Shown: in pieces, positions 1 through 64,000 of the stretch
Layout: each line of letters opens with the position of its first letter
How positions within the stretch are numbered: position 1 is the stretch's first letter
From: an uncultured Bacteroidales bacterium
GTDB taxonomy: Bacteria; Bacteroidota; Bacteroidia; Bacteroidales; Muribaculaceae
Assembly (NCBI GenBank): GCA_902779125.1
Contig: CACZAC010000003.1
Location: forward strand, 1-64,000
Direction of reading: 5' to 3'
Length of the DNA stretch: 64,000 nt
The notes under the pieces: model-generated
Told to the model about the DNA's origin: nothing
The model's input: the letters and a program-made list of their open reading frames with translations, nothing else
Databases searched by the model: none
Translations under genes and position numbers: made by a program

Positions 1-184
1 CGCTGAGGAGGCCAAGAAGAACGAGGCAAAGGCTGAGGCCGTAGCCAAGAAGAAAGCCGAGATCGCTGCCGCTAAGGCTGCTGCCGAGGCTGAGGCTGCA
101 AAGGCTGCTCAGGAGGCTGAGGCTGCTGAGGCTCCCGCCGAGGAAGCACCTGCTGCTGAAGAGGCTCCCGCCGCTGAGGCATAA
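1..184 (+). CDS. rpsP: C-terminal end of a probable ribosomal protein bS16 (partial)
   Basis: Only the last 60 codons are present, read from base 2 to the TAA at 182-184. The peptide is a lysine-rich then Ala/Glu/Pro-rich tail built from short AEEA, AAKAA and APAEEAPA units. Bacteroidota bS16 proteins carry exactly this kind of long charged, alanine-rich C-terminal extension after the conserved core, which makes rpsP the best guess. The conserved core lies outside the window, so another Ala/Glu-rich protein cannot be excluded. A strong hairpin terminator follows directly. Confidence 0.55.
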   Translation, partial: AEEAKKNEAKAEAVAKKKAEIAAAKAAAEAEAAKAAQEAEAAEAPAEEAPAAEEAPAAEA

Positions 185-210
185 GAAGAACCCCGTTCTT
201 TTTAAAACCA

Positions 211-255
211 CACTGGCTCTCAACCATCACGGTTGGGAGCCAGTGCTGTATTTTG
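211..255 (+). terminator. Rho-independent terminator after the rpsP-like gene
   Basis: A 15-bp stem (211-225 pairing with 231-245, one G-U pair) closes a 5-nt loop and is followed by a short T run at 251-254. It lies between the plus-strand gene ending at 184 and the minus-strand glycan operon ending at 267. It may therefore stop transcription from both sides. Confidence 0.85.
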
Positions 256-266
256 AAGAACTCAAT

Positions 267-3098
267 TTAAGCCTTGAGATTCTCATACCATTCACACACC
301 CGATTAATCGCTGGTGTGTCAATGCCATTCAATCTTGCTGTATCACGAATATAGAAAGTACCGCATTCAAAGTCCTCGGTAAAATAACGGCTCTCTAAAT
401 CAGGGATATAACCATTATCAGCCTTTTTCATCGGTGACATGATTGACTCAAATGCCGGAATAGAGCGTATTTTACGAGTCAAAGATGAAGCGTCGATCGA
501 TTCATAGTAATCCAATATCGTTGGTACGCTTGATGGATCAACCGGCAAGTGTTTCAACAATTCCTGCAACTCGTTATCCATATCAATGAGTAGTTGGGAT
601 GCATTATCGTCCCATTCAGCATAGAACGGAGGAATCCGTTCATACTTCACGGTAGGATTCCAGTCCTTCCACATGGTGTACAACCTGGCTGGATGCAACA
701 AGGGATTGCTGTTAGACAGGCTCACCTCGTAGAAATTAGCCAACAGTTTCACTGGTGTGTGCAGCAAGTTTTCAACAGTCGCGCGAATAGCATTGCCATT
801 ACCATTCTCGACGCACAAACTGAGCGATTTCTTAGAGCCCAAGAGGTCGGCCTCTTTTCCGTATTCTACTATTCTAGAAATGAACGGAACACGCTGGAAA
901 CCGAAAACCGTCTGTTTTGGAATCAGTTCATGGGCATGGAAGAAGAAGCCAGTGTTAGAAACTATGCTGCCGACAATCGTATTCTTGTTCAGATACGGCT
1001 TAATGCCAGCAAGCATGGCCTTGATGTGGGGGCCCGGCAAACAGATAAACACCAAATCGGCATCAGGAATCACACGTTCAGCACTTGATGTTACGAGGTT
1101 CAATTCGCCATTCAGCGTTTCGGTGCCGTTGGTTTTTTTTACATTGATTTTCAACGAGGAAGACCACTTTTCGGGGTGTCCCGTTAAAACACTCACCCGA
1201 TGAATGCCTTGAGCAGCCAGATAGCCCGCCATCACATGTCCCAAATTACCTCCTCCACAGATGCAGATATCCAATCCTCTAAGGCTATTTAGGGAATCAA
1301 CAAGGCGGTCATTGTCCTGCTGGTCGCGGATGGCAATTCTGACGTAATTCTTTCCTTCAAGTCCAGTCTTGTTATCGCAATCCTTAATCAGGATATTGTA
1401 ATCATTGAGCAACTTTTCTGTCAGTTGTCGTGATGTGTAGTGTTTCGTTACCTGACACAGGAAGTAATTGGCCTGAGAAGGAATAACACGAAGATATGGA
1501 ATTGCTGACAAGCGCTCGGCAAAACGACTGCGCTCGCTGACAAATTTCTCACAAGCAGCCTTATAAAAAGACTCATACTTGTTGAAAATCTGCATATAGA
1601 ACTCCGCAAACGAATTGATGTTCCAGATGGCAACATCCTTCTTCATTTTATCCAATAAAACGGTATCGGCACCAGCCAAAACGCCTAAACGGAGTCCTGG
1701 GACGCCATAGGACTTGCTGATGCTCTTCATGACCAACAGCTCCGGATATTTCTCCAGGATATCATCATTCAGCAGAGAATTCGCCGGTCCCCCGTCGGAA
1801 AAGTCAACAAACGACTCGTCAACAACAAGCCTGATACCGTGCTGAGCACACCATGTGGCTAAAGCCAATACGTCACCCTTGGGAATATAATTACCTGAGG
1901 GATTATCGGGATTGACGAGCAGCAAAGCATTGATATCCTTAGATTTATAGAATGCTATGAGATCATCGGCTGAATAATGTAAATCTGGATTTTCAGGAAA
2001 GAATGGCACAATAGCATCCCTCTTCAAGCGATGGGGGTACTCTTCAAATGTAGGATAAACGACCCCCACCTTGCTCCCCTGCTCCATCAACTGTTCCATC
2101 AGGCTCTTAATCAATTCGGCTGCTCCATTTCCCACAACGATATATTGGCTGCTGACTCCGAAATACTTTCCTGCCAGCAATGAATTCACAGCCATGCCAC
2201 TGGGATACTGTGTCAACAGTTCGTCAAAGTTGGCACGCATCTCATCTCTCATCCGTTTCGGCGGGAAAAACGGGTTCACGAGATAACAGAAATCCAACAT
2301 CTGAGGGAAACGCCAATAACCGCCATACCTCACGTGGTACTTCTGCAATTTGTCTTTCTCTTCAGCAAAAATGGCCTCGGCGATATCCTTATCCTGCACA
2401 TCATCAATCTCATACCACGGTTTGTCCCCGATGGGCAAGGCCTTGAGATTGGCCTGATCCAATAAGGTTATCACGCGCAACACCTGCTCGTAATACTCGT
2501 TGTTGCCCATGACTTTGCAATAGGCGTCGAGGAACGGCACATAAACTTTAGTCGAAAACTCCTTACTAAATTTGTAAACATTCACTGTTTTATAGTAGGA
2601 ATCAACCTCAGAGTACTTGAAAGCCTTCTTGGGCACAAAGTTGACGATATTGTTTTCCTTGTCGATGCGGACCATCGTACCATCCATCCATGTCTCATAT
2701 TTAGCCACGAGCGCCAAGTTAGGATACGGGTCATCGAGAATCATCTGGAAAAGGCTGTCATCCAGAATCAGGTCACTCTCGATGAGAAGCGTGTCATCCT
2801 CAACCATCTTGTCCTTGACCAAAGCCAATGAATAGATGTTGTTGGTCTTGTCATAGACAGGATTCTCGGCATATTCGATATGTAACCTGTCATTATAACG
2901 GTCACCGATATAGTCCATCAATTCCTTGCCTTTATATCCAACGACCAGGACAAGACGAGACAGGTTTAACTGACACAGCTGTTCCAACATCCTATCAATC
3001 AACTTTACGCCATTGACAGGCAACATACACTTGGTGTTATCGCGTGTATATTTTCCTAAACGCCGACCCATACCGGCCGCTAAAATAATCGCTTGCAT
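267..3098 (-). CDS. Three-domain fusion: LicC-like cytidylyltransferase / PLP aminotransferase / opine dehydrogenase-like
   Basis: A 943-residue cytoplasmic protein with three recognisable enzyme modules. Residues 1-245 are a sugar-phosphate nucleotidyltransferase fold of the LicC (choline-phosphate cytidylyltransferase) type, with the N-terminal LAAGMGRRLG signature and K23 at the usual substrate-binding place. Residues 250-608 are a fold-type I PLP aminotransferase (VNPDNPSGN at 395-403, D427, Schiff-base lysine K462 in SISKSYG, R470), closest in feel to the HisC/CobD group. Residues 609-943 begin with a Rossmann motif (GGGNLG, 615-620) and resemble NAD(P)-dependent octopine/nopaline dehydrogenases. 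The last gene of the operon, 20 nt after a licD-like gene. Inferred role: making an amino-containing phospho-compound, activating it as a CDP (or similar) derivative and supplying it to LicD. The true substrate is unknown; nucleotidyltransferase-aminotransferase fusions are known in phosphonate and choline-type pathways, but the dehydrogenase third domain is unusual to me. Confidence 0.85.
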   Translation of the reverse strand: MQAIILAAGMGRRLGKYTRDNTKCMLPVNGVKLIDRMLEQLCQLNLSRLVLVVGYKGKELMDYIGDRYNDRLHIEYAENPVYDKTNNIYSLALVKDKMVEDDTLLIESDLILDDSLFQMILDDPYPNLALVAKYETWMDGTMVRIDKENNIVNFVPKKAFKYSEVDSYYKTVNVYKFSKEFSTKVYVPFLDAYCKVMGNNEYYEQVLRVITLLDQANLKALPIGDKPWYEIDDVQDKDIAEAIFAEEKDKLQKYHVRYGGYWRFPQMLDFCYLVNPFFPPKRMRDEMRANFDELLTQYPSGMAVNSLLAGKYFGVSSQYIVVGNGAAELIKSLMEQLMEQGSKVGVVYPTFEEYPHRLKRDAIVPFFPENPDLHYSADDLIAFYKSKDINALLLVNPDNPSGNYIPKGDVLALATWCAQHGIRLVVDESFVDFSDGGPANSLLNDDILEKYPELLVMKSISKSYGVPGLRLGVLAGADTVLLDKMKKDVAIWNINSFAEFYMQIFNKYESFYKAACEKFVSERSRFAERLSAIPYLRVIPSQANYFLCQVTKHYTSRQLTEKLLNDYNILIKDCDNKTGLEGKNYVRIAIRDQQDNDRLVDSLNSLRGLDICICGGGNLGHVMAGYLAAQGIHRVSVLTGHPEKWSSSLKINVKKTNGTETLNGELNLVTSSAERVIPDADLVFICLPGPHIKAMLAGIKPYLNKNTIVGSIVSNTGFFFHAHELIPKQTVFGFQRVPFISRIVEYGKEADLLGSKKSLSLCVENGNGNAIRATVENLLHTPVKLLANFYEVSLSNSNPLLHPARLYTMWKDWNPTVKYERIPPFYAEWDDNASQLLIDMDNELQELLKHLPVDPSSVPTILDYYESIDASSLTRKIRSIPAFESIMSPMKKADNGYIPDLESRYFTEDFECGTFYIRDTARLNGIDTPAINRVCEWYENLKA

Positions 3099-3118
3099 TC
3101 TATCAGTTTATATCATTG

Positions 3119-3928
3119 TTATTCGTAGAACTCGAGGCGCTCGACATGATGATAGACGTGGTCGAGGTCATCGGGGAGTCGCATATAATCACCGTACATG
3201 GTTTGGAGCATGTGATGGCTGTTGTCCGGGACAGGGAGTTGGACACCCTCAAAATCATGGGTTGTCAATGGGAACACATCCTGTGGGTCATAGATGTTGT
3301 GGAACGGGATACCATAGTCACACATGAGCGCCTTGGTGCCACTCAAGCGGCTGATGCCACGCAACAACGGGAACGAGACATGACGATTAAACCATGTCAA
3401 AGCCCTGATTTTCTTCATCGACGAGTCGTTGCCATTGCCCTTGCGGAAGAAGTTGTAAGCCATACTCTGCAAGCGCAACCGCTGCGTCCAGGGCAGGAGC
3501 CTGTCCAGCGGGAAGATGTCAATGAAGATACCACGCTCCTTGAACACCTTGTCAAAGTCTCCCTCATCAAGGAAAGAACGCTTGTCCCTCAATTTTGCTA
3601 TAAAGAGAAAATAGTTCCTGTCGGTGTCGTTGGTCTGCAGGGCTATGTGCTCAGGCAATTCATCAGGCAAAACCTTCAACAAGCGCATGTAATCCTTACG
3701 CATCATGGCTACATCCAAGTCGTCGTCCCAAGGAATGAACCCATTGTGACGGAAAGCGCCCAAAAGAGTGCCACCATACAGAAAATACGGTATATTGTGC
3801 TTCTTGCATATCTTGTCAAGCACAGTAACCATCTCCAGCATCACCATCTGCTGACGACGCAGAAGAGAGCCTTCAGGGTTGAATCGTGCCCTTAACTCTT
3901 CTGGACTGAATGTTGCCTTGTCACTCAT
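3119..3928 (-). CDS. LicD family phosphotransferase
   Basis: A 269-residue protein with the LicD/fukutin signature in its first third: KKHNIPYFLYGGTLLGAFRH followed by GFIPWDDDLD, the acidic metal-binding patch. LicD proteins transfer phosphocholine or similar phospho-alcohols from a CDP-activated donor onto a sugar of a surface glycan. Its neighbour downstream contains a LicC-like cytidylyltransferase, so donor synthesis and transfer appear coupled. No signal peptide or membrane segment is visible, so it should act at the cytoplasmic face before export of the glycan. The acceptor and the transferred group are not determinable from sequence. Confidence 0.88.
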   Translation of the reverse strand: MSDKATFSPEELRARFNPEGSLLRRQQMVMLEMVTVLDKICKKHNIPYFLYGGTLLGAFRHNGFIPWDDDLDVAMMRKDYMRLLKVLPDELPEHIALQTNDTDRNYFLFIAKLRDKRSFLDEGDFDKVFKERGIFIDIFPLDRLLPWTQRLRLQSMAYNFFRKGNGNDSSMKKIRALTWFNRHVSFPLLRGISRLSGTKALMCDYGIPFHNIYDPQDVFPLTTHDFEGVQLPVPDNSHHMLQTMYGDYMRLPDDLDHVYHHVERLEFYE

Positions 3929-4001
3929 CGGATATAATATGCCAACAATTACATGATGTCGATGGTGCAGATTAACCTTTTTTGCACCACTACAGGTTTG
4001 C

Positions 4002-4511
4002 TTATTTCTTTACTTTAAGCCTTAACAGCAGAGCGAATCCTACTGCCAAAGCAAAAGACATGATTAACTGCAACTGCCAGTTTGCCAGCACGACACTTGC
4101 CTGAAGAGCGCCATTGGTCACGACCAGACATTTCATCAAGCGGAAAACAATTTTAGAGACAAGGATACCTGCAAACATCCCCACAAAAGCGCTCTTGGTC
4201 ACCTTGGTCAACAGGTGGAAGAGGAAAACGTTGAGCATCAGCTCAATCACCATCAAAGCACAAATTGGAGGAATGGGCATTCCTGAAACAATCATCGACG
4301 AAACCGGAAGCAGAGCTGCCAACAAATAGCCGTTTCTTTTGTCATTCACCATCAGCAGTCCCAAGAAAAGGGCTACTCTCATGGGCTCAAAATAGTGGTA
4401 TGACACGCCTAAATAATGAGTAATGGCAGGAGTAAGAAATAATAATACCAACAGAACAGCATCGATAATGGCCGTTCTCACAATAGGATTAACTGATGAT
4501 AACGTCTTCAT
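4002..4511 (-). CDS. Small polytopic membrane protein, ECF S-component-like
   Basis: 169 residues with about five hydrophobic segments. The start at 4511 (MKTLSSVNPIV) is chosen because a longer reading would run into galE, which ends at 4519, and its extra N-terminus is merely the antisense-free alternate frame of galE with no membrane character. The pattern of short helices, small loops and a lysine-rich end resembles substrate-binding S components of ECF transporters or other small membrane proteins common in Bacteroidales; no ATPase partner is nearby. It sits 7 nt after galE, inside the glycan operon. Function unknown. Confidence 0.6.
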   Translation of the reverse strand: MKTLSSVNPIVRTAIIDAVLLVLLFLTPAITHYLGVSYHYFEPMRVALFLGLLMVNDKRNGYLLAALLPVSSMIVSGMPIPPICALMVIELMLNVFLFHLLTKVTKSAFVGMFAGILVSKIVFRLMKCLVVTNGALQASVVLANWQLQLIMSFALAVGFALLLRLKVKK

Positions 4512-4518
4512 AATTATA

Positions 4519-5553
4519 TTACATAATGCCGCGTTCGCGGAGTTTTTTCTGCCAGTTCCATGCGCTGAGCATGGTGTCGTCAAGAGAAATCTCGGCATGC
4601 CAACCCAAGACCTCGTTAGCTCGCTTGGGGTCAGCCCAGATTTGAACAATGTCACCAGGACGGCGCGGAGCAATCTTGTGGGGCACCTTCACGCCGGTGG
4701 CACGTTCAAAAGAGTGAAGCAATTCCAGCACCGAAGCGCCATTGCCCGTACCGATATTGAAAATTTCCAATGCCTCGTCGCTCTTGTCCTCGAGCATGCG
4801 CTCCAGAGCCTTGACATGAGCCTTGGCGAGGTCTACGACGTTGATAAAGTCGCGGATGCACGAACCGTCACGCGTGGGATAATCGTCACCGAAGATGCTC
4901 AGTTCCTTGCGCACACCGATGGCAGTCTGAGTCAGATAGGGCACCAGGTTCTGAGGCACGCCGTTGGGCAACTCGCCGATTTCGGCACTGGGATGAGCAC
5001 CGATAGGATTGAAGTAACGCAGGAGTATCGCCTTGATAGGACTGCCGCTGCGGATGACATCGGTAATGATATCCTCACAAATCTGCTTGGTGGCACCATA
5101 GGGCGAAGTGGCCTTCTTGGTAGGTGCATCCTCGGTGATGGGGTTCTTGTCGGGCTCGCCATAGACTGTGCAGGACGATGAGAACACAAATCCTTTCACA
5201 CCGAACTCAGGCATCAACTCCAGCAGATTGAGCAGGATATTGATGTTGTTGCGGTAGTACATGATAGGTTTCTCAATGCTCTCACCCACAGCCTTGCTTG
5301 CTGCAAAGTTGATGATGCCGCTGATGCCGGGATTGTCCTCGAACAGCTTGCGTACCACGGCACGGTCGGTGCAGTCGCCCTCAACAAAGACCGGACGAAT
5401 GCCCGTAATGCGCTCGATACCATCCAACACCTCAATATTACTGTTGCTCAAGTCATCAATGATGACCACCTCATAGCCAGCTTGTTGCAGTTCTACTGTA
5501 GTATGGGAACCAATAAAGCCAGTTCCACCAGTCACTAAAATTTTGCCTTTCAT
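4519..5553 (-). CDS. galE: UDP-glucose 4-epimerase
   Basis: A 344-residue short-chain dehydrogenase/reductase-family epimerase that interconverts UDP-glucose and UDP-galactose (or the GlcNAc forms). The NAD-binding glycine motif TGGTGFIGSH is at residues 8-17, the SSS/S catalytic serine region at 125-127 and the catalytic pair Y152-x3-K156 in SPYGATK. Length matches the family (about 340). It supplies a nucleotide sugar for the glycan made by this operon, lying between the flippase (27-nt gap) and the small membrane protein (7-nt gap). Confidence 0.95.
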   Translation of the reverse strand: MKGKILVTGGTGFIGSHTTVELQQAGYEVVIIDDLSNSNIEVLDGIERITGIRPVFVEGDCTDRAVVRKLFEDNPGISGIINFAASKAVGESIEKPIMYYRNNINILLNLLELMPEFGVKGFVFSSSCTVYGEPDKNPITEDAPTKKATSPYGATKQICEDIITDVIRSGSPIKAILLRYFNPIGAHPSAEIGELPNGVPQNLVPYLTQTAIGVRKELSIFGDDYPTRDGSCIRDFINVVDLAKAHVKALERMLEDKSDEALEIFNIGTGNGASVLELLHSFERATGVKVPHKIAPRRPGDIVQIWADPKRANEVLGWHAEISLDDTMLSAWNWQKKLRERGIM

Positions 5554-5580
5554 TTCTACAATTTGATTTATGATTATATG

Positions 5581-7035
5581 TTATTTTTTTCGGTTGCGAA
5601 TAAACTCGACACACTCCTCAAATATCTTGGCATGCAACAACTTCATCGTGACAGCATAAAGCGCCGCTGCAATGAGAATACGAGATGCCAATAGGAAGTA
5701 CGCATTGTGTATGAAGAGCGTCACTAGATAAGTCAAAGCCATCACCACCACCGTGATGAGCAAGAACGGCAACAAGTCCCGCAACATGCTGGTAAACTTG
5801 TAACCGATCAGTCTTGAGGCAAATACCTGCCATGCCAACAGCCACAGAATGTTAATGCAGGCAAAGGCTATTACCATTGCCGTGATGCCTAACTGATGAC
5901 ATGCAAGCACTGCAATCAACATGATAACAATCTGAGATACACAGAGCCACATATAGATGTCGGACTTGCCCAAGCTCAGGAACAGGTTCTGATAAACCGT
6001 ATAGAGCGGTATGAATGCGCCACTGATGCACAGAATCTGTAACAGCGGAATGCTATCAATCCACTGTTCGCCAATGGCTTTAATGATGAACTGTGGCGCA
6101 ATAAGTGCTAGACCAAACATTGCCGGGAAAGCCATGAAAGCCGTGAAACGCAACATTTTGCCAAACACTCGACGCTGACGCTCATTATCGTCATTGATGC
6201 GCGTGAGCACGGGCTGGGCGACCTGGGCGACAGTGTTGGACACCAACTGGTTGGCCATCGTGTTCCACTTGTTGGCCTGAGTGAAATTACCCACCGATTG
6301 AGCAGGAAACAGTCGACCGAAGACGACTGTCAGCATATTGTTGTTGATGGTTGTCAATACAGTAGTAATCAACACCTTGTAGCTAAATGAGAACATCTGT
6401 TTCACAGGCGTGAAATCAACATGGAATGTAGGATGCCACCGTGAGAACACATAACGTCCTATACAAATCATCACATTGTAGAGCACCTGCTGTGTTGCCA
6501 GGCTCCAATAGGAAAAGCCATTCAACGCCATCACAACGCCGACAGTACCCGAAACAATGAGAGCCGTTATCGTGATAATCGCTTTCTCTTTCACCCTGAG
6601 ACTGCGAGTAAGTACTGCATTGGGCGTAATGCCGATTGCGGCAAAGATAAATCCCAAGAAGACAAACCGGGACAAGGACGTGAGGCATGGCTGATGGAAA
6701 AATGCCGCTATAAGCGGAGCACAGAAAAACAGCACAACATAGAGCAAAAGACTCACGCCGATGTTGAACCAGAAGACTGAATTATAATCGTTGTGCTTGA
6801 TGTCCTTGATATTGATGAGCGCTACTCCAAATCCGCTATCCTGCAAGTTACCTGCAATCAGCGTGAAGATAGCCAACATTCCCACAATACCGTATTCCTC
6901 GGGAGAGAGCAGACGTGCCAGAAAGATACCGATAATCAGGTTGAGCAGTTGCGTGCCGCCACTACTGAGGAACCCCCAAAACAGTCCTTGGGCGGTTTTT
7001 TGTTTCAGGTTCTGATTATCGTTATCGTAACTCAT
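5581..7035 (-). CDS. Polysaccharide flippase, Wzx/MOP family
   Basis: 484 residues with 12-14 predicted membrane helices. The N-terminus (KQKTAQGLFWGFLSSGGTQ, then LARLLSPEEYGIVGM) is the signature of lipopolysaccharide/O-unit flippases of the MOP superfamily (WzxC/RfbX type). It should move the lipid-linked oligosaccharide from the cytoplasmic to the periplasmic face of the inner membrane. Its start codon overlaps the stop of the KdsC-like gene by 4 nt, indicating translational coupling. No Wzy polymerase is recognisable in the operon. Confidence 0.93.
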   Translation of the reverse strand: MSYDNDNQNLKQKTAQGLFWGFLSSGGTQLLNLIIGIFLARLLSPEEYGIVGMLAIFTLIAGNLQDSGFGVALINIKDIKHNDYNSVFWFNIGVSLLLYVVLFFCAPLIAAFFHQPCLTSLSRFVFLGFIFAAIGITPNAVLTRSLRVKEKAIITITALIVSGTVGVVMALNGFSYWSLATQQVLYNVMICIGRYVFSRWHPTFHVDFTPVKQMFSFSYKVLITTVLTTINNNMLTVVFGRLFPAQSVGNFTQANKWNTMANQLVSNTVAQVAQPVLTRINDDNERQRRVFGKMLRFTAFMAFPAMFGLALIAPQFIIKAIGEQWIDSIPLLQILCISGAFIPLYTVYQNLFLSLGKSDIYMWLCVSQIVIMLIAVLACHQLGITAMVIAFACINILWLLAWQVFASRLIGYKFTSMLRDLLPFLLITVVVMALTYLVTLFIHNAYFLLASRILIAAALYAVTMKLLHAKIFEECVEFIRNRKK

Positions 7036-7559
7036 TGCTTGTCCAGAATCATATCAATCCACTCACGCACGCAGGCATCACCGCCCCTACGTTCAAGAAC
7101 GAGGATGCCGGGAATCTTTTTCACTTTGGCACAAGCATCAGAGGGGCAAGCCGCCCATCCCGCTGCTGCGAGCAGGTCATAGCAGTTCACGTCATCGCCA
7201 ATATAAGCCACCTGCTGCATTGTGATGCCCATCTCCTCACAGATTTCACGCGTAGCAGCCAGTTTGCCGCCATCACGGGCTCCCTGCTTGAGAAAGTCCA
7301 AGCCAAGTTTCCGGGCTCGATTCACATTAATAGGGACATTCTCGCTGGTAACGATACCCACCTTGACTCCCGCGCGTTGCAGCATCTGCAAACCCATTCC
7401 GTCGCGGGTATTGAATTTCTTGAATTCGGTACCATCGGTGCCATAGTACATGCCACCGTCGGTAAGCGTGCCATCAACATCCGTCAGAAAGAGACGGATA
7501 TCGCTTGGCGAAGGTACCCTTTCAATTATGTTTTGTTTATCAGTATTCACCTCGGCCAT
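7032..7559 (-). CDS. KdsC-like HAD phosphatase
   Basis: A 175-residue HAD-superfamily phosphatase. The nucleophile motif is FLTDVDGTLTDG (residues about 24-35), followed by NTRDGMGLQMLQRAG, TSEN and the late GDDVNCYD acidic motif. This small capless (C0, tetrameric) form is the KdsC / 8-phospho-Kdo or 9-phospho-sialic-acid phosphatase type. KdsA or KdsB is not present here, so it may serve Kdo or another ulosonic acid in the operon's glycan. Overlaps the flippase gene by 4 nt; 9 nt separate it from the upstream glycosyltransferase. Confidence 0.85.
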   Translation of the reverse strand: MAEVNTDKQNIIERVPSPSDIRLFLTDVDGTLTDGGMYYGTDGTEFKKFNTRDGMGLQMLQRAGVKVGIVTSENVPINVNRARKLGLDFLKQGARDGGKLAATREICEEMGITMQQVAYIGDDVNCYDLLAAAGWAACPSDACAKVKKIPGILVLERRGGDACVREWIDMILDKQ

Positions 7560-7568
7560 AATCGACGT

Positions 7569-8516
7569 TTATTTGAGGTATTTTTCAATATTGTAACGGG
7601 GACGGTGCTTGCCCTCGGTATAAATGCGACCTATATAAGCCGCTATGATGCTTAGACAGATGAGCAGACACCCGCCGACGAACCAGATTGAAAGCATAAT
7701 AGATGCCCAACCTTGAGCGCCGTTTCCTTTGCAAAGCGACACAATCACATAAATGAGAATGGCAAGACTGATGAGCAGGAAAATGATGCCCAAATCAAAT
7801 ATGAGCCTCAATGGTTTGACGCTGAACGAGGTCACCCCGTCGATGGCAAAGGACAGCATCTTGCTCAACGGATACTTGCTCTCGCCCGCCTGACGTTCCA
7901 ACCTGTCATAATAGACCGAATCGGTTTTATAGCCCAACAGCGGCACCAAGCCACGCAGGAACAGGTTGCGCTCCTCGTACTGGCACAGGGCATTGACAGC
8001 GCGCTGACTCATCAGCCTGAAATCGGCATGGTTATACACCGATTTCACGCCCATACTGTTCATGAACTTGTAGAACATCTGCGCCGTCGTGCGCTTGAAG
8101 AAAGTATCGGTCGTGCGCTTGCGCCGCACACCATAGACGATGTCACAGCCCTCGTCATACTTCTTGACCATCTCGGGAATCGCATGGATGTCATCCTGCA
8201 GGTCGGCATCAATCGACACGGTCACATCGGCATCCTCGCGGGCTGTATCCAATCCAGCCATGAGGGCATTTTGGTGTCCCACGTTACCCGCCAGTTTCAA
8301 GCCTCGCACATGGGCACTGGCAGCACTGTATTCGGTGATAATCTGCCAGGTGCGGTCTCGTGAACCGTCGTCAACATAGAGAATGTAACTCCCCTCGCCC
8401 ACCAAGCGTTGAGTCATCATATCGGTCAACAAGGCAAGGAGTTGCCGATTAGTCTGCGGCAAAACCTCTTCCTCGTTAAAACAAGGCACTACAATTGCAA
8501 AAGTCGAGTTTTCCAT
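7569..8516 (-). CDS. Glycosyltransferase family 2, GtrB/polyprenyl-phosphate type
   Basis: A 315-residue GT-A enzyme: IVVPCFNEEEVLPQ start, VDDGSRDRTW, and the metal-binding DADLQDD motif, followed by two C-terminal membrane helices (about 235-260 and 270-295). This is the layout of dolichol-phosphate mannose synthase / GtrB / ArnC-like proteins that charge undecaprenyl phosphate with a sugar at the inner membrane. First gene of the seven-gene glycan operon, with a good Bacteroidota promoter just upstream. Donor sugar unknown. Confidence 0.9.
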   Translation of the reverse strand: MENSTFAIVVPCFNEEEVLPQTNRQLLALLTDMMTQRLVGEGSYILYVDDGSRDRTWQIITEYSAASAHVRGLKLAGNVGHQNALMAGLDTAREDADVTVSIDADLQDDIHAIPEMVKKYDEGCDIVYGVRRKRTTDTFFKRTTAQMFYKFMNSMGVKSVYNHADFRLMSQRAVNALCQYEERNLFLRGLVPLLGYKTDSVYYDRLERQAGESKYPLSKMLSFAIDGVTSFSVKPLRLIFDLGIIFLLISLAILIYVIVSLCKGNGAQGWASIMLSIWFVGGCLLICLSIIAAYIGRIYTEGKHRPRYNIEKYLK

Positions 8517-8552
8517 ACTTCTGTCATAGCCTGTTTAGTTCAGACTAACTTG

Positions 8553-8584
8553 CAAAGATACATTTTATTTGTGGAATGTGCAAA
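8553..8584 (-). promoter_or_regulatory. Promoter of the surface-glycan operon
   Basis: Read on the minus strand: TTTG (8584-8581), 20-nt spacer, TATCTTTG (8560-8553), matching the Bacteroidota housekeeping consensus. The start codon of the glycosyltransferase is about 36 nt downstream. Confidence 0.8.
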
Positions 8585-8643
8585 CCATAGCCATATTATT
8601 GACTTTTTGACGGGCTTGTTAGGTGATGAATTGATTTTTTTAG

Positions 8644-8651
8644 TAATTTTG
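8644..8651 (+). promoter_or_regulatory. Probable -7 element for yicC-gmk
   Basis: TAATTTTG matches the TAnnTTTG -7 consensus and lies 32 nt before the yicC ATG. No clear TTTG occurs at the right distance upstream, so the call rests on the -7 element alone. Confidence 0.45.
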
Positions 8652-8683
8652 CCCGAGTAAACCGAAAAACAATCTGATTGACA

Positions 8684-9565
8684 ATGATACTATCGATGAC
8701 CGGATTTGGCAAAGCAGTGAAGGTATATAACAACAAGAAAATCACTGCTGAAGTCAAGTCACTGAACAGCAAACAATTGGACTTTGGGGTTCGCACGCCT
8801 CAGAATTACCGTGAGATTGAGATGGAACTGCGCAACAGCATCTCCCAAGCACTATTGCGTGGAAAGATTGACCTGTTTGTCTATTGTGAACCCATCGAGG
8901 GGGCACCTTCAGGCACCATTAACATCCCGATGCTGCAGCAGTACAAGGCTCAAATCGAGGAAATGGCTAAACAACTGAACTTGCCACTACCCGAGGACTG
9001 GTACGCTACCCTACTGCGCATGCCTGATGCCATGAAGACTGATGCCAAATCGACAGAAGCCGATGAGGAAGAGTTAAAAGTAGTCAAAGAAGTAGTTGCT
9101 CTCGCAACCAAACAACTCGTGGAATTCCGCCGTCAAGAGGGCGCACGACTTGCTGCTTTCTTCGAGGAGAAAATCGCAGCCATCCAAGCGTTGCTCAACG
9201 AGGTTCCCCGCTATGAAGAGCCCCGCATCAACAAGATTAAAGGTCGTATCCTTGACGCTCTTGCCAAAATCAAGGAAGTGGACTATGACAAGAACCGCTT
9301 TGAGCAGGAACTCATCTATTATATCGAGAAACTCGACATTACCGAGGAAAAAATACGTCTGCAAAACCACCTGAACTACTTCCTGGAAACGATGAACAGC
9401 GAGGAGCCCGGGCAGGGCAAGAAACTGGGATTCATCAGCCAAGAAATCGGACGCGAAATCAACACTATGGGTTCCAAGGCCAATCAAGCCGACCTGCAGA
9501 ACCTGGTCGTGCGCATGAAGGACCATCTGGAGCAGATTAAGGAACAGGTGCTGAATGTGCTTTGA
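8684..9565 (+). CDS. yicC: YicC family endoribonuclease
   Basis: 293 residues from the ATG at 8684 (MILSMTGFGKA), chosen over an upstream TTG because the family starts with MIxSMTGFG. The protein shows the conserved N-terminal SMTGFG segment, the middle KIDLFVYCE strand and the C-terminal EEPGQGKKLGFISQEIGREINTMGSKA block that defines YicC/DUF1732. Members are cytoplasmic RNases acting on small RNAs. It is followed by gmk, the usual partner across bacteria, with an 81-nt gap containing a palindrome and heptamer repeats. Confidence 0.93.
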   Translation: MILSMTGFGKAVKVYNNKKITAEVKSLNSKQLDFGVRTPQNYREIEMELRNSISQALLRGKIDLFVYCEPIEGAPSGTINIPMLQQYKAQIEEMAKQLNLPLPEDWYATLLRMPDAMKTDAKSTEADEEELKVVKEVVALATKQLVEFRRQEGARLAAFFEEKIAAIQALLNEVPRYEEPRINKIKGRILDALAKIKEVDYDKNRFEQELIYYIEKLDITEEKIRLQNHLNYFLETMNSEEPGQGKKLGFISQEIGREINTMGSKANQADLQNLVVRMKDHLEQIKEQVLNVL

Positions 9566-9567
9566 TT

Positions 9568-9618
9568 CAATTTTGCTGAGCAAAATTGAGGTTTAGAGTT
9601 TAGAGTTTAGGGTTTAGA
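9568..9618. repeat. Palindrome plus heptamer array between yicC and gmk
   Basis: A perfect 10-bp inverted repeat around a single G (9568-9577 and 9579-9588) is followed at once by about four tandem copies of a 7-nt unit of the form GTTTAGA (9590-9618). The palindrome could terminate yicC transcripts, but the T run is missing. The same palindrome-plus-heptamer layout recurs inverted at 26845-26888. Confidence 0.7.
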
Positions 9619-9646
9619 GATTTTTGACTAGAGATTAGGCAATTAT

Positions 9647-10243
9647 ATGAAACAGGGCAAATTGATTATCATTTCGGCGCCGTCAGGGTCTGGCAAATCG
9701 ACCATCATCGGGCGCATCATGCAGGACGAGTCTTTGCGGCTTGCTTTTTCGGTATCGGCCACTACCCGCCCCCGTCGCGGGCAGGAAGTGCATGGCGTGG
9801 ACTACTATTACCTGACAACCGAGGAATTCCAGCAGAAAATTGCCAACGATGAATTGGTGGAATACCAGGAGGTGTACGAGGGACGCTATTACGGCACGCT
9901 AAAGAGCGAAGTGGAACGCATCACCGCCATGGGCAACAACGTCGTGCTTGACCTTGATGTGCTCGGTGGAGTCAATGTCAAGAAAATGTACGGTGACCGT
10001 GCCCTGTCCATCTTTATCCAACCGCCCAGCGTCGAAGTGCTGCGCCAACGCCTAATCAACCGCGGTACCGACAGCATGGAGGATATCAAAGCCCGTGTGG
10101 ATAAAGCCGAGTTTGAGATTTCCATCGGACCGCAATTTGACTACACTGTCATCAACGATGACCTGGAAACCGCTGTCAATCAAGTGCATGACCTGATTAC
10201 CGATTTCATCGACACCCCCTTACAAAACGAACAAGAGAAATAA
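9647..10243 (+). CDS. gmk: Guanylate kinase
   Basis: 198 residues; phosphorylates GMP to GDP in the cytoplasm. P-loop APSGSGKST is at residues 11-19, followed by the GMP-binding region SATTRPRRGQEVHGVDYYY and the lid with GDRALSIFIQPPS and RLINRGTDS. Length is normal for the family. Second gene after yicC. Its stop codon is only 3 nt from the convergent end of the phosphopantetheinyl transferase gene, leaving no space for separate terminators. Confidence 0.97.
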   Translation: MKQGKLIIISAPSGSGKSTIIGRIMQDESLRLAFSVSATTRPRRGQEVHGVDYYYLTTEEFQQKIANDELVEYQEVYEGRYYGTLKSEVERITAMGNNVVLDLDVLGGVNVKKMYGDRALSIFIQPPSVEVLRQRLINRGTDSMEDIKARVDKAEFEISIGPQFDYTVINDDLETAVNQVHDLITDFIDTPLQNEQEK

Positions 10244-10246
10244 GCA

Positions 10247-10816
10247 TCAATCAGTTGCACTGGTACATACCGTGCAAACGTATTTAGAGGTCACCATCGT
10301 ATCAAACCGATAGCGGTGCGCCTCGTTGAGGACCGATAAGAGATTTTCATCGGCAAGACCTTGTCCTGTGAGTTTCAACAGGCTTTCTTTCATGGTCCAC
10401 AAGCGGATAAATTCAGCGGCAGGTTGCTTTGATGCAGCAATCCTGAGGCATTCGTCGGCATTCATCATGTGATGCAGCAACGACTCATCGTAGCGGTCGA
10501 TACTCTCCACGTCAATCCCCACAGGATGCGGGGCGAGCACACAAACGGCAGCATCACGACAATGGCTCAGGTTAAAGTGGATATCGGGAAAGCCTTCCAG
10601 CCGTGGCTTTCCTTTTGGCTCAAAGACAAACGGCGGCACCGAATCCATGCCGTATTCCAACGACAATGCCCGTTTCAATAGTAAATAAGAAGCCACCGAC
10701 AGACGACGGTCCAATTCTTGAACATATTGCATGGCATAATCTCGCCGTTGCGGACTGACGGCGGCCAGAGCCGCCGTCAGGTCAAAATCCCAAATATGGT
10801 CGTCAATGTAAATCAC
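10247..10816 (-). CDS. Sfp-type 4'-phosphopantetheinyl transferase
   Basis: 189 residues. Motifs in order: FNLSH (81-85), GIDVE (100-104) with the magnesium-binding Asp/Glu pair, and WTMKES (140-145). These are the P1-P3 signatures of Sfp/AcpT-type enzymes that convert apo carrier proteins to the holo form with coenzyme A. Its start overlaps the MATE gene by 4 nt and it is the last gene of the NRPS operon, so its likely clients are the two thiolation domains of the NRPS. Slightly shorter than Sfp (about 225) with a shortened C-terminus. Confidence 0.93.
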   Translation of the reverse strand: MIYIDDHIWDFDLTAALAAVSPQRRDYAMQYVQELDRRLSVASYLLLKRALSLEYGMDSVPPFVFEPKGKPRLEGFPDIHFNLSHCRDAAVCVLAPHPVGIDVESIDRYDESLLHHMMNADECLRIAASKQPAAEFIRLWTMKESLLKLTGQGLADENLLSVLNEAHRYRFDTMVTSKYVCTVCTSATD

Positions 10817-12144
10817 GTCTTCAACTTGAACTGGATGTGCCGTCCCTTGTGCAGGGCGAAGATGACGGCGACCTCAATCACGTAGGCAATGAGGTAACTA
10901 TACCAGAGGTACTGCGGCATGAGCTTGCCCATGAACCAGAGCACGGGAATGACTGTGAGCGACAAGGCAAACGAGATAAACAGTGCCATTCTATGCTGAT
11001 TATAAAGTTTATAGACAATCATCAGTACATAGATGTAACAGAATGGGATGAAGCTCAGGGCAAAAATCCTCAATGCAGGCACACTCTGGTGCAGCATTTC
11101 GATTTCATCACAGCCGAACACGTGGGCGATGCTCTGTGGGAATATCCACACCAACAAGCATGTAACCAGCATCGACACTGTAATGAAACGGAAGCCGCGT
11201 TTAATCACTGTGCGTAAACCATCTTCATCGCCCTTACCCACCTGAATGGCGCCAAGAGACTGCAATGTCTGACAAGTACCCGACAGGAACAAGTTATAGA
11301 GTTGAAGCAGGTTCATGCACAGAGCGAACACAAAAATTCCCGTTCGTCCCAACGAAGACAACACAATCGTGTTTGCCGACAGTAACAGTAACGTGAGGCA
11401 GATGGATGCCACTGCTAACGGGGCGCCCTGAGAGATGATGCGTCGCAACGAGGACGACAGGCCATCGGTGAAGAAAACGGGCATCAGACGACGCTGTTCA
11501 GGCTTGCTCCAATGGCTCAAGAGAATAGCAATGCCCACTAAATGACCTACTACCGTTGCTGTGGACGAACCCGTAATGCCCCAACCAAACCATTGGATAA
11601 ATACGATATCGAGCAACAGATTGACCAGATTGTCGATGATTACAGCTACCGACACCAGGCGTGGACTGCCATCAACACCCACCATGGTCGATAAGCCCCA
11701 CATGAGAATGAACGCGGGATTACCGATGAGCAGCACCTGCATATAATCGTCAGCCAGCGGCAGAATCTGTTCATTGCTACAGAGCAAGCGCGCCGTCTCA
11801 TGCGGGAACATCAAGCCACCGATAATCGCCAGCAACACACCAAACCCAAGACTCAACGACAGAGCACGTGTGAAGAAACGTCGTGCCTCGTCAATCTTGT
11901 GCTGTCCTAACGCATAAGCCACCAGCATACCCGCACCTGCATTGATGAGCAGGTGCAGGGTAAAGATGAACTGGGTGATGGGCGTTGACAGGTTAATGGC
12001 ACTCACGCCATCCTCGCTGATGAGGTTGCCCACGATGATGCCGTCAACCACAGTGCCCAAGCAACCTGATAGTGCTACTAGAATATAAGCCCACAGGTAG
12101 CGGTAGAACTGGGCATTGATATTGTCACTTGAGGGTTTCACCAT
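10813..12144 (-). CDS. MATE family efflux transporter
   Basis: 443 residues with 12 hydrophobic segments arranged as two six-helix halves. N-terminal features such as ALSGCLGTVVDGIIVGNLISEDGVSAINLSTP and the ALGQHKIDEARRFFTRAL loop are typical of the NorM/DinF/MATE group. It starts 9 nt after the NRPS stop and overlaps the transferase gene, so it is probably the exporter of the NRPS product or a self-protection pump. Substrate unproven. Confidence 0.92.
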   Translation of the reverse strand: MVKPSSDNINAQFYRYLWAYILVALSGCLGTVVDGIIVGNLISEDGVSAINLSTPITQFIFTLHLLINAGAGMLVAYALGQHKIDEARRFFTRALSLSLGFGVLLAIIGGLMFPHETARLLCSNEQILPLADDYMQVLLIGNPAFILMWGLSTMVGVDGSPRLVSVAVIIDNLVNLLLDIVFIQWFGWGITGSSTATVVGHLVGIAILLSHWSKPEQRRLMPVFFTDGLSSSLRRIISQGAPLAVASICLTLLLLSANTIVLSSLGRTGIFVFALCMNLLQLYNLFLSGTCQTLQSLGAIQVGKGDEDGLRTVIKRGFRFITVSMLVTCLLVWIFPQSIAHVFGCDEIEMLHQSVPALRIFALSFIPFCYIYVLMIVYKLYNQHRMALFISFALSLTVIPVLWFMGKLMPQYLWYSYLIAYVIEVAVIFALHKGRHIQFKLKT

Positions 12145-12153
12145 AGCAGCTGT

Positions 12154-15100
12154 TTATTCAAAGAAACCAAAGCCGCTAATGGCGTTCAACATGCGCTCCA
12201 CATAGTCCCATGACGTGGGTGACCAAGCGAAGTCATAGCGATAGAGTACCTGGGTGGTATAGTTATTATCGCGCTTCACATCGGCAGTCTTCTGTCCATG
12301 CGCCATATCCTGATATGCCAGCAATGACGACATTGACTTGGCCTTGACGGGATCGTTCTTGGCCTCTTCCATTCTTTGATCGAATTCCTCCTGCTCGACG
12401 AACTTCACGCCATCACCCACATTGCTCAATTCCATGAGCACATCACCCAGGAATTGTCCATGGATGTTGTAGGGATGGAATACTGTGCAGTCCTTTGGCG
12501 TTGAACTCAGCAGCACAATGGCATGTGCCACCTCGTTGATGGGTGAGAATTCCACCTGTAGGTTGCGCATGGCGTGCGGACAGCAGCCCAGCATGTTATA
12601 GACCTTGATGCGGCCCATAAACGAGTTGGTAGCGAAGTTGGCCTGGAACTCGCCGTCGGTGGAACGAGCAGCCAGGTTGCCCACACGCATAATCTTGGCA
12701 TTCAATCCATGTATCGCCACTGCGTTGAGAATCAAGCGCTCGGCCATGAACTTGGAATAGATGTACTTGTTACCCAAGAACTGTCCCATATAGAGGCGCT
12801 GCTCGGTGAAAATGTCATTTTTCAGCTCACCGGCCCACAAGCCTCGGGTGCTGGCAGTGGAAACGTGAACAAGTTTTGCACCGGTCTTGACACAGTAGTC
12901 AACACAGCGTTGAGCGCCACCGATGTTCACGTCTTCAATCTCAGTGCCCTCGCTGAAGTGTTTCACAATAGCGGCACAGTTGAATATCGTGTCCACCTTC
13001 AAACCTTCACTAAAGTCGCTGGTCACATCGCCCAGGACAACATGCAGGCGATTGCCGAACAACTCCTTGAAGGAATCTGAGAAATAGTAGAACAGCAGTG
13101 TGCGCAGTCGGCTCTCGGCTTTTTCCAGCGTTTTGCCACGCACCAGGCAATAGATGTTCCGGGCATCGGAATCGATAAGTTCGCGCAGGATATGGATTCC
13201 CAGATAACCCGTGGCACCCGTCAGCAACACATCACCCAACTGCTGGCGCTCGCCCTTGCGGAAGTTGTCGAGCGTGTTGCGCAACAGCAAGTTGTTGATG
13301 GCAGTATAGTCAAATCCTGTGATCTCATCACTCGCTTCATCACCACTTTCGCCTGTGATGAGTCGAGCAAGTTTGCGAGGTGTGGGATTAGCAAACACGT
13401 CACCATAAGCCACATGCAGGCCCGCTTTGTCAGCCTCGATGATGACACGCGTCACGACAAGCGAAGTACCGCCCAATTCAAAGAAGTTGTCGGTTGCACC
13501 CACCTTGTCCATCTGCAGAATATCGGCAAAGATGTCGCAGAAGGCGCGCTCCGTATCGTTGACAGGCTCTACCTGTGCCGAACTGATTGCCAATTCGGGC
13601 TCAGGAAGCGCCTTGACATCGGTCTTGCCGTTAGGCGTCATAGGCATCTCCTTGAGTTGCAGATAAGCCGTCGGCACCATGTATTGCGTCAGGCTCTTGG
13701 AGATTTCAGCCTTGAGGGCATCGGGAGCAATCTCGCGGTCGGCAGTGTAATAGGCACACAGGTGCTCCTTGTCGTTAATCTTGCGGATAAGGATGACTAC
13801 CTTCTTCATGCCCTCGACCTTAAGCATCACATTCTCAATCTCGCCCAGCTCGATGCGCAGACCGCGCAGCTTAATCTGGTGGTCGGTACGGCCCAGGATA
13901 ACCACGTCACCATCGGGCAGCCACTTGGCATAGTCACCCGACTTGTAGATGCGAGTGCCGTGGTAATCCACAAAGCGCTCACGTGTCATCTCATCCAGGT
14001 TATTATAGCCATGAGCCACGCCACGTCCACCGATGTACAGTTCACCGACGACACCGACAGGCAACTCGTTGCCATCCTGGTCAACGATGTATTCAACCAC
14101 ATTTAACTGTGGCTTGCCCACTGTAACCACATCGGCATGAGTCAATTCCTTATTGTTCGATGCCACGGTAATCTCGGTGGGACCGTAGCAGTTAAAGATG
14201 CGGGCCTTGGTGACCTTGCGCAACTGTTCCAACAGCTGGTCGGAGAATTTCTCACCACCGGCACGCACAATGTCGATGCGACTGATGGCGTCGCAGAAGT
14301 CCTCACTCGTCAACCATGTCATCCAACGTGATGGCGTACCCGATACCATGTTGATGTGCTCATCATTGATAAGACGTGCCAAATCGAGCGGATTATTGGC
14401 CTGTTCCTCGGTTGCCACAATGAGTGTCTTGCCGTTGAAGTATGCCGTGCCGATGTCCTGCAATGCAGCGTCAAACGAGATGGTTGTCACGCTCATGATG
14501 CGCTTGGCATCGGTCAAGACACCATTGGCAAACACATTGGCTGGATGACCGTACAGGTAGTTACAGATACCCTTGTGGTGCAACATCACTCCCTTGGGAC
14601 GGCCTGTCGAACCACTGGTGTAAATCAGGTAAGCCAGGTCATCGGGCGTGATATCGGTGACGATAGTACCGTTGTTATCATCGTTGATGAGTTCTTCCAC
14701 ATCGATAGCCTTACCCTCGGGAACAGTGTCCATACGGTCGGCAGTCGTAATGATGTAACGCGCCTCGCTGTCCTCGAGAATCAGTTTCACACGGTCAGCG
14801 GGATACTCGGGATCACAGGGGATGTAAGCGGCACCTGACTTCAATACGCCGAACAAGGCAAGAATCAGTCGGCTGGTTCGTGGCAGCAACAAGGCGACAC
14901 GGTCACGCTCCTGCACACCGCGTTTCCTCAAGGCGGCAGCAATGCGGTTGGTCACCTCGTTCATCTCCTGATAAGTGAAACGGCCATCGATGGCAACAAG
15001 TGCCTCATGTTCAGGCTGTTCCTGTGCAAAATGGCCGATGCACTCATGGAAGAACTTGAACGGAGCATCACCCGTTGCGGTCTGCCGCAGGTGGCTCAAT

Positions 15101-18100
15101 TCCTCTTCCTGGGCCTCGCTGACAATGGACAACTGGCGCAAGCGCTTCTGGGGATTCTCCATCATCAGGTTAGCGACAGCGACGATGCTCTCGGCAAGTC
15201 CACGTCCCACGCGCTCGCTATAGATAGAGTCATCATACTCGACAACCACGCCACAAGATTCAATTTTGATATTGATTTTGAATTTGGGGACATTCAGTTC
15301 GAGCACTTCATGATCAATGGGCTTTCCATTTACGGTATATTGTGAGAGTATTCCCACCTGATAGGCATAGGCTATCGCAGGACGGAAACCGTAATCGGTG
15401 GCAATGCGTGCAAACGGATAGTCCTCATGACGCAGCGTCTGGTCAAATGTGTCGCTGGTCTGTTTCAGGAAATCACCCACGGTCACGTCATCGATGCTCA
15501 ATCCCAAAGCAAGGGTATTGACAAACATGCCCACAGTGTCGGCAACCTTCAGGTTGCTGCGGCCGCTGCTCACGGTACATAAATATACCTCGCGGTTGTT
15601 GGTGTAGCGCGAGATGACGTAGGAAGTGGCTGCCAGGAACAGATGGGCGGGTGTGATTCCCTGCTCGCGGCAGAAGGCGGTCGCCTTGTCCAGGTCGGCA
15701 GGACAAACCGCTTCGCCGATGAACCCTTGTTCGTCACTCTTGGGCAGGTCAGCGGGTATTTCGCTGGCACCCTCACAAGTCTGCAACTTCTCGGCAAAGA
15801 ATCGTTGTGATTCCTTAAAGGCGTCGGTCTCCTCGGCAGCCTGTTGGTCGAGGACAAATTCCAGGTAATTGTAGGCTTCCTTCTCCACCTCTTTGCCTTC
15901 GACGGCAGCATTGATTTGGCGGATTAACAGGTCGGCTGAACCACCGTCAAATACCAGATGGTGTAAATCCATCAGCAGATAAACGCCAGCAGGCGTCTTG
16001 ACTACCTCGACGCGGTATAGCGGCGGCTTCTGTAAATTGAAAGGCCGCACGAACTCATTCTTGTATTTCGCCAATTCCTCCTCACTCATCTCGGTGATAC
16101 CCACCTCGACGGGAACACTGTCATCAGTCGTCTGGATGATAGTATCTCCCTCGGTCGTGAAGTGGACGCTCAATTCGGGATGTGACTCGATGACGCGTTT
16201 CATAACATCGGCAAGGACGTTGGCATCAGTGCCCTCGGGATAAGAGAGCAGGTAAGGGATGTTATAGATGGTGGAGGCAGGATTTTTCAGGCAGTCGAAA
16301 TAGACACCCGTTTGGGCGTAGGACAACGGTGCGCTGGTAATGACCTTGGCTTCAGCCTTGGGCTTTTCGGCAGCAGGTTGAGCACCACCGGAGAGCATTG
16401 CCTTCAGAATTTCATTCTCAATCGACTGGATAGTACCTGTCTTCACCAGGCTGCGAGAGTCGAGGGTCACGCCGTAGCGCTTGTTGACCTGAACAGCCAG
16501 CTTGATGGCAGAGATTGAGGTCAGACCCGCATAGCCTAGTGGCGTTGTGACACCAAAGTCGGTGTTGTTGACAACGTCGGCAACAATCTGGTGCAGTTCC
16601 TCTTCCAACACGTTCATGGGCACATTAACCGCCTCGACTGCTGTAGCCTTTTTCTCGGGCTTGGGCAGGGCTCGCTTGTTCACCTTCTGATTTTGGTTCA
16701 AGGGGATGGCGTCAATCTGCATGGTAACGGCAGGCACCATGTAGGGCGGTTTCTCGTCCATGATGAAGTTGTTCAACGCCTCGATATCCACCTTCTCGTC
16801 GCTCACGATATAGGCTGCGATGAACTTGCCGCCGCCTTCCTCGTCAAAGGCCTGTACCGTAGCATCCTTGATGCCCGGGAACTCGCGGATGATGCCCTCG
16901 ACTTCCTTCAACTCGATGCGGAATCCGCGTATCTTGACCTGACCGTCACGGCGTCCCACAAACTGGATGTCACCCGTGGGCAGGAAACGCACGATGTCGC
17001 CCGTGCGATAGATGCGGGAATATTTTTCCTCGGTGGTGAAAGGATTGGAGATATAGACTTCGGCTGTCTTCTCGGGGCGATTCAAGTAGCCACGACTCAC
17101 TTGAGGACCTGCAGCCCACAATTCACCCGCTGCTCCCACGGGAAGACGATGGCCCTGTGGGTCAACGATGTACAAGCGCACGTTTTTCGGTGCTTTGCCG
17201 ATAGGAATATCCTTCATCTTCTTATCGACAAGATAGTTGGTAATGAATACCGTCGTCTCGGTGGGGCCATAGATGTTGTAGAACTTGAAACCCTGGGGTG
17301 GCGTTAATGAAGCCAGTTTTTCACCACCTGCCGAGAGATACTTTAACGAGTGGTTTTCTACACTGGTAGCAAACTGGTAAGCCACTTGCGTTGTCATGAA
17401 CGAGTGGGTGATGCCATTCTGGTCAAAATACTCGTTGAGGGCAAGAAGGTCGAGACGCAATTCTTCGGGAATGATATATAGTGCCGCACCGCAAGTCAAA
17501 GCGGGGTACATATCCATCATGTTCGCATCAAAACCGTAGCTGGCATAGGCAGCCACTTTGCTTTCAGGTTTGAGGTCGTACATTTGATGGTAGCCGTGGC
17601 AGAAGGTCACAAGATTGCGGTGAATCAACTGACAGCCCTTGGGTACGCCTGTCGAACCTGAGGTATAAAGCAGAATGAACAACTGGTCGGGGACAATATC
17701 AACTTGTGGCGCCGCCATAGCGGGAAGGTCCATGATGTCCTTGGTCAACAGCACTTCGCCCTGATACTCATCAACGATGGAACGCAATTCCTCATCGGCA
17801 ATAAGCAGTTTGGCGCTGGCATCCTGCATCATGAAGTTGAGCCTCTCCTTGGGGTAACTCGGGTCGAGTGGCTGGTATGCACAACCGGCCTTGAGCACGC
17901 CAATCGAGGCGATAGGCATCCACTCACATCGAGGAATGAGTACCGACACAACATCCTCAGTGGCTAAGCCTTTGCCGGCAATATAGGCAGCAATTCGGTC
18001 GCTGATTTCGTCAACTTGGGCATAGGTAAAGCGCTTGTCCTTAAAAACGACGGCTATAGCGTCGGGGGTGGCTTTGGACTGCTGGCGTAGCATCGACACG

Positions 18101-19404
18101 ACGGTTTGACTGTCGTCATAATCCAGTTCACCTGAGTTGAAACTATCAAGAAGGGCAACCTGATCTGCATTGGCAATGTCGATGTCGCGCAGGTATTCCT
18201 GGGATAGGAAACCCTCAATCACAACCTCATAGCTCTCCAGAATCTGGTTAATGAGTTCGCGCGAATATTCGTTGGCATTGTATTCAGCTTCGGCATGTAT
18301 CTTGTCGTCCTGGAGGAAGACCTTCATGTAGAGCGATTCATCAAGCGTATCGTAGCTAAGGCGAATCGATTGCATGGGCTTGTCACCCATTGTCGCATTT
18401 TCAAACAATTTGCCGTGCCATGCGAACATCGAGTTGGTCTGCAGTTTCAAGTCTGCCATCAAGTCGGAGTAAGAGTACAACTCATGCTCACGACACCCGC
18501 TCATTTGGTCCTGTCCTTGTCGCACCAGCTCCAGGACTGTCGTATCGTTGGTGAATTTGGCATAAACAGGCAGGGTCTTGACTGTCATGCCAATCGAACG
18601 GGCAAAGCGTTTGTCGGTACGACCATTATAAACGGTATTGAACAGACTTTCCTGCTCGTTATTGAACTTCGCCAGCAGGAAGGCATAGGCGGTCGTGAAC
18701 AGCGTACTCTTGAACACACCATTCTGTTTGCAGTAGTCATCCACACGGTTCAAGTCAATCGAGAGGGTGCGCAACATGCTATCCTTGCGGCGCTCAGGCT
18801 CTTCCAAGTCAGGCATGAATTGGGTGAAAGTGTCACCACAATCAAAGTTGGCTGCATACCATTTCTTTGCCTCTTCAAATGCTGGCGTTTCACGTCCATC
18901 GGCTTCGATTTGAGCCAGCTCCACCAGTGTCATCTCCTCAGGGGCAACTTCCTCACCGTGGTAGGCCCTGTCGATATCTTGTAATAAGACTAGCAACGAG
19001 GTGCCGTCAGCGATAATATGATGAGTATCGATGTAGAGGTAATAATGCTCGCTATCGCGCATCAGATTGATGTGAAACAGGCGTCCGCCATCGAGATCGA
19101 ATGGATGTACAAGCCGCGTCTTTTCTTGCTCGATATCGGTAATGTCCTCAATAGCAAGCGACCACGGCTCTTCTGCCATGTCAATCGTCTGAATAGGCTC
19201 GCCGTCCTCATTCACTTTGATGCGGGTAAACAGGGCGGGATGAGCCTTGAATGCCGTCTCGATGGCAGCCAACAGGCGTTCGCCATCAAGTGAACGGTCG
19301 ATAATATGGATAAATGGTAGATTATAGTAGAGTTCGCCTTTGTGGCCCATACATTCCACATAGATGCCAAACTGTGATTTTGATAAAGGAGCTGACTGTT
19401 TCAT
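12154..19404 (-). CDS. Two-module NRPS with terminal reductase (C-A-T-C-A-T-R)
   Basis: 2416 residues. C1 about 1-425 (HHIIADG 128-134); A1 430-920 (YTSGSTGVPKG from 580, YGPTETT 712-718, K909 near the end); T1 930-1005 (serine in LTSISAIK, 961-968, without the usual GG); C2 1020-1435 (HHLVFDG 1148-1154); A2 1450-1935 (YTSGSTGRPKG from 1595, YGPTEI 1740-1745, K1927 region); T2 1945-2020 (FFELGGTSL, 1974-1982); reductase 2050-2416 (TGATGYLG 2062-2069 for NAD(P)H). Reductive release predicts a dipeptide aldehyde (or alcohol, or cyclised pyrazinone); a starter C domain suggests N-acylation of the first amino acid. By hand alignment to GrsA, the A1 pocket looks large and hydrophobic (roughly D-A-M-F-L-A-I-V-F-K, Leu-like); A2 is unclear. 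NRPS families releasing dipeptide aldehydes are established in gut bacteria. Fourth gene of a six-gene operon. Confidence 0.95.
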   Translation of the reverse strand: MKQSAPLSKSQFGIYVECMGHKGELYYNLPFIHIIDRSLDGERLLAAIETAFKAHPALFTRIKVNEDGEPIQTIDMAEEPWSLAIEDITDIEQEKTRLVHPFDLDGGRLFHINLMRDSEHYYLYIDTHHIIADGTSLLVLLQDIDRAYHGEEVAPEEMTLVELAQIEADGRETPAFEEAKKWYAANFDCGDTFTQFMPDLEEPERRKDSMLRTLSIDLNRVDDYCKQNGVFKSTLFTTAYAFLLAKFNNEQESLFNTVYNGRTDKRFARSIGMTVKTLPVYAKFTNDTTVLELVRQGQDQMSGCREHELYSYSDLMADLKLQTNSMFAWHGKLFENATMGDKPMQSIRLSYDTLDESLYMKVFLQDDKIHAEAEYNANEYSRELINQILESYEVVIEGFLSQEYLRDIDIANADQVALLDSFNSGELDYDDSQTVVSMLRQQSKATPDAIAVVFKDKRFTYAQVDEISDRIAAYIAGKGLATEDVVSVLIPRCEWMPIASIGVLKAGCAYQPLDPSYPKERLNFMMQDASAKLLIADEELRSIVDEYQGEVLLTKDIMDLPAMAAPQVDIVPDQLFILLYTSGSTGVPKGCQLIHRNLVTFCHGYHQMYDLKPESKVAAYASYGFDANMMDMYPALTCGAALYIIPEELRLDLLALNEYFDQNGITHSFMTTQVAYQFATSVENHSLKYLSAGGEKLASLTPPQGFKFYNIYGPTETTVFITNYLVDKKMKDIPIGKAPKNVRLYIVDPQGHRLPVGAAGELWAAGPQVSRGYLNRPEKTAEVYISNPFTTEEKYSRIYRTGDIVRFLPTGDIQFVGRRDGQVKIRGFRIELKEVEGIIREFPGIKDATVQAFDEEGGGKFIAAYIVSDEKVDIEALNNFIMDEKPPYMVPAVTMQIDAIPLNQNQKVNKRALPKPEKKATAVEAVNVPMNVLEEELHQIVADVVNNTDFGVTTPLGYAGLTSISAIKLAVQVNKRYGVTLDSRSLVKTGTIQSIENEILKAMLSGGAQPAAEKPKAEAKVITSAPLSYAQTGVYFDCLKNPASTIYNIPYLLSYPEGTDANVLADVMKRVIESHPELSVHFTTEGDTIIQTTDDSVPVEVGITEMSEEELAKYKNEFVRPFNLQKPPLYRVEVVKTPAGVYLLMDLHHLVFDGGSADLLIRQINAAVEGKEVEKEAYNYLEFVLDQQAAEETDAFKESQRFFAEKLQTCEGASEIPADLPKSDEQGFIGEAVCPADLDKATAFCREQGITPAHLFLAATSYVISRYTNNREVYLCTVSSGRSNLKVADTVGMFVNTLALGLSIDDVTVGDFLKQTSDTFDQTLRHEDYPFARIATDYGFRPAIAYAYQVGILSQYTVNGKPIDHEVLELNVPKFKINIKIESCGVVVEYDDSIYSERVGRGLAESIVAVANLMMENPQKRLRQLSIVSEAQEEELSHLRQTATGDAPFKFFHECIGHFAQEQPEHEALVAIDGRFTYQEMNEVTNRIAAALRKRGVQERDRVALLLPRTSRLILALFGVLKSGAAYIPCDPEYPADRVKLILEDSEARYIITTADRMDTVPEGKAIDVEELINDDNNGTIVTDITPDDLAYLIYTSGSTGRPKGVMLHHKGICNYLYGHPANVFANGVLTDAKRIMSVTTISFDAALQDIGTAYFNGKTLIVATEEQANNPLDLARLINDEHINMVSGTPSRWMTWLTSEDFCDAISRIDIVRAGGEKFSDQLLEQLRKVTKARIFNCYGPTEITVASNNKELTHADVVTVGKPQLNVVEYIVDQDGNELPVGVVGELYIGGRGVAHGYNNLDEMTRERFVDYHGTRIYKSGDYAKWLPDGDVVILGRTDHQIKLRGLRIELGEIENVMLKVEGMKKVVILIRKINDKEHLCAYYTADREIAPDALKAEISKSLTQYMVPTAYLQLKEMPMTPNGKTDVKALPEPELAISSAQVEPVNDTERAFCDIFADILQMDKVGATDNFFELGGTSLVVTRVIIEADKAGLHVAYGDVFANPTPRKLARLITGESGDEASDEITGFDYTAINNLLLRNTLDNFRKGERQQLGDVLLTGATGYLGIHILRELIDSDARNIYCLVRGKTLEKAESRLRTLLFYYFSDSFKELFGNRLHVVLGDVTSDFSEGLKVDTIFNCAAIVKHFSEGTEIEDVNIGGAQRCVDYCVKTGAKLVHVSTASTRGLWAGELKNDIFTEQRLYMGQFLGNKYIYSKFMAERLILNAVAIHGLNAKIMRVGNLAARSTDGEFQANFATNSFMGRIKVYNMLGCCPHAMRNLQVEFSPINEVAHAIVLLSSTPKDCTVFHPYNIHGQFLGDVLMELSNVGDGVKFVEQEEFDQRMEEAKNDPVKAKSMSSLLAYQDMAHGQKTADVKRDNNYTTQVLYRYDFAWSPTSWDYVERMLNAISGFGFFE

Positions 19405-19442
19405 ATATATCTAGAGTTTATGAGTTAATTCAAGAGATTATT

Positions 19443-20801
19443 TTACCATTTGGTTGTAAAAATGCGGGGATTGACACTCAATCCAATCCAACCCCAACGC
19501 AGGGAGCTATTGTTAGAACTACGCTTCAAGCGTTCCATTGTTTCACCCCCCGACATAAATGACGCACCAGCCATCAAGCCCACATCACGAGATATGGCAT
19601 AGGAGGCTTGAAATTCAAACTCGTGTCCCAGGGACATGTCCAGTTTATCGAGTTTAGTCGCTGTGGCTAAGTAGTGATAGCTGGCATCAAATTTGAGGCC
19701 CTTTATGGGACTGAAGAATCCACCGACATAGATGTTCTGCAAACCAGGGGTAAAGCCATGCATGTAGGTGCTCACGTAGAAGAAGTCCATAGCACCATAA
19801 AACTTGTGGTGAGAACCATAAACGGTACTAAAACCCCTAATCACATCGTGATGTACCATGCCAATATGACCCTCCTCGGGAACAGCAAAGTACTTATCAC
19901 CCCTCAAATAGTCATAACCTAACACAAAACCGTAGGTGGGTTTTGGAGAGAACGCAACCTTGCCACTCGCCATCCACGCATCGATTTTCATACCTTTCTC
20001 AGTCTTACCCATCTGGTGGTAATAGGAAGCCTCGACATTCCAGCGTTTAGGTTTGAACGACAGGTAGCCACCCAGCAGTTGCTGAAACCAGGTTTTAGTT
20101 TTCGAATGATTATCGTTCTCGTTTTGCATGCCGATGTTCATGAACAACACTGATATGCCCAAGGGAAACTTTGGAAGGTCATAATGATACCACACGTCCT
20201 GCATCGTCTTGTAGGGTTGCGCACCATTAAAATAATAGGTGTTGCCATCAAGCACGTCGGCATTCTGGTTATAGGCAAAAACCACATGAGCCCTGTGTCC
20301 GTGGCCTTCATACCCCACTCGCAGCACATCGTGTGATTGTGATGCCATCGCCCAATCATCCGAGCCGATGATACGCTCGTCATCATAGGAGAGCGCTACC
20401 CTACCCACTTGGGCGAACAGGCCACAGCGGGCAGTCAACTTAACCCATGTCTCATATAGATTGAAGGCACCTTTTCCCGCTTGTCCCCAGATACCTGAAT
20501 GCTGCGGCGTGACACGGGCTTCAAGCCAGTCACGCTTGTAATTGATGGCCAAGCGGGTTCGGCTCAGCAAGAAACTTGATTTAGCCGCTCCACTGCTTTC
20601 TTCCTCTTTTTGATCGTCCACTTCGGGCAACATGCCGCCGTAACGAGTTTCTCCACGGCCAAAGAACTGCAGATCCACCGTCAGTTCATTCTCTTTCTCG
20701 GGAATGCTGTCACTTGCAGGCTGTGCCACAAGCATCAACCCGGGTAGCGCCAATGCTGTGAGCAGCCATCGTCTAATGCTCATATTCATGTTAAAAAACA
20801 T
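19443..20801 (-). CDS. Outer-membrane beta-barrel protein in the NRPS operon
   Basis: 452 residues with an N-terminal signal peptide (RRWLLTALALPGLMLVAQP) and then repeated amphipathic strands ending in an aromatic C-terminal strand (...NPRIFTTKW), the form of an outer-membrane barrel. Segments such as SRTRLAINYKRDWLEARVTPQHSG and LYETWVKLTARCGLFAQVGR resemble the alginate-export/porin-like barrels of Bacteroidota. ATG codons at 20801, 20789 and 20783 are all possible starts. 15 nt after the STAS gene and 38 nt before the NRPS. Placement suggests it lets the product, a precursor or a signal cross the outer membrane; this is inference. Confidence 0.75.
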   Translation of the reverse strand: MFFNMNMSIRRWLLTALALPGLMLVAQPASDSIPEKENELTVDLQFFGRGETRYGGMLPEVDDQKEEESSGAAKSSFLLSRTRLAINYKRDWLEARVTPQHSGIWGQAGKGAFNLYETWVKLTARCGLFAQVGRVALSYDDERIIGSDDWAMASQSHDVLRVGYEGHGHRAHVVFAYNQNADVLDGNTYYFNGAQPYKTMQDVWYHYDLPKFPLGISVLFMNIGMQNENDNHSKTKTWFQQLLGGYLSFKPKRWNVEASYYHQMGKTEKGMKIDAWMASGKVAFSPKPTYGFVLGYDYLRGDKYFAVPEEGHIGMVHHDVIRGFSTVYGSHHKFYGAMDFFYVSTYMHGFTPGLQNIYVGGFFSPIKGLKFDASYHYLATATKLDKLDMSLGHEFEFQASYAISRDVGLMAGASFMSGGETMERLKRSSNNSSLRWGWIGLSVNPRIFTTKW

Positions 20802-20816
20802 GGAGTACTACTGCAA

Positions 20817-21119
20817 TTATTCGACCTCGAAAAGACTAATCAGTCCTGTCAACTGAAAGACATTCTTGATGTCGTCATTCATATTGCGCAAGGTCACCTT
20901 GCTTCCAGCTGCTTTTGCACTCTTGAGAATGCCCAAGAGAATGCGCAAGCCACTCGAAGCGATATACTCCAAATTCTCACATTCAATGACAATGTCACGG
21001 CCCTCACTCTTGTAAAGGGGCTGCAGTTCCTTTTCAACTTCAATCGCTGCGGCGGTATCAAGTTCGCCTTCAAGAGTGGCAACAATCTTGCCCTCCAGTT
21101 CTTCAATGCTTGTTTTCAT
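20817..21119 (-). CDS. STAS-domain anti-sigma factor antagonist
   Basis: 100 residues covering a single STAS domain: MKTSIEELEGKIVATLEGELD start, the DIVIECENLEYIASSGLRIL core and a short C-terminal helix. The phosphorylatable serine of the RsbV/SpoIIAA family is S55 or S56 in IASSGL. It would be phosphorylated by a GHKL kinase and dephosphorylated by a SpoIIE-type phosphatase; both activities are found in the gene product directly upstream (14-nt gap). Partner proteins downstream of the switch are not in this window. Confidence 0.93.
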   Translation of the reverse strand: MKTSIEELEGKIVATLEGELDTAAAIEVEKELQPLYKSEGRDIVIECENLEYIASSGLRILLGILKSAKAAGSKVTLRNMNDDIKNVFQLTGLISLFEVE

Positions 21120-21133
21120 TTGTTTGTTATTGA

Positions 21134-23350
21134 TTATGATTTATATTTCTTTTTCAATGTTAATACATTCTTTCCGTTAATCCACTCATAGTTGATGGAA
21201 TCCATAAGCTCCCTCACCAGGAAAATGCCCAGCCCACCGATAGGTCTATCCTCGGCTGACAATGTGGTATCCACTTTGCCAGCCTCGGTCGGGTCAAACG
21301 GATTTCCTGAATCACTAATGACAAAGGTAACTGTCGATCCGTTGGACTTTGCTTCTACCAAGATATCACCCACGGTATCCAAAGGATAGGCATAATCTAT
21401 CACGTTGACAACAGCTTCCTCGACAGCCAGCTTAATCTTGGATTTGAGAGACACATCCATTTCCAGGCTGGAGGTGAACGATTCCACAAACTTGTTGAGT
21501 TCCGGCACATGTTTCAGGTCGTTCTTCAATGCTAAGGAATCGTGCAATAAGAATTCCTCGATGCTAGGTGTATAACGGATTGCCATTAGGGTCAAGTCGT
21601 CGCTCTGGGTGGCACCATCAACAAATTCTTCTACAGCGACACTTACAGACTGTAGCATTTCCTCAAGCGTCACATTATCCATACCACAGTAATGCTCTAA
21701 GGTATCAAAAGCGCGCTGCAGTCCGAACTGGTTATGCTGCTTGTCCATCGCCTCGGTCAATCCATCGGTGTAAAGGAACAATGACGAGCCAGGTTCTATA
21801 CAGGCTTCTTGGCCCTCATATTGATAATCATCGATGACGCCTAAAGGAAGATTGGCTTTAACAGGCAGCAGCTTCACATCCTCTTTTCCGATAACTATGG
21901 GTGCATCATGCCCTGCGTTACAATACCGCAGGCGTCCCGTGGGCAAATCCAGTACACCGATAAAGAAAGTCACAAACATGTTCCTTTCATTATTCCGGCA
22001 GGCTGTTTCGTTAATAATCCTCATGACGTAAGCGGGGTTACTCTCATGTGAGGAAGTGGAGAAGAAAAGGGCGTGAGCAACCGACATCACCAGAGCCGAA
22101 GGCACTCCCTTACCGCTCACGTCACCGATACAGAAGAACAGCTTCTCGTCACGGACAAAGAAGTCATAGAGGTCGCCGCCCACCTCCCTGGCAGGCTTCA
22201 GCAGACCCAGCACGTTGATATCGTCACGTTCAGGGAAGGAGCCACTGTTCAGGGGTAGCATCGACATCTGCAATTCTCGGGCAATGCGCAACTCGCTGCC
22301 AATTCGTTCCTGCTCGATGCTGGCAAGGTGCAGGTTGCGGGCGTTGCGGGCAAAGCGGTACACGATGAATCCTAACAGAGCCATTGCTGCCAGCATCGAC
22401 AGCAGCAACATATAACGCATGCGATTGAGCGGGCCATACACTTCCTTGTCATAGCACACGATAGCCAATTGCCAGTGGGGTTTACCCTTCATGTTGGCAT
22501 AGAAGATGTAACCCACATCACCGTCAATATTCGAGCGGAACTCAATCACCTTTGTGAGCCCGCTGCTGCTATTTTCCCTCGCTACCGTACTGTCGTTGAT
22601 GAGCCGCACCACCTGGTCCACGTCATCGACATTTGCGTGCTGGGGGCTTGGTTTACAGATTAGACTTCCCGATTCGGTTAACAGCAGGTCAAACGATGAG
22701 GGATAGGCTTGGCGGGCATTCAGCGTGTCGCTGAGCCAGTCGAGCGAGACATCGATGGCAAACACACCCGCCAGCCGGCCCTGTAGGTCCTTCATTGGCA
22801 TGGCGTGGGTGGTAATGAGCATCTCTCGCTTACTGTAGTTGGTGCTGTCGATATAGGGGTCGGTCCAATTGGGCTCTCCCAACTCGACGGTGTTAGTATA
22901 GAACGCCATCCGCGTGTAGTCGTGGGTTGCGCTGGCAATCTGTTGCGACAGCGACCGTCCCTGTTCTATCTTGGCGAACAACTCAAACAGACTGTCCCTT
23001 GATGAATAGTAGCCTGGCGTGAAGGCCATGCCCGCACTCAACACGTCGGGGTTGGCGTCAACCATGAACCGCAATTCGTTACCCACCAAGTCGGGGTTGG
23101 CAAGCGTGGATTGGATGTTCCAGCCGTAGTCATACAACAACTGCTCTGTCTTATTTAGCATGCCCTTAATCAAGATAGCTTTAAACCACATCTGTGCCTC
23201 GGCACGACGCTCCAACTCACGCTCCACCACGCGGTGGGCATTGTAATACTGCAGTGCCGAAATCAATTCCAGCAGCACAGCAGCACTGATGATAACGCCC
23301 AAGCTGTTCCTGATTCTGGACGACCGCAGTATCTTTTTTAGCCAATTCAT
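21134..23350 (-). CDS. Membrane sensor with SpoIIE/PP2C phosphatase and HATPase (anti-sigma kinase-like) domains
   Basis: 738 residues. One membrane helix (17-35), a periplasmic dCache-like sensor region (about 40-305), a second helix (311-332), a short coiled linker, then a PP2C/SpoIIE phosphatase (GGDLYDFF 391-398, GDVSGKGVPSAL 409-420, YTDGLTEA 527-534, DD at 584-585) and a C-terminal GHKL ATPase of the RsbW type (N-box EEAVVNVIDYAY 644-655, DSGNPFDP 680-687, GGLGIFLV 705-712). The protein thus contains the opposing phosphatase and kinase of a partner-switching system. It heads the NRPS operon, suggesting that an extracytoplasmic ligand controls the state of the STAS protein encoded next. 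Confidence 0.93.
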   Translation of the reverse strand: MNWLKKILRSSRIRNSLGVIISAAVLLELISALQYYNAHRVVERELERRAEAQMWFKAILIKGMLNKTEQLLYDYGWNIQSTLANPDLVGNELRFMVDANPDVLSAGMAFTPGYYSSRDSLFELFAKIEQGRSLSQQIASATHDYTRMAFYTNTVELGEPNWTDPYIDSTNYSKREMLITTHAMPMKDLQGRLAGVFAIDVSLDWLSDTLNARQAYPSSFDLLLTESGSLICKPSPQHANVDDVDQVVRLINDSTVARENSSSGLTKVIEFRSNIDGDVGYIFYANMKGKPHWQLAIVCYDKEVYGPLNRMRYMLLLSMLAAMALLGFIVYRFARNARNLHLASIEQERIGSELRIARELQMSMLPLNSGSFPERDDINVLGLLKPAREVGGDLYDFFVRDEKLFFCIGDVSGKGVPSALVMSVAHALFFSTSSHESNPAYVMRIINETACRNNERNMFVTFFIGVLDLPTGRLRYCNAGHDAPIVIGKEDVKLLPVKANLPLGVIDDYQYEGQEACIEPGSSLFLYTDGLTEAMDKQHNQFGLQRAFDTLEHYCGMDNVTLEEMLQSVSVAVEEFVDGATQSDDLTLMAIRYTPSIEEFLLHDSLALKNDLKHVPELNKFVESFTSSLEMDVSLKSKIKLAVEEAVVNVIDYAYPLDTVGDILVEAKSNGSTVTFVISDSGNPFDPTEAGKVDTTLSAEDRPIGGLGIFLVRELMDSINYEWINGKNVLTLKKKYKS

Positions 23351-23382
23351 GCTTTAAATCATATACATTGGGTTATTAACGG

Positions 23383-23390
23383 CAAAAGTA
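23383..23390 (-). promoter_or_regulatory. Probable -7 element of the NRPS operon
   Basis: On the minus strand TACTTTTG (TAnnTTTG consensus) lies 32 nt before the ATG of the sensor phosphatase. A partial -33 element (TTGA, 23416-23413) is present at a somewhat long spacing of 22 nt. Confidence 0.55.
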
Positions 23391-23486
23391 CAAAAAATTA
23401 TTTCTTTGAGTATCAATATTCCTTTTTTTTATGGTCACAATAGCAAATTGTAATCACCATTACAACATTGTTCCATACGCCCCCTC

Positions 23487-23535
23487 AAAAAAAGAGTCGC
23501 GCCACACTTCCCGTGGTGTCGGGAGCGTGGCGCGC
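23487..23535 (-). terminator. Terminator after the T9SS cargo gene
   Basis: GC-rich hairpin (arms about 23498-23513 and 23520-23534, outer eight pairs perfect, a small bulge inside). On the minus strand it is followed by a run of seven T (plus-strand A run at 23487-23493). Lies 48 nt after the stop of the minus-strand gene ending at 23583. Confidence 0.8.
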
Positions 23536-23582
23536 ATTAGGTTAAGCTAAGAATCTAAATCAGATTCCTTTCTGCTGGATTC

Positions 23583-24425
23583 TTACTTCACAACAATCTT
23601 CTGGCCGTTGTGGATGTAGATGCCGGCGGGCATGTTACCCTCGGTGAACTTCTGACCCATCAGGTTGTAGTATGCGCCGTCCTGGGCAGCAGCCTTTACC
23701 TCCTGGATAGCGGTCGTACCAGCACCATAGGTGTAGTCAAACAGGGTTACAGGCAGTTCAGCGTTGGTGCCGCAGCCCAGCATAGCAGTGGCATCGGGGA
23801 ACTCTTCATAGTTCAGGAAGCTGGTCCAGTTGTCGGTGTAAACCATGCACTTGCTCCTGATACCGGAGGTATAGAAGGGAACATCGTCGGAACCACCGGT
23901 GCAGTTGTCATCATCCTCGGCATCAAACACGATGGTCACCAGCAGGGTCTTGCCAGCCTCGAGAGCGAAGGGCTCATCCAAATCAAACCTCAACTCGGCA
24001 TCCTCACCAAAGATCTCAAGCATGGCATAAACCTCGTTGGCCTCATACACCTGATTGTCAAAGTTGAAGAACTGCTTCACACCGTTCTCATTTACAGCGA
24101 ACTGGGTGTCATCAATAGCCTCCATGTAAATCTTCACGTCGCGAACGATGTCATCATACCAACAATCGTTGCGGAACTTGAATGAGATAGCGGTAATCTC
24201 CACATCGGTCTTGTCCTGCATGTCGGCCAGCTCGTCAACGGTGTAGAGCATCTGGGCGCCAGTGTGAGCCAGATAGAAGTTGGTAGGAGCGATGTCGAAA
24301 TAAGAAGCGTTGTAAATCTCGGTGGGATTAACAAAATCACCTACTTCAACAGTGCCTACAGACTGAGCCTGAGCGCTCATCGTCATTGCAGCTACAGCTG
24401 CGAGAATCATGTAGAATTTCTTCAT
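23583..24425 (-). CDS. Secreted protein with T9SS type A-like sorting tail
   Basis: 280 residues. Signal peptide MKKFYMILAAVAAMTMSAQAQ, then an acidic beta-rich domain (about 25-235) with no family I recognise, and a C-terminal segment from about 240 (VKAAAQDGAYYNLMGQKF then MPAGIYIHNGQKIVVK) that matches the Por-secretion-system sorting domain. The protein is therefore probably exported by Sec, then by the type IX system to the cell surface. Monocistronic: own promoter and terminator. Several Cys (about 4) could form disulfides. Function of the passenger domain unknown. Confidence 0.82.
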   Translation of the reverse strand: MKKFYMILAAVAAMTMSAQAQSVGTVEVGDFVNPTEIYNASYFDIAPTNFYLAHTGAQMLYTVDELADMQDKTDVEITAISFKFRNDCWYDDIVRDVKIYMEAIDDTQFAVNENGVKQFFNFDNQVYEANEVYAMLEIFGEDAELRFDLDEPFALEAGKTLLVTIVFDAEDDDNCTGGSDDVPFYTSGIRSKCMVYTDNWTSFLNYEEFPDATAMLGCGTNAELPVTLFDYTYGAGTTAIQEVKAAAQDGAYYNLMGQKFTEGNMPAGIYIHNGQKIVVK

Positions 24426-24530
24426 TTTTAAAACTGATTTTTAATAGTTTATTAATTTTGTTTATTATACAATGCCCTGAAACGGGCGATACTATTTTTC
24501 AATGCCACTTCATCATTGGTTATGATGCTG

Positions 24531-24561
24531 CAAAATTAGTAAAAGTATAGAAAACAACAAT
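24531..24561 (-). promoter_or_regulatory. Promoter of the T9SS cargo gene
   Basis: Minus strand: ATTG (24561-24558), 19-nt spacer, TAATTTTG (24538-24531). This leaves an AT-rich leader of roughly 100 nt before the ATG at 24425. Confidence 0.65.
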
Positions 24562-24597
24562 ACAAAATCAGTTGATTTTAAGGGTCACCAATAGAAA

Positions 24598-24628
24598 TTC
24601 CCCTGAAGGCGAATTGCCAACAGGGGAA
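24598..24628 (-). terminator. Hairpin after groEL
   Basis: An 8-bp outer stem (24598-24605 with 24621-24628) encloses a second 3-bp stem (GGC/GCC) around GAATT. It sits 36 nt beyond the groEL stop. The following minus-strand sequence is only moderately T-rich, so termination is likely but not certain. Confidence 0.6.
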
Positions 24629-24664
24629 ACACATATAAAGCTATGAAAAAGTTGATTCGTGGGA

Positions 24665-26345
<1,681 letters not shown>

Positions 26346-26363
26346 ACTATTAACTCTAATGAA

Positions 26364-26636
26364 TTATTCCTCAACGATGGCCAGGATGTCATTCTGACGC
26401 ATCATGAGCAGCTTCTCACCGTCGATTTCGATTTCGTTGCCGGCATACTTGCCATAGAGGACGGTGTCACCGGGCTTGACGATCATTTCCTCGTCCTTGG
26501 TGCCATTGCCTGCAGCACGCACTTTGCCCTTGAGAGGTTTTTCCTTAGCACTGTCGGGGATGATAATGCCGCCGACAACTTCTTCTGCCTTTGCCGGTTC
26601 AATGAGAACGCGGTCGTTTAATGGTTTAATAGTCAT
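26364..26636 (-). CDS. groES: Co-chaperonin GroES
   Basis: 90 residues beginning [20 protein letters not shown], with the mobile-loop region [16 protein letters not shown] that binds GroEL and the C-terminal [18 protein letters not shown]. First gene of groES-groEL. No CIRCE inverted repeat (TTAGCACTC-type) could be found in the 240 nt upstream, so HrcA control is not supported by the sequence. Confidence 0.98.
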
Positions 26637-26999
26637 GATTTCTTTTAATTGTTATTAATTATGTTTGTAAGTTGTTTTCACGTCCTGCGAGTCTGCAACG
26701 AGTGTGCCAAAGACCAAAAACGCCCCACAATGCGACAATTTGTCACCCATCTGCCAAAATGCTCACCCCACCCGCAATTCCAGACCACTATAAGAAATGG
26801 AAAACAATAAATACAATAAGTACAATTTTAGAGTGCGGATGCTCTCTAAACTCTAAACCCTAAACTCTAAACTGCGAGCATGCTCGCATCACGATTGACA
26901 AAAAAGCACAAAAAATGTTACACACTCCTATTATTTTGGCGGGATTGCGAAAAAATGACTAATTTCGCAACTTCAAATGACATTATTAAAAACAAAGAG
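26637..26999. other. Divergent intergenic region groES / WG lipoprotein
   Basis: 363 nt without a convincing gene. It contains a heptamer array (26845-26872, CTAAACT-type units) that abuts a perfect 16-bp palindrome TGCGAGCATGCTCGCA (26873-26888), and the promoter of the WG lipoprotein near its right end. No clear promoter for groES was recognised. Confidence 0.6.
26935..26967 (+). promoter_or_regulatory. Promoter of the WG-repeat lipoprotein
   Basis: TTTG (26935-26938), 21-nt spacer, TAATTTCG (26960-26967; one mismatch to the -7 consensus). The start codon follows 32 nt later. Confidence 0.6.
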
Positions 27000-28514
27000 A
27001 TGAAGTTTTTATCAAGAATCGCGCTTGCCGCGTTTGTGGCACTGCTGTTAACCGCTTGTGGTGGCAACGAGTCATCCTACCAGTACAAGACACAATATCT
27101 GCCTGTTCAACTCATGGGCAGCGAGAAATGGAGTATCCTCGACGTGAACAGCGGCGAGGTGGTTGCCAAGGATGCCTTTGTCAACGCTCCGTCGCCCGTG
27201 GTAGCGGGGATGTTCTATGTGATGAACAGCGAGGGCAGCTACGATTACTATGACGTGTCAGCCCCCACCCAGCCCGTTGCAGGTCACTTTGGCAGTGTTA
27301 CCTCGTTCAGTGACGAGGGAGTTGCCGTCTGCAGCAGGGTTGGAGGCCCGCTGATTGTCATCGACCGCAAAGGTGACGTTGTGAAGCAGTTGCCCAAAGA
27401 CGTGTCGCAGTGCTCGATGTTTGCCCGTGGCATGGCAACGTTCCAGAACGACAACGGCCAGTGGGGTTATATCAACGTCAGTGGTGACACCATCGTGCCT
27501 GCTACTTTCAGCAGCACCAATATGTTCCTCTATAACGACTATGCACTGGTTATTCCCGAGGTTCAGACCAACGACAGCGTGCTCTCGTTCTCGGTCATCG
27601 ACAAGAGCGGCAAGGTGATGTTCACCGCCAGCGGTGCCGAGTACCAGCCCGTTCAGCCCTATTACATCAACGGTGTCCTGCCCGTGGTGAAAGGCGACAC
27701 CCTGGTGTGCCTCGACGAGAACGGCAAGGAAGTGGCTAACCCCATCGATGACAAGGATAAGGTAGAGAAAGGCGGCTATGCCGATTTCTCACGCACCCCG
27801 TCAGGCGATTATATCGTCATCAAGGACAACAAGGCAGGTATGGTGGACAAGGACAACAAACCGCTGATCCCCATCAAGCACGACAACCTTATCGACATCA
27901 ACGGCGAACGCCTGATTGCCGTGGATGGTGATACCTATTATATTATTGATCGCACAGGACAGCCCGTAGGCAACGTGAAGTTCCAGAATGCCCACGTGAG
28001 CGAGGATAACCCCTTTGCGGCTCGCGGCTTCATCGACACCGACCTGGCAGCAGCCTCGCTGATGATGCTGTTTGACGAGATTTCATGCTGTGCCGCCGAT
28101 GCCAATACCACGCTGATGGACATGAACAGTATGGTCGGCACCGATGCACGCATGTATGCCGGCAGCAACACGCTGATTATGCCCCAGGGACCTTATATCA
28201 TCCAGTATGTGTTTGACCGTGAGGTAGCCAGCGCCAATGCCGACAGCACGGCAGCCACATTCAACTATGATGCCCAAGTGAAGTGCGTCATCGCTTCGCT
28301 CAATGTCAAGCATTGTCCTGCCAATACCGAACCCACCATTGTCAACAAGGTGGAGAGCCATCTGGGCACCAAGGGCTTTGTGCTCGCCAGGGACGCCATC
28401 TTCTGTAGCGACCACCTGACCGCACTGACCCTCGGCTATGACAAGGGCATCATCCAGATGAAGTACTACATGCACTTCAACGAATCCGTTCCTCAAGAGA
28501 AGAAGAAAAGGTAA
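27000..28514 (+). CDS. WG repeat-containing lipoprotein
   Basis: 504 residues from the ATG at 27000. This start is preferred over an in-frame ATG 120 nt earlier because it yields a clean lipoprotein signal, MKFLSRIALAAFVALLLTAC, with the lipidated cysteine at position 20, and because the upstream part contains the promoter. The mature protein has several WG-type beta repeats (for example NGQWGYINVSGDTIVPA, then KAGMVDKDNKPLIPI), forming a propeller-like surface. Probably anchored at the periplasmic or outer face of the outer membrane. Precise role unknown. Confidence 0.85.
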   Translation: MKFLSRIALAAFVALLLTACGGNESSYQYKTQYLPVQLMGSEKWSILDVNSGEVVAKDAFVNAPSPVVAGMFYVMNSEGSYDYYDVSAPTQPVAGHFGSVTSFSDEGVAVCSRVGGPLIVIDRKGDVVKQLPKDVSQCSMFARGMATFQNDNGQWGYINVSGDTIVPATFSSTNMFLYNDYALVIPEVQTNDSVLSFSVIDKSGKVMFTASGAEYQPVQPYYINGVLPVVKGDTLVCLDENGKEVANPIDDKDKVEKGGYADFSRTPSGDYIVIKDNKAGMVDKDNKPLIPIKHDNLIDINGERLIAVDGDTYYIIDRTGQPVGNVKFQNAHVSEDNPFAARGFIDTDLAAASLMMLFDEISCCAADANTTLMDMNSMVGTDARMYAGSNTLIMPQGPYIIQYVFDREVASANADSTAATFNYDAQVKCVIASLNVKHCPANTEPTIVNKVESHLGTKGFVLARDAIFCSDHLTALTLGYDKGIIQMKYYMHFNESVPQEKKKR

Positions 28515-28518
28515 ATCA

Positions 28519-28556
28519 TGGGGCCGTGGCAGGAGCCACGGCATAGGATAACACTG
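28519..28556. repeat. Dispersed hairpin repeat, copy 1
   Basis: CCGTGGC (28524-28530), AGGA loop, GCCACGG (28535-28541), followed by GCATAGGATAACACTGA-like sequence. A second copy at 47785-47821 has the same outer sequence but a GAC/GTC pair in place of GGC/GCC, so the stem is kept by a compensatory change. Lies just after the WG lipoprotein gene. Confidence 0.75.
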
Positions 28557-28575
28557 ACAACAAATAAACTAAAAT

Positions 28576-28914
28576 ATGTATTACGTTAAAAAGACATTAG
28601 AGATTTCGTCGGCCCACATGCTGTACCTGGACCACAACAGCAAGTGCGAGAACCTGCACGGCCACAACTGGATTGTAGACATCTATTGCAAAGCCAAGGA
28701 ACTCGACGACAACGGCATGGTGACCGATTTCACCCTCATCAAGGAGATGGTACACGGTAAACTCGACCACAAGTACCTGAACGAGGTGCTCGACTTCAAC
28801 CCCACTGCCGAGAATATCGCCCATTGGATTGTTGAGACCGTGCCCAACTGCTACCGTGCCGACGTGCGTGAGAGCGCCAACAACCTCGCCATCTATATTA
28901 AAGACGAGGATTAG
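28576..28914 (+). CDS. queD: 6-carboxytetrahydropterin synthase QueD
   Basis: 112 residues. Zinc ligands H14 (SSAH), H28 and H30 (LHGHNW) and catalytic C24 are in place, followed by MVTDFTLIK and LDHKYLNEV, which are QueD/PTPS signatures. Converts dihydroneopterin triphosphate to 6-carboxy-tetrahydropterin, the first committed step to preQ0 and queuosine. Followed 74 nt later by queE; queC and queF lie about 3 kb away on the other strand. Confidence 0.96.
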   Translation: MYYVKKTLEISSAHMLYLDHNSKCENLHGHNWIVDIYCKAKELDDNGMVTDFTLIKEMVHGKLDHKYLNEVLDFNPTAENIAHWIVETVPNCYRADVRESANNLAIYIKDED

Positions 28915-28915
28915 T

Positions 28916-28983
28916 TAGAAGTGAGGAGTTAGGAGTTAGGAGTTAAATCCATCTAGAAACTAGGGACTAGGGACTAGAAACTA
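28916..28983. repeat. Heptamer arrays between queD and queE
   Basis: Two short tandem arrays of 7-nt units: GGAGTTA-type at about 28921-28945 and GGGACTA/GAAACTA-type at about 28957-28983, the latter ending 5 nt before the queE ATG. The gap has no coding potential. Confidence 0.7.
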
Positions 28984-28988
28984 AAAAA

Positions 28989-29579
28989 ATGTGGAAAGTT
29001 AACGAAATCTTCTACTCGCTGCAGGGTGAGGGCTACAACACGGGAACCGCCAGCGTGTTCATCAGGCTGAGCGGCTGCAACCTGCATTGTGCCTTCTGCG
29101 ACACTCGGCATGAGGAGGGCACCATGATGTCGTTGCCTGAAATCGTCGAGCAGGTGATGCAATACCCCAAGGCTCCGTTCATCGTGCTCACGGGCGGCGA
29201 GCCGTCGCTGTGGATAGACGAGGATTTCGTGATGGGACTCAAGCAGATGACAGGCAAAACGATTGCCATCGAGACCAACGGCACACACACCTTGCCCCAC
29301 GGCATAGACTGGGTAACGCTGTCACCCAAGACGGGCCTTGGCAACAGTGGCGACCTGCCCGTCATTCTCACCCGATGCGATGAATTGAAGGTGGTTTATC
29401 TGGGCCAAGACTTGGCCCAATACAATAACATCACGGCTGACCACCGCTACCTGCAACCCTGTTGGGTGAGCGATCCCGACCAATGCAGCCGCAACATGCA
29501 CGCCACAGTCCAGGCAGTGCTTGACAACCCTCAGTGGCGACTGTCCCTGCAGACCCACCGCATCCTGGGCATCAGATAA
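28989..29579 (+). CDS. queE: 7-carboxy-7-deazaguanine synthase QueE
   Basis: 196-residue radical SAM enzyme. The cluster-binding cysteines are C30, C34 and C37 (GCNLHCAFCD, the CxxxCxxC arrangement), and the SAM-binding GGEPS motif follows. It ring-contracts 6-carboxy-tetrahydropterin to 7-carboxy-7-deazaguanine. The N-terminal VNEIFYSLQGEGYNTG segment is diagnostic for QueE. Expected to be cotranscribed with queD. Confidence 0.96.
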   Translation: MWKVNEIFYSLQGEGYNTGTASVFIRLSGCNLHCAFCDTRHEEGTMMSLPEIVEQVMQYPKAPFIVLTGGEPSLWIDEDFVMGLKQMTGKTIAIETNGTHTLPHGIDWVTLSPKTGLGNSGDLPVILTRCDELKVVYLGQDLAQYNNITADHRYLQPCWVSDPDQCSRNMHATVQAVLDNPQWRLSLQTHRILGIR

Positions 29580-29609
29580 CATTGTTGTACCCTAAAAAAT
29601 ATTGAATGG

Positions 29610-29659
29610 ATTTGTCCAGTTTGTCCGTTATATATAATAGACGGACAAACTGGACAAAT
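29610..29659. repeat. 19-bp inverted repeat with GGACAAA core
   Basis: Perfect 19-nt arms (29610-29628 and 29641-29659) separated by 12 nt of TA-rich sequence. The arm contains TTTGTCCAGTTTGTCC; a related single arm (TTTGTCCAGTCTGTCC) occurs at 29721-29736 in the same gap. The structure may act as terminator of queDE or be a remnant of a small mobile repeat. The rest of 29580-29851 shows no gene. Confidence 0.7.
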
Positions 29660-29851
29660 TGAACAATCTGGATTTTGTGTTATCGCAAGTATTAACACAA
29701 CCAAAATCCTAAAAATCCATTTTGTCCAGTCTGTCCACGTGTGCACGTGAATCCAGGTCGCTTTCACGTCAACAAAACAACAAACGTCCGCACTCCATTA
29801 ACAGGAATGCGAACGTTACAATAATCTCTAATGAGTGTTACGAGTATGAAC

Positions 29852-30871
29852 TTACAAATAGGGCTCCAACTTCAGCCGCCTCTTGGCTTCGGCAAAGGCC
29901 CACGATAAGGGGAATATCATCAAGAACAATGCCGTAGTTCCCAAGTAGGGGTGATAAGTAAGCCCTGATTCCTCAAACATGGTGTATTGATAGAAGGTCA
30001 TAATCAGGACCTGGTGGACAAGATATATGCCCATACTGTTACTGTCCAGATTGTTGAGCAGACGCATCAACCTGGAGTTTTCACCTATCTTGACAACCGA
30101 CAACAGGTCCAAGAACAGGTAAATGATGGCAATCAGGACAAAGATATCAACCAAGCCCTGTCGCGGGATAATATCGATATTGATGAGGATAGAATGCAAG
30201 CCCACCAGGGCAATCACCATTGCCAACCTAATCCACCTGCCATTTATGCTGAGCTGATGCTTGAACAGTACCATACCACTCACAAAGAAACTGATATAGG
30301 TGAAAATCTTACCTGGCAGCAAATCATAGAAAACATGGCCTGCGGCATAGGCCAAGACAATCAATACAACGGTAAAGATGGCATCTACAATAGGATTGTG
30401 CTTTGCCAACAGCAGCGGAGTTATCAGGCGGGCGAAAATGAAGAGGCAAAACAACGTCGGCAGAAACCAAAGATGGCGTATTCCCGAGAGCAGTTCACTT
30501 GCCGAGTAACGGATCGGCAACAGTATCAAGTATATAACCGTCCACGTGACAGCGGGAACAATCAGTCGATTGAACTTATTGAAAATGAAGGCCTTCCAGT
30601 TCTTGTATTTACCGTTATTGATATAGATGTACAGGTAAATGTATCCCGAGATAAAGAAAAAGAACGGCAAAGCCATAGAAACTACCCACGAAGCGAACAG
30701 GCTCACATGATAGTTGGGCGTAGGGCACGGATAAATCTGCCAGAAACCAGCACAATAACACATGCAATGATATATGACAATCATCAGCATAGATATCATC
30801 CTAAGGATTGAAATGTTGAGTAGCCTGCCGCCACTCACAGCTTCACGATTGCTATGATACTCAATCAACAT
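29852..30871 (-). CDS. Acyltransferase family 3 membrane protein
   Basis: 339 residues with about ten hydrophobic helices. The N-terminal RLLNISILRMISMLMIVIYHCMCY places the family's conserved Arg and catalytic-site His in helix 1, and FFFFISGYIY is typical of OafA-like O-acyltransferases, which move acetyl or similar groups onto surface glycans. The ATG at 30871 is chosen because the only earlier in-frame start is a GTG lying inside the fabD terminator hairpin. Monocistronic in appearance; substrate unknown. Confidence 0.85.
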   Translation of the reverse strand: MLIEYHSNREAVSGGRLLNISILRMISMLMIVIYHCMCYCAGFWQIYPCPTPNYHVSLFASWVVSMALPFFFFISGYIYLYIYINNGKYKNWKAFIFNKFNRLIVPAVTWTVIYLILLPIRYSASELLSGIRHLWFLPTLFCLFIFARLITPLLLAKHNPIVDAIFTVVLIVLAYAAGHVFYDLLPGKIFTYISFFVSGMVLFKHQLSINGRWIRLAMVIALVGLHSILINIDIIPRQGLVDIFVLIAIIYLFLDLLSVVKIGENSRLMRLLNNLDSNSMGIYLVHQVLIMTFYQYTMFEESGLTYHPYLGTTALFLMIFPLSWAFAEAKRRLKLEPYL

Positions 30872-30900
30872 GACTGTCGTTTCTAGAAATTGTATTAAAT

Positions 30901-30932
30901 GCACAAGTGCCAGTTAACTCTGGCACTTGTGC
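30901..30932 (-). terminator. Terminator hairpin after fabD
   Basis: Perfect 13-bp stem (30901-30913 with 30920-30932) with a 6-nt loop, 21 nt beyond the fabD stop. On the minus strand it is followed by ATTTAAT, a weak T-rich tail. Confidence 0.7.
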
Positions 30933-30953
30933 AGGTTGATATCATAAGATGTC

Positions 30954-31832
30954 TTACTGGCGGCCTGACAGGACGACGTCGCGGCTGGTTTTGCCGATGA
31001 GGCCCTGGAGGACCTTGCCGGGACCCAGTTCCTCGGCCTCGGTCATGCCGTCGGCAACCATGTTGGCAACGATGTGGCTCCAACGGACGGGAGCGGTGAG
31101 CTGTTGCAGCAGGTTGGCCTTGATTTCGGCAGGATCGGTGTGGGGCTTAGCGTCCACATCCTGGTAGATGGGGCAAACGGGAGCCGAGAAGTCAGCAGCC
31201 TCGATGGCCTCAGCCAACTCAGCACGAGCAGGCTCCATCAGGGGCGAGTGGAAAGCACCACCCACCTTGAGGGGCAAGGCACGGCGTGCGCCTGCCTCCT
31301 TGAATTTCTCACAAGCAGCCTCGATAGCTGCAATCTCACCCGAGATGACCACCTGACCGGGGCAGTTATAGTTGGCGGGAACGCAGATGCCGTCGATGGT
31401 GGCACAGATTTCCTCCACCTTAGCGTCGTCCAAGCCGATGATGGCAGCCATCGTCGAAGGTGCTGCCTCGCAAGCCTTCTGCATAGCCAGGGCACGTGCC
31501 TCGACCAGCTTCAAACCCTGCTCAAAGGGCAGAGCGCCAGCGGCTACCAGTGCCGAGAACTCGCCCAGCGAGTGACCGGCAACCATGTCGGGCTTAAACT
31601 CCTCACCCATTGTGAGGGCGAGGATGACCGAGTGCAGGAATACGGCGGGCTGGGTGACCTTGGTCTGCTTCAGGTCATCTTCAGTGCCTTCAAACATGAG
31701 GTCGGTGATGCGGAAACCCAGCACCTCATTGGCTTTCTCAAACAATTCTTTGGCCTGGGGATTGTTGTCGTACAGGTCCTTGCCCATACCGACAAACTGT
31801 GCGCCCTGACCAGGGAATACGAATGCTTTCAT
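30954..31832 (-). CDS. fabD: Malonyl-CoA:ACP transacylase
   Basis: 292 residues. FPGQGAQFVGMG start, nucleophile elbow GHSLGEFSAL with the catalytic serine, and the later catalytic histidine in AFHSPLM. Loads malonate onto acyl carrier protein for fatty acid synthesis. It stands alone here between an acyltransferase and queC, with no other fab gene nearby. A TACCTTTG -7 element lies upstream. Confidence 0.97.
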   Translation of the reverse strand: MKAFVFPGQGAQFVGMGKDLYDNNPQAKELFEKANEVLGFRITDLMFEGTEDDLKQTKVTQPAVFLHSVILALTMGEEFKPDMVAGHSLGEFSALVAAGALPFEQGLKLVEARALAMQKACEAAPSTMAAIIGLDDAKVEEICATIDGICVPANYNCPGQVVISGEIAAIEAACEKFKEAGARRALPLKVGGAFHSPLMEPARAELAEAIEAADFSAPVCPIYQDVDAKPHTDPAEIKANLLQQLTAPVRWSHIVANMVADGMTEAEELGPGKVLQGLIGKTSRDVVLSGRQ

Positions 31833-31884
31833 TGTCTTTTTATTATTAAGTAGTTAATGATGTTTCTTTATTTCAAAACGGCTG

Positions 31885-31892
31885 CAAAGGTA
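31885..31892 (-). promoter_or_regulatory. Probable -7 element of fabD
   Basis: Minus-strand TACCTTTG, a full match to TAnnTTTG, 53 nt before the fabD ATG. No convincing TTTG at the -33 position. The adjacent 31900-31960 stretch holds AACTAT-type heptamer-like repeats. Confidence 0.55.
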
Positions 31893-31997
31893 ATACTTTT
31901 TTAGTGAATAGTTTATAGTTAAAAGTGAATAGTTTTTAAAACAAAATACAATTGACTGATTTTCAGCCAACTATCAACTATTAAGTATTAACTGTTA

Positions 31998-32654
31998 CTA
32001 TTTCAGGTATTCGGTGGGGTCGTCGATACCTGCTTCGCGCAGGGCTTGGCGGCGTTCGGTGCAGGTGCCACAGGTGCCGCAGTGCGTCTCACCGCCCTTG
32101 TAGCAGGAATAGGTCTCGCTATAATCCAAACCAAGCGCAGCGCCATGGCGGGCGATGTCGGCCTTGCTCAGGTCGGTGTAGGGGGCATAGACCTTGACGC
32201 CCTCGTAGGTGCCTGTCATCATCGCCGTGCTCATGGCTTCGATAAATGGCGAGCGGCAATCGGGGTAGATGCTATGGTCACCGGCATGGTTGGCAATCAT
32301 CACGCGCTTGAGACCGTTGCTCTCGGCAATGCCACAGGCAATAGCGAGCATGATGCCGTTGCGGAAAGGTACGACCGTCGATTTCATATTCTCGTCGTTA
32401 TAATTGCCGTCGGGGATGGCATCGGCGCTCTCGAGCAGAGCGCTCTTGAAGTACTTGTGCATGAAGTCCAGAGGAATGATCAAGTGCTTGATACCCAAGC
32501 GCTGACAATGCATGATGGCGCAACGGCGCTCACGGCCGTTCTGGGTGCTGCCGTAGTCAAAGGTGATGGCCATGGCAATCTCGTCCTTGTACTCATAGAG
32601 CATGGTCGTGGAGTCCATGCCGCCCGAGGTGATGATAACTGCGTCTTTTGCCAT
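31998..32654 (-). CDS. queC: 7-cyano-7-deazaguanine synthase QueC
   Basis: 218 residues starting at MAKDAVIITSGGMDS; this ATG is chosen because it directly precedes the PP-loop ATPase motif SGGMDS and lies 7 nt after the queF stop. The C-terminal zinc site is GGETHCGTCGTCTERRQA with the preceding Cys of YSCYKGG. Converts carboxy-deazaguanine to preQ0 with ATP and ammonia. Confidence 0.96.
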   Translation of the reverse strand: MAKDAVIITSGGMDSTTMLYEYKDEIAMAITFDYGSTQNGRERRCAIMHCQRLGIKHLIIPLDFMHKYFKSALLESADAIPDGNYNDENMKSTVVPFRNGIMLAIACGIAESNGLKRVMIANHAGDHSIYPDCRSPFIEAMSTAMMTGTYEGVKVYAPYTDLSKADIARHGAALGLDYSETYSCYKGGETHCGTCGTCTERRQALREAGIDDPTEYLK

Positions 32655-32661
32655 AGTCTTG

Positions 32662-33132
32662 TCAATCGTTATGGAAATTAGCAATCAGGCGGGCACGCAC
32701 CATATCCTGATGCTCGCTGTCGCCATAGTTGGCAAACGGCTTGATGCTGATGCCACCACGGGGCATGAACAGGCCGATGACCTCGAGATACTTGGGGTCC
32801 ATCAGTTTGACCAGGTCCTTCATGATGATGTTGACGCAATCCTCGTGGAAATCGCCATGGTTGCGGAAACTGAACAGATAGAGCTTCAGGCTCTTGCTCT
32901 CGACCATGCGCACGCGAGGAATGTAGTTGATGATGATGTGGCCGAAGTCGGGCTGGCCCGTCTTGGGGCACAACGAGGTGAACTCGGGGCAATCGAGCGT
33001 TACCACATATTCGTTCTCGGGGTGCTTGTTCTCGAAGGTCTCCAAAACGTCGGGACGATAGTCGAACTCATATTGTGTACCCTGGCTGCCCAGCAGCGTC
33101 ACGCCCTCCAATTCTTGTTCTGTTCTTGACAT
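32662..33132 (-). CDS. queF: NADPH-dependent 7-cyano-7-deazaguanine reductase QueF
   Basis: 156 residues, the short (type I, YkvM-like) form. Catalytic C55 in [13 protein letters not shown] forms the thioimide with preQ0 and D62 assists. Later [11 protein letters not shown] and [11 protein letters not shown] blocks are typical. Produces preQ1 for tRNA-guanine transglycosylase. Lies between the HD protein and queC in the same operon. Confidence 0.97.
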
Positions 33133-33159
33133 AGTATCAATCGTATTAAGTGTTTTTAA

Positions 33160-33792
33160 TCAAAGCTCGTCGATTTCCTCGCCTGTGCGCTCCATGATGC
33201 TGGCAGCCAGGCCATCGGCGGTTTGGATAATGCTCACAAGCGGATAGAGCTTGCGGGCGGCATCATAGTTGCGGACGTCCTCAAAGCTATTCTGATTCAC
33301 GCCCCAAGCGCCCATGTGCCAGCGTATGGCAAGCATCTCGTCATCATTCAAGGGCAAGCCGCTACACAGGAGCAACGTGAGCGATTTTTCGCCATGTCCC
33401 ATAGGAAAGCTCTTGTAGGTGACCTTATAGCCCTCGGCATCTTCCCAAATGCCAAGCGCATTCTTGCGCTTCTTGACCGACCGCTTGTAGATGTCGCACT
33501 TGCACACGTCATGCAACAAACTGGCAAGGATGATGCTGTCGCGTTTCACCTCATGCTCGAGACCGGGCTCCAAAGCCTTCATCGCCTCCCAAACGGCAAG
33601 CGCCGCCTTGCAGGTGTTGAGCGAGTGTTTAGCCAGTCCTCCCTCGACATTGAGATGATGACCAGCCGAAGCGGGAGCGGTGAAAAAGCCCCAAGCCTCC
33701 AAATCGGCAATCACATCCTCGATACCTTCACGTTGAGTCGAACGCAACAACTCGAGGATTTCTTCTTTACAGTTCTTATCGCTTGTTTTCAT
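33160..33792 (-). CDS. HD-domain phosphohydrolase
   Basis: 210 residues. The HD metal-site pattern is visible as H in GLAKHSLNT, the HD pair in SLLHDVCKCD, H in MGHGEKS and H in IRWHMGAWG, with a late D in QTADGLAAS. This arrangement is found in HD hydrolases that act on nucleotides or RNA ends. The gene is 27 nt before queF and 86 nt after mlaF. Substrate cannot be named. Confidence 0.82.
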   Translation of the reverse strand: MKTSDKNCKEEILELLRSTQREGIEDVIADLEAWGFFTAPASAGHHLNVEGGLAKHSLNTCKAALAVWEAMKALEPGLEHEVKRDSIILASLLHDVCKCDIYKRSVKKRKNALGIWEDAEGYKVTYKSFPMGHGEKSLTLLLCSGLPLNDDEMLAIRWHMGAWGVNQNSFEDVRNYDAARKLYPLVSIIQTADGLAASIMERTGEEIDEL

Positions 33793-33839
33793 TTTTCAGT
33801 TTTCAGTTGTACACACGCGGACAAAACGGACGAAACGAC

Positions 33840-33878
33840 GAATGCGGATGCTAACTCCTAACTCCTAATTTCTAATTC
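33840..33878. repeat. Heptamer array between mlaF and the HD gene
   Basis: TGCGGATGCT (33842-33851) followed by CTAACTC-type heptamers up to the end of mlaF. The same TGCGGATGCT plus heptamer order occurs at 26835-26872. GGACAAAACGGAC at about 33819-33831 resembles the repeat at 29610. Confidence 0.6.
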
Positions 33879-34676
33879 CTAACTCTTCCTCGTCGGCTTG
33901 TAACCGTGCTCGCGGCGGTACTTGCGCACGTCGCGGAACAAGTCGGTGGCATAGACGAAATTGTTCAGGTCGTCATTGTCCACATTATAGACCTCGTCCT
34001 TGTTGCCAATCCAGCCCACATGGCCCTTATTGATAAACACGATGTTCTCACCGATACCCATCACCGAGTTCATGTCGTGGGTGTTGATGATGGTGGTGAT
34101 GCCGAACTCATGGGTGATGTCGCTCAACAGTTCGTCAATGACAATCGAGGTCTTGGGGTCCAGACCCGAGTTGGGCTCGTCACAGAAGAGGTACCTGGGA
34201 TTCAAGGCGATGGCACGGGCGATGGCGCAGCGCTTCTGCATACCGCCCGAGAGCTCGCTGGGGAACTTGTTCTCGCTGCCCGTCAGGTTCACGCGGTCAA
34301 TACAGAACTGGGCTCGTTCGCGCATCTCGTTATTGCTCATTCCTCCGAACATGACCAGGGGGAACATCACATTGCCCATCACTGTCTCGCTGTCGAACAA
34401 GGCAGAGCCCTGGAACAGCATACCGATTTCCTTGCGCAACTCCTTGCGCTGCTTGCGGTTCATCTTGGTGATGTCACGTCCATCGTACAGTATTTCACCC
34501 TCATCGGGATCAAATAGTCCCACAATATTCTTGATCAGCACAGTTTTGCCTGAACCCGACTGGCCGATAATCAGGTTGGTCTTGCCGTCATAGAGCTTGC
34601 AACTCACGTCATACAGTACTTGACGCTGACCACCGTCTTCCTTGAAAGACTTGGATAGATGTTTAACTTCAATCAT
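33879..34676 (-). CDS. mlaF: ABC transporter ATPase, MlaF-like
   Basis: 265 residues. Walker A IGQSGSGKT, Q-loop FQGSALFDSETV, ABC signature LSGGMQKR and Walker B YLFCDEPNSGLD identify an ABC ATPase; DSLTV-type Q-loop context and pairing with an MlaE permease place it in the Mla/Mce lipid-transport group that moves phospholipids between the membranes. Located 28 nt after mlaE. The C-terminal RKYRREHGYKPTRKS tail is basic. Confidence 0.93.
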   Translation of the reverse strand: MIEVKHLSKSFKEDGGQRQVLYDVSCKLYDGKTNLIIGQSGSGKTVLIKNIVGLFDPDEGEILYDGRDITKMNRKQRKELRKEIGMLFQGSALFDSETVMGNVMFPLVMFGGMSNNEMRERAQFCIDRVNLTGSENKFPSELSGGMQKRCAIARAIALNPRYLFCDEPNSGLDPKTSIVIDELLSDITHEFGITTIINTHDMNSVMGIGENIVFINKGHVGWIGNKDEVYNVDNDDLNNFVYATDLFRDVRKYRREHGYKPTRKS

Positions 34677-34704
34677 TGTTCAGTTATCAGTTTTCAGCTT
34701 GTGA

Positions 34705-35451
34705 CTAAAGTAATAAGAGGGTCAGAATGACGTCTGCCACCAGAATCATGATATTACTCATCACCACAGTGTCGGTGCTCGCCTTGCCCACCTCTACCGA
34801 GCCGCCTTGCACGGTGTACCCGTAATAGCAGGCTATGGTAGACATCAGGAAAGCAAACACAAGCGACTTGATGAGCGCAAACCATACATACCACTCAATG
34901 AACAGCGACTGGATACCGAAAATGAAGGTATCGGGGTCAACAATTTCTGTGATAATACAGATAAGCCAACCGCCAAACAAGCTGGTAGCCATACAGATAA
35001 CCACCAGGAAAGGCAAAATCGTGATAAGGGCGAGAATCTTGGGCGCAGCCAGGAAATTGGCGCTGTTGATACCCATAATATCAAGGGCGTCAATCTGCTC
35101 GGTGGCACGCATGGTGCCGATTTCGCTGGCGATATTGGAGCCTATTTTGCCCGAGAGAATCAGACACAGAATGGTCGATGAGAACTCCAGCAGGATAATC
35201 TCGCGCGTCGTCAGTCCCACCGTGTAACGCGGCAACAACGGGTTAGAGATGTTGAGCTTGATCAGGATGGTACACAGCGAACCGATGAACAGCGACACGA
35301 TGATAATCAGCGGAATCGAGTCGATGCCCAATTTCGCGATTTCATCAAGGTAACGCTTGAAGAATACTTTCCACTTGTCAGGGATGGCGGTAACCCTCCA
35401 CATGAACATGCAGTAGTCTCCAAACTTATCTAGCATTTTAGTCAATAACAT
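34705..35451 (-). CDS. mlaE: ABC transporter permease, MlaE family
   Basis: 248 residues with five to six membrane helices and the MlaE hallmark EIGTMRATEQIDALDIMG in the middle, which contacts the ATPase. First gene of mlaE-mlaF-HD-queF-queC. The usual third partner, an MCE-domain MlaD protein, is not in the window. Confidence 0.94.
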   Translation of the reverse strand: MLLTKMLDKFGDYCMFMWRVTAIPDKWKVFFKRYLDEIAKLGIDSIPLIIIVSLFIGSLCTILIKLNISNPLLPRYTVGLTTREIILLEFSSTILCLILSGKIGSNIASEIGTMRATEQIDALDIMGINSANFLAAPKILALITILPFLVVICMATSLFGGWLICIITEIVDPDTFIFGIQSLFIEWYVWFALIKSLVFAFLMSTIACYYGYTVQGGSVEVGKASTDTVVMSNIMILVADVILTLLLL

Positions 35452-35474
35452 ATCGTCTCTATTATTTCAACATG

Positions 35475-35482
35475 CAAAGGTA
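35475..35482 (-). promoter_or_regulatory. Probable -7 element of the mlaEF operon
   Basis: Minus-strand TACCTTTG, 24 nt before the mlaE ATG, fully matching the consensus. No good -33 element seen. Confidence 0.55.
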
Positions 35483-35520
35483 CGAAAAAGTTTTGATTTC
35501 CATACCTTAAGTTTACGGAA

Positions 35521-36090
35521 TTACAGCAGGGCACTCTCGTCGATGAGGTTGTTGAGCATGGCATAGACGGTGAGACCCGCAACGCTCTTGATACCTGTCT
35601 TGTGGCTGATGTTCTTGCGGTGACTGATGACCGTGTGGACACTCACGTTGAGCGCATCGGCAATTTCCTTGTTGGTCTTGCCCTGGGCAAGCTCGACAAG
35701 GACTGCGGTTTCGCGCTTGGTAAGTTCATAATTGCTCTTGCCTGCTTCGGTGTCGCCGGGAAGAGCCTGGGCCAGCGTCTCGATAATCACAGCCCGGCTG
35801 TCACGGATGTCCACCACCGCATCATAATGCTTGAGCACCTCACGCTCCACATATTGATAGACCAGCGCCACAACGGCCATGGGATGCTCGCCACGCAGCC
35901 TCGAAACGTTGCCGATAAGCGTGGGATTGATGAGCACAATGTCGGGACGAGTGGCAGCCAGTCGTTCATCAAGCTGGTCGGCCCCCATCTCGGGTTCCAG
36001 TACCTTGAAACGTATCTGCCCGTCAAGGATGGATTTCAACCCTTCGATGATGAGTTCCGAGGGTTCTACTATCAACAATCGCTGTTTCAT
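35521..36090 (-). CDS. LuxR-type regulator with degenerate receiver domain
   Basis: 189 residues: an N-terminal receiver-like fold (1-115) and a C-terminal LuxR/GerE helix-turn-helix (TKRETAVLVELAQGKTNKEIADALNVSVHTVISHRKNI, from about 124). At the phosphoacceptor site the usual Asp is N55 (DIVLINPTL) and the acidic pair near the N-terminus is reduced to E9, so phosphorylation-based activation is unlikely. Its start overlaps the hemerythrin gene stop by 4 nt, implying that the two proteins act together. Confidence 0.88.
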   Translation of the reverse strand: MKQRLLIVEPSELIIEGLKSILDGQIRFKVLEPEMGADQLDERLAATRPDIVLINPTLIGNVSRLRGEHPMAVVALVYQYVEREVLKHYDAVVDIRDSRAVIIETLAQALPGDTEAGKSNYELTKRETAVLVELAQGKTNKEIADALNVSVHTVISHRKNISHKTGIKSVAGLTVYAMLNNLIDESALL

Positions 36091-36788
36091 TTCTTGAGGA
36101 TGGCGTTTTCAAGATGTTTAACCAGCGGCACCATAATCTTTTCCTCGATGAAGGTGTGCTTCTTCAAGTCCTCGCTCAGGCGCAGGATATCGTCCACCAC
36201 ATCAAGCACATTGTCGTCATCGACCTGGGGCGGCAGGTACTTGAACACGATGTTCAGCAGGTCATCGAGTTTTCCCTCGATGTCACTATGCGTGTCGATA
36301 AACTCGCCGATGCTATAAGTAGCATCTCGCTTGCCGGCCATTAGTCCACGGATGTGGGGGAACACATCACGTTCCTCGTGCATGAAATGAGTCTCCACTT
36401 CCTCCTTATATTCCTTGAAGAAACTGATGAAAACCTTACCTATGCGTCCGTTCAGTTTCTGTGCAATAGCGTCAAGATGGCATTCGATGTGGGGCAGGCG
36501 CTTTTCGACATAATACTTGTGGGACTTCTCCAGATAAGGGACAAGTCCTGTCATCTCGGTTCCCAGTATGGCTGCCGTCGAAGGCACATAGTTATTGAAA
36601 GTATAAACGTTGCAGATGAGCAGGAAAAAAGCGGTATCTACCCCACTATCCTCACACACGTCGGCAATAGAGCGGTCACCGAATCCCAACGAGACGCCCA
36701 GTCGCGACAACAGCGAGAGCAGCGACGGATGGGCGGTTATCAAATCACTCAAGCGACTGTCGCTCGAGAAAAGCCGTGATTTTATCAT
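36087..36788 (-). CDS. Hemerythrin-domain protein with ScdA-like N-terminus
   Basis: 233 residues. The N-terminus (LITAHPSLLSLLSRLGVSLGFGDRSI) resembles the DUF542/ScdA-N segment of the RIC family of di-iron proteins that repair iron-sulfur clusters after NO or oxidative damage; the rest is an all-helical hemerythrin fold with His/Glu ligands in HIECHLD, ETHFMHEERDVFPHI, DTHSDIE and FIEEKIMVP. First gene of a two-gene operon with the LuxR regulator, so it may instead be an oxygen/NO-sensing input to it. Confidence 0.85.
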   Translation of the reverse strand: MIKSRLFSSDSRLSDLITAHPSLLSLLSRLGVSLGFGDRSIADVCEDSGVDTAFFLLICNVYTFNNYVPSTAAILGTEMTGLVPYLEKSHKYYVEKRLPHIECHLDAIAQKLNGRIGKVFISFFKEYKEEVETHFMHEERDVFPHIRGLMAGKRDATYSIGEFIDTHSDIEGKLDDLLNIVFKYLPPQVDDDNVLDVVDDILRLSEDLKKHTFIEEKIMVPLVKHLENAILKK

Positions 36789-36828
36789 TTCTTGAATTAT
36801 AACTGTTTACTATATAGCTATTTCACTG

Positions 36829-36860
36829 CAAAAGTAACATATTTCCCGCAAACCAGCAAA
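36829..36860 (-). promoter_or_regulatory. Promoter of the hemerythrin-LuxR operon
   Basis: Minus strand: TTTG (36860-36857), 20-nt spacer, TACTTTTG (36836-36829); ATG 40 nt downstream at 36788. Confidence 0.75.
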
Positions 36861-36910
36861 CGAGGCTAGAGACAGCTATAGTCAACCATTTTATTATCAA
36901 CACTTTACGA

Positions 36911-38659
36911 TTATTTCCCCGAATCGTCAAAGATGATGAGGCGGCTGATGTCCCAGGCTTGGCGCTGATGGGGCGTGAGGGCTGTACTGTCACCGATGAC
37001 CGACATATTGCGCGGCTGGATGGCACCCTTGACGGGATAACGCAAGATGCTATGTCCCAGTCCTTTCCAGTAATAGGCATTGGCGCCCATCACATCAAGC
37101 AAAGTGGGGTAAACATCCACCTGGCCGATGACCGCATCATAGCGCAAGGTGGTATCACAACCCGTGATAATCAATGGAATGCCCCAATCATCAGGTACGA
37201 AATCATAGTCGGAACGTCCCTCGATGCGGTTACGGTACAACTGGGTGTGGTCGCTCACGATGGCAAACACCGTGTTCTGTGCCAAACCCAGGCGATGCAG
37301 GTCCTCAATCATGGCACCGATGCAACTGTCGGTGAGATGGACACAGTTGAGATAACCCCGTGCCTCGGCATTCAGCGTGTCGCTGGCGGTAATCCACGAG
37401 CCGGGCAGTTTGCCATCGGTATAGGGGGCATGCATCGTCATGGTGACCATCTCGAGGAAGAACGGCTGGCGCAACTGTGGCAACAGGCGCGCCGTGAAAT
37501 CGGTAAGCGCCGCGTCATCCACATTATTGTGGCGCTTCAGGGCACCATCGGCGATGAGGTCATCACGCGTGTAAAGGGTATTGAAGCCGTAAGTACGGGC
37601 GGTAACACTCTGATTCCAGTTCATTCCAGGAGTACAGATTACCTCACGGCAATCATAGCCATCGAGGGCTGCTGCCAGTGTCGGGTATTCCTTGTCACCC
37701 CAATTCACGGCCACCACCCCGTCACGCAGGGGCAACAGACCTGTATTGTAGATGAAATGGGCATCGCTGGAATGGCCATGACTCGTCTGGAACAACACAT
37801 GTGGCGCATAAATCACGCTATCACTTGCCACCAGACGGTTAAGCACGGGAGTCACCTCTCGCCCGTCGATTTCCATGCCGATGGGCCAGGTGTGCAAGGA
37901 CTCCACAATCAGCAGCACCAGATTGCGGTTCTCTACACTGCAGTAGGGGTTATCGCTGTAATGGGGGCAATCCTCGTCAATAAACCGCTTGACCATTGCC
38001 CGCTCGGCATCGGTTACCGTGTGGGGGATAATCAGTTCCTGATACAAGGAGAAGGCAACATAAGGTATCAAGCCATTCTGCCCATAATATCCCTTGTTGC
38101 TGAAATTGTGCAGAAAGCGTTTCTCAAAGCTGTCGTTGCCGAAGATGTAGCCCCATGCTCCCGTTATCAGGCACACCGCCAACGAGCATAGGAGCACCTT
38201 CGGGCGGTTTTCCTCGTCTTGAGTGCGTTTGCCCAGCAAACAAGCCACAATGAGCAGCAATGGCGGGACAATAATCAGCAGGTCTTGCCAACGAAGCAAA
38301 GCCAAGGTGCTTGCCGCCAAGGTGGAATTGACATTGTCGGTCAAAGCCAAGCTGCGCCACGGCATCAGGTCATCATAGGCTCGACAATAGCACATCTGCA
38401 TCAGGCTCCACACCGTGAGCAGAGCCAGGGGAATCCACACGAGCCAGCGCAGGCGGCTAGGCAACAGCCAGTAAGGCAACAGCAGCAACAGGGCATTGGC
38501 AATCGAGATAGCGACAACATGCCATTCATGCAACATGTTCCCCACCCCACCCAGTTGGGTATCGAGGGCAACGATAAAGCACTGCCATGCGACCACCGCC
38601 ACACACAGCACGAAAAACACGATGCCGTAACGCGTGATATTTCCCGCTATCCTCTTCAC
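36911..38659 (-). CDS. Membrane sulfatase-like phosphotransferase (LtaS/EptA-type)
   Basis: 582 residues. Four to five N-terminal membrane helices (to about 190) precede a periplasmic alkaline-phosphatase-fold domain: NLVLLIVESLHTWPIG (metal-binding Glu), the nucleophile region QTSHGHSSDAHF, TMTMHAPY and IVSDHTQL (Asp-His metal ligands). Such enzymes move phosphoglycerol or phosphoethanolamine from phospholipids onto glycans or lipid A. The start is a GTG at 38659; no ATG exists before residue 43. It is the last gene of a five-gene operon, 9 nt after umuD. Confidence 0.88.
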   Translation of the reverse strand: MKRIAGNITRYGIVFFVLCVAVVAWQCFIVALDTQLGGVGNMLHEWHVVAISIANALLLLLPYWLLPSRLRWLVWIPLALLTVWSLMQMCYCRAYDDLMPWRSLALTDNVNSTLAASTLALLRWQDLLIIVPPLLLIVACLLGKRTQDEENRPKVLLCSLAVCLITGAWGYIFGNDSFEKRFLHNFSNKGYYGQNGLIPYVAFSLYQELIIPHTVTDAERAMVKRFIDEDCPHYSDNPYCSVENRNLVLLIVESLHTWPIGMEIDGREVTPVLNRLVASDSVIYAPHVLFQTSHGHSSDAHFIYNTGLLPLRDGVVAVNWGDKEYPTLAAALDGYDCREVICTPGMNWNQSVTARTYGFNTLYTRDDLIADGALKRHNNVDDAALTDFTARLLPQLRQPFFLEMVTMTMHAPYTDGKLPGSWITASDTLNAEARGYLNCVHLTDSCIGAMIEDLHRLGLAQNTVFAIVSDHTQLYRNRIEGRSDYDFVPDDWGIPLIITGCDTTLRYDAVIGQVDVYPTLLDVMGANAYYWKGLGHSILRYPVKGAIQPRNMSVIGDSTALTPHQRQAWDISRLIIFDDSGK

Positions 38660-38668
38660 TGCTAAAGC

Positions 38669-39097
38669 CTAAACCCTTTTAATGATATGCGATACCACGC
38701 CCCACACCTGGAAGTTGCTATCCTCGGGAACAGCCATCTCAGGGAAATCGGCATTGGCAGGCGTCAGGAAGATGCCTTCCTCGCGCACGCTGAGGCGCTT
38801 GACCGTGAAATCGCCGTCAATAAAGCACACAGCGATACTGCCGTCATGAGGCGTGAGGGAGCGGTCAATGATGAGCAAATCCCCCTCGTTGATACCCGCA
38901 TCCACCATAGAATTGCCGATGACACGGGCACAGAAAGTTGCCGACGGGTTAGTGATCAGGGCGCGGTTCAAGTCGATGGTATCGGCATATTCGCCCTGGG
39001 CTGGACTGGGAAAACCCGCCTGCACACGTCCTTCAAAGAACTGCAAGCCCGAGGTTTTTTCCTCGGACTTGACTTCAGATATCTTGATTTCTTCCAT
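38669..39097 (-). CDS. umuD: UmuD-like S24 autoprotease
   Basis: 142 residues. LexA/UmuD peptidase features: cleavage site A27-G28 in RVQAGFPSP, catalytic S63 in IGNSMVDAG and K100 in FTVKRL. No N-terminal DNA-binding domain, so this is UmuD rather than LexA. In polymerase V operons umuC normally follows, but here the next gene is the sulfatase-like transferase and no Y-family polymerase is found in the window. Confidence 0.9.
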   Translation of the reverse strand: MEEIKISEVKSEEKTSGLQFFEGRVQAGFPSPAQGEYADTIDLNRALITNPSATFCARVIGNSMVDAGINEGDLLIIDRSLTPHDGSIAVCFIDGDFTVKRLSVREEGIFLTPANADFPEMAVPEDSNFQVWGVVSHIIKRV

Positions 39098-39100
39098 CGT

Positions 39101-39871
39101 TTACACTTTCACGATTAGTCTATCGTAAGCCAGTTCCACGCCTTGCGGCAACAGTCTGGGAGAATCGGCATGCAGCCCCATTCGGTCACTCATGTGAATG
39201 AGATAAGTGCGTCCTGGTTTTATCCTATTGACGATGCTGAGTGTCTCGTCAAGACACATGTGGGACAAGTGATTACCCTCGGCCTTCAATGAATTGATAA
39301 CCAGCAAAGGCACACCCTTGAGGCTGTCAACGACATCGTCGGCAATCGTCTTGGCATCGGTGATATAGGCAAGGGGACCGATACGGAATCCGATAATCGG
39401 CAGTTTATAGTGCATCACTGGAATCGGCTCTACCCGCACGCCCTCGACCAGGAACGGCTTGTCTCCTATCACATGTTCCTCAAACTGAGCCACGCCGGGA
39501 TAAGGATTGTCGGCAAAGCAGTAAGGAATGCGCTGATGCAGGTTTTCCAGCACATCGGCACGGGCATACAACGGGAACGGACGCTCAAAACAATAGGCAC
39601 GCAGGTCATCAAGACCTGCCACATGGTCAAAATGGATATGGGTTAACAGCACCGCATCCAGATTGTCATCGCTTGCACGCAGCATCTGGGTGCGGAAGTC
39701 GGGTCCACAGTCAATGAGCAGGCGCACGCCCTGATATCGGACAATCGCCGAGGTGCGCAACCGCATATCCCGCGGGTCTGAACTGAGGCATACCGGGCAC
39801 TGGCAACGCAACATGGGCACACCAGTTGATGTCCCAGTCCCCAAGAATTCTATTTCCAATGTCGTCAACAT
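39101..39871 (-). CDS. Metallo-beta-lactamase-fold hydrolase (PhnP/RNase Z-like)
   Basis: 256 residues. Begins LEIEFLGTGTSTGVPMLRCQCPVCLSSDPRDMRLR, with cysteines typical of the PhnP-like group, and has the metal site THIHFDHVAGLDDL and later HMCLDE and IHMSDRMG histidines. These enzymes hydrolyse cyclic phosphodiesters or similar small substrates. Lies 5 nt after the upstream lipoprotein gene and 3 nt before umuD. Confidence 0.9.
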   Translation of the reverse strand: MLTTLEIEFLGTGTSTGVPMLRCQCPVCLSSDPRDMRLRTSAIVRYQGVRLLIDCGPDFRTQMLRASDDNLDAVLLTHIHFDHVAGLDDLRAYCFERPFPLYARADVLENLHQRIPYCFADNPYPGVAQFEEHVIGDKPFLVEGVRVEPIPVMHYKLPIIGFRIGPLAYITDAKTIADDVVDSLKGVPLLVINSLKAEGNHLSHMCLDETLSIVNRIKPGRTYLIHMSDRMGLHADSPRLLPQGVELAYDRLIVKV

Positions 39872-39876
39872 CCTTG

Positions 39877-40779
39877 TTATCTGCGAAAACGGCTGAGCAG
39901 ACCATCCACAAAAAAGAGATAGGAGCCGCCGTCATAATACCAATATTCCCTAAGCCCTGACTGGTCGGGTAACGCATTGATACCCTTGGGGCTACCCAAT
40001 GAGAGTAAGCATTCCTCCTTGGTCATTCCCTCTACTACCTGGCCGCAAGTGATGCGCTTCCATGTTTCGTCACTGATGTCGGGATAAGCCGAACGAGGAT
40101 CTGCAGCAACAAACATGGCGTCAAAATCCCGTCCGTACATCGCAGCCATGCCAGTACTCATCCACACCATTGCCTTATCACCCTTGTCAACAGTAGTGAA
40201 AAGTACCCGCAACGGCATCACGCTATTGCCAGGCAACACGCTGTCGATATGGACCTTGATGAAATGACGGCCGTCAATCATCTGTTCACTGTCGCGGTCA
40301 TACCAGATGGGGAGCATGGGCAGGGTGGAACCGGAACGGAAGGCATCTATAGACTTGCCATAACGGTAGAGAAGTGTCAGACCCGACACCTGGTCAACAA
40401 AACGGATATCCACGGTTCGGTTATCCTCGGTAAACAAGCCACTGTTCACCCAACCATCATAGCACAGGACATGCCCCGCCAAGTGCAGCGAATCCAGGTT
40501 ATAGCCCGAATACAGGAGCATTTCTCGCACCTGGTCGTCGGTAACCCAAAAACGCTTGCCTTTTTTCCATGCCGGCAGCGAATCGGCATAAGATTCGATT
40601 GTTACTGGAGTCTGCTTGCTTTCAACCTGATTGATGACACGGCGGACATCTTTATCAGTAACATGGTCGGTCACTTCAATGCCCGTTCCACAGGCAGCCA
40701 TCAACACACTCACCACAATGCCTGTCACGATGTGACGGCTGTGGTTCAGGAAAGAATGTGAAAGCCACCCGTTCATCAT
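39877..40779 (-). CDS. Lipoprotein with BamE-like C-terminal domain
   Basis: 300 residues. Signal/lipobox region ends VLMAAC (Cys about 30). No family was recognised for residues 35-245; the C-terminal 60 residues (GQVVEGMTKEECLLSLGSPKGIN... then EYWYYDGGSYLFFVDGLLSRFRR) have the SmpA/BamE-like pattern of GMTKEEV..lGxP followed by a strand pair. Second gene of the operon 41194-36911. A role in envelope assembly is a guess. Confidence 0.7.
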   Translation of the reverse strand: MMNGWLSHSFLNHSRHIVTGIVVSVLMAACGTGIEVTDHVTDKDVRRVINQVESKQTPVTIESYADSLPAWKKGKRFWVTDDQVREMLLYSGYNLDSLHLAGHVLCYDGWVNSGLFTEDNRTVDIRFVDQVSGLTLLYRYGKSIDAFRSGSTLPMLPIWYDRDSEQMIDGRHFIKVHIDSVLPGNSVMPLRVLFTTVDKGDKAMVWMSTGMAAMYGRDFDAMFVAADPRSAYPDISDETWKRITCGQVVEGMTKEECLLSLGSPKGINALPDQSGLREYWYYDGGSYLFFVDGLLSRFRR

Positions 40780-40795
40780 GGAAAAAGCAGAATAA

Positions 40796-41194
40796 TTACT
40801 TCTTCTTGGTCTCTACAGCGGCATCTACCGAATTGGTCACAGCTCCGATACCCATTTCACCCTGTAAAGCATCATCAACCACCTCATTAAGAACGGTATC
40901 CTTGTTCAGACCCTGATTCATCTTGAGCGTGGTAATATAGGCTGTATTGCGCTCACGGGCATCCTTCAAAGCATCACGGAACTCCTTAATGGCTGTGGAA
41001 TCACCGAGTGCGAGAATTTTCTCCTCCTGTTCGCGGATGGTTTGGTCAAGTTGGAGTACTGCAGCAGAATCCTTCTTCTGGCACAACTCATCAAGTTGCT
41101 TGGCAAACTCTTCGCCCTTAGCTTTATAATTGCCTTCACAACTAACCAACGATAAAGCCATAAATACAGCCAGTGTCAATAAAATCTTCTTCAT
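40796..41194 (-). CDS. Small helical lipoprotein
   Basis: 132 residues: lipoprotein signal MKKILLTLAVFMALSLVSC with lipidation at C19, then a mostly helical charged region (GEEFAKQLDELCQKKDSAAVLQLDQTIREQEEKILAL) and a lysine end. No known family recognised. 16 nt before the BamE-like lipoprotein gene, heading the five-gene operon. Confidence 0.75.
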   Translation of the reverse strand: MKKILLTLAVFMALSLVSCEGNYKAKGEEFAKQLDELCQKKDSAAVLQLDQTIREQEEKILALGDSTAIKEFRDALKDARERNTAYITTLKMNQGLNKDTVLNEVVDDALQGEMGIGAVTNSVDAAVETKKK

Positions 41195-41244
41195 TTTTCT
41201 TTGTCAAATACTTTTATTTATAATGTTGTTTAATTCATTGTATT

Positions 41245-41496
41245 TCACTCCCCGATTGCCTGCATTAAAGCAGTGGCAAGCTGATCGGGACACGATGTGG
41301 CCTTGTAGCCGCAGCGTATACCCTTCAGTTTCTTGATGGCCTCGACGGCCGGCATACCGTTGACCAGCGTGCAGACCGCTTTCAGGTTGCCATCACAGCC
41401 ACCGATGAAGCTCACATCGCGGATGATGCCCTGTTCGTCCAGTTCAAAATCAATCTGGAGCGAGCAGGTACCTCTCGTTTCATAAGAATAACGCAT
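41245..41496 (-). CDS. TSCPD-domain small protein
   Basis: 83 residues. Contains the pattern SFIGGCDGNLKAVCTLVNGM and the hallmark ATSCPDQLATAL, which define the TSCPD family (TIGR03905-type), related to a C-terminal domain of some class II ribonucleotide reductases. Four cysteines could bind metal. Follows the Crp-type regulator by 4 nt. Function not established. Confidence 0.88.
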   Translation of the reverse strand: MRYSYETRGTCSLQIDFELDEQGIIRDVSFIGGCDGNLKAVCTLVNGMPAVEAIKKLKGIRCGYKATSCPDQLATALMQAIGE

Positions 41497-41500
41497 AAAA

Positions 41501-42187
41501 TTATCTGTTTCGTATTATTTGTATCAATTTTGGCAGGTCAATGAGCTTCAGCTTCCCACTGTCATACTCGATGATATCCTCATCGCTCAAGCGGTCGAGT
41601 GTGGCAACCAGTGTAGTGCGTTGAGTGCCCAAGAGATTACACAAGTCCTTCTGCTTGTAGGATATTTCCACATCGGCAGCACCAGGCACCAACAACGTGT
41701 CAAGCAGTGTTGCCAACCGTTCAGTCACCGACCCGTCTCTCACTGCTATTGCCGAGGAAGCACTGCGCTGACATCCCGAAGACAGGTAGTTCAATATATT
41801 GAACAAGAACACCTTGTCGCTGTTGACCATCTTGATGTAGTCACTCTTGAGCAGCTGCAGGATGCCGCATGAGCCGTCGGCAATAGCGGTATAAGGATAC
41901 AGGGTTTCACGTCCAAACAGATATTCGGCGGCCAAGACGTGGGGAGAAACCAACACCTGTGACAGCACAACCCTCAAGTTGCTGAATGGGGTTTCCAACC
42001 TCACTTGACCCGACACGATGAATTTGAGGTGCGTGCACGGGTCCCCAGCGGTGAAAATCCGTTCACCGTCAGCGAATTTGAGAAAATGGAATGGCAACTT
42101 CTCGACCAGTGCCGTGATTTTCTCAGTACTCACGCCCTGGAAGAGAGGCAACTGCATCAATTGTTGGTACATGCTGTTCATGGCCAA
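41501..42187 (-). CDS. Crp/Fnr family transcriptional regulator
   Basis: 228 residues: cyclic-nucleotide-binding-like beta-roll (20-130) followed by a Crp-type winged helix (about 150-228; ISYKQKDLCNLLGTQRTTLVATLDRLSDEDIIEYDSGKLKL). No cysteine cluster for an iron-sulfur site is seen, so it is not a canonical Fnr. ATG codons at 42187, 42181 and 42172 could be the start. 10 nt after hisS. Confidence 0.9.
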   Translation of the reverse strand: MAMNSMYQQLMQLPLFQGVSTEKITALVEKLPFHFLKFADGERIFTAGDPCTHLKFIVSGQVRLETPFSNLRVVLSQVLVSPHVLAAEYLFGRETLYPYTAIADGSCGILQLLKSDYIKMVNSDKVFLFNILNYLSSGCQRSASSAIAVRDGSVTERLATLLDTLLVPGAADVEISYKQKDLCNLLGTQRTTLVATLDRLSDEDIIEYDSGKLKLIDLPKLIQIIRNR

Positions 42188-42197
42188 TCACCTGTCT

Positions 42198-43562
42198 TTA
42201 TTTGCCCAAAGCCTCAATCACCTGCTCGACTGTCAACGTCTGCTGCTCTCCCGTCGTCATGTTCTTAAGGGCGATGGTACCATTCTGAACCTCGTCGGCG
42301 CCAACAATAGCGACATAGGGGATTTTCCTGTCATTGGCATAGTTCATCTGCTTCTTCATCTTGGCGCTGTCAGGGTACAGTTCAGCGCTGACGCCAGCGC
42401 GACGCAGGGCCATGATGTGACGCAATGAAGCCGTAGCTTCCTGTTCACCGAAGTTGACAAACATTACCCGAGCGGTCGCCATCGTGTCGGCAGGATAGAG
42501 GTCGAGTGCGTTCAACACATCATAGATGCGGTCAGCACCGAAACTGATGCCCACACCCGACAGGCCCGGCATACCGAATACTCCCGTCAGGTTATCATAG
42601 CGGCCACCACCCGTAATGCTGCCGATAGCTACATCCAGAGCCTTGACCTCAAGGATTGTACCTGTATAGTAGTTCAGGCCACGTGCCAATGAGACATCAA
42701 GCTCAACAGTAGCACGAGTGCCCAGTGCAGCCACATGGTCCAACACATAACGCATTTCCTCGATACCCTTCATGCCCGTCTCACTGCCGGCCAGCATATC
42801 AGCCAGGGCTGATAGACGTTGTTCATTGGTGCCCTCGAGCGCCAGCAACGGCTGCAACGTGGAAATCGCCTCATCGCTCAATCCCTTTTCCTTCAATTCG
42901 GCATTGACATTGTCAAGACCGATTTTATCGAGTTTATCGATAGCAACGGTAATGTCCACAATCTTGTCAGCGGCACCGATAATCTCAGCGATACCACTGA
43001 GTATCTTACGGTTATTGAGTTTGATAGCAACGTTGATGTTGAAGCGGTTAAACACCTCGTCAATCATCGTCACCAGCTCAACCTCGTTCAATAACGAGTC
43101 ACTGCCTACGATATCGGCATCACACTGGTAGAACTCGCGGTAACGGCCCTTCTGCGGACGGTCGGCACGCCACACAGGCTGCACCTGATAGCGCTTGAAA
43201 GGCATCTGAACGTCATTACGGTGCTGCACCACATAGCGGGCGAAGGGCACCGTCAGGTCATATCGCAGTCCCTTCTCGCTAATCTTGGTAGTCAAGTGCA
43301 ATGAATCATGGGCGGCCAGCAGGTCGTCGGGAGCGTCCTTGAGGTAATCACCGCTGTTCAGAATCTTGAACAGCAATTTGTCGCCCTCCTCGCCATACTT
43401 GCCCATCAATGTGGACAGATTCTCGATGGCAGGAGTCTCAATCTGCTGGAAACCGTAGAGAAGGAATACGTCTTTAATTGTGTTAAAAATATAGTTGCGT
43501 CGCGCCATCTCGATGGGCGAGAAGTCGCGTGTCCCTTTAGGGATAGAAGGTTTTTGTGCCAT
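42198..43562 (-). CDS. hisS: Histidyl-tRNA synthetase
   Basis: 454 residues, class II synthetase. Motif 1/2 regions [24 protein letters not shown] and [29 protein letters not shown], histidine loop [14 protein letters not shown] and [12 protein letters not shown]-terminal anticodon-binding domain [30 protein letters not shown]. Charges tRNA-His. Between yugP-like and crp-like genes in one operon. Confidence 0.98.
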
Positions 43563-43604
43563 TATTCTAATTTAATGTATTTCTCAATGTATTGTGTTAT
43601 GATG

Positions 43605-44285
43605 TTATCGACGGCTACCGCCAAAAATCATGGCGACATAATATAACAATGTTGCAAGCGAACCGATTGCTGCCACAACATAGGTGTAGGCTGCAGCACG
43701 CAAAGCGTCCTTGGCATATTCCAATTGCTGTCCACTAGCAATTCCTGAGCCCTCAAGCCACTTGATGGCACGGCGGCTGGCATCCACCTCGACAGGCAAG
43801 GTCACGAAACTGAACAGGACCGTTACAGCAAACAGGGCGATTGCGATATACAAGGGAATCGGCGTCACTGCAGCCACTACAATACCTGCAAGCAAGAGCC
43901 ACTGGATAGTGCTGGAAGCAAAAGATACCAAGGGCACCATCTTGGTGCGCAGTTGCAACATGCTGTAGCCCACCTTGTGCTGCACGGCATGACCGCACTC
44001 ATGGGCGGCAACGGCAGCAGCAGCGATGCTATTGGTTCCATAGACCGGTTCACTCAAGTTCACCGTACGGTTGGCGGGATTGAAGTGGTCGGTCAACTGG
44101 CCGCTCACACTCGTCACCTGCACATCCCCGCAGCCATTCTGTTGAAGCATGGCATTGGCAATGTCACGCCCAGCCATGGGAACAGCCAATGGAATCTTAC
44201 TATACTTGGCAAACTTGGACTTAAGGGAGCTCTGAACAATCATGCTCAGGATGAAAATGCCTCCCATTAAAATGTAAATGAACAT
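43605..44285 (-). CDS. YugP-family zinc metallopeptidase
   Basis: 226 residues with three to four membrane segments. The zinc site AAHECGHAVQHKVGY (HExxH form) lies at about 89-103, preceded by the conserved LSEPVYGTNSIAA, and VPLVSFASSTIQWLLLAGI follows. This is the membrane-embedded neutral zinc metallopeptidase family (YugP, PF04298). Physiological substrate unknown. First gene of yugP-hisS-crp-TSCPD. Confidence 0.92.
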   Translation of the reverse strand: MFIYILMGGIFILSMIVQSSLKSKFAKYSKIPLAVPMAGRDIANAMLQQNGCGDVQVTSVSGQLTDHFNPANRTVNLSEPVYGTNSIAAAAVAAHECGHAVQHKVGYSMLQLRTKMVPLVSFASSTIQWLLLAGIVVAAVTPIPLYIAIALFAVTVLFSFVTLPVEVDASRRAIKWLEGSGIASGQQLEYAKDALRAAAYTYVVAAIGSLATLLYYVAMIFGGSRR

Positions 44286-44363
44286 AATATTAAGTTTTTA
44301 ATTGATATTGCACTATTTGGCACGGAAATTGCCATACAATGCATCGGGCAAGATTCCGCACTG

Positions 44364-44371
44364 CAAAGTTA
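44364..44371 (-). promoter_or_regulatory. Probable -7 element of the yugP-hisS operon
   Basis: Minus-strand TAACTTTG, 79 nt before the ATG at 44285. -33 element unclear. Confidence 0.5.
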
Positions 44372-44443
44372 TATTATTTTGCCCGCAAAACAGTCATTTA
44401 CGACAATAAAAGTGCTAAAAAATGAAAATTGAGTGCAAAAAAG

Positions 44444-44474
44444 TTTGGTAATTCAAAAATAGCCGTTATTTTTG
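44444..44474 (+). promoter_or_regulatory. Promoter of the Ala-rich lipoprotein
   Basis: TTTG (44444-44447), 19-nt spacer, TATTTTTG (44467-44474): a full consensus match. The leader is about 48 nt to the ATG at 44529, very AT-rich. Confidence 0.85.
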
Positions 44475-44528
44475 CGGCGTTGAATCGTTTTATTATTATT
44501 ATTCATTTATTTTAAAAGTTGTTTTATT

Positions 44529-45104
44529 ATGAAGAAATTCTTATTGATGTTTGCAGCTGTTGCTGCTATCGCATTTGTTGGTTGCAAGACCGAAACCAAG
44601 CCCGCTGAGGAGGCTGTTGAAGAGGCTCCCGTAGCTGAGTACACTGTTGACGGCGTTGCCGCTGACCTGTTGAACTGCGCTGATGAGGCACAGGCACTTG
44701 GCCTGCTCGATGGTATCAAGGCTAAGGCTGAGGAACTGCTGAAAGGTGGTGACCAGGCTGGTTACTTCAACATCATCAACATCCTGAAGACCGTTTGGGA
44801 GAACAACAAGGAAGCCATCTTGGCTAAGATCCCGACCCTGGCAGAGAAGATGACCGGTTACATCGATGTTCCCGAGGAGCTGAAAGCTGGTTTTGCTGAT
44901 TTTGTAGCAAAGCAGGCCGCTGAGAAGGTTGGTGAGGCTGTTGACGCTGCTGTTGACGCTGCCGGCGAGAAGGTTGACGCTGCTAAGGATGCCGTTAAGG
45001 ATGCTGCTGCCGATGCTAAGGATGCCGCCAACAACGCTGTTGACGCTGCTAAGGACAAGGCTGCTGAAGGTCTGAACAAGGCTGCTGAGGAGCTGAAGAA
45101 GTAA
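44529..45104 (+). CDS. Lipoprotein with LEA-like alanine/lysine helical repeats
   Basis: 191 residues. Signal MKKFLLMFAAVAAIAFVGC with C19 as the lipidation site. A helical middle region (50-135) is followed by an 11-residue-type repeat region (140-191) of AGEKVDAAKDAVKDAAADAKDA form, the amphipathic pattern of group 3 LEA and apolipoprotein-like proteins. Strong promoter and strong terminator suggest abundant expression as a single gene. An envelope-associated, possibly stress-protective protein; that role is inferred only from composition. Confidence 0.8.
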   Translation: MKKFLLMFAAVAAIAFVGCKTETKPAEEAVEEAPVAEYTVDGVAADLLNCADEAQALGLLDGIKAKAEELLKGGDQAGYFNIINILKTVWENNKEAILAKIPTLAEKMTGYIDVPEELKAGFADFVAKQAAEKVGEAVDAAVDAAGEKVDAAKDAVKDAAADAKDAANNAVDAAKDKAAEGLNKAAEELKK

Positions 45105-45136
45105 TCTTGAGAACACTAGATTAATTCCTTATAACA

Positions 45137-45175
45137 AATCAGGGCTGACTCGCATGGGTCAGCCCTGATTGTTTT
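45137..45175 (+). terminator. Terminator of the Ala-rich lipoprotein gene
   Basis: Perfect 13-bp stem (45137-45149 with 45158-45170), 8-nt loop, followed by GTTTTA. Faces the convergent GNAT gene ending at 45198 and probably serves both. Confidence 0.9.
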
Positions 45176-45197
45176 ATATCGGTTGCGCCTGAATGTA

Positions 45198-45695
45198 TCA
45201 ACGCTTCGAGAGCTGATATGCCAGGCGTTCGTCACCGTTCAAGAGATAGATGATGCCGCAATAAGTGAAACCGTAACGGTCAATGATATGGCGCATGATA
45301 ACATTGTCGCGGTGGGTGTCGATGCGCAGGGTTCCGGCAACATCCAGGCAATAGTCCATCACGTCGTTGAAAACGCCATGACTCGCTGCCGTGCTAGCCA
45401 AGCGATGCACTACATGATAAGGCTTGTCATCGAGCCAATTACCCTCGTAGATTTCCTTATAAGTCGGCTCTGGCCCCGGGATAAAGGCAAATGAGGCTAT
45501 CACTTCCCCACACTCTTCCACACACAGGTAACAATGACCATTGTCGATGTCATTCATGATGGTCTCCTCGCTGGGATAACCGTCAATCCACTGATTCACG
45601 TTGCCACACGAGCGCATGATGCCACGCGCCTCCTCGACGAGACGCATAATCACGGGCACATCCTCTCTCACGGCCTTCCTAATCATCCTTTTCAT
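45198..45695 (-). CDS. GNAT family N-acetyltransferase
   Basis: 165 residues with the GNAT layout: IRKAVREDVPVIMRLVEEAR N-terminal helix, YLCVEECGEVIASFAFIPGP central strands, and a C-terminal LRIDTHRDNVIMRHIIDRYGFTYCG acetyl-CoA region. ATG at 45695 or 45686. 22 nt after the M3 peptidase gene, likely cotranscribed with it. Substrate unknown. Confidence 0.85.
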   Translation of the reverse strand: MKRMIRKAVREDVPVIMRLVEEARGIMRSCGNVNQWIDGYPSEETIMNDIDNGHCYLCVEECGEVIASFAFIPGPEPTYKEIYEGNWLDDKPYHVVHRLASTAASHGVFNDVMDYCLDVAGTLRIDTHRDNVIMRHIIDRYGFTYCGIIYLLNGDERLAYQLSKR

Positions 45696-45717
45696 ACCTA
45701 TCTAGTCTCTAATTCAT

Positions 45718-47766
45718 TCATTTGGTGGAAATAATACCGTCGCGGCGCATCATAGCATCGATGTGAGGCTCGGTGCCGCGGAAGCGCTTGTAAAGTGTCA
45801 TCGGCGCTTCGGTGCCGCCACGCGAGAGCACATCTTCGACCCAAGAGCGGGCGGTGTCTCGGTTGAAGATGCCATCCTGCTTGAACTTGTCAAAGGCGTC
45901 ACACTCAATCATCTCGGCCCACTTGTAGCCGTAGTATCCCGCAGCATAACCTCCCGAGAAGATATGGGTGAACTGGGGCGACATGATGCAACCCTCGACA
46001 GGTTCAAAAGCCTGCACATCCTTAACCGCATTGTATTCAAAGGCGAAATCATCACCCTCATAAGGCTCGGTGATGCTGTGCCATGCCATATCGATAAAGC
46101 CGAAGCCCAACTGACGCACGCAGGCATAAGCCGCGCCATACTGCGAAGAGGCTATCAAGCGGTCTATCAATTCCTGTGGTACAGGTTCTCCGGTCTGGTA
46201 ATGACGGGCGAAACTATCGAGGAATTCGCGCTCATAGACGTAATTCTCATTGAATTGTGAGGGCACCTCGACAAAATCACGATAGACATTGGTACCCGAC
46301 AGCGACTGATACCTGCAACGTGACAATAACTGGTGCAAGGCATGACCGAACTCGTGCATGAAGGTCTCAACCTCACGCACGGTGAGCAAGGACGGTTTCG
46401 TGTCGGTGGGACAGGTGAAATTCATGGTCAAGGTCACCAACGGCCTCACGTCGTTGCCATCGTCGTCTATATATTGTTCACGGAAACTCGTCATCCACGC
46501 TCCGCTCTGCTTGGTGGCACGAGGGAAGAAATCCAGATAGAGCATACCCACAGCCTTGCCGTCCTCATCGGTCACATCATAGACCTCAACCTCAGGATGG
46601 AACACCTGGGCATCATTATTGGGCAAGAAGCGCAGGCCGTACATTCGCTTGGCAAAGCCGAAAACGCCCTTGGTCACTGAACTCAGCTCAAAATAGGGAC
46701 GCAGCAATTCGTCGTTAATCTCGAACATCGAGTCCTTCTCCTTGTTACTGTAGTAAGCGTAATCCCACGGCTTGATGTCGACTGGTTCACCCTCACACTC
46801 GCATGCGAACCTGGTCAAGCGTTCCATTTCTTGCCGTTCTACAGGCAGATAGGCATCGCGCAGGCGATTCAGCATATCATAGACAGCCTCGGGTCTCTCG
46901 GCCATCGTGTGCTGCAACTTATAGTCGGCAAAGGTCTTACGACCCATTAACCGGGCTATTTCCAGCCTGGTGTTGGCAATATCACGCAAGACATCGAGAT
47001 TGCAGTATTCGCCAGCTGTACACTGGCGATTATACATCTTATATAATTTCTCGCGCAAATCACGACGATTGCTGTACTTCATGAATGGACCATAGCTGGG
47101 TGCATCAAGTGTCACCAGCCACTTATCTTCTTGTTCTTTGTCCTTGGCAGCCTGTTTGTAGGCATCAAGAGCGCTCTCGGGCAGTCCATCGATATCAGCG
47201 TCGGTAAGCCAAAGTTCATAGCGGGGTGTTTCCTTGAGCGCGTTCTGGTCAAATTTCAAGGTCAGTTCGGTCAAACGCTTTGAGAGTTCACGATAGCGTT
47301 CCCTATCCTCACCTTGCAGATTGGCACCGCTGAGTATAAAGCCATCGTAGGTCTCCCTCATCAGCATCTTGTCTTCGTCATCATGACTCGCAGCATCAAA
47401 ATGGTCGTGGACAAATTTTACACGTTGCCACAACCGCTCGTTGAGCGTAATGCTGTTGAAATGCTTGCTCAACACGGGCGCCATGCGCTCACTCACTGCC
47501 ATCAAAGCGTCATCGGCATTGGCCGATAGCATGGGATAGAACACGCCCAGCACACGGTTCAGGGTCGCTCCGGCACGTTCAAGCGCCACAATGGTGTTTT
47601 CAAATGTTGCCTCGGCATCGTTATCGGCAATGGCGTTAACCTCGGCATCGTGTTCCTTGATACCCTGATTGATAGCCGGTTCATAGTCGGCAGTTGTGAT
47701 GCGGTCAAATGGTATTGCGCCCCCTGTCGTTCTGAAAGGCTTGAAAAATATGTTGTTCTCTATCAT
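45718..47766 (-). CDS. M3 family metallopeptidase (Dcp/oligopeptidase-like)
   Basis: 682 residues. Zinc motif FMHEFGHALHQLL with the downstream Glu in EVPSQFNENYVYE; N-terminal RTTGGAIPFDRITTADYEPAINQGI resembles dipeptidyl carboxypeptidase Dcp. No signal peptide is apparent, so it likely degrades peptides in the cytoplasm. Preceded by mutS2 with an 81-nt gap that contains the second hairpin repeat. Confidence 0.94.
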   Translation of the reverse strand: MIENNIFFKPFRTTGGAIPFDRITTADYEPAINQGIKEHDAEVNAIADNDAEATFENTIVALERAGATLNRVLGVFYPMLSANADDALMAVSERMAPVLSKHFNSITLNERLWQRVKFVHDHFDAASHDDEDKMLMRETYDGFILSGANLQGEDRERYRELSKRLTELTLKFDQNALKETPRYELWLTDADIDGLPESALDAYKQAAKDKEQEDKWLVTLDAPSYGPFMKYSNRRDLREKLYKMYNRQCTAGEYCNLDVLRDIANTRLEIARLMGRKTFADYKLQHTMAERPEAVYDMLNRLRDAYLPVERQEMERLTRFACECEGEPVDIKPWDYAYYSNKEKDSMFEINDELLRPYFELSSVTKGVFGFAKRMYGLRFLPNNDAQVFHPEVEVYDVTDEDGKAVGMLYLDFFPRATKQSGAWMTSFREQYIDDDGNDVRPLVTLTMNFTCPTDTKPSLLTVREVETFMHEFGHALHQLLSRCRYQSLSGTNVYRDFVEVPSQFNENYVYEREFLDSFARHYQTGEPVPQELIDRLIASSQYGAAYACVRQLGFGFIDMAWHSITEPYEGDDFAFEYNAVKDVQAFEPVEGCIMSPQFTHIFSGGYAAGYYGYKWAEMIECDAFDKFKQDGIFNRDTARSWVEDVLSRGGTEAPMTLYKRFRGTEPHIDAMMRRDGIISTK

Positions 47767-47784
47767 GATTCTTTAAATTTTATT

Positions 47785-47821
47785 GGCCGTGACTGGAGTC
47801 ACGGCATAGATTAACACTGAT
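47785..47821. repeat. Dispersed hairpin repeat, copy 2
   Basis: CCGTGAC (47787-47793), TGGA loop, GTCACGG (47798-47804), followed by CATAGATTAACACTGA. Shares outer sequence and downstream tail with the copy at 28519-28556. Located between mutS2 and the M3 peptidase gene. Confidence 0.75.
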
Positions 47822-47847
47822 TAACCCTTATTCGGCACACTTGGCTT

Positions 47848-50301
47848 CTATTCCAAGTCCACCACGGTGATGCCTGCTCCGCCAAACTGTACGTGCTCAT
47901 CACGATAGGACTTCACGCCATTAACTGTGTGCAGATACTCTCGGATGGCCACTTTCAACGCTCCGGTACCCGTGCCGTGCAGGATGCGCACTCGCTGGGC
48001 ATTGAACTGGATGGCGTCGTCTATGAAATAGGTAATGGCTTGCAGTGCTTCATCGGCACGCATGCCACGCACATCAATATCGGGCTTGAAATTGAGTTGT
48101 CTAGTCCTTATTTCATCGGCCGTGGAACGTCCCAGCGACTCAGTTTTTGGAGCCTTTTCCTTGCGCATGGTGCGTTCAACTTTGTCGGCCTCAATACGTG
48201 TCTTAATGTTACCGAACGCCACGAGGGCATATTTCTCATCGATGCTGATGAGGGTGCCCACGGTTGCCGTTCCCTTCAACACCACATTGTCACCGGCCTG
48301 TAGAGGGCGGTCTTTAGCAATAGGCTGTTGAGGCTTTTTCTTGGGTTGCTTGCGTCGCGGTTTATCCTTCGGTGTCAGTTCCTTGAGACGTGAGGGATCC
48401 TCAGGTTCCTCAGCATTGAGTCGCTGCTTGAATTCATCAAGTTGACGCCGCAACTCCTTTGTGCGCTCCTTTTCGGCCTGTTGCTGACGTATTTCCTTGA
48501 TGGTACGCTCTATCTGGGCATTGCTGCCGCGCAGGATTTCCTGTGCCTCGGCACGGGCATCGTGAATAATCTGGCGATGCTCGGCGCGGATGCTGTCCAA
48601 GCGTTCGTCGTAATCGGCAATCATCTGGTCGAGACGTTTTTCCTTGGCGCGCACATCCTGGCGCTTGTTCTCCCAATACCGGCGGTCACGCACGATATCA
48701 AGCAGATACTTGTCCATATTGATGTAATCGCTGCCCACAATCTCGCTCGCCTTGTCGATGACCTGCTGCGGCAAACCTGTCTTGCGGGCAATCTCGATGG
48801 CAAACGAACTGCCAGGATAACCCATCGACAGTTGGAACAGCGGTTGCATCCGCTGGCGGTCATAGAGCATGGCACCATTAACCACGCCAGGGGCTTCTTC
48901 GGCAAAGTGCTTGAGGTTCTGATAATGGGTTGTTACCACACCCATCACCTGATGCTCATTGAGCTGTTCAAGAATCGACTGGGCAATGGCGCCACCGATT
49001 TGGGGTTCAGTACCGCTACCCATTTCATCAATCAAAATGAGCGTCTCCTTGCCACCCTTAGTCAAGAACAGTTTCATGTTCTGCAGATGACTGCTGTAGG
49101 TACTCAAGTCATTCTCGATACTCTGCTGGTCGCCGATATCGATGAAGATGTCACGGAAGATACCGATATGCGAATTATCACGCAAGGTGGGCAACAAACC
49201 GCACTGAACCATATACTGCACAACACCTACCGTCTTGAGGCACACCGACTTGCCACCGGCATTGGGACCAGAGATGACAAGGATGCGGTCTTGCTTGTTC
49301 AGGGCGATGTTCAGGGGGACCACCTGCTTGCCCTGAGCACGCAACGAGAGCATCAAGGCGGGATGGATGGCGTTGTACCACTCAATGACGGGTTTGCGGT
49401 CCACATGGCACATCTGGGCGCCTACGTCTTGGGCAAACAATGCTTTAGCGCGGATGAAATCCAATTGTCCCAAGGTATCGAGTACGCCTGCCAAATCATC
49501 AAGGTGCGGACGAATGAGGTCGGTCACCTCAGTAAGGATACGGATAATCTCGCGGGCAATCTCGGCCTCGGTCTCGCGGATACGGTTATTGGCCTCGACA
49601 ATGGCGTCAGGCTCAATGAATACGGTCTTACCTGTGGCGCTCTCGTCATGGACGATGCCATGGAGTTTGCGCTTGTTCATGGCGCTCACGGGCAGCACCA
49701 ACCTGCCATCACGCAACGAGGGCTGAACATCGTTCTCGAGGATACCGTCCTGCTTGCCCTGGGCGATAATGCGTCGCAGTGTGCCGTTGATGCTACTGGT
49801 CACGCGGGCGATGGCTGTGCGCAATTCCTGCAATCGTGGCGAGGCGGTATCCTTGATGTTGCCTGCCTTATCAAGCACATGGCCGATAGCAGCGCTCAAC
49901 TCGGGGAACGATTGCATACCAGTAGTGAGTTCACGCAGGCGCGGATAAGCGCTCTTGTCCTCGCCGTCAGTGGTAAAGAAACGCACCACCTGGGTCACTG
50001 TCACCAACAGGCGCTGTAAATCAAACAAATGCTCGGCCGAAAGGAATGTGCCTGGTGTCGCTACCTCCTTGAAGACCACACGCAGGTCAAAATAATAACT
50101 CAGCGGGAAGTCCTTGCCCGTCTGGACGATAGACAGGAACTCATTGGTTTCTTCAAGCCAGCGCACCACCTCATCACGACGCGTGGAAAAACGCAGGCGC
50201 GGCACGTTGGCAGCGCCCAACGCGCTGACGCAGTGACGCTCCAGTTCTCGTCTCACGGCATCAAAGCCAATCTTGCTCTCAAAATTTGAGGGATAAATCA
50301 T
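47848..50301 (-). CDS. mutS2: MutS2 (RqcU-type) with Smr domain
   Basis: 817 residues. ATPase Walker A ISGPNAGGKSVCLKTVG, signature STYSSHLQNMK and Walker B TLILIDEMGSGTEPQIG; long coiled-coil region (about 520-640, rich in E/K/R/Q) and C-terminal Smr nuclease domain DVRGMRADEALQAI with HGTGTGALK. MutS2 acts on collided ribosomes and in suppressing recombination. Its start codon lies within a 17-bp direct repeat that bounds an inserted element, and its probable original promoter is now 2.2 kb away at 52517. Confidence 0.97.
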   Translation of the reverse strand: MIYPSNFESKIGFDAVRRELERHCVSALGAANVPRLRFSTRRDEVVRWLEETNEFLSIVQTGKDFPLSYYFDLRVVFKEVATPGTFLSAEHLFDLQRLLVTVTQVVRFFTTDGEDKSAYPRLRELTTGMQSFPELSAAIGHVLDKAGNIKDTASPRLQELRTAIARVTSSINGTLRRIIAQGKQDGILENDVQPSLRDGRLVLPVSAMNKRKLHGIVHDESATGKTVFIEPDAIVEANNRIRETEAEIAREIIRILTEVTDLIRPHLDDLAGVLDTLGQLDFIRAKALFAQDVGAQMCHVDRKPVIEWYNAIHPALMLSLRAQGKQVVPLNIALNKQDRILVISGPNAGGKSVCLKTVGVVQYMVQCGLLPTLRDNSHIGIFRDIFIDIGDQQSIENDLSTYSSHLQNMKLFLTKGGKETLILIDEMGSGTEPQIGGAIAQSILEQLNEHQVMGVVTTHYQNLKHFAEEAPGVVNGAMLYDRQRMQPLFQLSMGYPGSSFAIEIARKTGLPQQVIDKASEIVGSDYINMDKYLLDIVRDRRYWENKRQDVRAKEKRLDQMIADYDERLDSIRAEHRQIIHDARAEAQEILRGSNAQIERTIKEIRQQQAEKERTKELRRQLDEFKQRLNAEEPEDPSRLKELTPKDKPRRKQPKKKPQQPIAKDRPLQAGDNVVLKGTATVGTLISIDEKYALVAFGNIKTRIEADKVERTMRKEKAPKTESLGRSTADEIRTRQLNFKPDIDVRGMRADEALQAITYFIDDAIQFNAQRVRILHGTGTGALKVAIREYLHTVNGVKSYRDEHVQFGGAGITVVDLE
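50285..50301. repeat. Attachment-site-like direct repeat at the mutS2 start
   Basis: TTTGAGGGATAAATCAT, identical over 17 nt to 52496-52512. Includes the mutS2 start codon and codons 2-6 on the minus strand. Identity ends sharply on both sides. An 8-bp inverted repeat (50301-50318) lies immediately inside the element. Confidence 0.8.
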
Positions 50302-50331
50302 TTTATGATGTCATAAAATAATGAAATTCAA

Positions 50332-50610
50332 TCACATAAGCCAAAATGATAAAATCATTAGCAACAAAATAGCAACAAAACCGTCAAAAAAGGAGCAATT
50401 TCTACTGCTGTTGCCCTGCAAAATTAAAGAATATTTCCGAAACACACAAATGCGCCGCCTCTTATTAGAAAGAAGCAGCACAAGCGACGAAAGTTTGGCT
50501 ACCTCAGTGGAACTTTTTACAGGAGCTTTCATCATCTCCTCGTATTCCGAGTAGATGGTCATGTCGCGCTTGCGGCGACGCTCTTGCTGTTTTGTTCTCA
50601 GTACTTCCAT
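50332..50610 (-). pseudogene. Remnant of a small element-encoded protein
   Basis: A 92-codon frame. Residues 1-40 (EVLRTKQQERRRKRDMTIYSEYEEMM, then KAPVKSSTEVAKL) resemble the N-terminus of short basic proteins seen in Bacteroidales mobile elements. After about residue 40 the sequence turns hydrophobic and unrelated, as if a frameshift or deletion had replaced the C-terminal half. It may not be expressed. Called as a remnant on pattern memory only. Confidence 0.35.
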
Positions 50611-50763
50611 AATTCTTAAAAATTGTTACGCTTATTATTTTACTTATTAGTTTATTTCCGTTTTTACTTATTATTTCATAACTTTGCAAATAATATCAGC
50701 GGCAAAAATAATATAATATTTCATAAATAATATTATATTAAAATTTTAATATTTTTTAAGAAT

Positions 50764-51189
50764 GTGGAATTATCTAAACGTATAGCAAAAGTCGTAGAAT
50801 TATCAGGCATGACGATACCACAATTCTCTACCTATGTTGGGTTCAAGACACCACAGGCGGTAAGGGAACTGTTGAAGGGAAATACCAAATCATTGTCCTA
50901 TCAAGCAAAGGAAAAGATAGCTGCAGCTTTCCCTAACATCAACATCGGCTGGCTGATAACAGGCGAGGGAGAAATGCTTAAAAACTCCGATAATACGATA
51001 TCTGACGACGATAACAACATCACCGTCGGAGGTGACGCGACAATCAGCAACTGCAGCAGTGAGCAAGCACTGATGCTGACGCTGAAAGAGTTGAGCGAAA
51101 TGCGCAAGCTATTGGCCGAGGCACTGGACGCCAACAAGGAACAAGCCCAGCGTTTCCTCGGCATAATTGAGAGTTTAACCAATAAATAA
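50764..51189 (+). CDS. XRE-type transcriptional regulator (phage repressor-like)
   Basis: 141 residues from a GTG start (the ATG two bases earlier is out of frame). N-terminal helix-turn-helix (KRIAKVVELSGMTIPQFSTYVGFKTPQAVRELLKG) ends with NINIGWLITGEGEML, a segment characteristic of Bacteroidales phage/ICE repressors. The C-terminal third is a helix with ELSEMRKLLAEALDANKEQ. Preceded by about 150 nt of very AT-rich DNA. Confidence 0.82.
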   Translation: MELSKRIAKVVELSGMTIPQFSTYVGFKTPQAVRELLKGNTKSLSYQAKEKIAAAFPNINIGWLITGEGEMLKNSDNTISDDDNNITVGGDATISNCSSEQALMLTLKELSEMRKLLAEALDANKEQAQRFLGIIESLTNK

Positions 51190-51198
51190 TATCATATT

Positions 51199-51747
51199 AT
51201 GAACATCAAAGGTGTTATTATATCTGCTACCCGTTGTTTTGGGGCGGCAAAATGCTATAGTCAGACTACGGCCACAACAAAAAAATTACTGATTTTACCA
51301 TTCTTTGCGGTGTTGATGATTGCCGCCTTATTGTTCGGATGCACATCAAATAATGCGTCGCCTGTTGACCAAGCAAACAAGTTGTTGGCAAAACGCAACC
51401 TGATGTCGGTACAGCACCTTGACAGCGTTTTCGGCTATAAGGACGCACACAGTTGTTTGATGGCAGCTCACAACCTGCAGTGGAAAGCGGACAGCATTTT
51501 GGAGTATCATCAGTCAAGCCATACCTTGCTCACGCCTGAGGAGAAAAAAGAGGCATTAGAACTTGGCCAAACTGTTTACAACCTTAAAATGGAAGCTGCT
51601 AAGAATGAATTGCGGCACGGACTTGCAAAGGACAAAAAGGAGTTTTTGGGGTATTCCGTTTTCATTGCCGATAGCGTGACAGGGTCAATGATGAATGTCT
51701 ATTTCGATAAGGAGGTCACAAAGATTTCAGCCATAGAAAGGAAATAA
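51199..51747 (+). CDS. Small lipoprotein of the inserted element
   Basis: 182 residues. After a 26-residue N-terminal stretch, a hydrophobic segment LLILPFFAVLMIAALLFGC supplies a lipobox (Cys about 48), then a soluble helical domain. If an internal start is used the signal would be normal in length; no ATG is well placed for this. 9 nt after the XRE gene, so cotranscribed. No recognisable family. Confidence 0.6.
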   Translation: MNIKGVIISATRCFGAAKCYSQTTATTKKLLILPFFAVLMIAALLFGCTSNNASPVDQANKLLAKRNLMSVQHLDSVFGYKDAHSCLMAAHNLQWKADSILEYHQSSHTLLTPEEKKEALELGQTVYNLKMEAAKNELRHGLAKDKKEFLGYSVFIADSVTGSMMNVYFDKEVTKISAIERK

Positions 51748-51758
51748 TCAGTTATTTT

Positions 51759-52175
51759 TTGCGAATACCGCGCACAATAAACGATAACATCCCTTCCTTA
51801 GTGAATATATCCCAAGTATTCATAACGCGAGAAGCCGCTAGAGACAATTTTCAGAAGACGAACAAAAGATTACGTGAGATAGTGAACTACAAGACGCGAG
51901 GCAAGCACAAGGAGTTTGCCGAGCTTGTGGTCTGGAAGCCACAATACCTTGCCAAGCTGTTACACGGCAGCGACTTCGGCCTTAAGCCTGTGTCGGCTGT
52001 ACTGAAAGCCCTGCCCAAGATTAACGCCCGCTGGCTGCTGCGCGGCGAGGGGCAGATGCTCACTGACGGAAACATGGGCGACCTTTACAGGGGAACGCTC
52101 AACCACATACAGGCGGTGCTCGACCTTGAGCTCCTCAAAAAGACGCTTGGCGCATACCGCCTCGGCCAGTTGTAA
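51759..52175 (+). CDS. Second XRE/phage-repressor-like protein, start uncertain
   Basis: The frame has no ATG; a TTG at 51759 or an internal GTG would be needed. Recognisable from about residue 37: RLREIVNYKTRGKHKEFAELVVWKPQYLAKLLHG, a helix-turn-helix, then INARWLLRGEGQML, matching the hallmark of the regulator at 50764. The last 10-15 residues run into sequence that is the antisense of an integrase stub, suggesting a deletion junction near 52125-52140. It may be a pseudogene. Confidence 0.5.
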   Translation: MRIPRTINDNIPSLVNISQVFITREAARDNFQKTNKRLREIVNYKTRGKHKEFAELVVWKPQYLAKLLHGSDFGLKPVSAVLKALPKINARWLLRGEGQMLTDGNMGDLYRGTLNHIQAVLDLELLKKTLGAYRLGQL

Positions 52176-52337
52176 GTTCTGATGGTTTGCCTCCTTGTCC
52201 ATGCGCGTGTGCTCTGGGCGCAGGTAAAGGTGCAGGTATTCGTATGTCCTGCGCCCGCGCTGATATATGTCAAGGCACAATGACACGTTACCTGACGGCA
52301 TTTTCCTCTGCCGCAACACGACCGACTGTTTGCTCAT
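52140..52337 (-). pseudogene. N-terminal fragment of a tyrosine recombinase/integrase
   Basis: Residues 1-66 read from 52337 (SVVLRQRKMPSGNVSLCLDI, then RTYEYLHLYL and NLQLAEAVCAKR) match the arm-binding N-terminus of Bacteroidales phage and transposon integrases. The frame continues open to 51960, but the following residues are only the antisense of the XRE gene; core-binding and catalytic domains (R...HxxR...Y) are absent. It has its own -7 element (minus-strand TACCTTTG at 52373-52366). Confidence 0.65.
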
Positions 52338-52495
52338 ATCCGAAAGAAAAATTGATTATCGGTGGCAAAGGTAGTCAATCAGTAACAAAAAAGCAACTTA
52401 CGGTGGGATAATCGTTGGGTAATCCACCAACGCGGAAAAGACGCTCAGCCCTTTATTGGATGATTTTCGTTACCATAGCATTAAATAAAGGCCGT

Positions 52496-52512
52496 TTTGA
52501 GGGATAAATCAT
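52496..52512. repeat. Attachment-site-like direct repeat, right copy
   Basis: TTTGAGGGATAAATCAT, identical to 50285-50301. Immediately to its right is a minus-strand -7 element, so joining the two repeats by excision would place this promoter directly in front of mutS2. Confidence 0.8.
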
Positions 52513-52516
52513 AGCA

Positions 52517-52548
52517 CAAAGGTAGTCATTTTTCGTCATTCAACGAAA
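52517..52548 (-). promoter_or_regulatory. Probable ancestral mutS2 promoter
   Basis: Minus strand: TTTC (52548-52545), 20-nt spacer, TACCTTTG (52524-52517). It now reads into the inserted element; before insertion it would have ended about 5 nt from the mutS2 start codon, implying a very short or absent leader. Confidence 0.6.
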
Positions 52549-52562
52549 TATTTGTACCTTTG
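52531..52562 (+). promoter_or_regulatory. Divergent promoter, plus strand
   Basis: TTTC (52531-52534), 20-nt spacer, TACCTTTG (52555-52562). Mirrors the minus-strand promoter at 52517-52548 within a 46-bp near-palindrome. Could give a long-leader transcript of the C1B peptidase gene. Confidence 0.55.
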
Positions 52563-52694
52563 CAGCATCATCAATCAAATCTTATCTATCTGATTCATGA
52601 GAAAACAGTGCTTCGTGTCTGTCTATTACAGGCAAAAACGGGGCACTTTTTTATTTTTTCCCACCATAATAAGTGCTATTCAAAAAAGAATAAC

Positions 52695-52702
52695 TACATT
52701 TG
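52695..52702 (+). promoter_or_regulatory. -7 element of the C1B peptidase gene
   Basis: TACATTTG, matching TAnnTTTG, 57 nt before the ATG at 52759. No clear -33. Confidence 0.55.
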
Positions 52703-52758
52703 CAAGTTATATCAAAAGAAATAAAATTAACCTAACATTAATAACTAACACATTTTTT

Positions 52759-53964
52759 ATGAAGAAATTCTTATTCTTATTGCTCGCATCGGCTGTCTGC
52801 ATCAATGTTATGGCCGATGACAAGGTTGTCATCCCCGACAGCACCGGTTTCAAGTTCACCGACACCAAGGTTATCAAGCACACCCCCGTCAAGGACCAGA
52901 ACAAGTCCGGTACGTGCTGGTGCTACTCCACCAACTCCTTCTTCGAGAACGAGATCCTGCGCATCACCGGCAAGGAGGTTCACCTGAGCGAAGGCTTTGT
53001 GGTTAACCACTGCTACTATGACAAGGCCATCAAGTACATCCGCATGGATGGCACCATCAACTTCGCTGAAGGTGGCGCTGCCGAGGACGTACCCTACGTT
53101 TGGCGCACCTATGGTATGGTTCCCAACGATGTGTACACCGGCATGACCTACGGTGACAAGAAGTTCGACACCAGTGAGTTGACCTCCCTGCTGAAAGGTT
53201 ACGTCGGCACCATCAACAAGAACAGCCGCGGCAAGCTCACTCCTGCCTGGATGGACGGCCTGAAGGGCATCCTCGACGGCTACATGGGCAAGATGCCCGA
53301 GACCTTCGTCTATGAGGGCAAGACCTACACCCCGCAGACCTGGGCTGCCAGCCTCGGCCTGAACATGGACGACTATGTACCCATTGCATCGTTCACCCAC
53401 CATCCCTACTATCAGCCCTTCATCCTTGAGGTGGCAGACAACTGGTTGTGGTCAACCTACCAGAACGTGCCCATCGACGAGCTGCTCGAGATTGCCAACT
53501 ATGCTATCGACAACGGCTACAGCATCGCTTGGGGTTCTGACGTGAGCGAGAAAGGCTTCAAGTGGCGCAATGGTTATGCCATCCTGCCCATCAAGAAGGA
53601 GGTTCCCGATGCCGCAGGTACCGACATGGCACGCTGGGCTCAGCTGAGCGACAAGGACCGCGAGGCCGAGTTGTGGGACATCAAGGGCCCGGTTAAGGAG
53701 CAGTGGGTAACCCCTGAGGAGCGTCAGCAGATGTTTGACAACAAGGAGACCACCGATGACCACGGTATGGTAATCATGGGTAAGGCTGTTGACCAGGAAG
53801 GCAACAAGTACTTCAAGGTACAGAACAGCTGGGACACCAACCAGCTCTATGAAGGCTACTTCTATTGCAGCGAGGCCTTCTTCCGTGCCAAGACTTTGAA
53901 CATCCTCGTTCACAAGGATGCCATCCCCGCCAAGATTGCCAAGAAGATGGGCATCAAGAAGTAA
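52759..53964 (+). CDS. Secreted C1B (bleomycin hydrolase/PepC-like) cysteine peptidase
   Basis: 401 residues from the ATG at 52759, chosen because it begins the signal peptide MKKFLFLLLASAVCINVMAD. Papain-fold active site: Q47 and C53 (KDQNKSGTCWCYS), later H in TTDDHGMVIMG and N in VQNSWDTN. The C1B family has this arrangement with a large insertion before the His. Cytoplasmic in most bacteria, but the signal peptide places this one in the periplasm or beyond, as is common in Bacteroidales. Own promoter and terminator. Confidence 0.92.
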   Translation: MKKFLFLLLASAVCINVMADDKVVIPDSTGFKFTDTKVIKHTPVKDQNKSGTCWCYSTNSFFENEILRITGKEVHLSEGFVVNHCYYDKAIKYIRMDGTINFAEGGAAEDVPYVWRTYGMVPNDVYTGMTYGDKKFDTSELTSLLKGYVGTINKNSRGKLTPAWMDGLKGILDGYMGKMPETFVYEGKTYTPQTWAASLGLNMDDYVPIASFTHHPYYQPFILEVADNWLWSTYQNVPIDELLEIANYAIDNGYSIAWGSDVSEKGFKWRNGYAILPIKKEVPDAAGTDMARWAQLSDKDREAELWDIKGPVKEQWVTPEERQQMFDNKETTDDHGMVIMGKAVDQEGNKYFKVQNSWDTNQLYEGYFYCSEAFFRAKTLNILVHKDAIPAKIAKKMGIKK

Positions 53965-53990
53965 TCGATTTACGATACAACCTTTTAAAG

Positions 53991-54024
53991 ACCTGCAAGA
54001 CGATGTGTGCTTGCAGGTTTTTCT
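53991..54024 (+). terminator. Terminator of the C1B peptidase gene
   Basis: Perfect 9-bp stem (53991-53999 with 54010-54018), 10-nt loop, followed by TTTTTCTTT. Confidence 0.85.
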
Positions 54025-54081
54025 TTATCCATAGCAGGCAAAAAGTGTGTTCCCTGCTGTTCATATTGACAATATTTGCCT

Positions 54082-54089
54082 AACTTTGC
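54082..54089 (+). promoter_or_regulatory. -7 element of the GT39-like gene
   Basis: TAACTTTG, full match to TAnnTTTG, 48 nt before the ATG at 54138. -33 region weak. Confidence 0.5.
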
Positions 54090-54137
54090 AAGCGTTAACA
54101 GTTCTAGCAGACTGTCCTAATCACCTTGAAAAGAAAG

Positions 54138-55688
54138 ATGGTAACAAACAAGAACCAAAAGATTAACTTGCCAGCATTGATAGCCATAGGCTCTTTTGCA
54201 ATGCTGGCGTTATTGCTGGTATCGTGGGATTCATATCTCTATGACCTCTGGCAGCACCATGATGTCATCTGGTTCTATACATGTGGAAAAGCGTGGATGA
54301 ACGGGATGACACCCTATGTGGACTTTGCTGACAGCAAGGGTCCGCTGCTATGGCTCATCTATGGCGTGGGCTATCTGCTCAGTCCCCACGACTATGTGGG
54401 CTTGTACTGGCTGGCATGTATCCTTTACACCTTCATATTCTACATGTGCTATAAATGTGCACGCTTGTTTGTCAACGACCAGCGATTGGCGCTGATGGCA
54501 GTAGTGTTCTCATCATTATACTTCCTGAGTGGTCTCACCCACATTGAGGTCCGAGCCGAGGACTACTGCTATGCCCTCATGCTGCCAGTGTTCTACCGCT
54601 TCCTTCGACATGCTGTTAATCAAGAAAACAGCCATCGTTTTGTTAGGAATTCGGCCATTATACTGGGCTTGGTATTAGGGTTGACGCTGCTCATCAAGTA
54701 CAGCTGCACCCTCATGCTGGCCATATTCATCCCCTACTTCTGCTTCTTGGTGCCGCGACGGTGTGGTTATCAATGGTGGCGTGCCCTGGGATGGTGTGCC
54801 CTTGCTGGCGTGGTTGTAATGCTGCCCTTGCTGGCGTGGCTTACTTACAAGGGCTGCCTGATGGATTTCATCAACGAGTATTTCCTGGTGACTTTCTCCA
54901 CATTTGACAACTTACACGGCAATCAACTGACTGTGAGCAGCGTCCTCAGTATGTTCTTGGGCAAACGTGTCATCCTGTTCACACTCAGCTTGATAGCAGG
55001 GGTGTTCGCCTATTGTATGGTGATTCGCAAGGATAGTCTCATGGCTATCGTCACATTGATGTGGTTTATTGCGGTAATCATGCTTAACGGGAGCGACCGC
55101 ATATACCTGAACGTGCTATCGCTGTTCACGGTATTGTTTGCCGGCATCCTGGCACAGTCGTTAGGGCGATGGCTCCGTTGGTGGGCTGTTGACGCTATGC
55201 TGGCCATCGGTGTGCTAGCCATACTGTTTGCCACTGTTGACCATATGTCTCTGTTCTCGCAGAAATTTATCGACCGTGAAGTGTGGTACTATTATCCTAA
55301 CCTGTTGAGCCAATATGACTCACCCAAACTGCTCTACCTCAAGTGTCACGATCATGGTGAGGGCGTTCCGGTCCACGGTCTGCCTGCATGTAAATACTGG
55401 AGTCTTCAGGAGGGCTATACACGGGAAATGGTTGATGACCAGATTAATGCGGTGAAACAGCACAAGTGCGATGTTGCCTTTGTCAAAGCATATGACCATG
55501 ATATGGTACAACTGCTAGAAGACAATGGCTACTATCGCTATGACCTGCTTGATGCAGGCTACGGAGATATCAACTGGATAGGACGGTTTGTCCTCTACAG
55601 CATCAAACCTCTCAAAACGGGTCCCAGTGTCTATCCCACCCCGCGTGAGGTGCTGCTGAAACGCAATGTTGTGTTAAAAGGACATTGA
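54138..55688 (+). CDS. GT39/PMT-like integral membrane glycosyltransferase
   Basis: 516 residues from the ATG at 54138, preferred over an in-frame TTG at 54126. About ten membrane helices; the first periplasmic loop carries DSYLYDLWQHHDVIWFY and TPYVDFADSKGPLLWLIY, the acidic-loop pattern of ArnT/PMT-type GT-C enzymes that use polyprenyl-phosphate sugars. A soluble C-terminal part (about 400-516) lies outside the membrane. Single gene. Acceptor (lipid A, glycan or protein) unknown. Confidence 0.85.
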   Translation: MVTNKNQKINLPALIAIGSFAMLALLLVSWDSYLYDLWQHHDVIWFYTCGKAWMNGMTPYVDFADSKGPLLWLIYGVGYLLSPHDYVGLYWLACILYTFIFYMCYKCARLFVNDQRLALMAVVFSSLYFLSGLTHIEVRAEDYCYALMLPVFYRFLRHAVNQENSHRFVRNSAIILGLVLGLTLLIKYSCTLMLAIFIPYFCFLVPRRCGYQWWRALGWCALAGVVVMLPLLAWLTYKGCLMDFINEYFLVTFSTFDNLHGNQLTVSSVLSMFLGKRVILFTLSLIAGVFAYCMVIRKDSLMAIVTLMWFIAVIMLNGSDRIYLNVLSLFTVLFAGILAQSLGRWLRWWAVDAMLAIGVLAILFATVDHMSLFSQKFIDREVWYYYPNLLSQYDSPKLLYLKCHDHGEGVPVHGLPACKYWSLQEGYTREMVDDQINAVKQHKCDVAFVKAYDHDMVQLLEDNGYYRYDLLDAGYGDINWIGRFVLYSIKPLKTGPSVYPTPREVLLKRNVVLKGH

Positions 55689-55701
55689 CCGACAAACTGC
55701 A

Positions 55702-55722
55702 AAAAAGAATGAATTCTTTTTG
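55702..55722 (+). terminator. AT-rich hairpin after the GT39-like gene
   Basis: 9-bp stem AAAAAGAAT / ATTCTTTTT with a 2-nt spacer, ending in the T run that also forms the -33 TTTG of the ridA promoter. Weak but plausible. Confidence 0.5.
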
Positions 55723-55749
55723 TTCTCCGCTCGGCTTGCACTATCTTTG
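55719..55749 (+). promoter_or_regulatory. Promoter of ridA
   Basis: TTTG (55719-55722), 19-nt spacer, TATCTTTG (55742-55749): full consensus, with the ATG 51 nt downstream. Confidence 0.85.
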
Positions 55750-55800
55750 TAGCCAGCTAATCAACTCACTTTATTAACATATTATCTTAATCAAGTAACA

Positions 55801-56178
55801 ATGAAAGCATTAAACACCGACAAGGCTCCTGCAGCCATTGGACCTTACAGTCAAGCAATCCGCACCGGCAATCTCGTTTTCGTTTCCGGCCAGCTTCCCA
55901 TCATCCCCGAAACCGGAGCATTCCCCGAGGGTGGTGTCCAGGAACAGACACACCAGAGCCTTAAGAACGCCCGCGCCATCCTGCAGAGCGAGGGCCTCGA
56001 CCTGTGCAACGTCGTCAAGACCACCGTCTTCCTGAGTGACATCGCCAACTTCGGTCCCATGAACGAAGTTTACGCCGAGTACTTTACGGCTCCCTACCCC
56101 GCCCGTTGCGCATTTGCCGTTAAGGACCTGCCCAAGGGTGCTCTTGTCGAGATAGAACTCATCGCCGAGGCCGAGTAA
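55801..56178 (+). CDS. ridA: RidA family reactive enamine/imine deaminase
   Basis: 125 residues. Conserved core AIGPYSQAIRTGNLVFVSGQLPI near the N-terminus, NVVKTTVFLSDIANFGPMNEVYAEYF, and the signature PARCAFAVKDLPKGALVEIELIA containing the catalytic-site Arg and Glu. Hydrolyses 2-aminoacrylate and similar enamines that damage PLP enzymes. Single gene with its own promoter and terminator. Confidence 0.96.
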   Translation: MKALNTDKAPAAIGPYSQAIRTGNLVFVSGQLPIIPETGAFPEGGVQEQTHQSLKNARAILQSEGLDLCNVVKTTVFLSDIANFGPMNEVYAEYFTAPYPARCAFAVKDLPKGALVEIELIAEAE

Positions 56179-56199
56179 AGCCCCGCGCACACATCAACA

Positions 56200-56239
56200 C
56201 AAAAAGAGACGCAATCCCGTGATCGCGCCTCTTTTTTTG
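56200..56239 (+). terminator. Terminator of ridA
   Basis: Stem formed by AAAAAGAGACGC (56200-56211) and GCGCCTCTTTTT (about 56225-56236) with one A-G mismatch, followed by a T run. Confidence 0.8.
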
Positions 56240-56248
56240 TTATTCAAG

Positions 56249-56389
56249 CTGTTGCAAAACTCATGGCTCTTGGGATAAATCGCGCTACGCGCGAGAAATC
56301 AAACAAAATGATTAATAAAACTATAATAAGAATTTAATTTCTAGGTCATTAGGCCGAACAAAACCGGGTCTTGGGCAGTTTTGCAACAG
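56249..56389. repeat. 141-bp element with 13-bp perfect inverted ends (MITE-like)
   Basis: CTGTTGCAAAACT (56249-56261) and its exact reverse complement AGTTTTGCAACAG (56377-56389) flank 115 nt of AT-rich non-coding DNA. The arrangement resembles a miniature inverted-repeat element or internally deleted insertion sequence. No clear target-site duplication is visible. It sits between ridA and the 3' end of hsdR. Confidence 0.6.
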
Positions 56390-56396
56390 TCCGGTG

Positions 56397-59300
56397 TTAC
56401 GACTCGCCGTCCTCGGCAGCCATACCCACGTCATTGCTCTCGGGATACATCGTCGGTTTGGGCTGGTTGCGCAGGTTCAGGTACATCGCCTTGGCCATTT
56501 CGCTCATCACGCGCTTATAGAACTGCTCGTCCTGGAACAGCTTCGAGAACGCGTCCATCTGCTCGACATAGCACTCCTGCGCCACTTCACCGAAGGCTTT
56601 CGGGAAGATGGCCTCGGCAAACATATTGGCATCGCTGTTCTCGGCTTGTTTTTTCAGCACCTTGCTGTTCTTGCTCATGCGGTCAAAGATGGTCTCCACA
56701 ATCACGCGGTCGGCCTCGGTGAAGTTGCCGGCATACATCATGTTGATTTTGGCGATGATGTTCGTCAGCAGGTCGCGTTTCTCCTCGGGTTTGTTTCCCT
56801 TGCCGCCTTTCTCGGGCTTCAACGTCTTGTCCTCGGGCTTGGGAGCCAGAGTGATGGTGCCCGAGAAGCCCTTAGAATATTTGTTGTTGATGAGCGCCAA
56901 TTTGCCCGTCAGGTCCACTTTCTCGTGCGGATTCTTGGGCAGGAACTTATACAGGTACTCGGCGAACACATAGGTCTTCAACAACTCTTTGTCAAAGGTG
57001 CGCACAATCTGCGCCATGTATGCATAGAAGCGGATGAAGTTCTTCACCAGGCTACGCACCTCGAAGCGGTTCTCCTCGGTTAAGCTCTCAAAGGCCTTCA
57101 ACACGGGCGTATAGACGCTCGCCAGCTTGCCCATGTCATCCTTGCCTTCCTGCTTGGCGCTGTACAGCGCCCACACCTTTTCCTCGTCCTGAGGCGCCCA
57201 CAGGTGGTAATTGTACAACTCGGTCTGGTACTTATACACGATGTTCACATCAACGGCCTCGCCCAGCAGCATGTCCTCATAGAAGGGCTGGAACGACGCC
57301 TTGATGTCGTCGGCACTGTTGGCAAAGTCGAGCACAAAGGTGTCCACCTTGTCGCGGTGGGCACGGTTGAGCCTCGACAGCGTCTGCACGGCTTTCACGC
57401 CCCGCAGCCCCTTGTCCACAATCATCGTGTGCAGGCGCGGCTGGTCAAAGCCCGTCTGGTACTTCTCGGCGACGATGAGCACGTTATACAGGTCGCTGTC
57501 GAAGTACAGCGGCAGCCGCGCCTCGCTGATGGCATACTCGGGCGTGGAGTTCAGCTTGCTCTCCACATAGTCGGTCCCTTGATAGGTCACCGTGCCCGAG
57601 AAAGCCACCAGCGGCATGACGTCGGTATAGCCCTTGCTCTTGCAGTATTCCTTCACGGCAAAGAAGTAGCGCACGGCATGGGCACGCGAGGCGGTGACAA
57701 TCATCGCCTTGGCCTTGCCGCCCATCTTGGTCAGCGTGACGCTGCGGATGGTCTCGACCATGATTTCGGCTTTCTGGGCAATCACGTGCTCGTGGTTGTC
57801 GTGATAGCGCTTGATGGCGGTCGTGGCGGGCGGCTCGTCATATTCGGGGTCCTCCTTGACGCTCTTGGCAATCTCATAGGCGGTCTCCAGGGTTGTGTAG
57901 TTCTTCAACACGTCCATGATGAAGCCCTCGTCGATGGCCTGGCGCATGCTGTAGTGGTGGAAGGCGTCAAAGGTGCCGTCCGCCCGTGGCACACCGAAGG
58001 TCTGCAGCGTCTTGGGCTTGGGCGTTGCGGTGAAGGCGTAGAAGTACAGGTTGGGCTGCTGCCCCTGGGTGAGCAGCGTTTCGGTCATCAGGTCCATCTC
58101 GTCCTTGATTTCCTGCTCGGTCTTCTCCTCCAGTTCTGCCATCTCGCGCAGCGCCTCGTCGGTGTCGGCAAGGGCGGCTTTGAGTTTCTCGGCGCTCTTG
58201 CCGCTCTGCGAGCTGTGCGCCTCGTCAACGATGATGGCAAACCGCTTGCCCGAGTGGCTGTCCAGTTCCTTGTAAATCAGCGGGAAGCGGTGCAGCGTGG
58301 TGATGATGATGCGCTTGCCGTCGTTGATGGCGTCCTTGAGTTTGCTGGAGTTGTCCTTGTCGGTGATGGTCTCGATTTGCCCCTCCAGGTGTTCAAACCC
58401 CAGGATGGTGTTCTGCAGCTGGGCATTGAGCACACGGCGGTCGGTGACGACAAACACGGTCCTGAACTTCTCCTCGTCATGCTGGTCGTGCAGCGAGGCG
58501 AGGCGGTAGGTCAGCCACGCGATGCTGTTACTCTTGCCCGAGCCGGCACTGTGCTGAATCAGGTAGTTCTTGCCGCGGTCGGCAAGGCGCGTGTCGTCAA
58601 CGAGTTTCTCCACCACGTCGAGCTGGTGGTAACGCGGGAAGATGAGGCGCGTGCTGCTGCGCTTCACCTGTTTGCCGTTCACGAGCGAGATGCTCTCCTC
58701 GGTCAGGCGTGTGATGTAGCGTTGCAGCAGCGACAGCAGCATCGGGCGGCACAGCACATGTTCCCACAGGTAGGACGTCGGGTAGCCCTCGTCGTTGGCG
58801 GGGTTGCCGCCGTCGCCGATGTTGCCCGCTCCGTTGCTGCCCTGGTTGAAAGGCAGGAAGAAGGTGTCCTCGCCCCTGAGCTGCGTGGTCATCGCCACCT
58901 CCTGCAGGTCGACGGCAAAGCACACCAGCACGCGGTTGTCGAACTGGAACAGCGGCTCCTTCGCATCGCGGTCATACATGAACTGCCGCTTGGCGTTTTC
59001 CACGCTCTGCCCCGTCAACTGGTTCTTCAGCTCCAGCGCCACAACGGGGATGCCGTTCAGCGACAGCACCATGTCGATGGTGTTGTGGTTCTGCAGGGAG
59101 TAGGCAAACTGGCGCGTACACGTCAGGATGTTGGCGTCATATTTCTTCACCAGCTCCTCGTTGATGTCGCTAGCGGGCTTGAAGTAGCAGAACTTGAGTG
59201 TCATGCCCCTGTCCTTGATGCCGTTGCGCAGCACGTGCAGCAGGCCGAAGTTGCTGACGTTCTGTTGGAACACCTTGTAGAGCTGTGCCTCGCTTTGGGC

Positions 59301-59483
59301 GCCATAGACGTTCTGGTACTTCTGCCACATCTTGGGCTGGGTGGCTTCCAGGAACTGCATGAGCACAGCCATGTCGATGGCGCGCCCCTTGTCATAGGTC
59401 GCCTGGTCACCTTTCACATACCCGCCCTCACTCAACAGGTAATGCTCAATGTCAGCCTCAAAGTTCTTCTCCTTCGTCTCCAT
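56397..59483 (-). CDS. hsdR: Type I restriction enzyme R subunit
   Basis: 1028 residues. N-terminal nuclease region with TIDMVLSLNGIPVVALELKNQ (D and ExK residues, about 136-153), then the translocase: Walker A SAGSGKSN (312-319), DEAH box IIVDEAHSSQSG, a later SAT-like TATPKPKT and QTGFDQPRLHTMIVD motif VI region. C-terminal part ends in acidic residues. Cuts unmodified DNA together with HsdM/HsdS. Separated from hsdS by three other genes. Confidence 0.96.
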   Translation of the reverse strand: METKEKNFEADIEHYLLSEGGYVKGDQATYDKGRAIDMAVLMQFLEATQPKMWQKYQNVYGAQSEAQLYKVFQQNVSNFGLLHVLRNGIKDRGMTLKFCYFKPASDINEELVKKYDANILTCTRQFAYSLQNHNTIDMVLSLNGIPVVALELKNQLTGQSVENAKRQFMYDRDAKEPLFQFDNRVLVCFAVDLQEVAMTTQLRGEDTFFLPFNQGSNGAGNIGDGGNPANDEGYPTSYLWEHVLCRPMLLSLLQRYITRLTEESISLVNGKQVKRSSTRLIFPRYHQLDVVEKLVDDTRLADRGKNYLIQHSAGSGKSNSIAWLTYRLASLHDQHDEEKFRTVFVVTDRRVLNAQLQNTILGFEHLEGQIETITDKDNSSKLKDAINDGKRIIITTLHRFPLIYKELDSHSGKRFAIIVDEAHSSQSGKSAEKLKAALADTDEALREMAELEEKTEQEIKDEMDLMTETLLTQGQQPNLYFYAFTATPKPKTLQTFGVPRADGTFDAFHHYSMRQAIDEGFIMDVLKNYTTLETAYEIAKSVKEDPEYDEPPATTAIKRYHDNHEHVIAQKAEIMVETIRSVTLTKMGGKAKAMIVTASRAHAVRYFFAVKEYCKSKGYTDVMPLVAFSGTVTYQGTDYVESKLNSTPEYAISEARLPLYFDSDLYNVLIVAEKYQTGFDQPRLHTMIVDKGLRGVKAVQTLSRLNRAHRDKVDTFVLDFANSADDIKASFQPFYEDMLLGEAVDVNIVYKYQTELYNYHLWAPQDEEKVWALYSAKQEGKDDMGKLASVYTPVLKAFESLTEENRFEVRSLVKNFIRFYAYMAQIVRTFDKELLKTYVFAEYLYKFLPKNPHEKVDLTGKLALINNKYSKGFSGTITLAPKPEDKTLKPEKGGKGNKPEEKRDLLTNIIAKINMMYAGNFTEADRVIVETIFDRMSKNSKVLKKQAENSDANMFAEAIFPKAFGEVAQECYVEQMDAFSKLFQDEQFYKRVMSEMAKAMYLNLRNQPKPTMYPESNDVGMAAEDGES

Positions 59484-59709
59484 ATTACTTCAAACTACAA
59501 ATTACACCAATTTAACGAACGGCATCCGCTTCCTTTGTTTTTAAACGCGAATTTAGCTAATTTTTCGAATTCGGCATCCGTCTCCTTTGTTTTTAAACTA
59601 CGAATTACTCGAAAATTTAGCTTGGCGTGGCCAATTAAACTAATCCGTCTGTTACATTATTTTATTAACAACTGATTACTCTGATATTTCTGAATCAGAA
59701 ATACCATCA
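59484..59709. repeat. Imperfect direct repeat upstream of hsdR
   Basis: A unit containing GGCATCCG and TCCTTTGTTTTTAAAC occurs twice (59521-59552 and 59573-59606) about 52 nt apart in the leader of hsdR. The rest of this 226-nt gap is AT-rich with no gene. GCGGATGC, its core on the other strand, also marks the heptamer arrays at 26835 and 33842. Confidence 0.55.
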
Positions 59710-61068
59710 TCAGATATAAACAGGATATTTAACAATATACCCTACTCGATTTTTACTATAAGTAACTACTTGTCTAGGGATATTCGTAGACATATGATAA
59801 TCATGATTATTAATTATATTGATGGTTATCTTCCTTTCGTTTGATTTCTTGGAAGATAATTTGCTTGTACACATCGGTATTCCTAGAGATTTAAAGTGAT
59901 TAACCCAGCCTAAATCTGATTGAGAAATACCATAGAGTTCAACAATGATTTTCTTGATTGTTTCTTTAAGTATGTATTCTAATGAATCTTCATCTGGACT
60001 ATCTTTATCTAGCAAGTTATTTGCCCATGCTGGCACAAGAACAATATTCCATAAATTAGTGAAATAACGAGGATCGTAGGCATTTCCCCAAATATGTGAT
60101 ATAATATAGTTCTTAAAGATACTGTCAATACCTTCGGCAACAGAATAACCTGTATACTTCTTTATAATAGACCTTGTGGCTTCATTTCCATCTTTGTCCC
60201 TAGTTATGGGCCAATAGAATCCATCTGCAGAAAAATACCATAGCTTCCAATAGTCATCAGGGGGTATGTGACGATAAGTGGTTGATGTTACTCCTTTTTC
60301 AGTTTTTCTTGCTGTCATCACTTTTTTAGAAAAATTGCGTCCAAACACTCCTGTCACTACATCCCTGCGGTCAAGAACAATCTCAGGCTGGAAGAAATAG
60401 CACTGGTCTATCGCATATTGAATGAATCTATTAAAACCGATTTCCCTTGCTAAAGCAATGGCACCATCAATTTTGTGGACAAGTGGCTTCACTATTTTAT
60501 CACGTTCATTATCCATTTTTGAATTTAGTGGAACATCCTGAACGAGAGATTTATCAAACTCAAGCCATAATCTTAGTTTCTTTAGTGCTGAGATGCCATA
60601 TGTTAATGAATTTATTCCCTTTCCTCTTGGCAACTGAGAATTCGCTTTTACAGCAATACCTAAAACAATATCTACAATTGTCAAAGCATAAACAACGTCT
60701 CCATCTTCAAGAAAATCAGCAATTAATTGAAGATAATCATATCCAGCAGGCGCTGCAATTGTCGCATTTTTATTTCTAATATGCTTTTTATAGTAACTAT
60801 AGATACTATGATTTCTAACACTGCATTCTGTTGTCTCATCAACTGGAGGCTGCACAATAGTTCCGTCAAATCGCTCATAATAATTTCCTGTACCTTTTTT
60901 ACCGTTTTTGCCCTCATAAGTAATCCACAGATTGAGAGTACTATCAATAACTCCAAATGGCAAGTTTGGCAAATAAGTGTATCGATATTGATTAGCAGAT
61001 GCAGGAGTTAATAATTTGTTACTAACTACGTAATTGTAAAAAAGATTTAATAATTGATTTACAGTCAT
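59710..61068 (-). CDS. Unknown AT-rich protein with HNH-like signature in the Type I locus
   Basis: 452 residues, clearly more AT-rich than all neighbours. No family recognised with confidence. Residues 320-352 read ISHIWGN (H325), then a ten-residue gap, TNLWNIVLVP (N338, N341) and WANNLLDK (N350), the H...N...N spacing of HNH nucleases such as those in GmrSD-type and other restriction systems. The N-terminal half is helical and basic, with no signal or membrane segment. Position between a lipoprotein and hsdR suggests a defence role; this is inference. Confidence 0.6.
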   Translation of the reverse strand: MTVNQLLNLFYNYVVSNKLLTPASANQYRYTYLPNLPFGVIDSTLNLWITYEGKNGKKGTGNYYERFDGTIVQPPVDETTECSVRNHSIYSYYKKHIRNKNATIAAPAGYDYLQLIADFLEDGDVVYALTIVDIVLGIAVKANSQLPRGKGINSLTYGISALKKLRLWLEFDKSLVQDVPLNSKMDNERDKIVKPLVHKIDGAIALAREIGFNRFIQYAIDQCYFFQPEIVLDRRDVVTGVFGRNFSKKVMTARKTEKGVTSTTYRHIPPDDYWKLWYFSADGFYWPITRDKDGNEATRSIIKKYTGYSVAEGIDSIFKNYIISHIWGNAYDPRYFTNLWNIVLVPAWANNLLDKDSPDEDSLEYILKETIKKIIVELYGISQSDLGWVNHFKSLGIPMCTSKLSSKKSNERKITINIINNHDYHMSTNIPRQVVTYSKNRVGYIVKYPVYI

Positions 61069-61111
61069 GACTGTATCGTTTTAGAGATCAAACAAATACT
61101 TTTTTAATTCT

Positions 61112-61687
61112 TTATAGTTTTATATCTTTGCCTTTGGTCTCGGGGATTTCACGGCCTTGGGCACGCAGTCTGATACAGGCAGCTGAGTACATCAGGCGGT
61201 CCTCGAGATTGGGGTCCTTATCGGTATAAGGGGCGTCTTTCAGCAACTGGTCGCGATATTTATCCTTGATTTCATCAACCGTGTGCTCCATCAAGTACTC
61301 ATAATCAAACCCCTGCTTTGCTATTTGCTTAGCAACTTCCATCTCTTTATCGTCCATCACTAAACCAGTGGGAAACAATGGATCCAAATCAGTCCAAGCC
61401 TCGTAATTTGCTTTGAAAGCCCCAACAAGGTAGATGTATTCCATCGGTGATACCATATCCATCCCGAGCGAATTTTTAGACTTGAGTGTAAATTGCAAGA
61501 TGCACAGGGAATCACTTTTGAATACTGTACGCAGATTTGCCAGCGTTGCATCATCAGGACGCTTCAGTGTCTCGCGCATGGTGGCTTTGAGTTGCTCGGT
61601 GGCTTCCTGCTCGATGTCCTTTGTGCTGCATGATGACAAGACCGCCATCACTACCGCTATCATTATCAATACCTTCTTCATAATCAT
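61112..61687 (-). CDS. Lipoprotein in the restriction locus
   Basis: 191 residues. Signal VLIMIAVVMAVLSSC with a lipobox Cys at 20; the rest is a soluble acidic domain with RPDDATLANLRTVFKSDSLCILQFTLKSKNS and a late RLMYSAACIRLRAQGREIPE. Overlaps the DUF3883 gene by 4 nt (ATGA), so the two are translationally coupled. Family not recognised. A lipoprotein in a DNA-restriction locus is unexpected. Confidence 0.7.
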   Translation of the reverse strand: MIMKKVLIMIAVVMAVLSSCSTKDIEQEATEQLKATMRETLKRPDDATLANLRTVFKSDSLCILQFTLKSKNSLGMDMVSPMEYIYLVGAFKANYEAWTDLDPLFPTGLVMDDKEMEVAKQIAKQGFDYEYLMEHTVDEIKDKYRDQLLKDAPYTDKDPNLEDRLMYSAACIRLRAQGREIPETKGKDIKL

Positions 61688-62652
61688 CTGGATTTTATTA
61701 TTGCATGATAGTCAAATGCTTCTAAATCCAAAACAACGCTATCATTTTCCTCATCAACCCATTTATTGAGTTTCTTGTTCCAATAGAAGATGGACAATTT
61801 AGGAGCGGATAAGGCATTGGTCACGACGCACAAGCGATAGTTGCGCTTATATTTCTTCATGTTTTGATACTCATTGCGAGTAATCATGACATCAATATCA
61901 TCACAACCACGGCCTTTCACCTCAAGTTTCAGCGACTCTTCGCCATTGAAAGCATTCAAGTCCCAACCAATGTTGTCCTTCTCAACCGATAAAACTTTAT
62001 AACCCAATGACTTATAATATTTGGTCACCAGTTTAACCGCCTTTTTCTCCACCCTCTTTTTCTCTTGAGCATCGGTTTGCCTGGCTTGCTCCTCTGCTAC
62101 TTCATTCTTTTCATGATAATTGTCAATATAGTCAAGTACCCTAGCAATATATTTTTTGACTGAAGGGATGTGCATATATTTGTTCGGATACCAGATATTA
62201 GCTTGACCAATGAAACCAGGTTCATGAGGGACGGCCATGTCGCGGTTTCGGTAGCATTGGGGAATGAGTGTGCAGTCGGATACTTTGGCACGGACATTAT
62301 AAGCATAACTCTTTCTTAACTCATTTTTGGATTCTCGCAATTCTCGATATACCGTCGCGTTCTTATACCATCCTACAATACGGCGACCTCCATTTTTAGG
62401 ATGAGTAGCTACCCAGACGACCAAAACACCGTCTAACCTATCGGCAACACCTGGACAATCTTGGTCAATTGCTTGCAGGTTAAGCGCCCCTCTAGAACGT
62501 ACATAACCGTAGTATATACCATTGATCGGCATGAAATTATAGATTTCATGCTTCCTTTTTGCTGGATGAGATCCCCCACGACGTATGGGATCATAATCTT
62601 GATTCCCCTGGTAATATTTCATCCAGCCTATGTTTGCGAATAGAATCTTCAT
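61684..62652 (-). CDS. DUF3883-domain protein (putative restriction-associated nuclease)
   Basis: 322 residues from the ATG at 62652 (MKILFANIGWMKYYQG); the earlier in-frame codon is a GTG. The C-terminal 120 residues (VEKKAVKLVTKYYKSLGYKVLSVEKDNIGWDLNAF then LKLEVKGRG) are the DUF3883 pattern, with the D...ExK arrangement of PD-(D/E)XK nucleases. The N-terminal part is a conserved module containing WVATHPKNGGRRIVGWYKNATVY. Such proteins occur in restriction and BREX-type islands. Downstream of hsdS in the same direction. Confidence 0.8.
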   Translation of the reverse strand: MKILFANIGWMKYYQGNQDYDPIRRGGSHPAKRKHEIYNFMPINGIYYGYVRSRGALNLQAIDQDCPGVADRLDGVLVVWVATHPKNGGRRIVGWYKNATVYRELRESKNELRKSYAYNVRAKVSDCTLIPQCYRNRDMAVPHEPGFIGQANIWYPNKYMHIPSVKKYIARVLDYIDNYHEKNEVAEEQARQTDAQEKKRVEKKAVKLVTKYYKSLGYKVLSVEKDNIGWDLNAFNGEESLKLEVKGRGCDDIDVMITRNEYQNMKKYKRNYRLCVVTNALSAPKLSIFYWNKKLNKWVDEENDSVVLDLEAFDYHAIIKSR

Positions 62653-62671
62653 ATTTCTCACGTTTTAATTG

Positions 62672-62705
62672 TGCAACTAAACTCCTAACTCCAAACTCCT
62701 AACTT
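62672..62705. repeat. Heptamer array between hsdS and the DUF3883 gene
   Basis: Near-tandem CTAACTC/CAAACTC 7-nt units just before the end of hsdS, of the same kind as the arrays at 9590, 28921 and 33849. Confidence 0.6.
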
Positions 62706-63971
62706 CTAACTGGGAAAAACTTGTTTTTTGCCGGTGACGTATTCGTAGATGAGGGATTTCTTGTATTGTTTTAAATCCTCAATCTTTTGCTGCTTGAGGG
62801 CTATCAGTGCGTCAATGTCGGCACACTTGCGGTCCAAATAATCCGCTATCTCCCGCTGCTCCGATAGTGGAGGAACTGGAAGCCATAACTGTTTTATCGT
62901 CTTTTGACTTATATTCGGTTGCCCACCACCCACAGCTTTATAAATAAGATAGTCCTGTACCGATTTTAAAGTATAAAAAGCAAATTTGAGTTCAAGACTT
63001 GTTTCGCTTAAAACGCAACATGCTTGATTTACACATCCATCAATATGTGAGATTGAAATATTACCCACTGATGCACCATACATCGCGATAATGATAAAAG
63101 GTGCTTGATAAATGTATAGGGCTGAATACTTTTTTAAAGTTTCATCATTGATTCTATTAGAAACTTCGAATAAATCACCTCCATTAATATCACCTGATTG
63201 AATCCAGTTTATACTGCCATCATAAGCACTATCATCAGATGAACTTGGAGTGGTACCACTGCCTATAGTTTTGAATACTCTTGACACTTTATCTTGTTCC
63301 CAGTGGGTGGGGATTTGGCCTATCCAGTCGATGTTGGAGGGCTTCATGGGGGCTGTGGGGTTAAGGCCCTTGGTGACGGCCTCGGTGATGACCGATTGCT
63401 TATAGGCTTTTAACTCCTCTATCACCTGCTCTTGCAAAGACACCATCTCGTCCACCTCACCACATTTCCTGTCGATTATTTCAGCGATTGCTTTCTGTTC
63501 TTCAATAGGAGGAAGGAGAAAGTCTAATTCTGATATCTTGTTCCACTTCAGGTCACAACTTCTTTCTCTAATGCCAGTTGAAAGAGCCAAGAAAACATTG
63601 TTATAAGCAAGGGTTCTCAAATAAAAAATGAGATACCTGGAATTATGGTTATTCTTAGGGGTGCAAACAACAAGGACTGGTGAACCTTTACCTGTAGATT
63701 TGGAAACACCCATAGCACCAGCAAAGCCATCCATTCCATGAATCACAATATCACCTTCGTTTATGCCTTGATAACCAATCTCTTTATCCGACATTGTAAA
63801 GCCTTCTGTCCGTCGTAATGACCGTAAAATGACTTCTCCATCTCTGAAGCAGGTAATAACCTCATCATTATCCCTAACAGGTCTTTTTTTCAAATCAAGG
63901 ACTCTCTTTCCCCTTTCGATTATCCAATTATCTGGTACATAAGGAGCCCATGGTATGTTGGTCTTTTTCAT
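62706..63971 (-). CDS. hsdS: Type I restriction enzyme specificity subunit
   Basis: 421 residues with two target-recognition domains (about 1-155 and 215-375), each followed by a conserved helical spacer: KAIAEIIDRKCGEVDEMVSL...EELKAYKQSVITEAVTKG and REIADYLDRKCADIDALIAL...EDLKQYKKSLIYEYVTGKK. The WIGQIPTHWE/WAPYVPDNWI lead-ins are typical. Sets the recognition sequence of the HsdMRS complex. Confidence 0.95.
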   Translation of the reverse strand: MKKTNIPWAPYVPDNWIIERGKRVLDLKKRPVRDNDEVITCFRDGEVILRSLRRTEGFTMSDKEIGYQGINEGDIVIHGMDGFAGAMGVSKSTGKGSPVLVVCTPKNNHNSRYLIFYLRTLAYNNVFLALSTGIRERSCDLKWNKISELDFLLPPIEEQKAIAEIIDRKCGEVDEMVSLQEQVIEELKAYKQSVITEAVTKGLNPTAPMKPSNIDWIGQIPTHWEQDKVSRVFKTIGSGTTPSSSDDSAYDGSINWIQSGDINGGDLFEVSNRINDETLKKYSALYIYQAPFIIIAMYGASVGNISISHIDGCVNQACCVLSETSLELKFAFYTLKSVQDYLIYKAVGGGQPNISQKTIKQLWLPVPPLSEQREIADYLDRKCADIDALIALKQQKIEDLKQYKKSLIYEYVTGKKQVFPS

Positions 63972-63973
63972 CG

Positions 63974-64000
63974 TTATCGTCCCAAGATTTTAGCCATTAA
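63974..64000 (-). CDS. hsdM: C-terminal end of the upstream gene, probably hsdM (partial)
   Basis: The last codons read LMAKILGR followed by TAA at 63976-63974, 2 nt before the hsdS start codon. Type I methyltransferase genes normally precede hsdS this closely; identity is inferred from position only. Confidence 0.4.
   Translation of the reverse strand, partial: LMAKILGR

Follow-up and report, generated by a model that had tools for sequence, protein, structure and literature searches.

The 2.2-kb element that separates mutS2 from its original promoter in the analysed Bacteroidales genome is very probably the relic of a temperate phage that integrated at the start of the gene and decayed in place, leaving mutS2 likely to depend on a promoter in the phage end. 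The remnant adds a new example of a virus inserted at the start of a MutS-family DNA-repair gene. In the window (the whole 64-kb stretch of DNA that was analysed), mutS2 occupies positions 47848-50301 on the minus strand as an intact frame of 817 amino acids (TIGR01069, 823 bits), a length within the range of its relatives, with its ATG at 50301-50299.

The insertion is bounded by the 17-bp sequence TTTGAGGGATAAATCAT, for which a search of the window returned two exact, directly repeated copies, as the earlier note had reported: one on the mutS2 side (50285-50301, minus strand) and the other on the side of the integrase and promoter (52496-52512, minus strand). The bases flanking the two copies differ on each side, so the identity indeed stops at both edges. 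The description of the repeat as mutS2 codons 1-6 holds as to the mutS2 start, although the repeat comprises codons 1-5 and two bases of codon 6. With up to two mismatches allowed, these are the only two sites in the whole 3.35-Mb assembly. At up to three mismatches, the window contains three matches versus 0.20 expected from shuffling; the third (26359, three mismatches) is unrelated to the insertion. Both junctions are known from a draft assembly of 97 contigs, a circumstance that would favour a chance repeat or an erroneous join. Nevertheless, the edges of the repeat fall where mutS2 starts and fit the att layout of a phage, and the joined flanks match the nearest relative, which makes such an origin extremely improbable.

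That relative (G082) carries a single copy of the 17-mer; the two window flanks overlap by 17 bp on its sequence and, when joined with one 17-bp copy, align to it over 1592 bp. The 17 bp occur once, with the promoter joined to mutS2, in all 29 of the first-fetched relative loci, and a TAnnTTTG promoter box directly precedes the mutS2 ATG in the loci of close congeners (36 of 37). The earlier note had envisaged that relatives lacking the element might show the sequence twice; in those checked the copy is single and the promoter-mutS2 junction is whole. Among more distant loci, the box lies by the mutS2 ATG in only 23 of 51, and the argument from promoter position is confined to the close clade. 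A second 17-mer in G016, which has two mismatches and lies on the mutS2 contig at a distance of 54 kb from the gene, was taken as a chance match, as the promoter-mutS2 junction there is whole. G060 (L252), tried as an occupied site, was not counted since its genome holds a single 17-mer within two mismatches. Alone among the close-clade loci, it lacks the promoter box next to the ATG, and a lipoprotein-like gene precedes mutS2 there.

The original promoter box of mutS2, TACCTTTG, is found on the minus strand at 52517-52524, just outside the right core copy, where the earlier note had located a minus-strand promoter; it occupies the same place as in the close-clade loci. A Bacteroidota-type promoter pattern (TTTG-20 nt-TAATTTTG) aimed at mutS2 lies in the phage end (50419-50450, minus strand), and the pattern occurs seven times in the 64 kb on both strands. 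This candidate promoter, read from 50450 to 50419, probably now drives mutS2. Directly before it, a terminator-like hairpin was detected (50451-50482, minus strand) in a scan whose signal is weak, with four sites in the region versus 3.1 expected by shuffling. Between the promoter pattern and mutS2, a hairpin folds no better than its shuffles, and because of this neither termination nor read-through is claimed for it. An outward TAnnTTTG is present at the far end of all seven sister phages; between the far-end promoter and the arm, sister phages have a hairpin with a T-run.

Judged from its sequence, the DNA between the cores represents a temperate phage's lysogeny-control module. The repressor-like genes and integrase stub that the earlier note had recognised between the repeats bear this description out: two repressors, a lipoprotein and a tyrosine-integrase Arm domain all match phage contigs. 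Nearest to mutS2, a divergent gene is represented by its first 40 codons only (50491-50610, minus strand; 55% identity to L093, L099, L100 and L106, confined to aa 1-40), after which a deletion junction falls near 50490. Repressor 1 (50764-51189, plus strand, 141 aa) matches phrog_8 (3.6e-8) and phrog_4 (1.5e-7) and is 63% identical to L141 over aa 1-73. It is followed by a gene of 182 aa, labelled lipoprotein-like by eye (51199-51747, plus strand), with about 40% identity to L115, a contig that also carries repressor 2 and an integrase. Repressor 2 (51759-52175, plus strand; 72% to L106 over aa 21-124) is truncated, and its 3' portion is joined to the integrase gene. The integrase itself is reduced to an N-terminal Arm domain of about 68 codons (52134-52337, minus strand; 74% to L092) at the element edge, 158 bp from the core. 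In the stub ORF (52337-51960), only this domain (Arm-DNA-bind_5, PF17293, E 2.8e-11) was matched in Pfam, with no catalytic domain and homology ending near codon 68, whereas a full-length relative has PF17293, PF13102 and PF00589. The order integrase, repressor 2, repressor 1, divergent gene recurs, as separate matches, in L116, L117, L146, L157 and L175. No structural phage genes are left in the 2.2 kb, and we call the element a prophage remnant rather than a prophage because only the Arm domain of its integrase was matched.

An arm-type motif is present once inside each end of the element: at the far end, 58 bp inside the core (50360-50376, plus strand; pattern match, compare G108), and at the integrase end, 98 bp inside the core (52381-52397, plus strand; pattern match and alignment to sister phages). 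The pattern was written after both window sites had been viewed, and two matches also arose in 2 of 100 shuffles; of 131 related loci, 96 have the motif in the 400 bp upstream of int. The placement is that of the intact 52-kb prophage of G108, from the same bacterial family, which shares the repressor-repressor-integrase order and has arm-type repeats inside both cores, but differs in its size, full-length integrase and own core repeat. Searching for the motif also offers an easy way to locate the two ends of prophages and relics that belong to this integrase family. A transposon or IS that duplicated a 17-bp target would likewise leave a direct repeat around its insert. However, comparison of the ends revealed no terminal inverted repeats joining them, no transposase was matched in Pfam or PHROGs, and the element has arm-type motifs and the Arm domain of an integrase; such an origin was rejected as highly implausible.

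Tyrosine integrases are also used by the conjugative elements of Bacteroidota, which would fit a remnant of an integrative conjugative or mobilizable element. Against such a source, IMG/VR viral contigs contain matches to both repressors, the lipoprotein and the divergent gene, and the related G108 prophage possesses portal, major head and tail proteins. Among the five ORFs of the retained part, PHROGs and Pfam gave no relaxase or conjugation genes, and we regard a conjugative ancestry as very unlikely.

The course of events under a phage origin may be proposed as follows. A temperate phage whose tyrosine integrase was of the Bacteroidota type would have integrated by site-specific recombination into a 17-bp attB, the first 17 nt of mutS2, lying between promoter and reading frame. 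The junction expected in this species before insertion is a single 17-bp copy with TACCTTTGTGCT joined to the ATG. Because both cores are identical, attP presumably carried the same 17 bp, and therefore insertion would have preserved the mutS2 reading frame but shifted the native promoter away from it. Subsequent deletions within the element would have taken nearly all of the phage, including the core-binding and catalytic domains of the integrase, and left the remnant fixed in place. The proposal of a site-specific element with its att site at the mutS2 start is upheld by the empty site and by arm motifs arranged as in an intact prophage, with the qualification that the element is decayed and no longer a working one, as integrase homology stops near codon 68.

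The stub falls inside a clade of phage integrases (0.93), and the att flank of this clade can be aligned with that of the window. The closest integrases to the stub belong to seven IMG/VR phage contigs (L092, L095, L097, L098, L101, L104 and L108), in which the integrase-side att DNA is homologous to that of the window. These sister phages differ in their core, ATGTTTAACCCTAAARAAC, which corresponds to an intergenic element conserved in the genus and not to mutS2. That the sister core might be the beginning of mutS2 in a different host was considered and dropped: of 297 genomes from the family to which a Prevotella record belongs, 2 contain the core followed by TTYGA, and in each case only with two mismatches. 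Conceivably, though we hold it rather doubtful, a Bacteroidales integrase clade moved its att core from the conserved intergenic element to the mutS2 start, so that lysogeny swaps the native mutS2 promoter for a phage-end one. If so, lysogeny by an intact phage of such a clade would control MutS2, and the relic would preserve one frozen position of the promoter switch, which would be tolerated because mutS2 is read from the phage promoter.

The closest analogue is the trapped Streptococcus pyogenes island SpyCIM5 at mutL. As the passages on it in PMC3430984 describe, this phage-like element sits at the mutL 5' end, its integrase is disabled by a deletion and the element is trapped; a promoter inside it drives mutL, and both excision and expression were measured (SpyCI islands are also treated in part of PMC8115907). 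To the extent of that description, the mutS2 element resembles SpyCIM5 in its position at the 5' end of a mismatch-repair gene, in its deletion-disabled integrase and in being apparently trapped, but its promoter is predicted from sequence only. It does not fit a SpyCI-type site (the mutL 5' end in Streptococcus), as it lies at mutS2 in a Bacteroidales genome and bears other genes. If mutS2 expression is rewired, the relic would show a phage settling on a MutS/MutL-family gene in Bacteroidales too, in parallel with the streptococcal SpyCI but independently of it.

SpyCIM5 was excised when an integrase was given in trans in S. pyogenes Manfredo, according to the relevant part of PMC3430984. By analogy, the mutS2 element, with both cores and both arm-type motifs retained, might be a small satellite that is still mobile, excised by the integrase of another phage and toggling mutS2 between two promoters. 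However, its genes are truncated phage genes, its own genome has no further match to the Arm domain at E <= 0.001, and in a search of 397 family genomes the 20 others that gave any match gave short ones only (longest 125 bp). We find mobility improbable, and the growth-dependent excision that characterises SpyCI-type islands is not expected here because the integrase is truncated. The counterpart at the mutS2 site elsewhere to which the earlier note had looked was not found: no second element at mutS2 appeared in 101 genus genomes, 160 fetched integrase loci or two IMG/VR pattern scans. The core at up to three mismatches was absent from the best 80 of 195 viral and the best 80 of 255 genome integrase loci. 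With W allowed at one place, the 17-mer occurs in six IMG/VR contigs; tblastn of the stretches searched in them detected neither the integrase nor the repressors, the lipoprotein or mutS2. The single contig with a core-plus-arm pattern also lacked matches to these genes and was taken as chance. Strict peptide patterns confirmed no relatives of mutS2 or repressor 1 in viral contigs, and the viral and genome searches yielded no intact phage with the 17-bp mutS2 attP.

Separation of a gene from its promoter by a Bacteroidales prophage has a precedent in Bacteroides phage BV01 at tspO, as presented in the pertinent part of PMC10413269; there a whole prophage lies at tspO, whereas here a relic lies at mutS2. 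When seven fetched loci of relatives were searched for direct repeats, the six other than G108 showed none that was convincing as an att repeat; the repeat of G108 was identified later, that of G197 was not. The G108 prophage lies at the 3' end of mnmE and, unlike the mutS2 element, displaces no promoter. Likewise, 13 of the 19 related integrase loci examined in family genomes adjoin the 3' end of a gene, a position at which no promoter is displaced.

The 17-bp sequence TTTGAGGGATAAATCAT occurs in two exact direct copies, at 50285-50301 and 52496-52512 (spacing 2211 bp), as the earlier note had claimed, and these are the only sites in the 3.35-Mb assembly at up to two mismatches; three mismatches give three matches in the window against 0.20 expected. 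On the minus strand, the left copy forms the first 17 nt of mutS2 (identified by TIGR01069), and the promoter that the note had placed just outside the right copy was found there as TACCTTTG, four bases from that copy's ATG. Its reading of the mutS2 start as the att site was correct, and the choice of this site is the unusual part. The site-specific element it described is a real finding, but the element is now a relic. The mutS2 promoter lies back to back with the plus-strand promoter of a papain-like C1 peptidase gene (PF03051; window 52517-52564, 52777-53964), and the element is inserted beside the promoter region common to both genes.

The uninterrupted promoter-mutS2 junction sought in relatives was found in the close clade. 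All 101 genus genomes (own included) gave a mutS2 match at E <= 0.001, some to a paralogue only. Thirty mutS2 loci were fetched, with the start located in all 29 besides our own, and 60 more upstream stretches extended the set to 89 loci, of which L269 alone lacked a start by the pattern used. In the close clade (close congeners), 36 of 37 loci, including the first 29, have a TAnnTTTG box no more than 16 nt from the ATG; for loci further away in relationship the count is 23 of 51, and the own locus has no such box at that distance. When the window flanks are joined through a single core, they align with G082, the relative closest by mutS2 (95%), over 1592 bp (90%). Aligned separately, they share a 17-bp overlap in G082; 15 kb of G082 sequence contain no match to the element. 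The 17-mer is present at up to two mismatches in 72 of the 101 genus genomes, own included, and two exact copies, whose presence in relatives lacking the element would have spoken against insertion, occur in the own genome alone. G016 has a second copy with two mismatches at a distance of 54 kb on that contig, taken as chance, since the promoter-mutS2 junction there is whole. In the close relative G060 (L252 811-1482), a lipoprotein-like gene stands between the C1 peptidase gene and mutS2 in place of the usual ATG-adjoining promoter; this genome has no second 17-bp copy.

The insert is a phage relic. The minus-strand ORF at 52337-51960 matches Arm-DNA-bind_5 (E 2.8e-11), and the profile search found no catalytic domain in it; the full integrase of the intact prophage of G108 comprises PF17293, PF13102 and PF00589. 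Repressor 1 matches PHROG repressors and contig L141 (63% over aa 1-73), repressor 2 matches L106 (72%), the lipoprotein has a match in L115, where it adjoins repressor 2, and the first 40 codons of the divergent ORF at 50610 match phage genes. The order integrase, repressor 2, repressor 1, divergent gene recurs as separate matches in L116, L117, L146, L157 and L175; L103, L105, L106 and L107 were left out of this count, as their repressor 1 match falls on the repressor 2 gene. The order in G108 is repressor, small gene, repressor, integrase. Homology ends near 50490 for the divergent ORF, mostly at codon 68 (about 52133) for the integrase and mostly at aa 124 (about 52130) for repressor 2. 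The right deletion junction is placed near 52.13 kb and may be anywhere within about 52.08-52.17 kb, because single alignments extend further on either side (integrase to codon 87 in L092; repressor 2 to aa 137-138 in L099, L100 and L187).

A related integrase occurs in G108, a genome assigned to the window's own bacterial family, as part of a 52,030-bp prophage whose PHROG matches include portal, major head and tail proteins. The 15-bp core of this prophage is repeated at the 3' end of mnmE (identified by profile), and a 21-bp sequence is repeated inward of the two cores, at distances of 64 bp and 133 bp. The motif AGYAACAAARWARCAAC was drawn from this 21-bp repeat, a sequence of G197 (also of this family) and the two window sites, which lie inward of the cores by 58 bp (left) and 98 bp (right); at up to two mismatches, the window's two matches compare with 0.15 expected, and 2 of 100 shuffles also had two. 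Independently of the window, 96 of 131 related loci have the motif at this threshold in the 400 bp preceding int (21 of 131 have it in the opposite orientation), and a 675-kb downstream control has none. These 131 were hand-picked from 160 fetched loci (the best 80 of 195 viral and the best 80 of 255 genome loci), most of those dropped having int close to the end of a contig. In several viral contigs, a pair of AGYAACAAARWARCAAC sites spaced 189-253 bp lies upstream of int and encloses a core, which makes it an attP; by arithmetic, the window's sites would be 190 bp apart were its two ends brought together. We read AGYAACAAARWARCAAC as putative integrase arm sites. In the regions L313 7564-8634 and L314 6888-9653, the G108 prophage also encodes a reverse transcriptase (phrog_1423) and a head-morphogenesis protein of 921 aa, which has a further match to a PHROG with the annotation Bxa ADP-ribosyl transferase.

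Among nineteen related integrase loci examined in family genomes, the neighbouring gene is mnmE in eight, prfC in four and a birA-like gene in one, and the locus always adjoins its 3' end (one of each confirmed by profile, the others named by eye); six were left without an assigned gene. The integrase stub is placed among eight phage integrases (support 0.93, about 68 residues). The core ATGTTTAACCCTAAARAAC is shared by seven contigs of this group (L092, L095, L097, L098, L101, L104 and L108), which also align with the integrase-side att DNA of the window; L141 carries a close variant of the core, and that of L094 falls outside its record. Unlike its sister phages, the phage that left the relic apparently had a core suited to mutS2, and its attP must have held all 17 bp, because the two junction copies are identical over that length. 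The shortened sister core TGTTTAACCCTAAARAAC occurs at up to one mismatch in 31 of 101 genus genomes, with an own-genome copy at G000:C40:22166; 10 of 11 places inspected (all except L353) lie in one conserved intergenic element. The middle of this element is the sister phages' core and therefore probably their attB. The element spans roughly 75-85 nt (L332 around 1440-1560, the own-genome locus; also L348-L352 and L354-L357) and is present in many congeners; G052, G061, G065 and G073, with two core matches each, apparently have it twice. It may be an undescribed structured RNA; the own locus gave no Rfam match.

The mutS2 frame is whole (817 aa), and its original promoter box is now 2.2 kb distant. 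In relatives, mutS2 mRNA may be leaderless or nearly so, because the box is very near the ATG; for B. thetaiotaomicron, PMC7366714 puts leaders <10 nt at about 3.7% and gives the promoter consensus TTTG / TAnnTTTG. A candidate promoter fitting it, TTTG-20 nt-TAATTTTG at 50450-50419, lies inside the element and points at mutS2; patterns of this type number seven in 64 kb, both strands. Since all seven sister phages have TAnnTTTG on the matching side, 155-170 bp from the core, the candidate may be an inherited feature and not an accident. What counts against promoter use is a hairpin and T-run, seen by eye after TAnnTTTG in the sister phages; the window hairpin after the candidate is weak (-6.5 kcal/mol, z 0.30). 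Read-through from this candidate to mutS2 is possible.

The literature searched, with most subscription journals outside its scope, yielded no report of a phage at mutS2, the gene being named in another context only, and titles on MutS2 and Bacteroides pointed to none. According to the review PMC10413269, the site at which BV01 integrates in Bacteroides vulgatus is the tspO promoter. SpyCI islands are located at the 5' end of mutL, and in strain Manfredo the integrase carries a 128-bp deletion and the island is trapped, with mutL driven by a promoter in the int pseudogene (PMC3430984). In emm4 strains, mutL transcripts were present though SpyCIM4, degraded or not, did not excise (PMC8115907). 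The window element is not a SpyCI; as far as its sequence tells, it resembles a trapped island of this kind.
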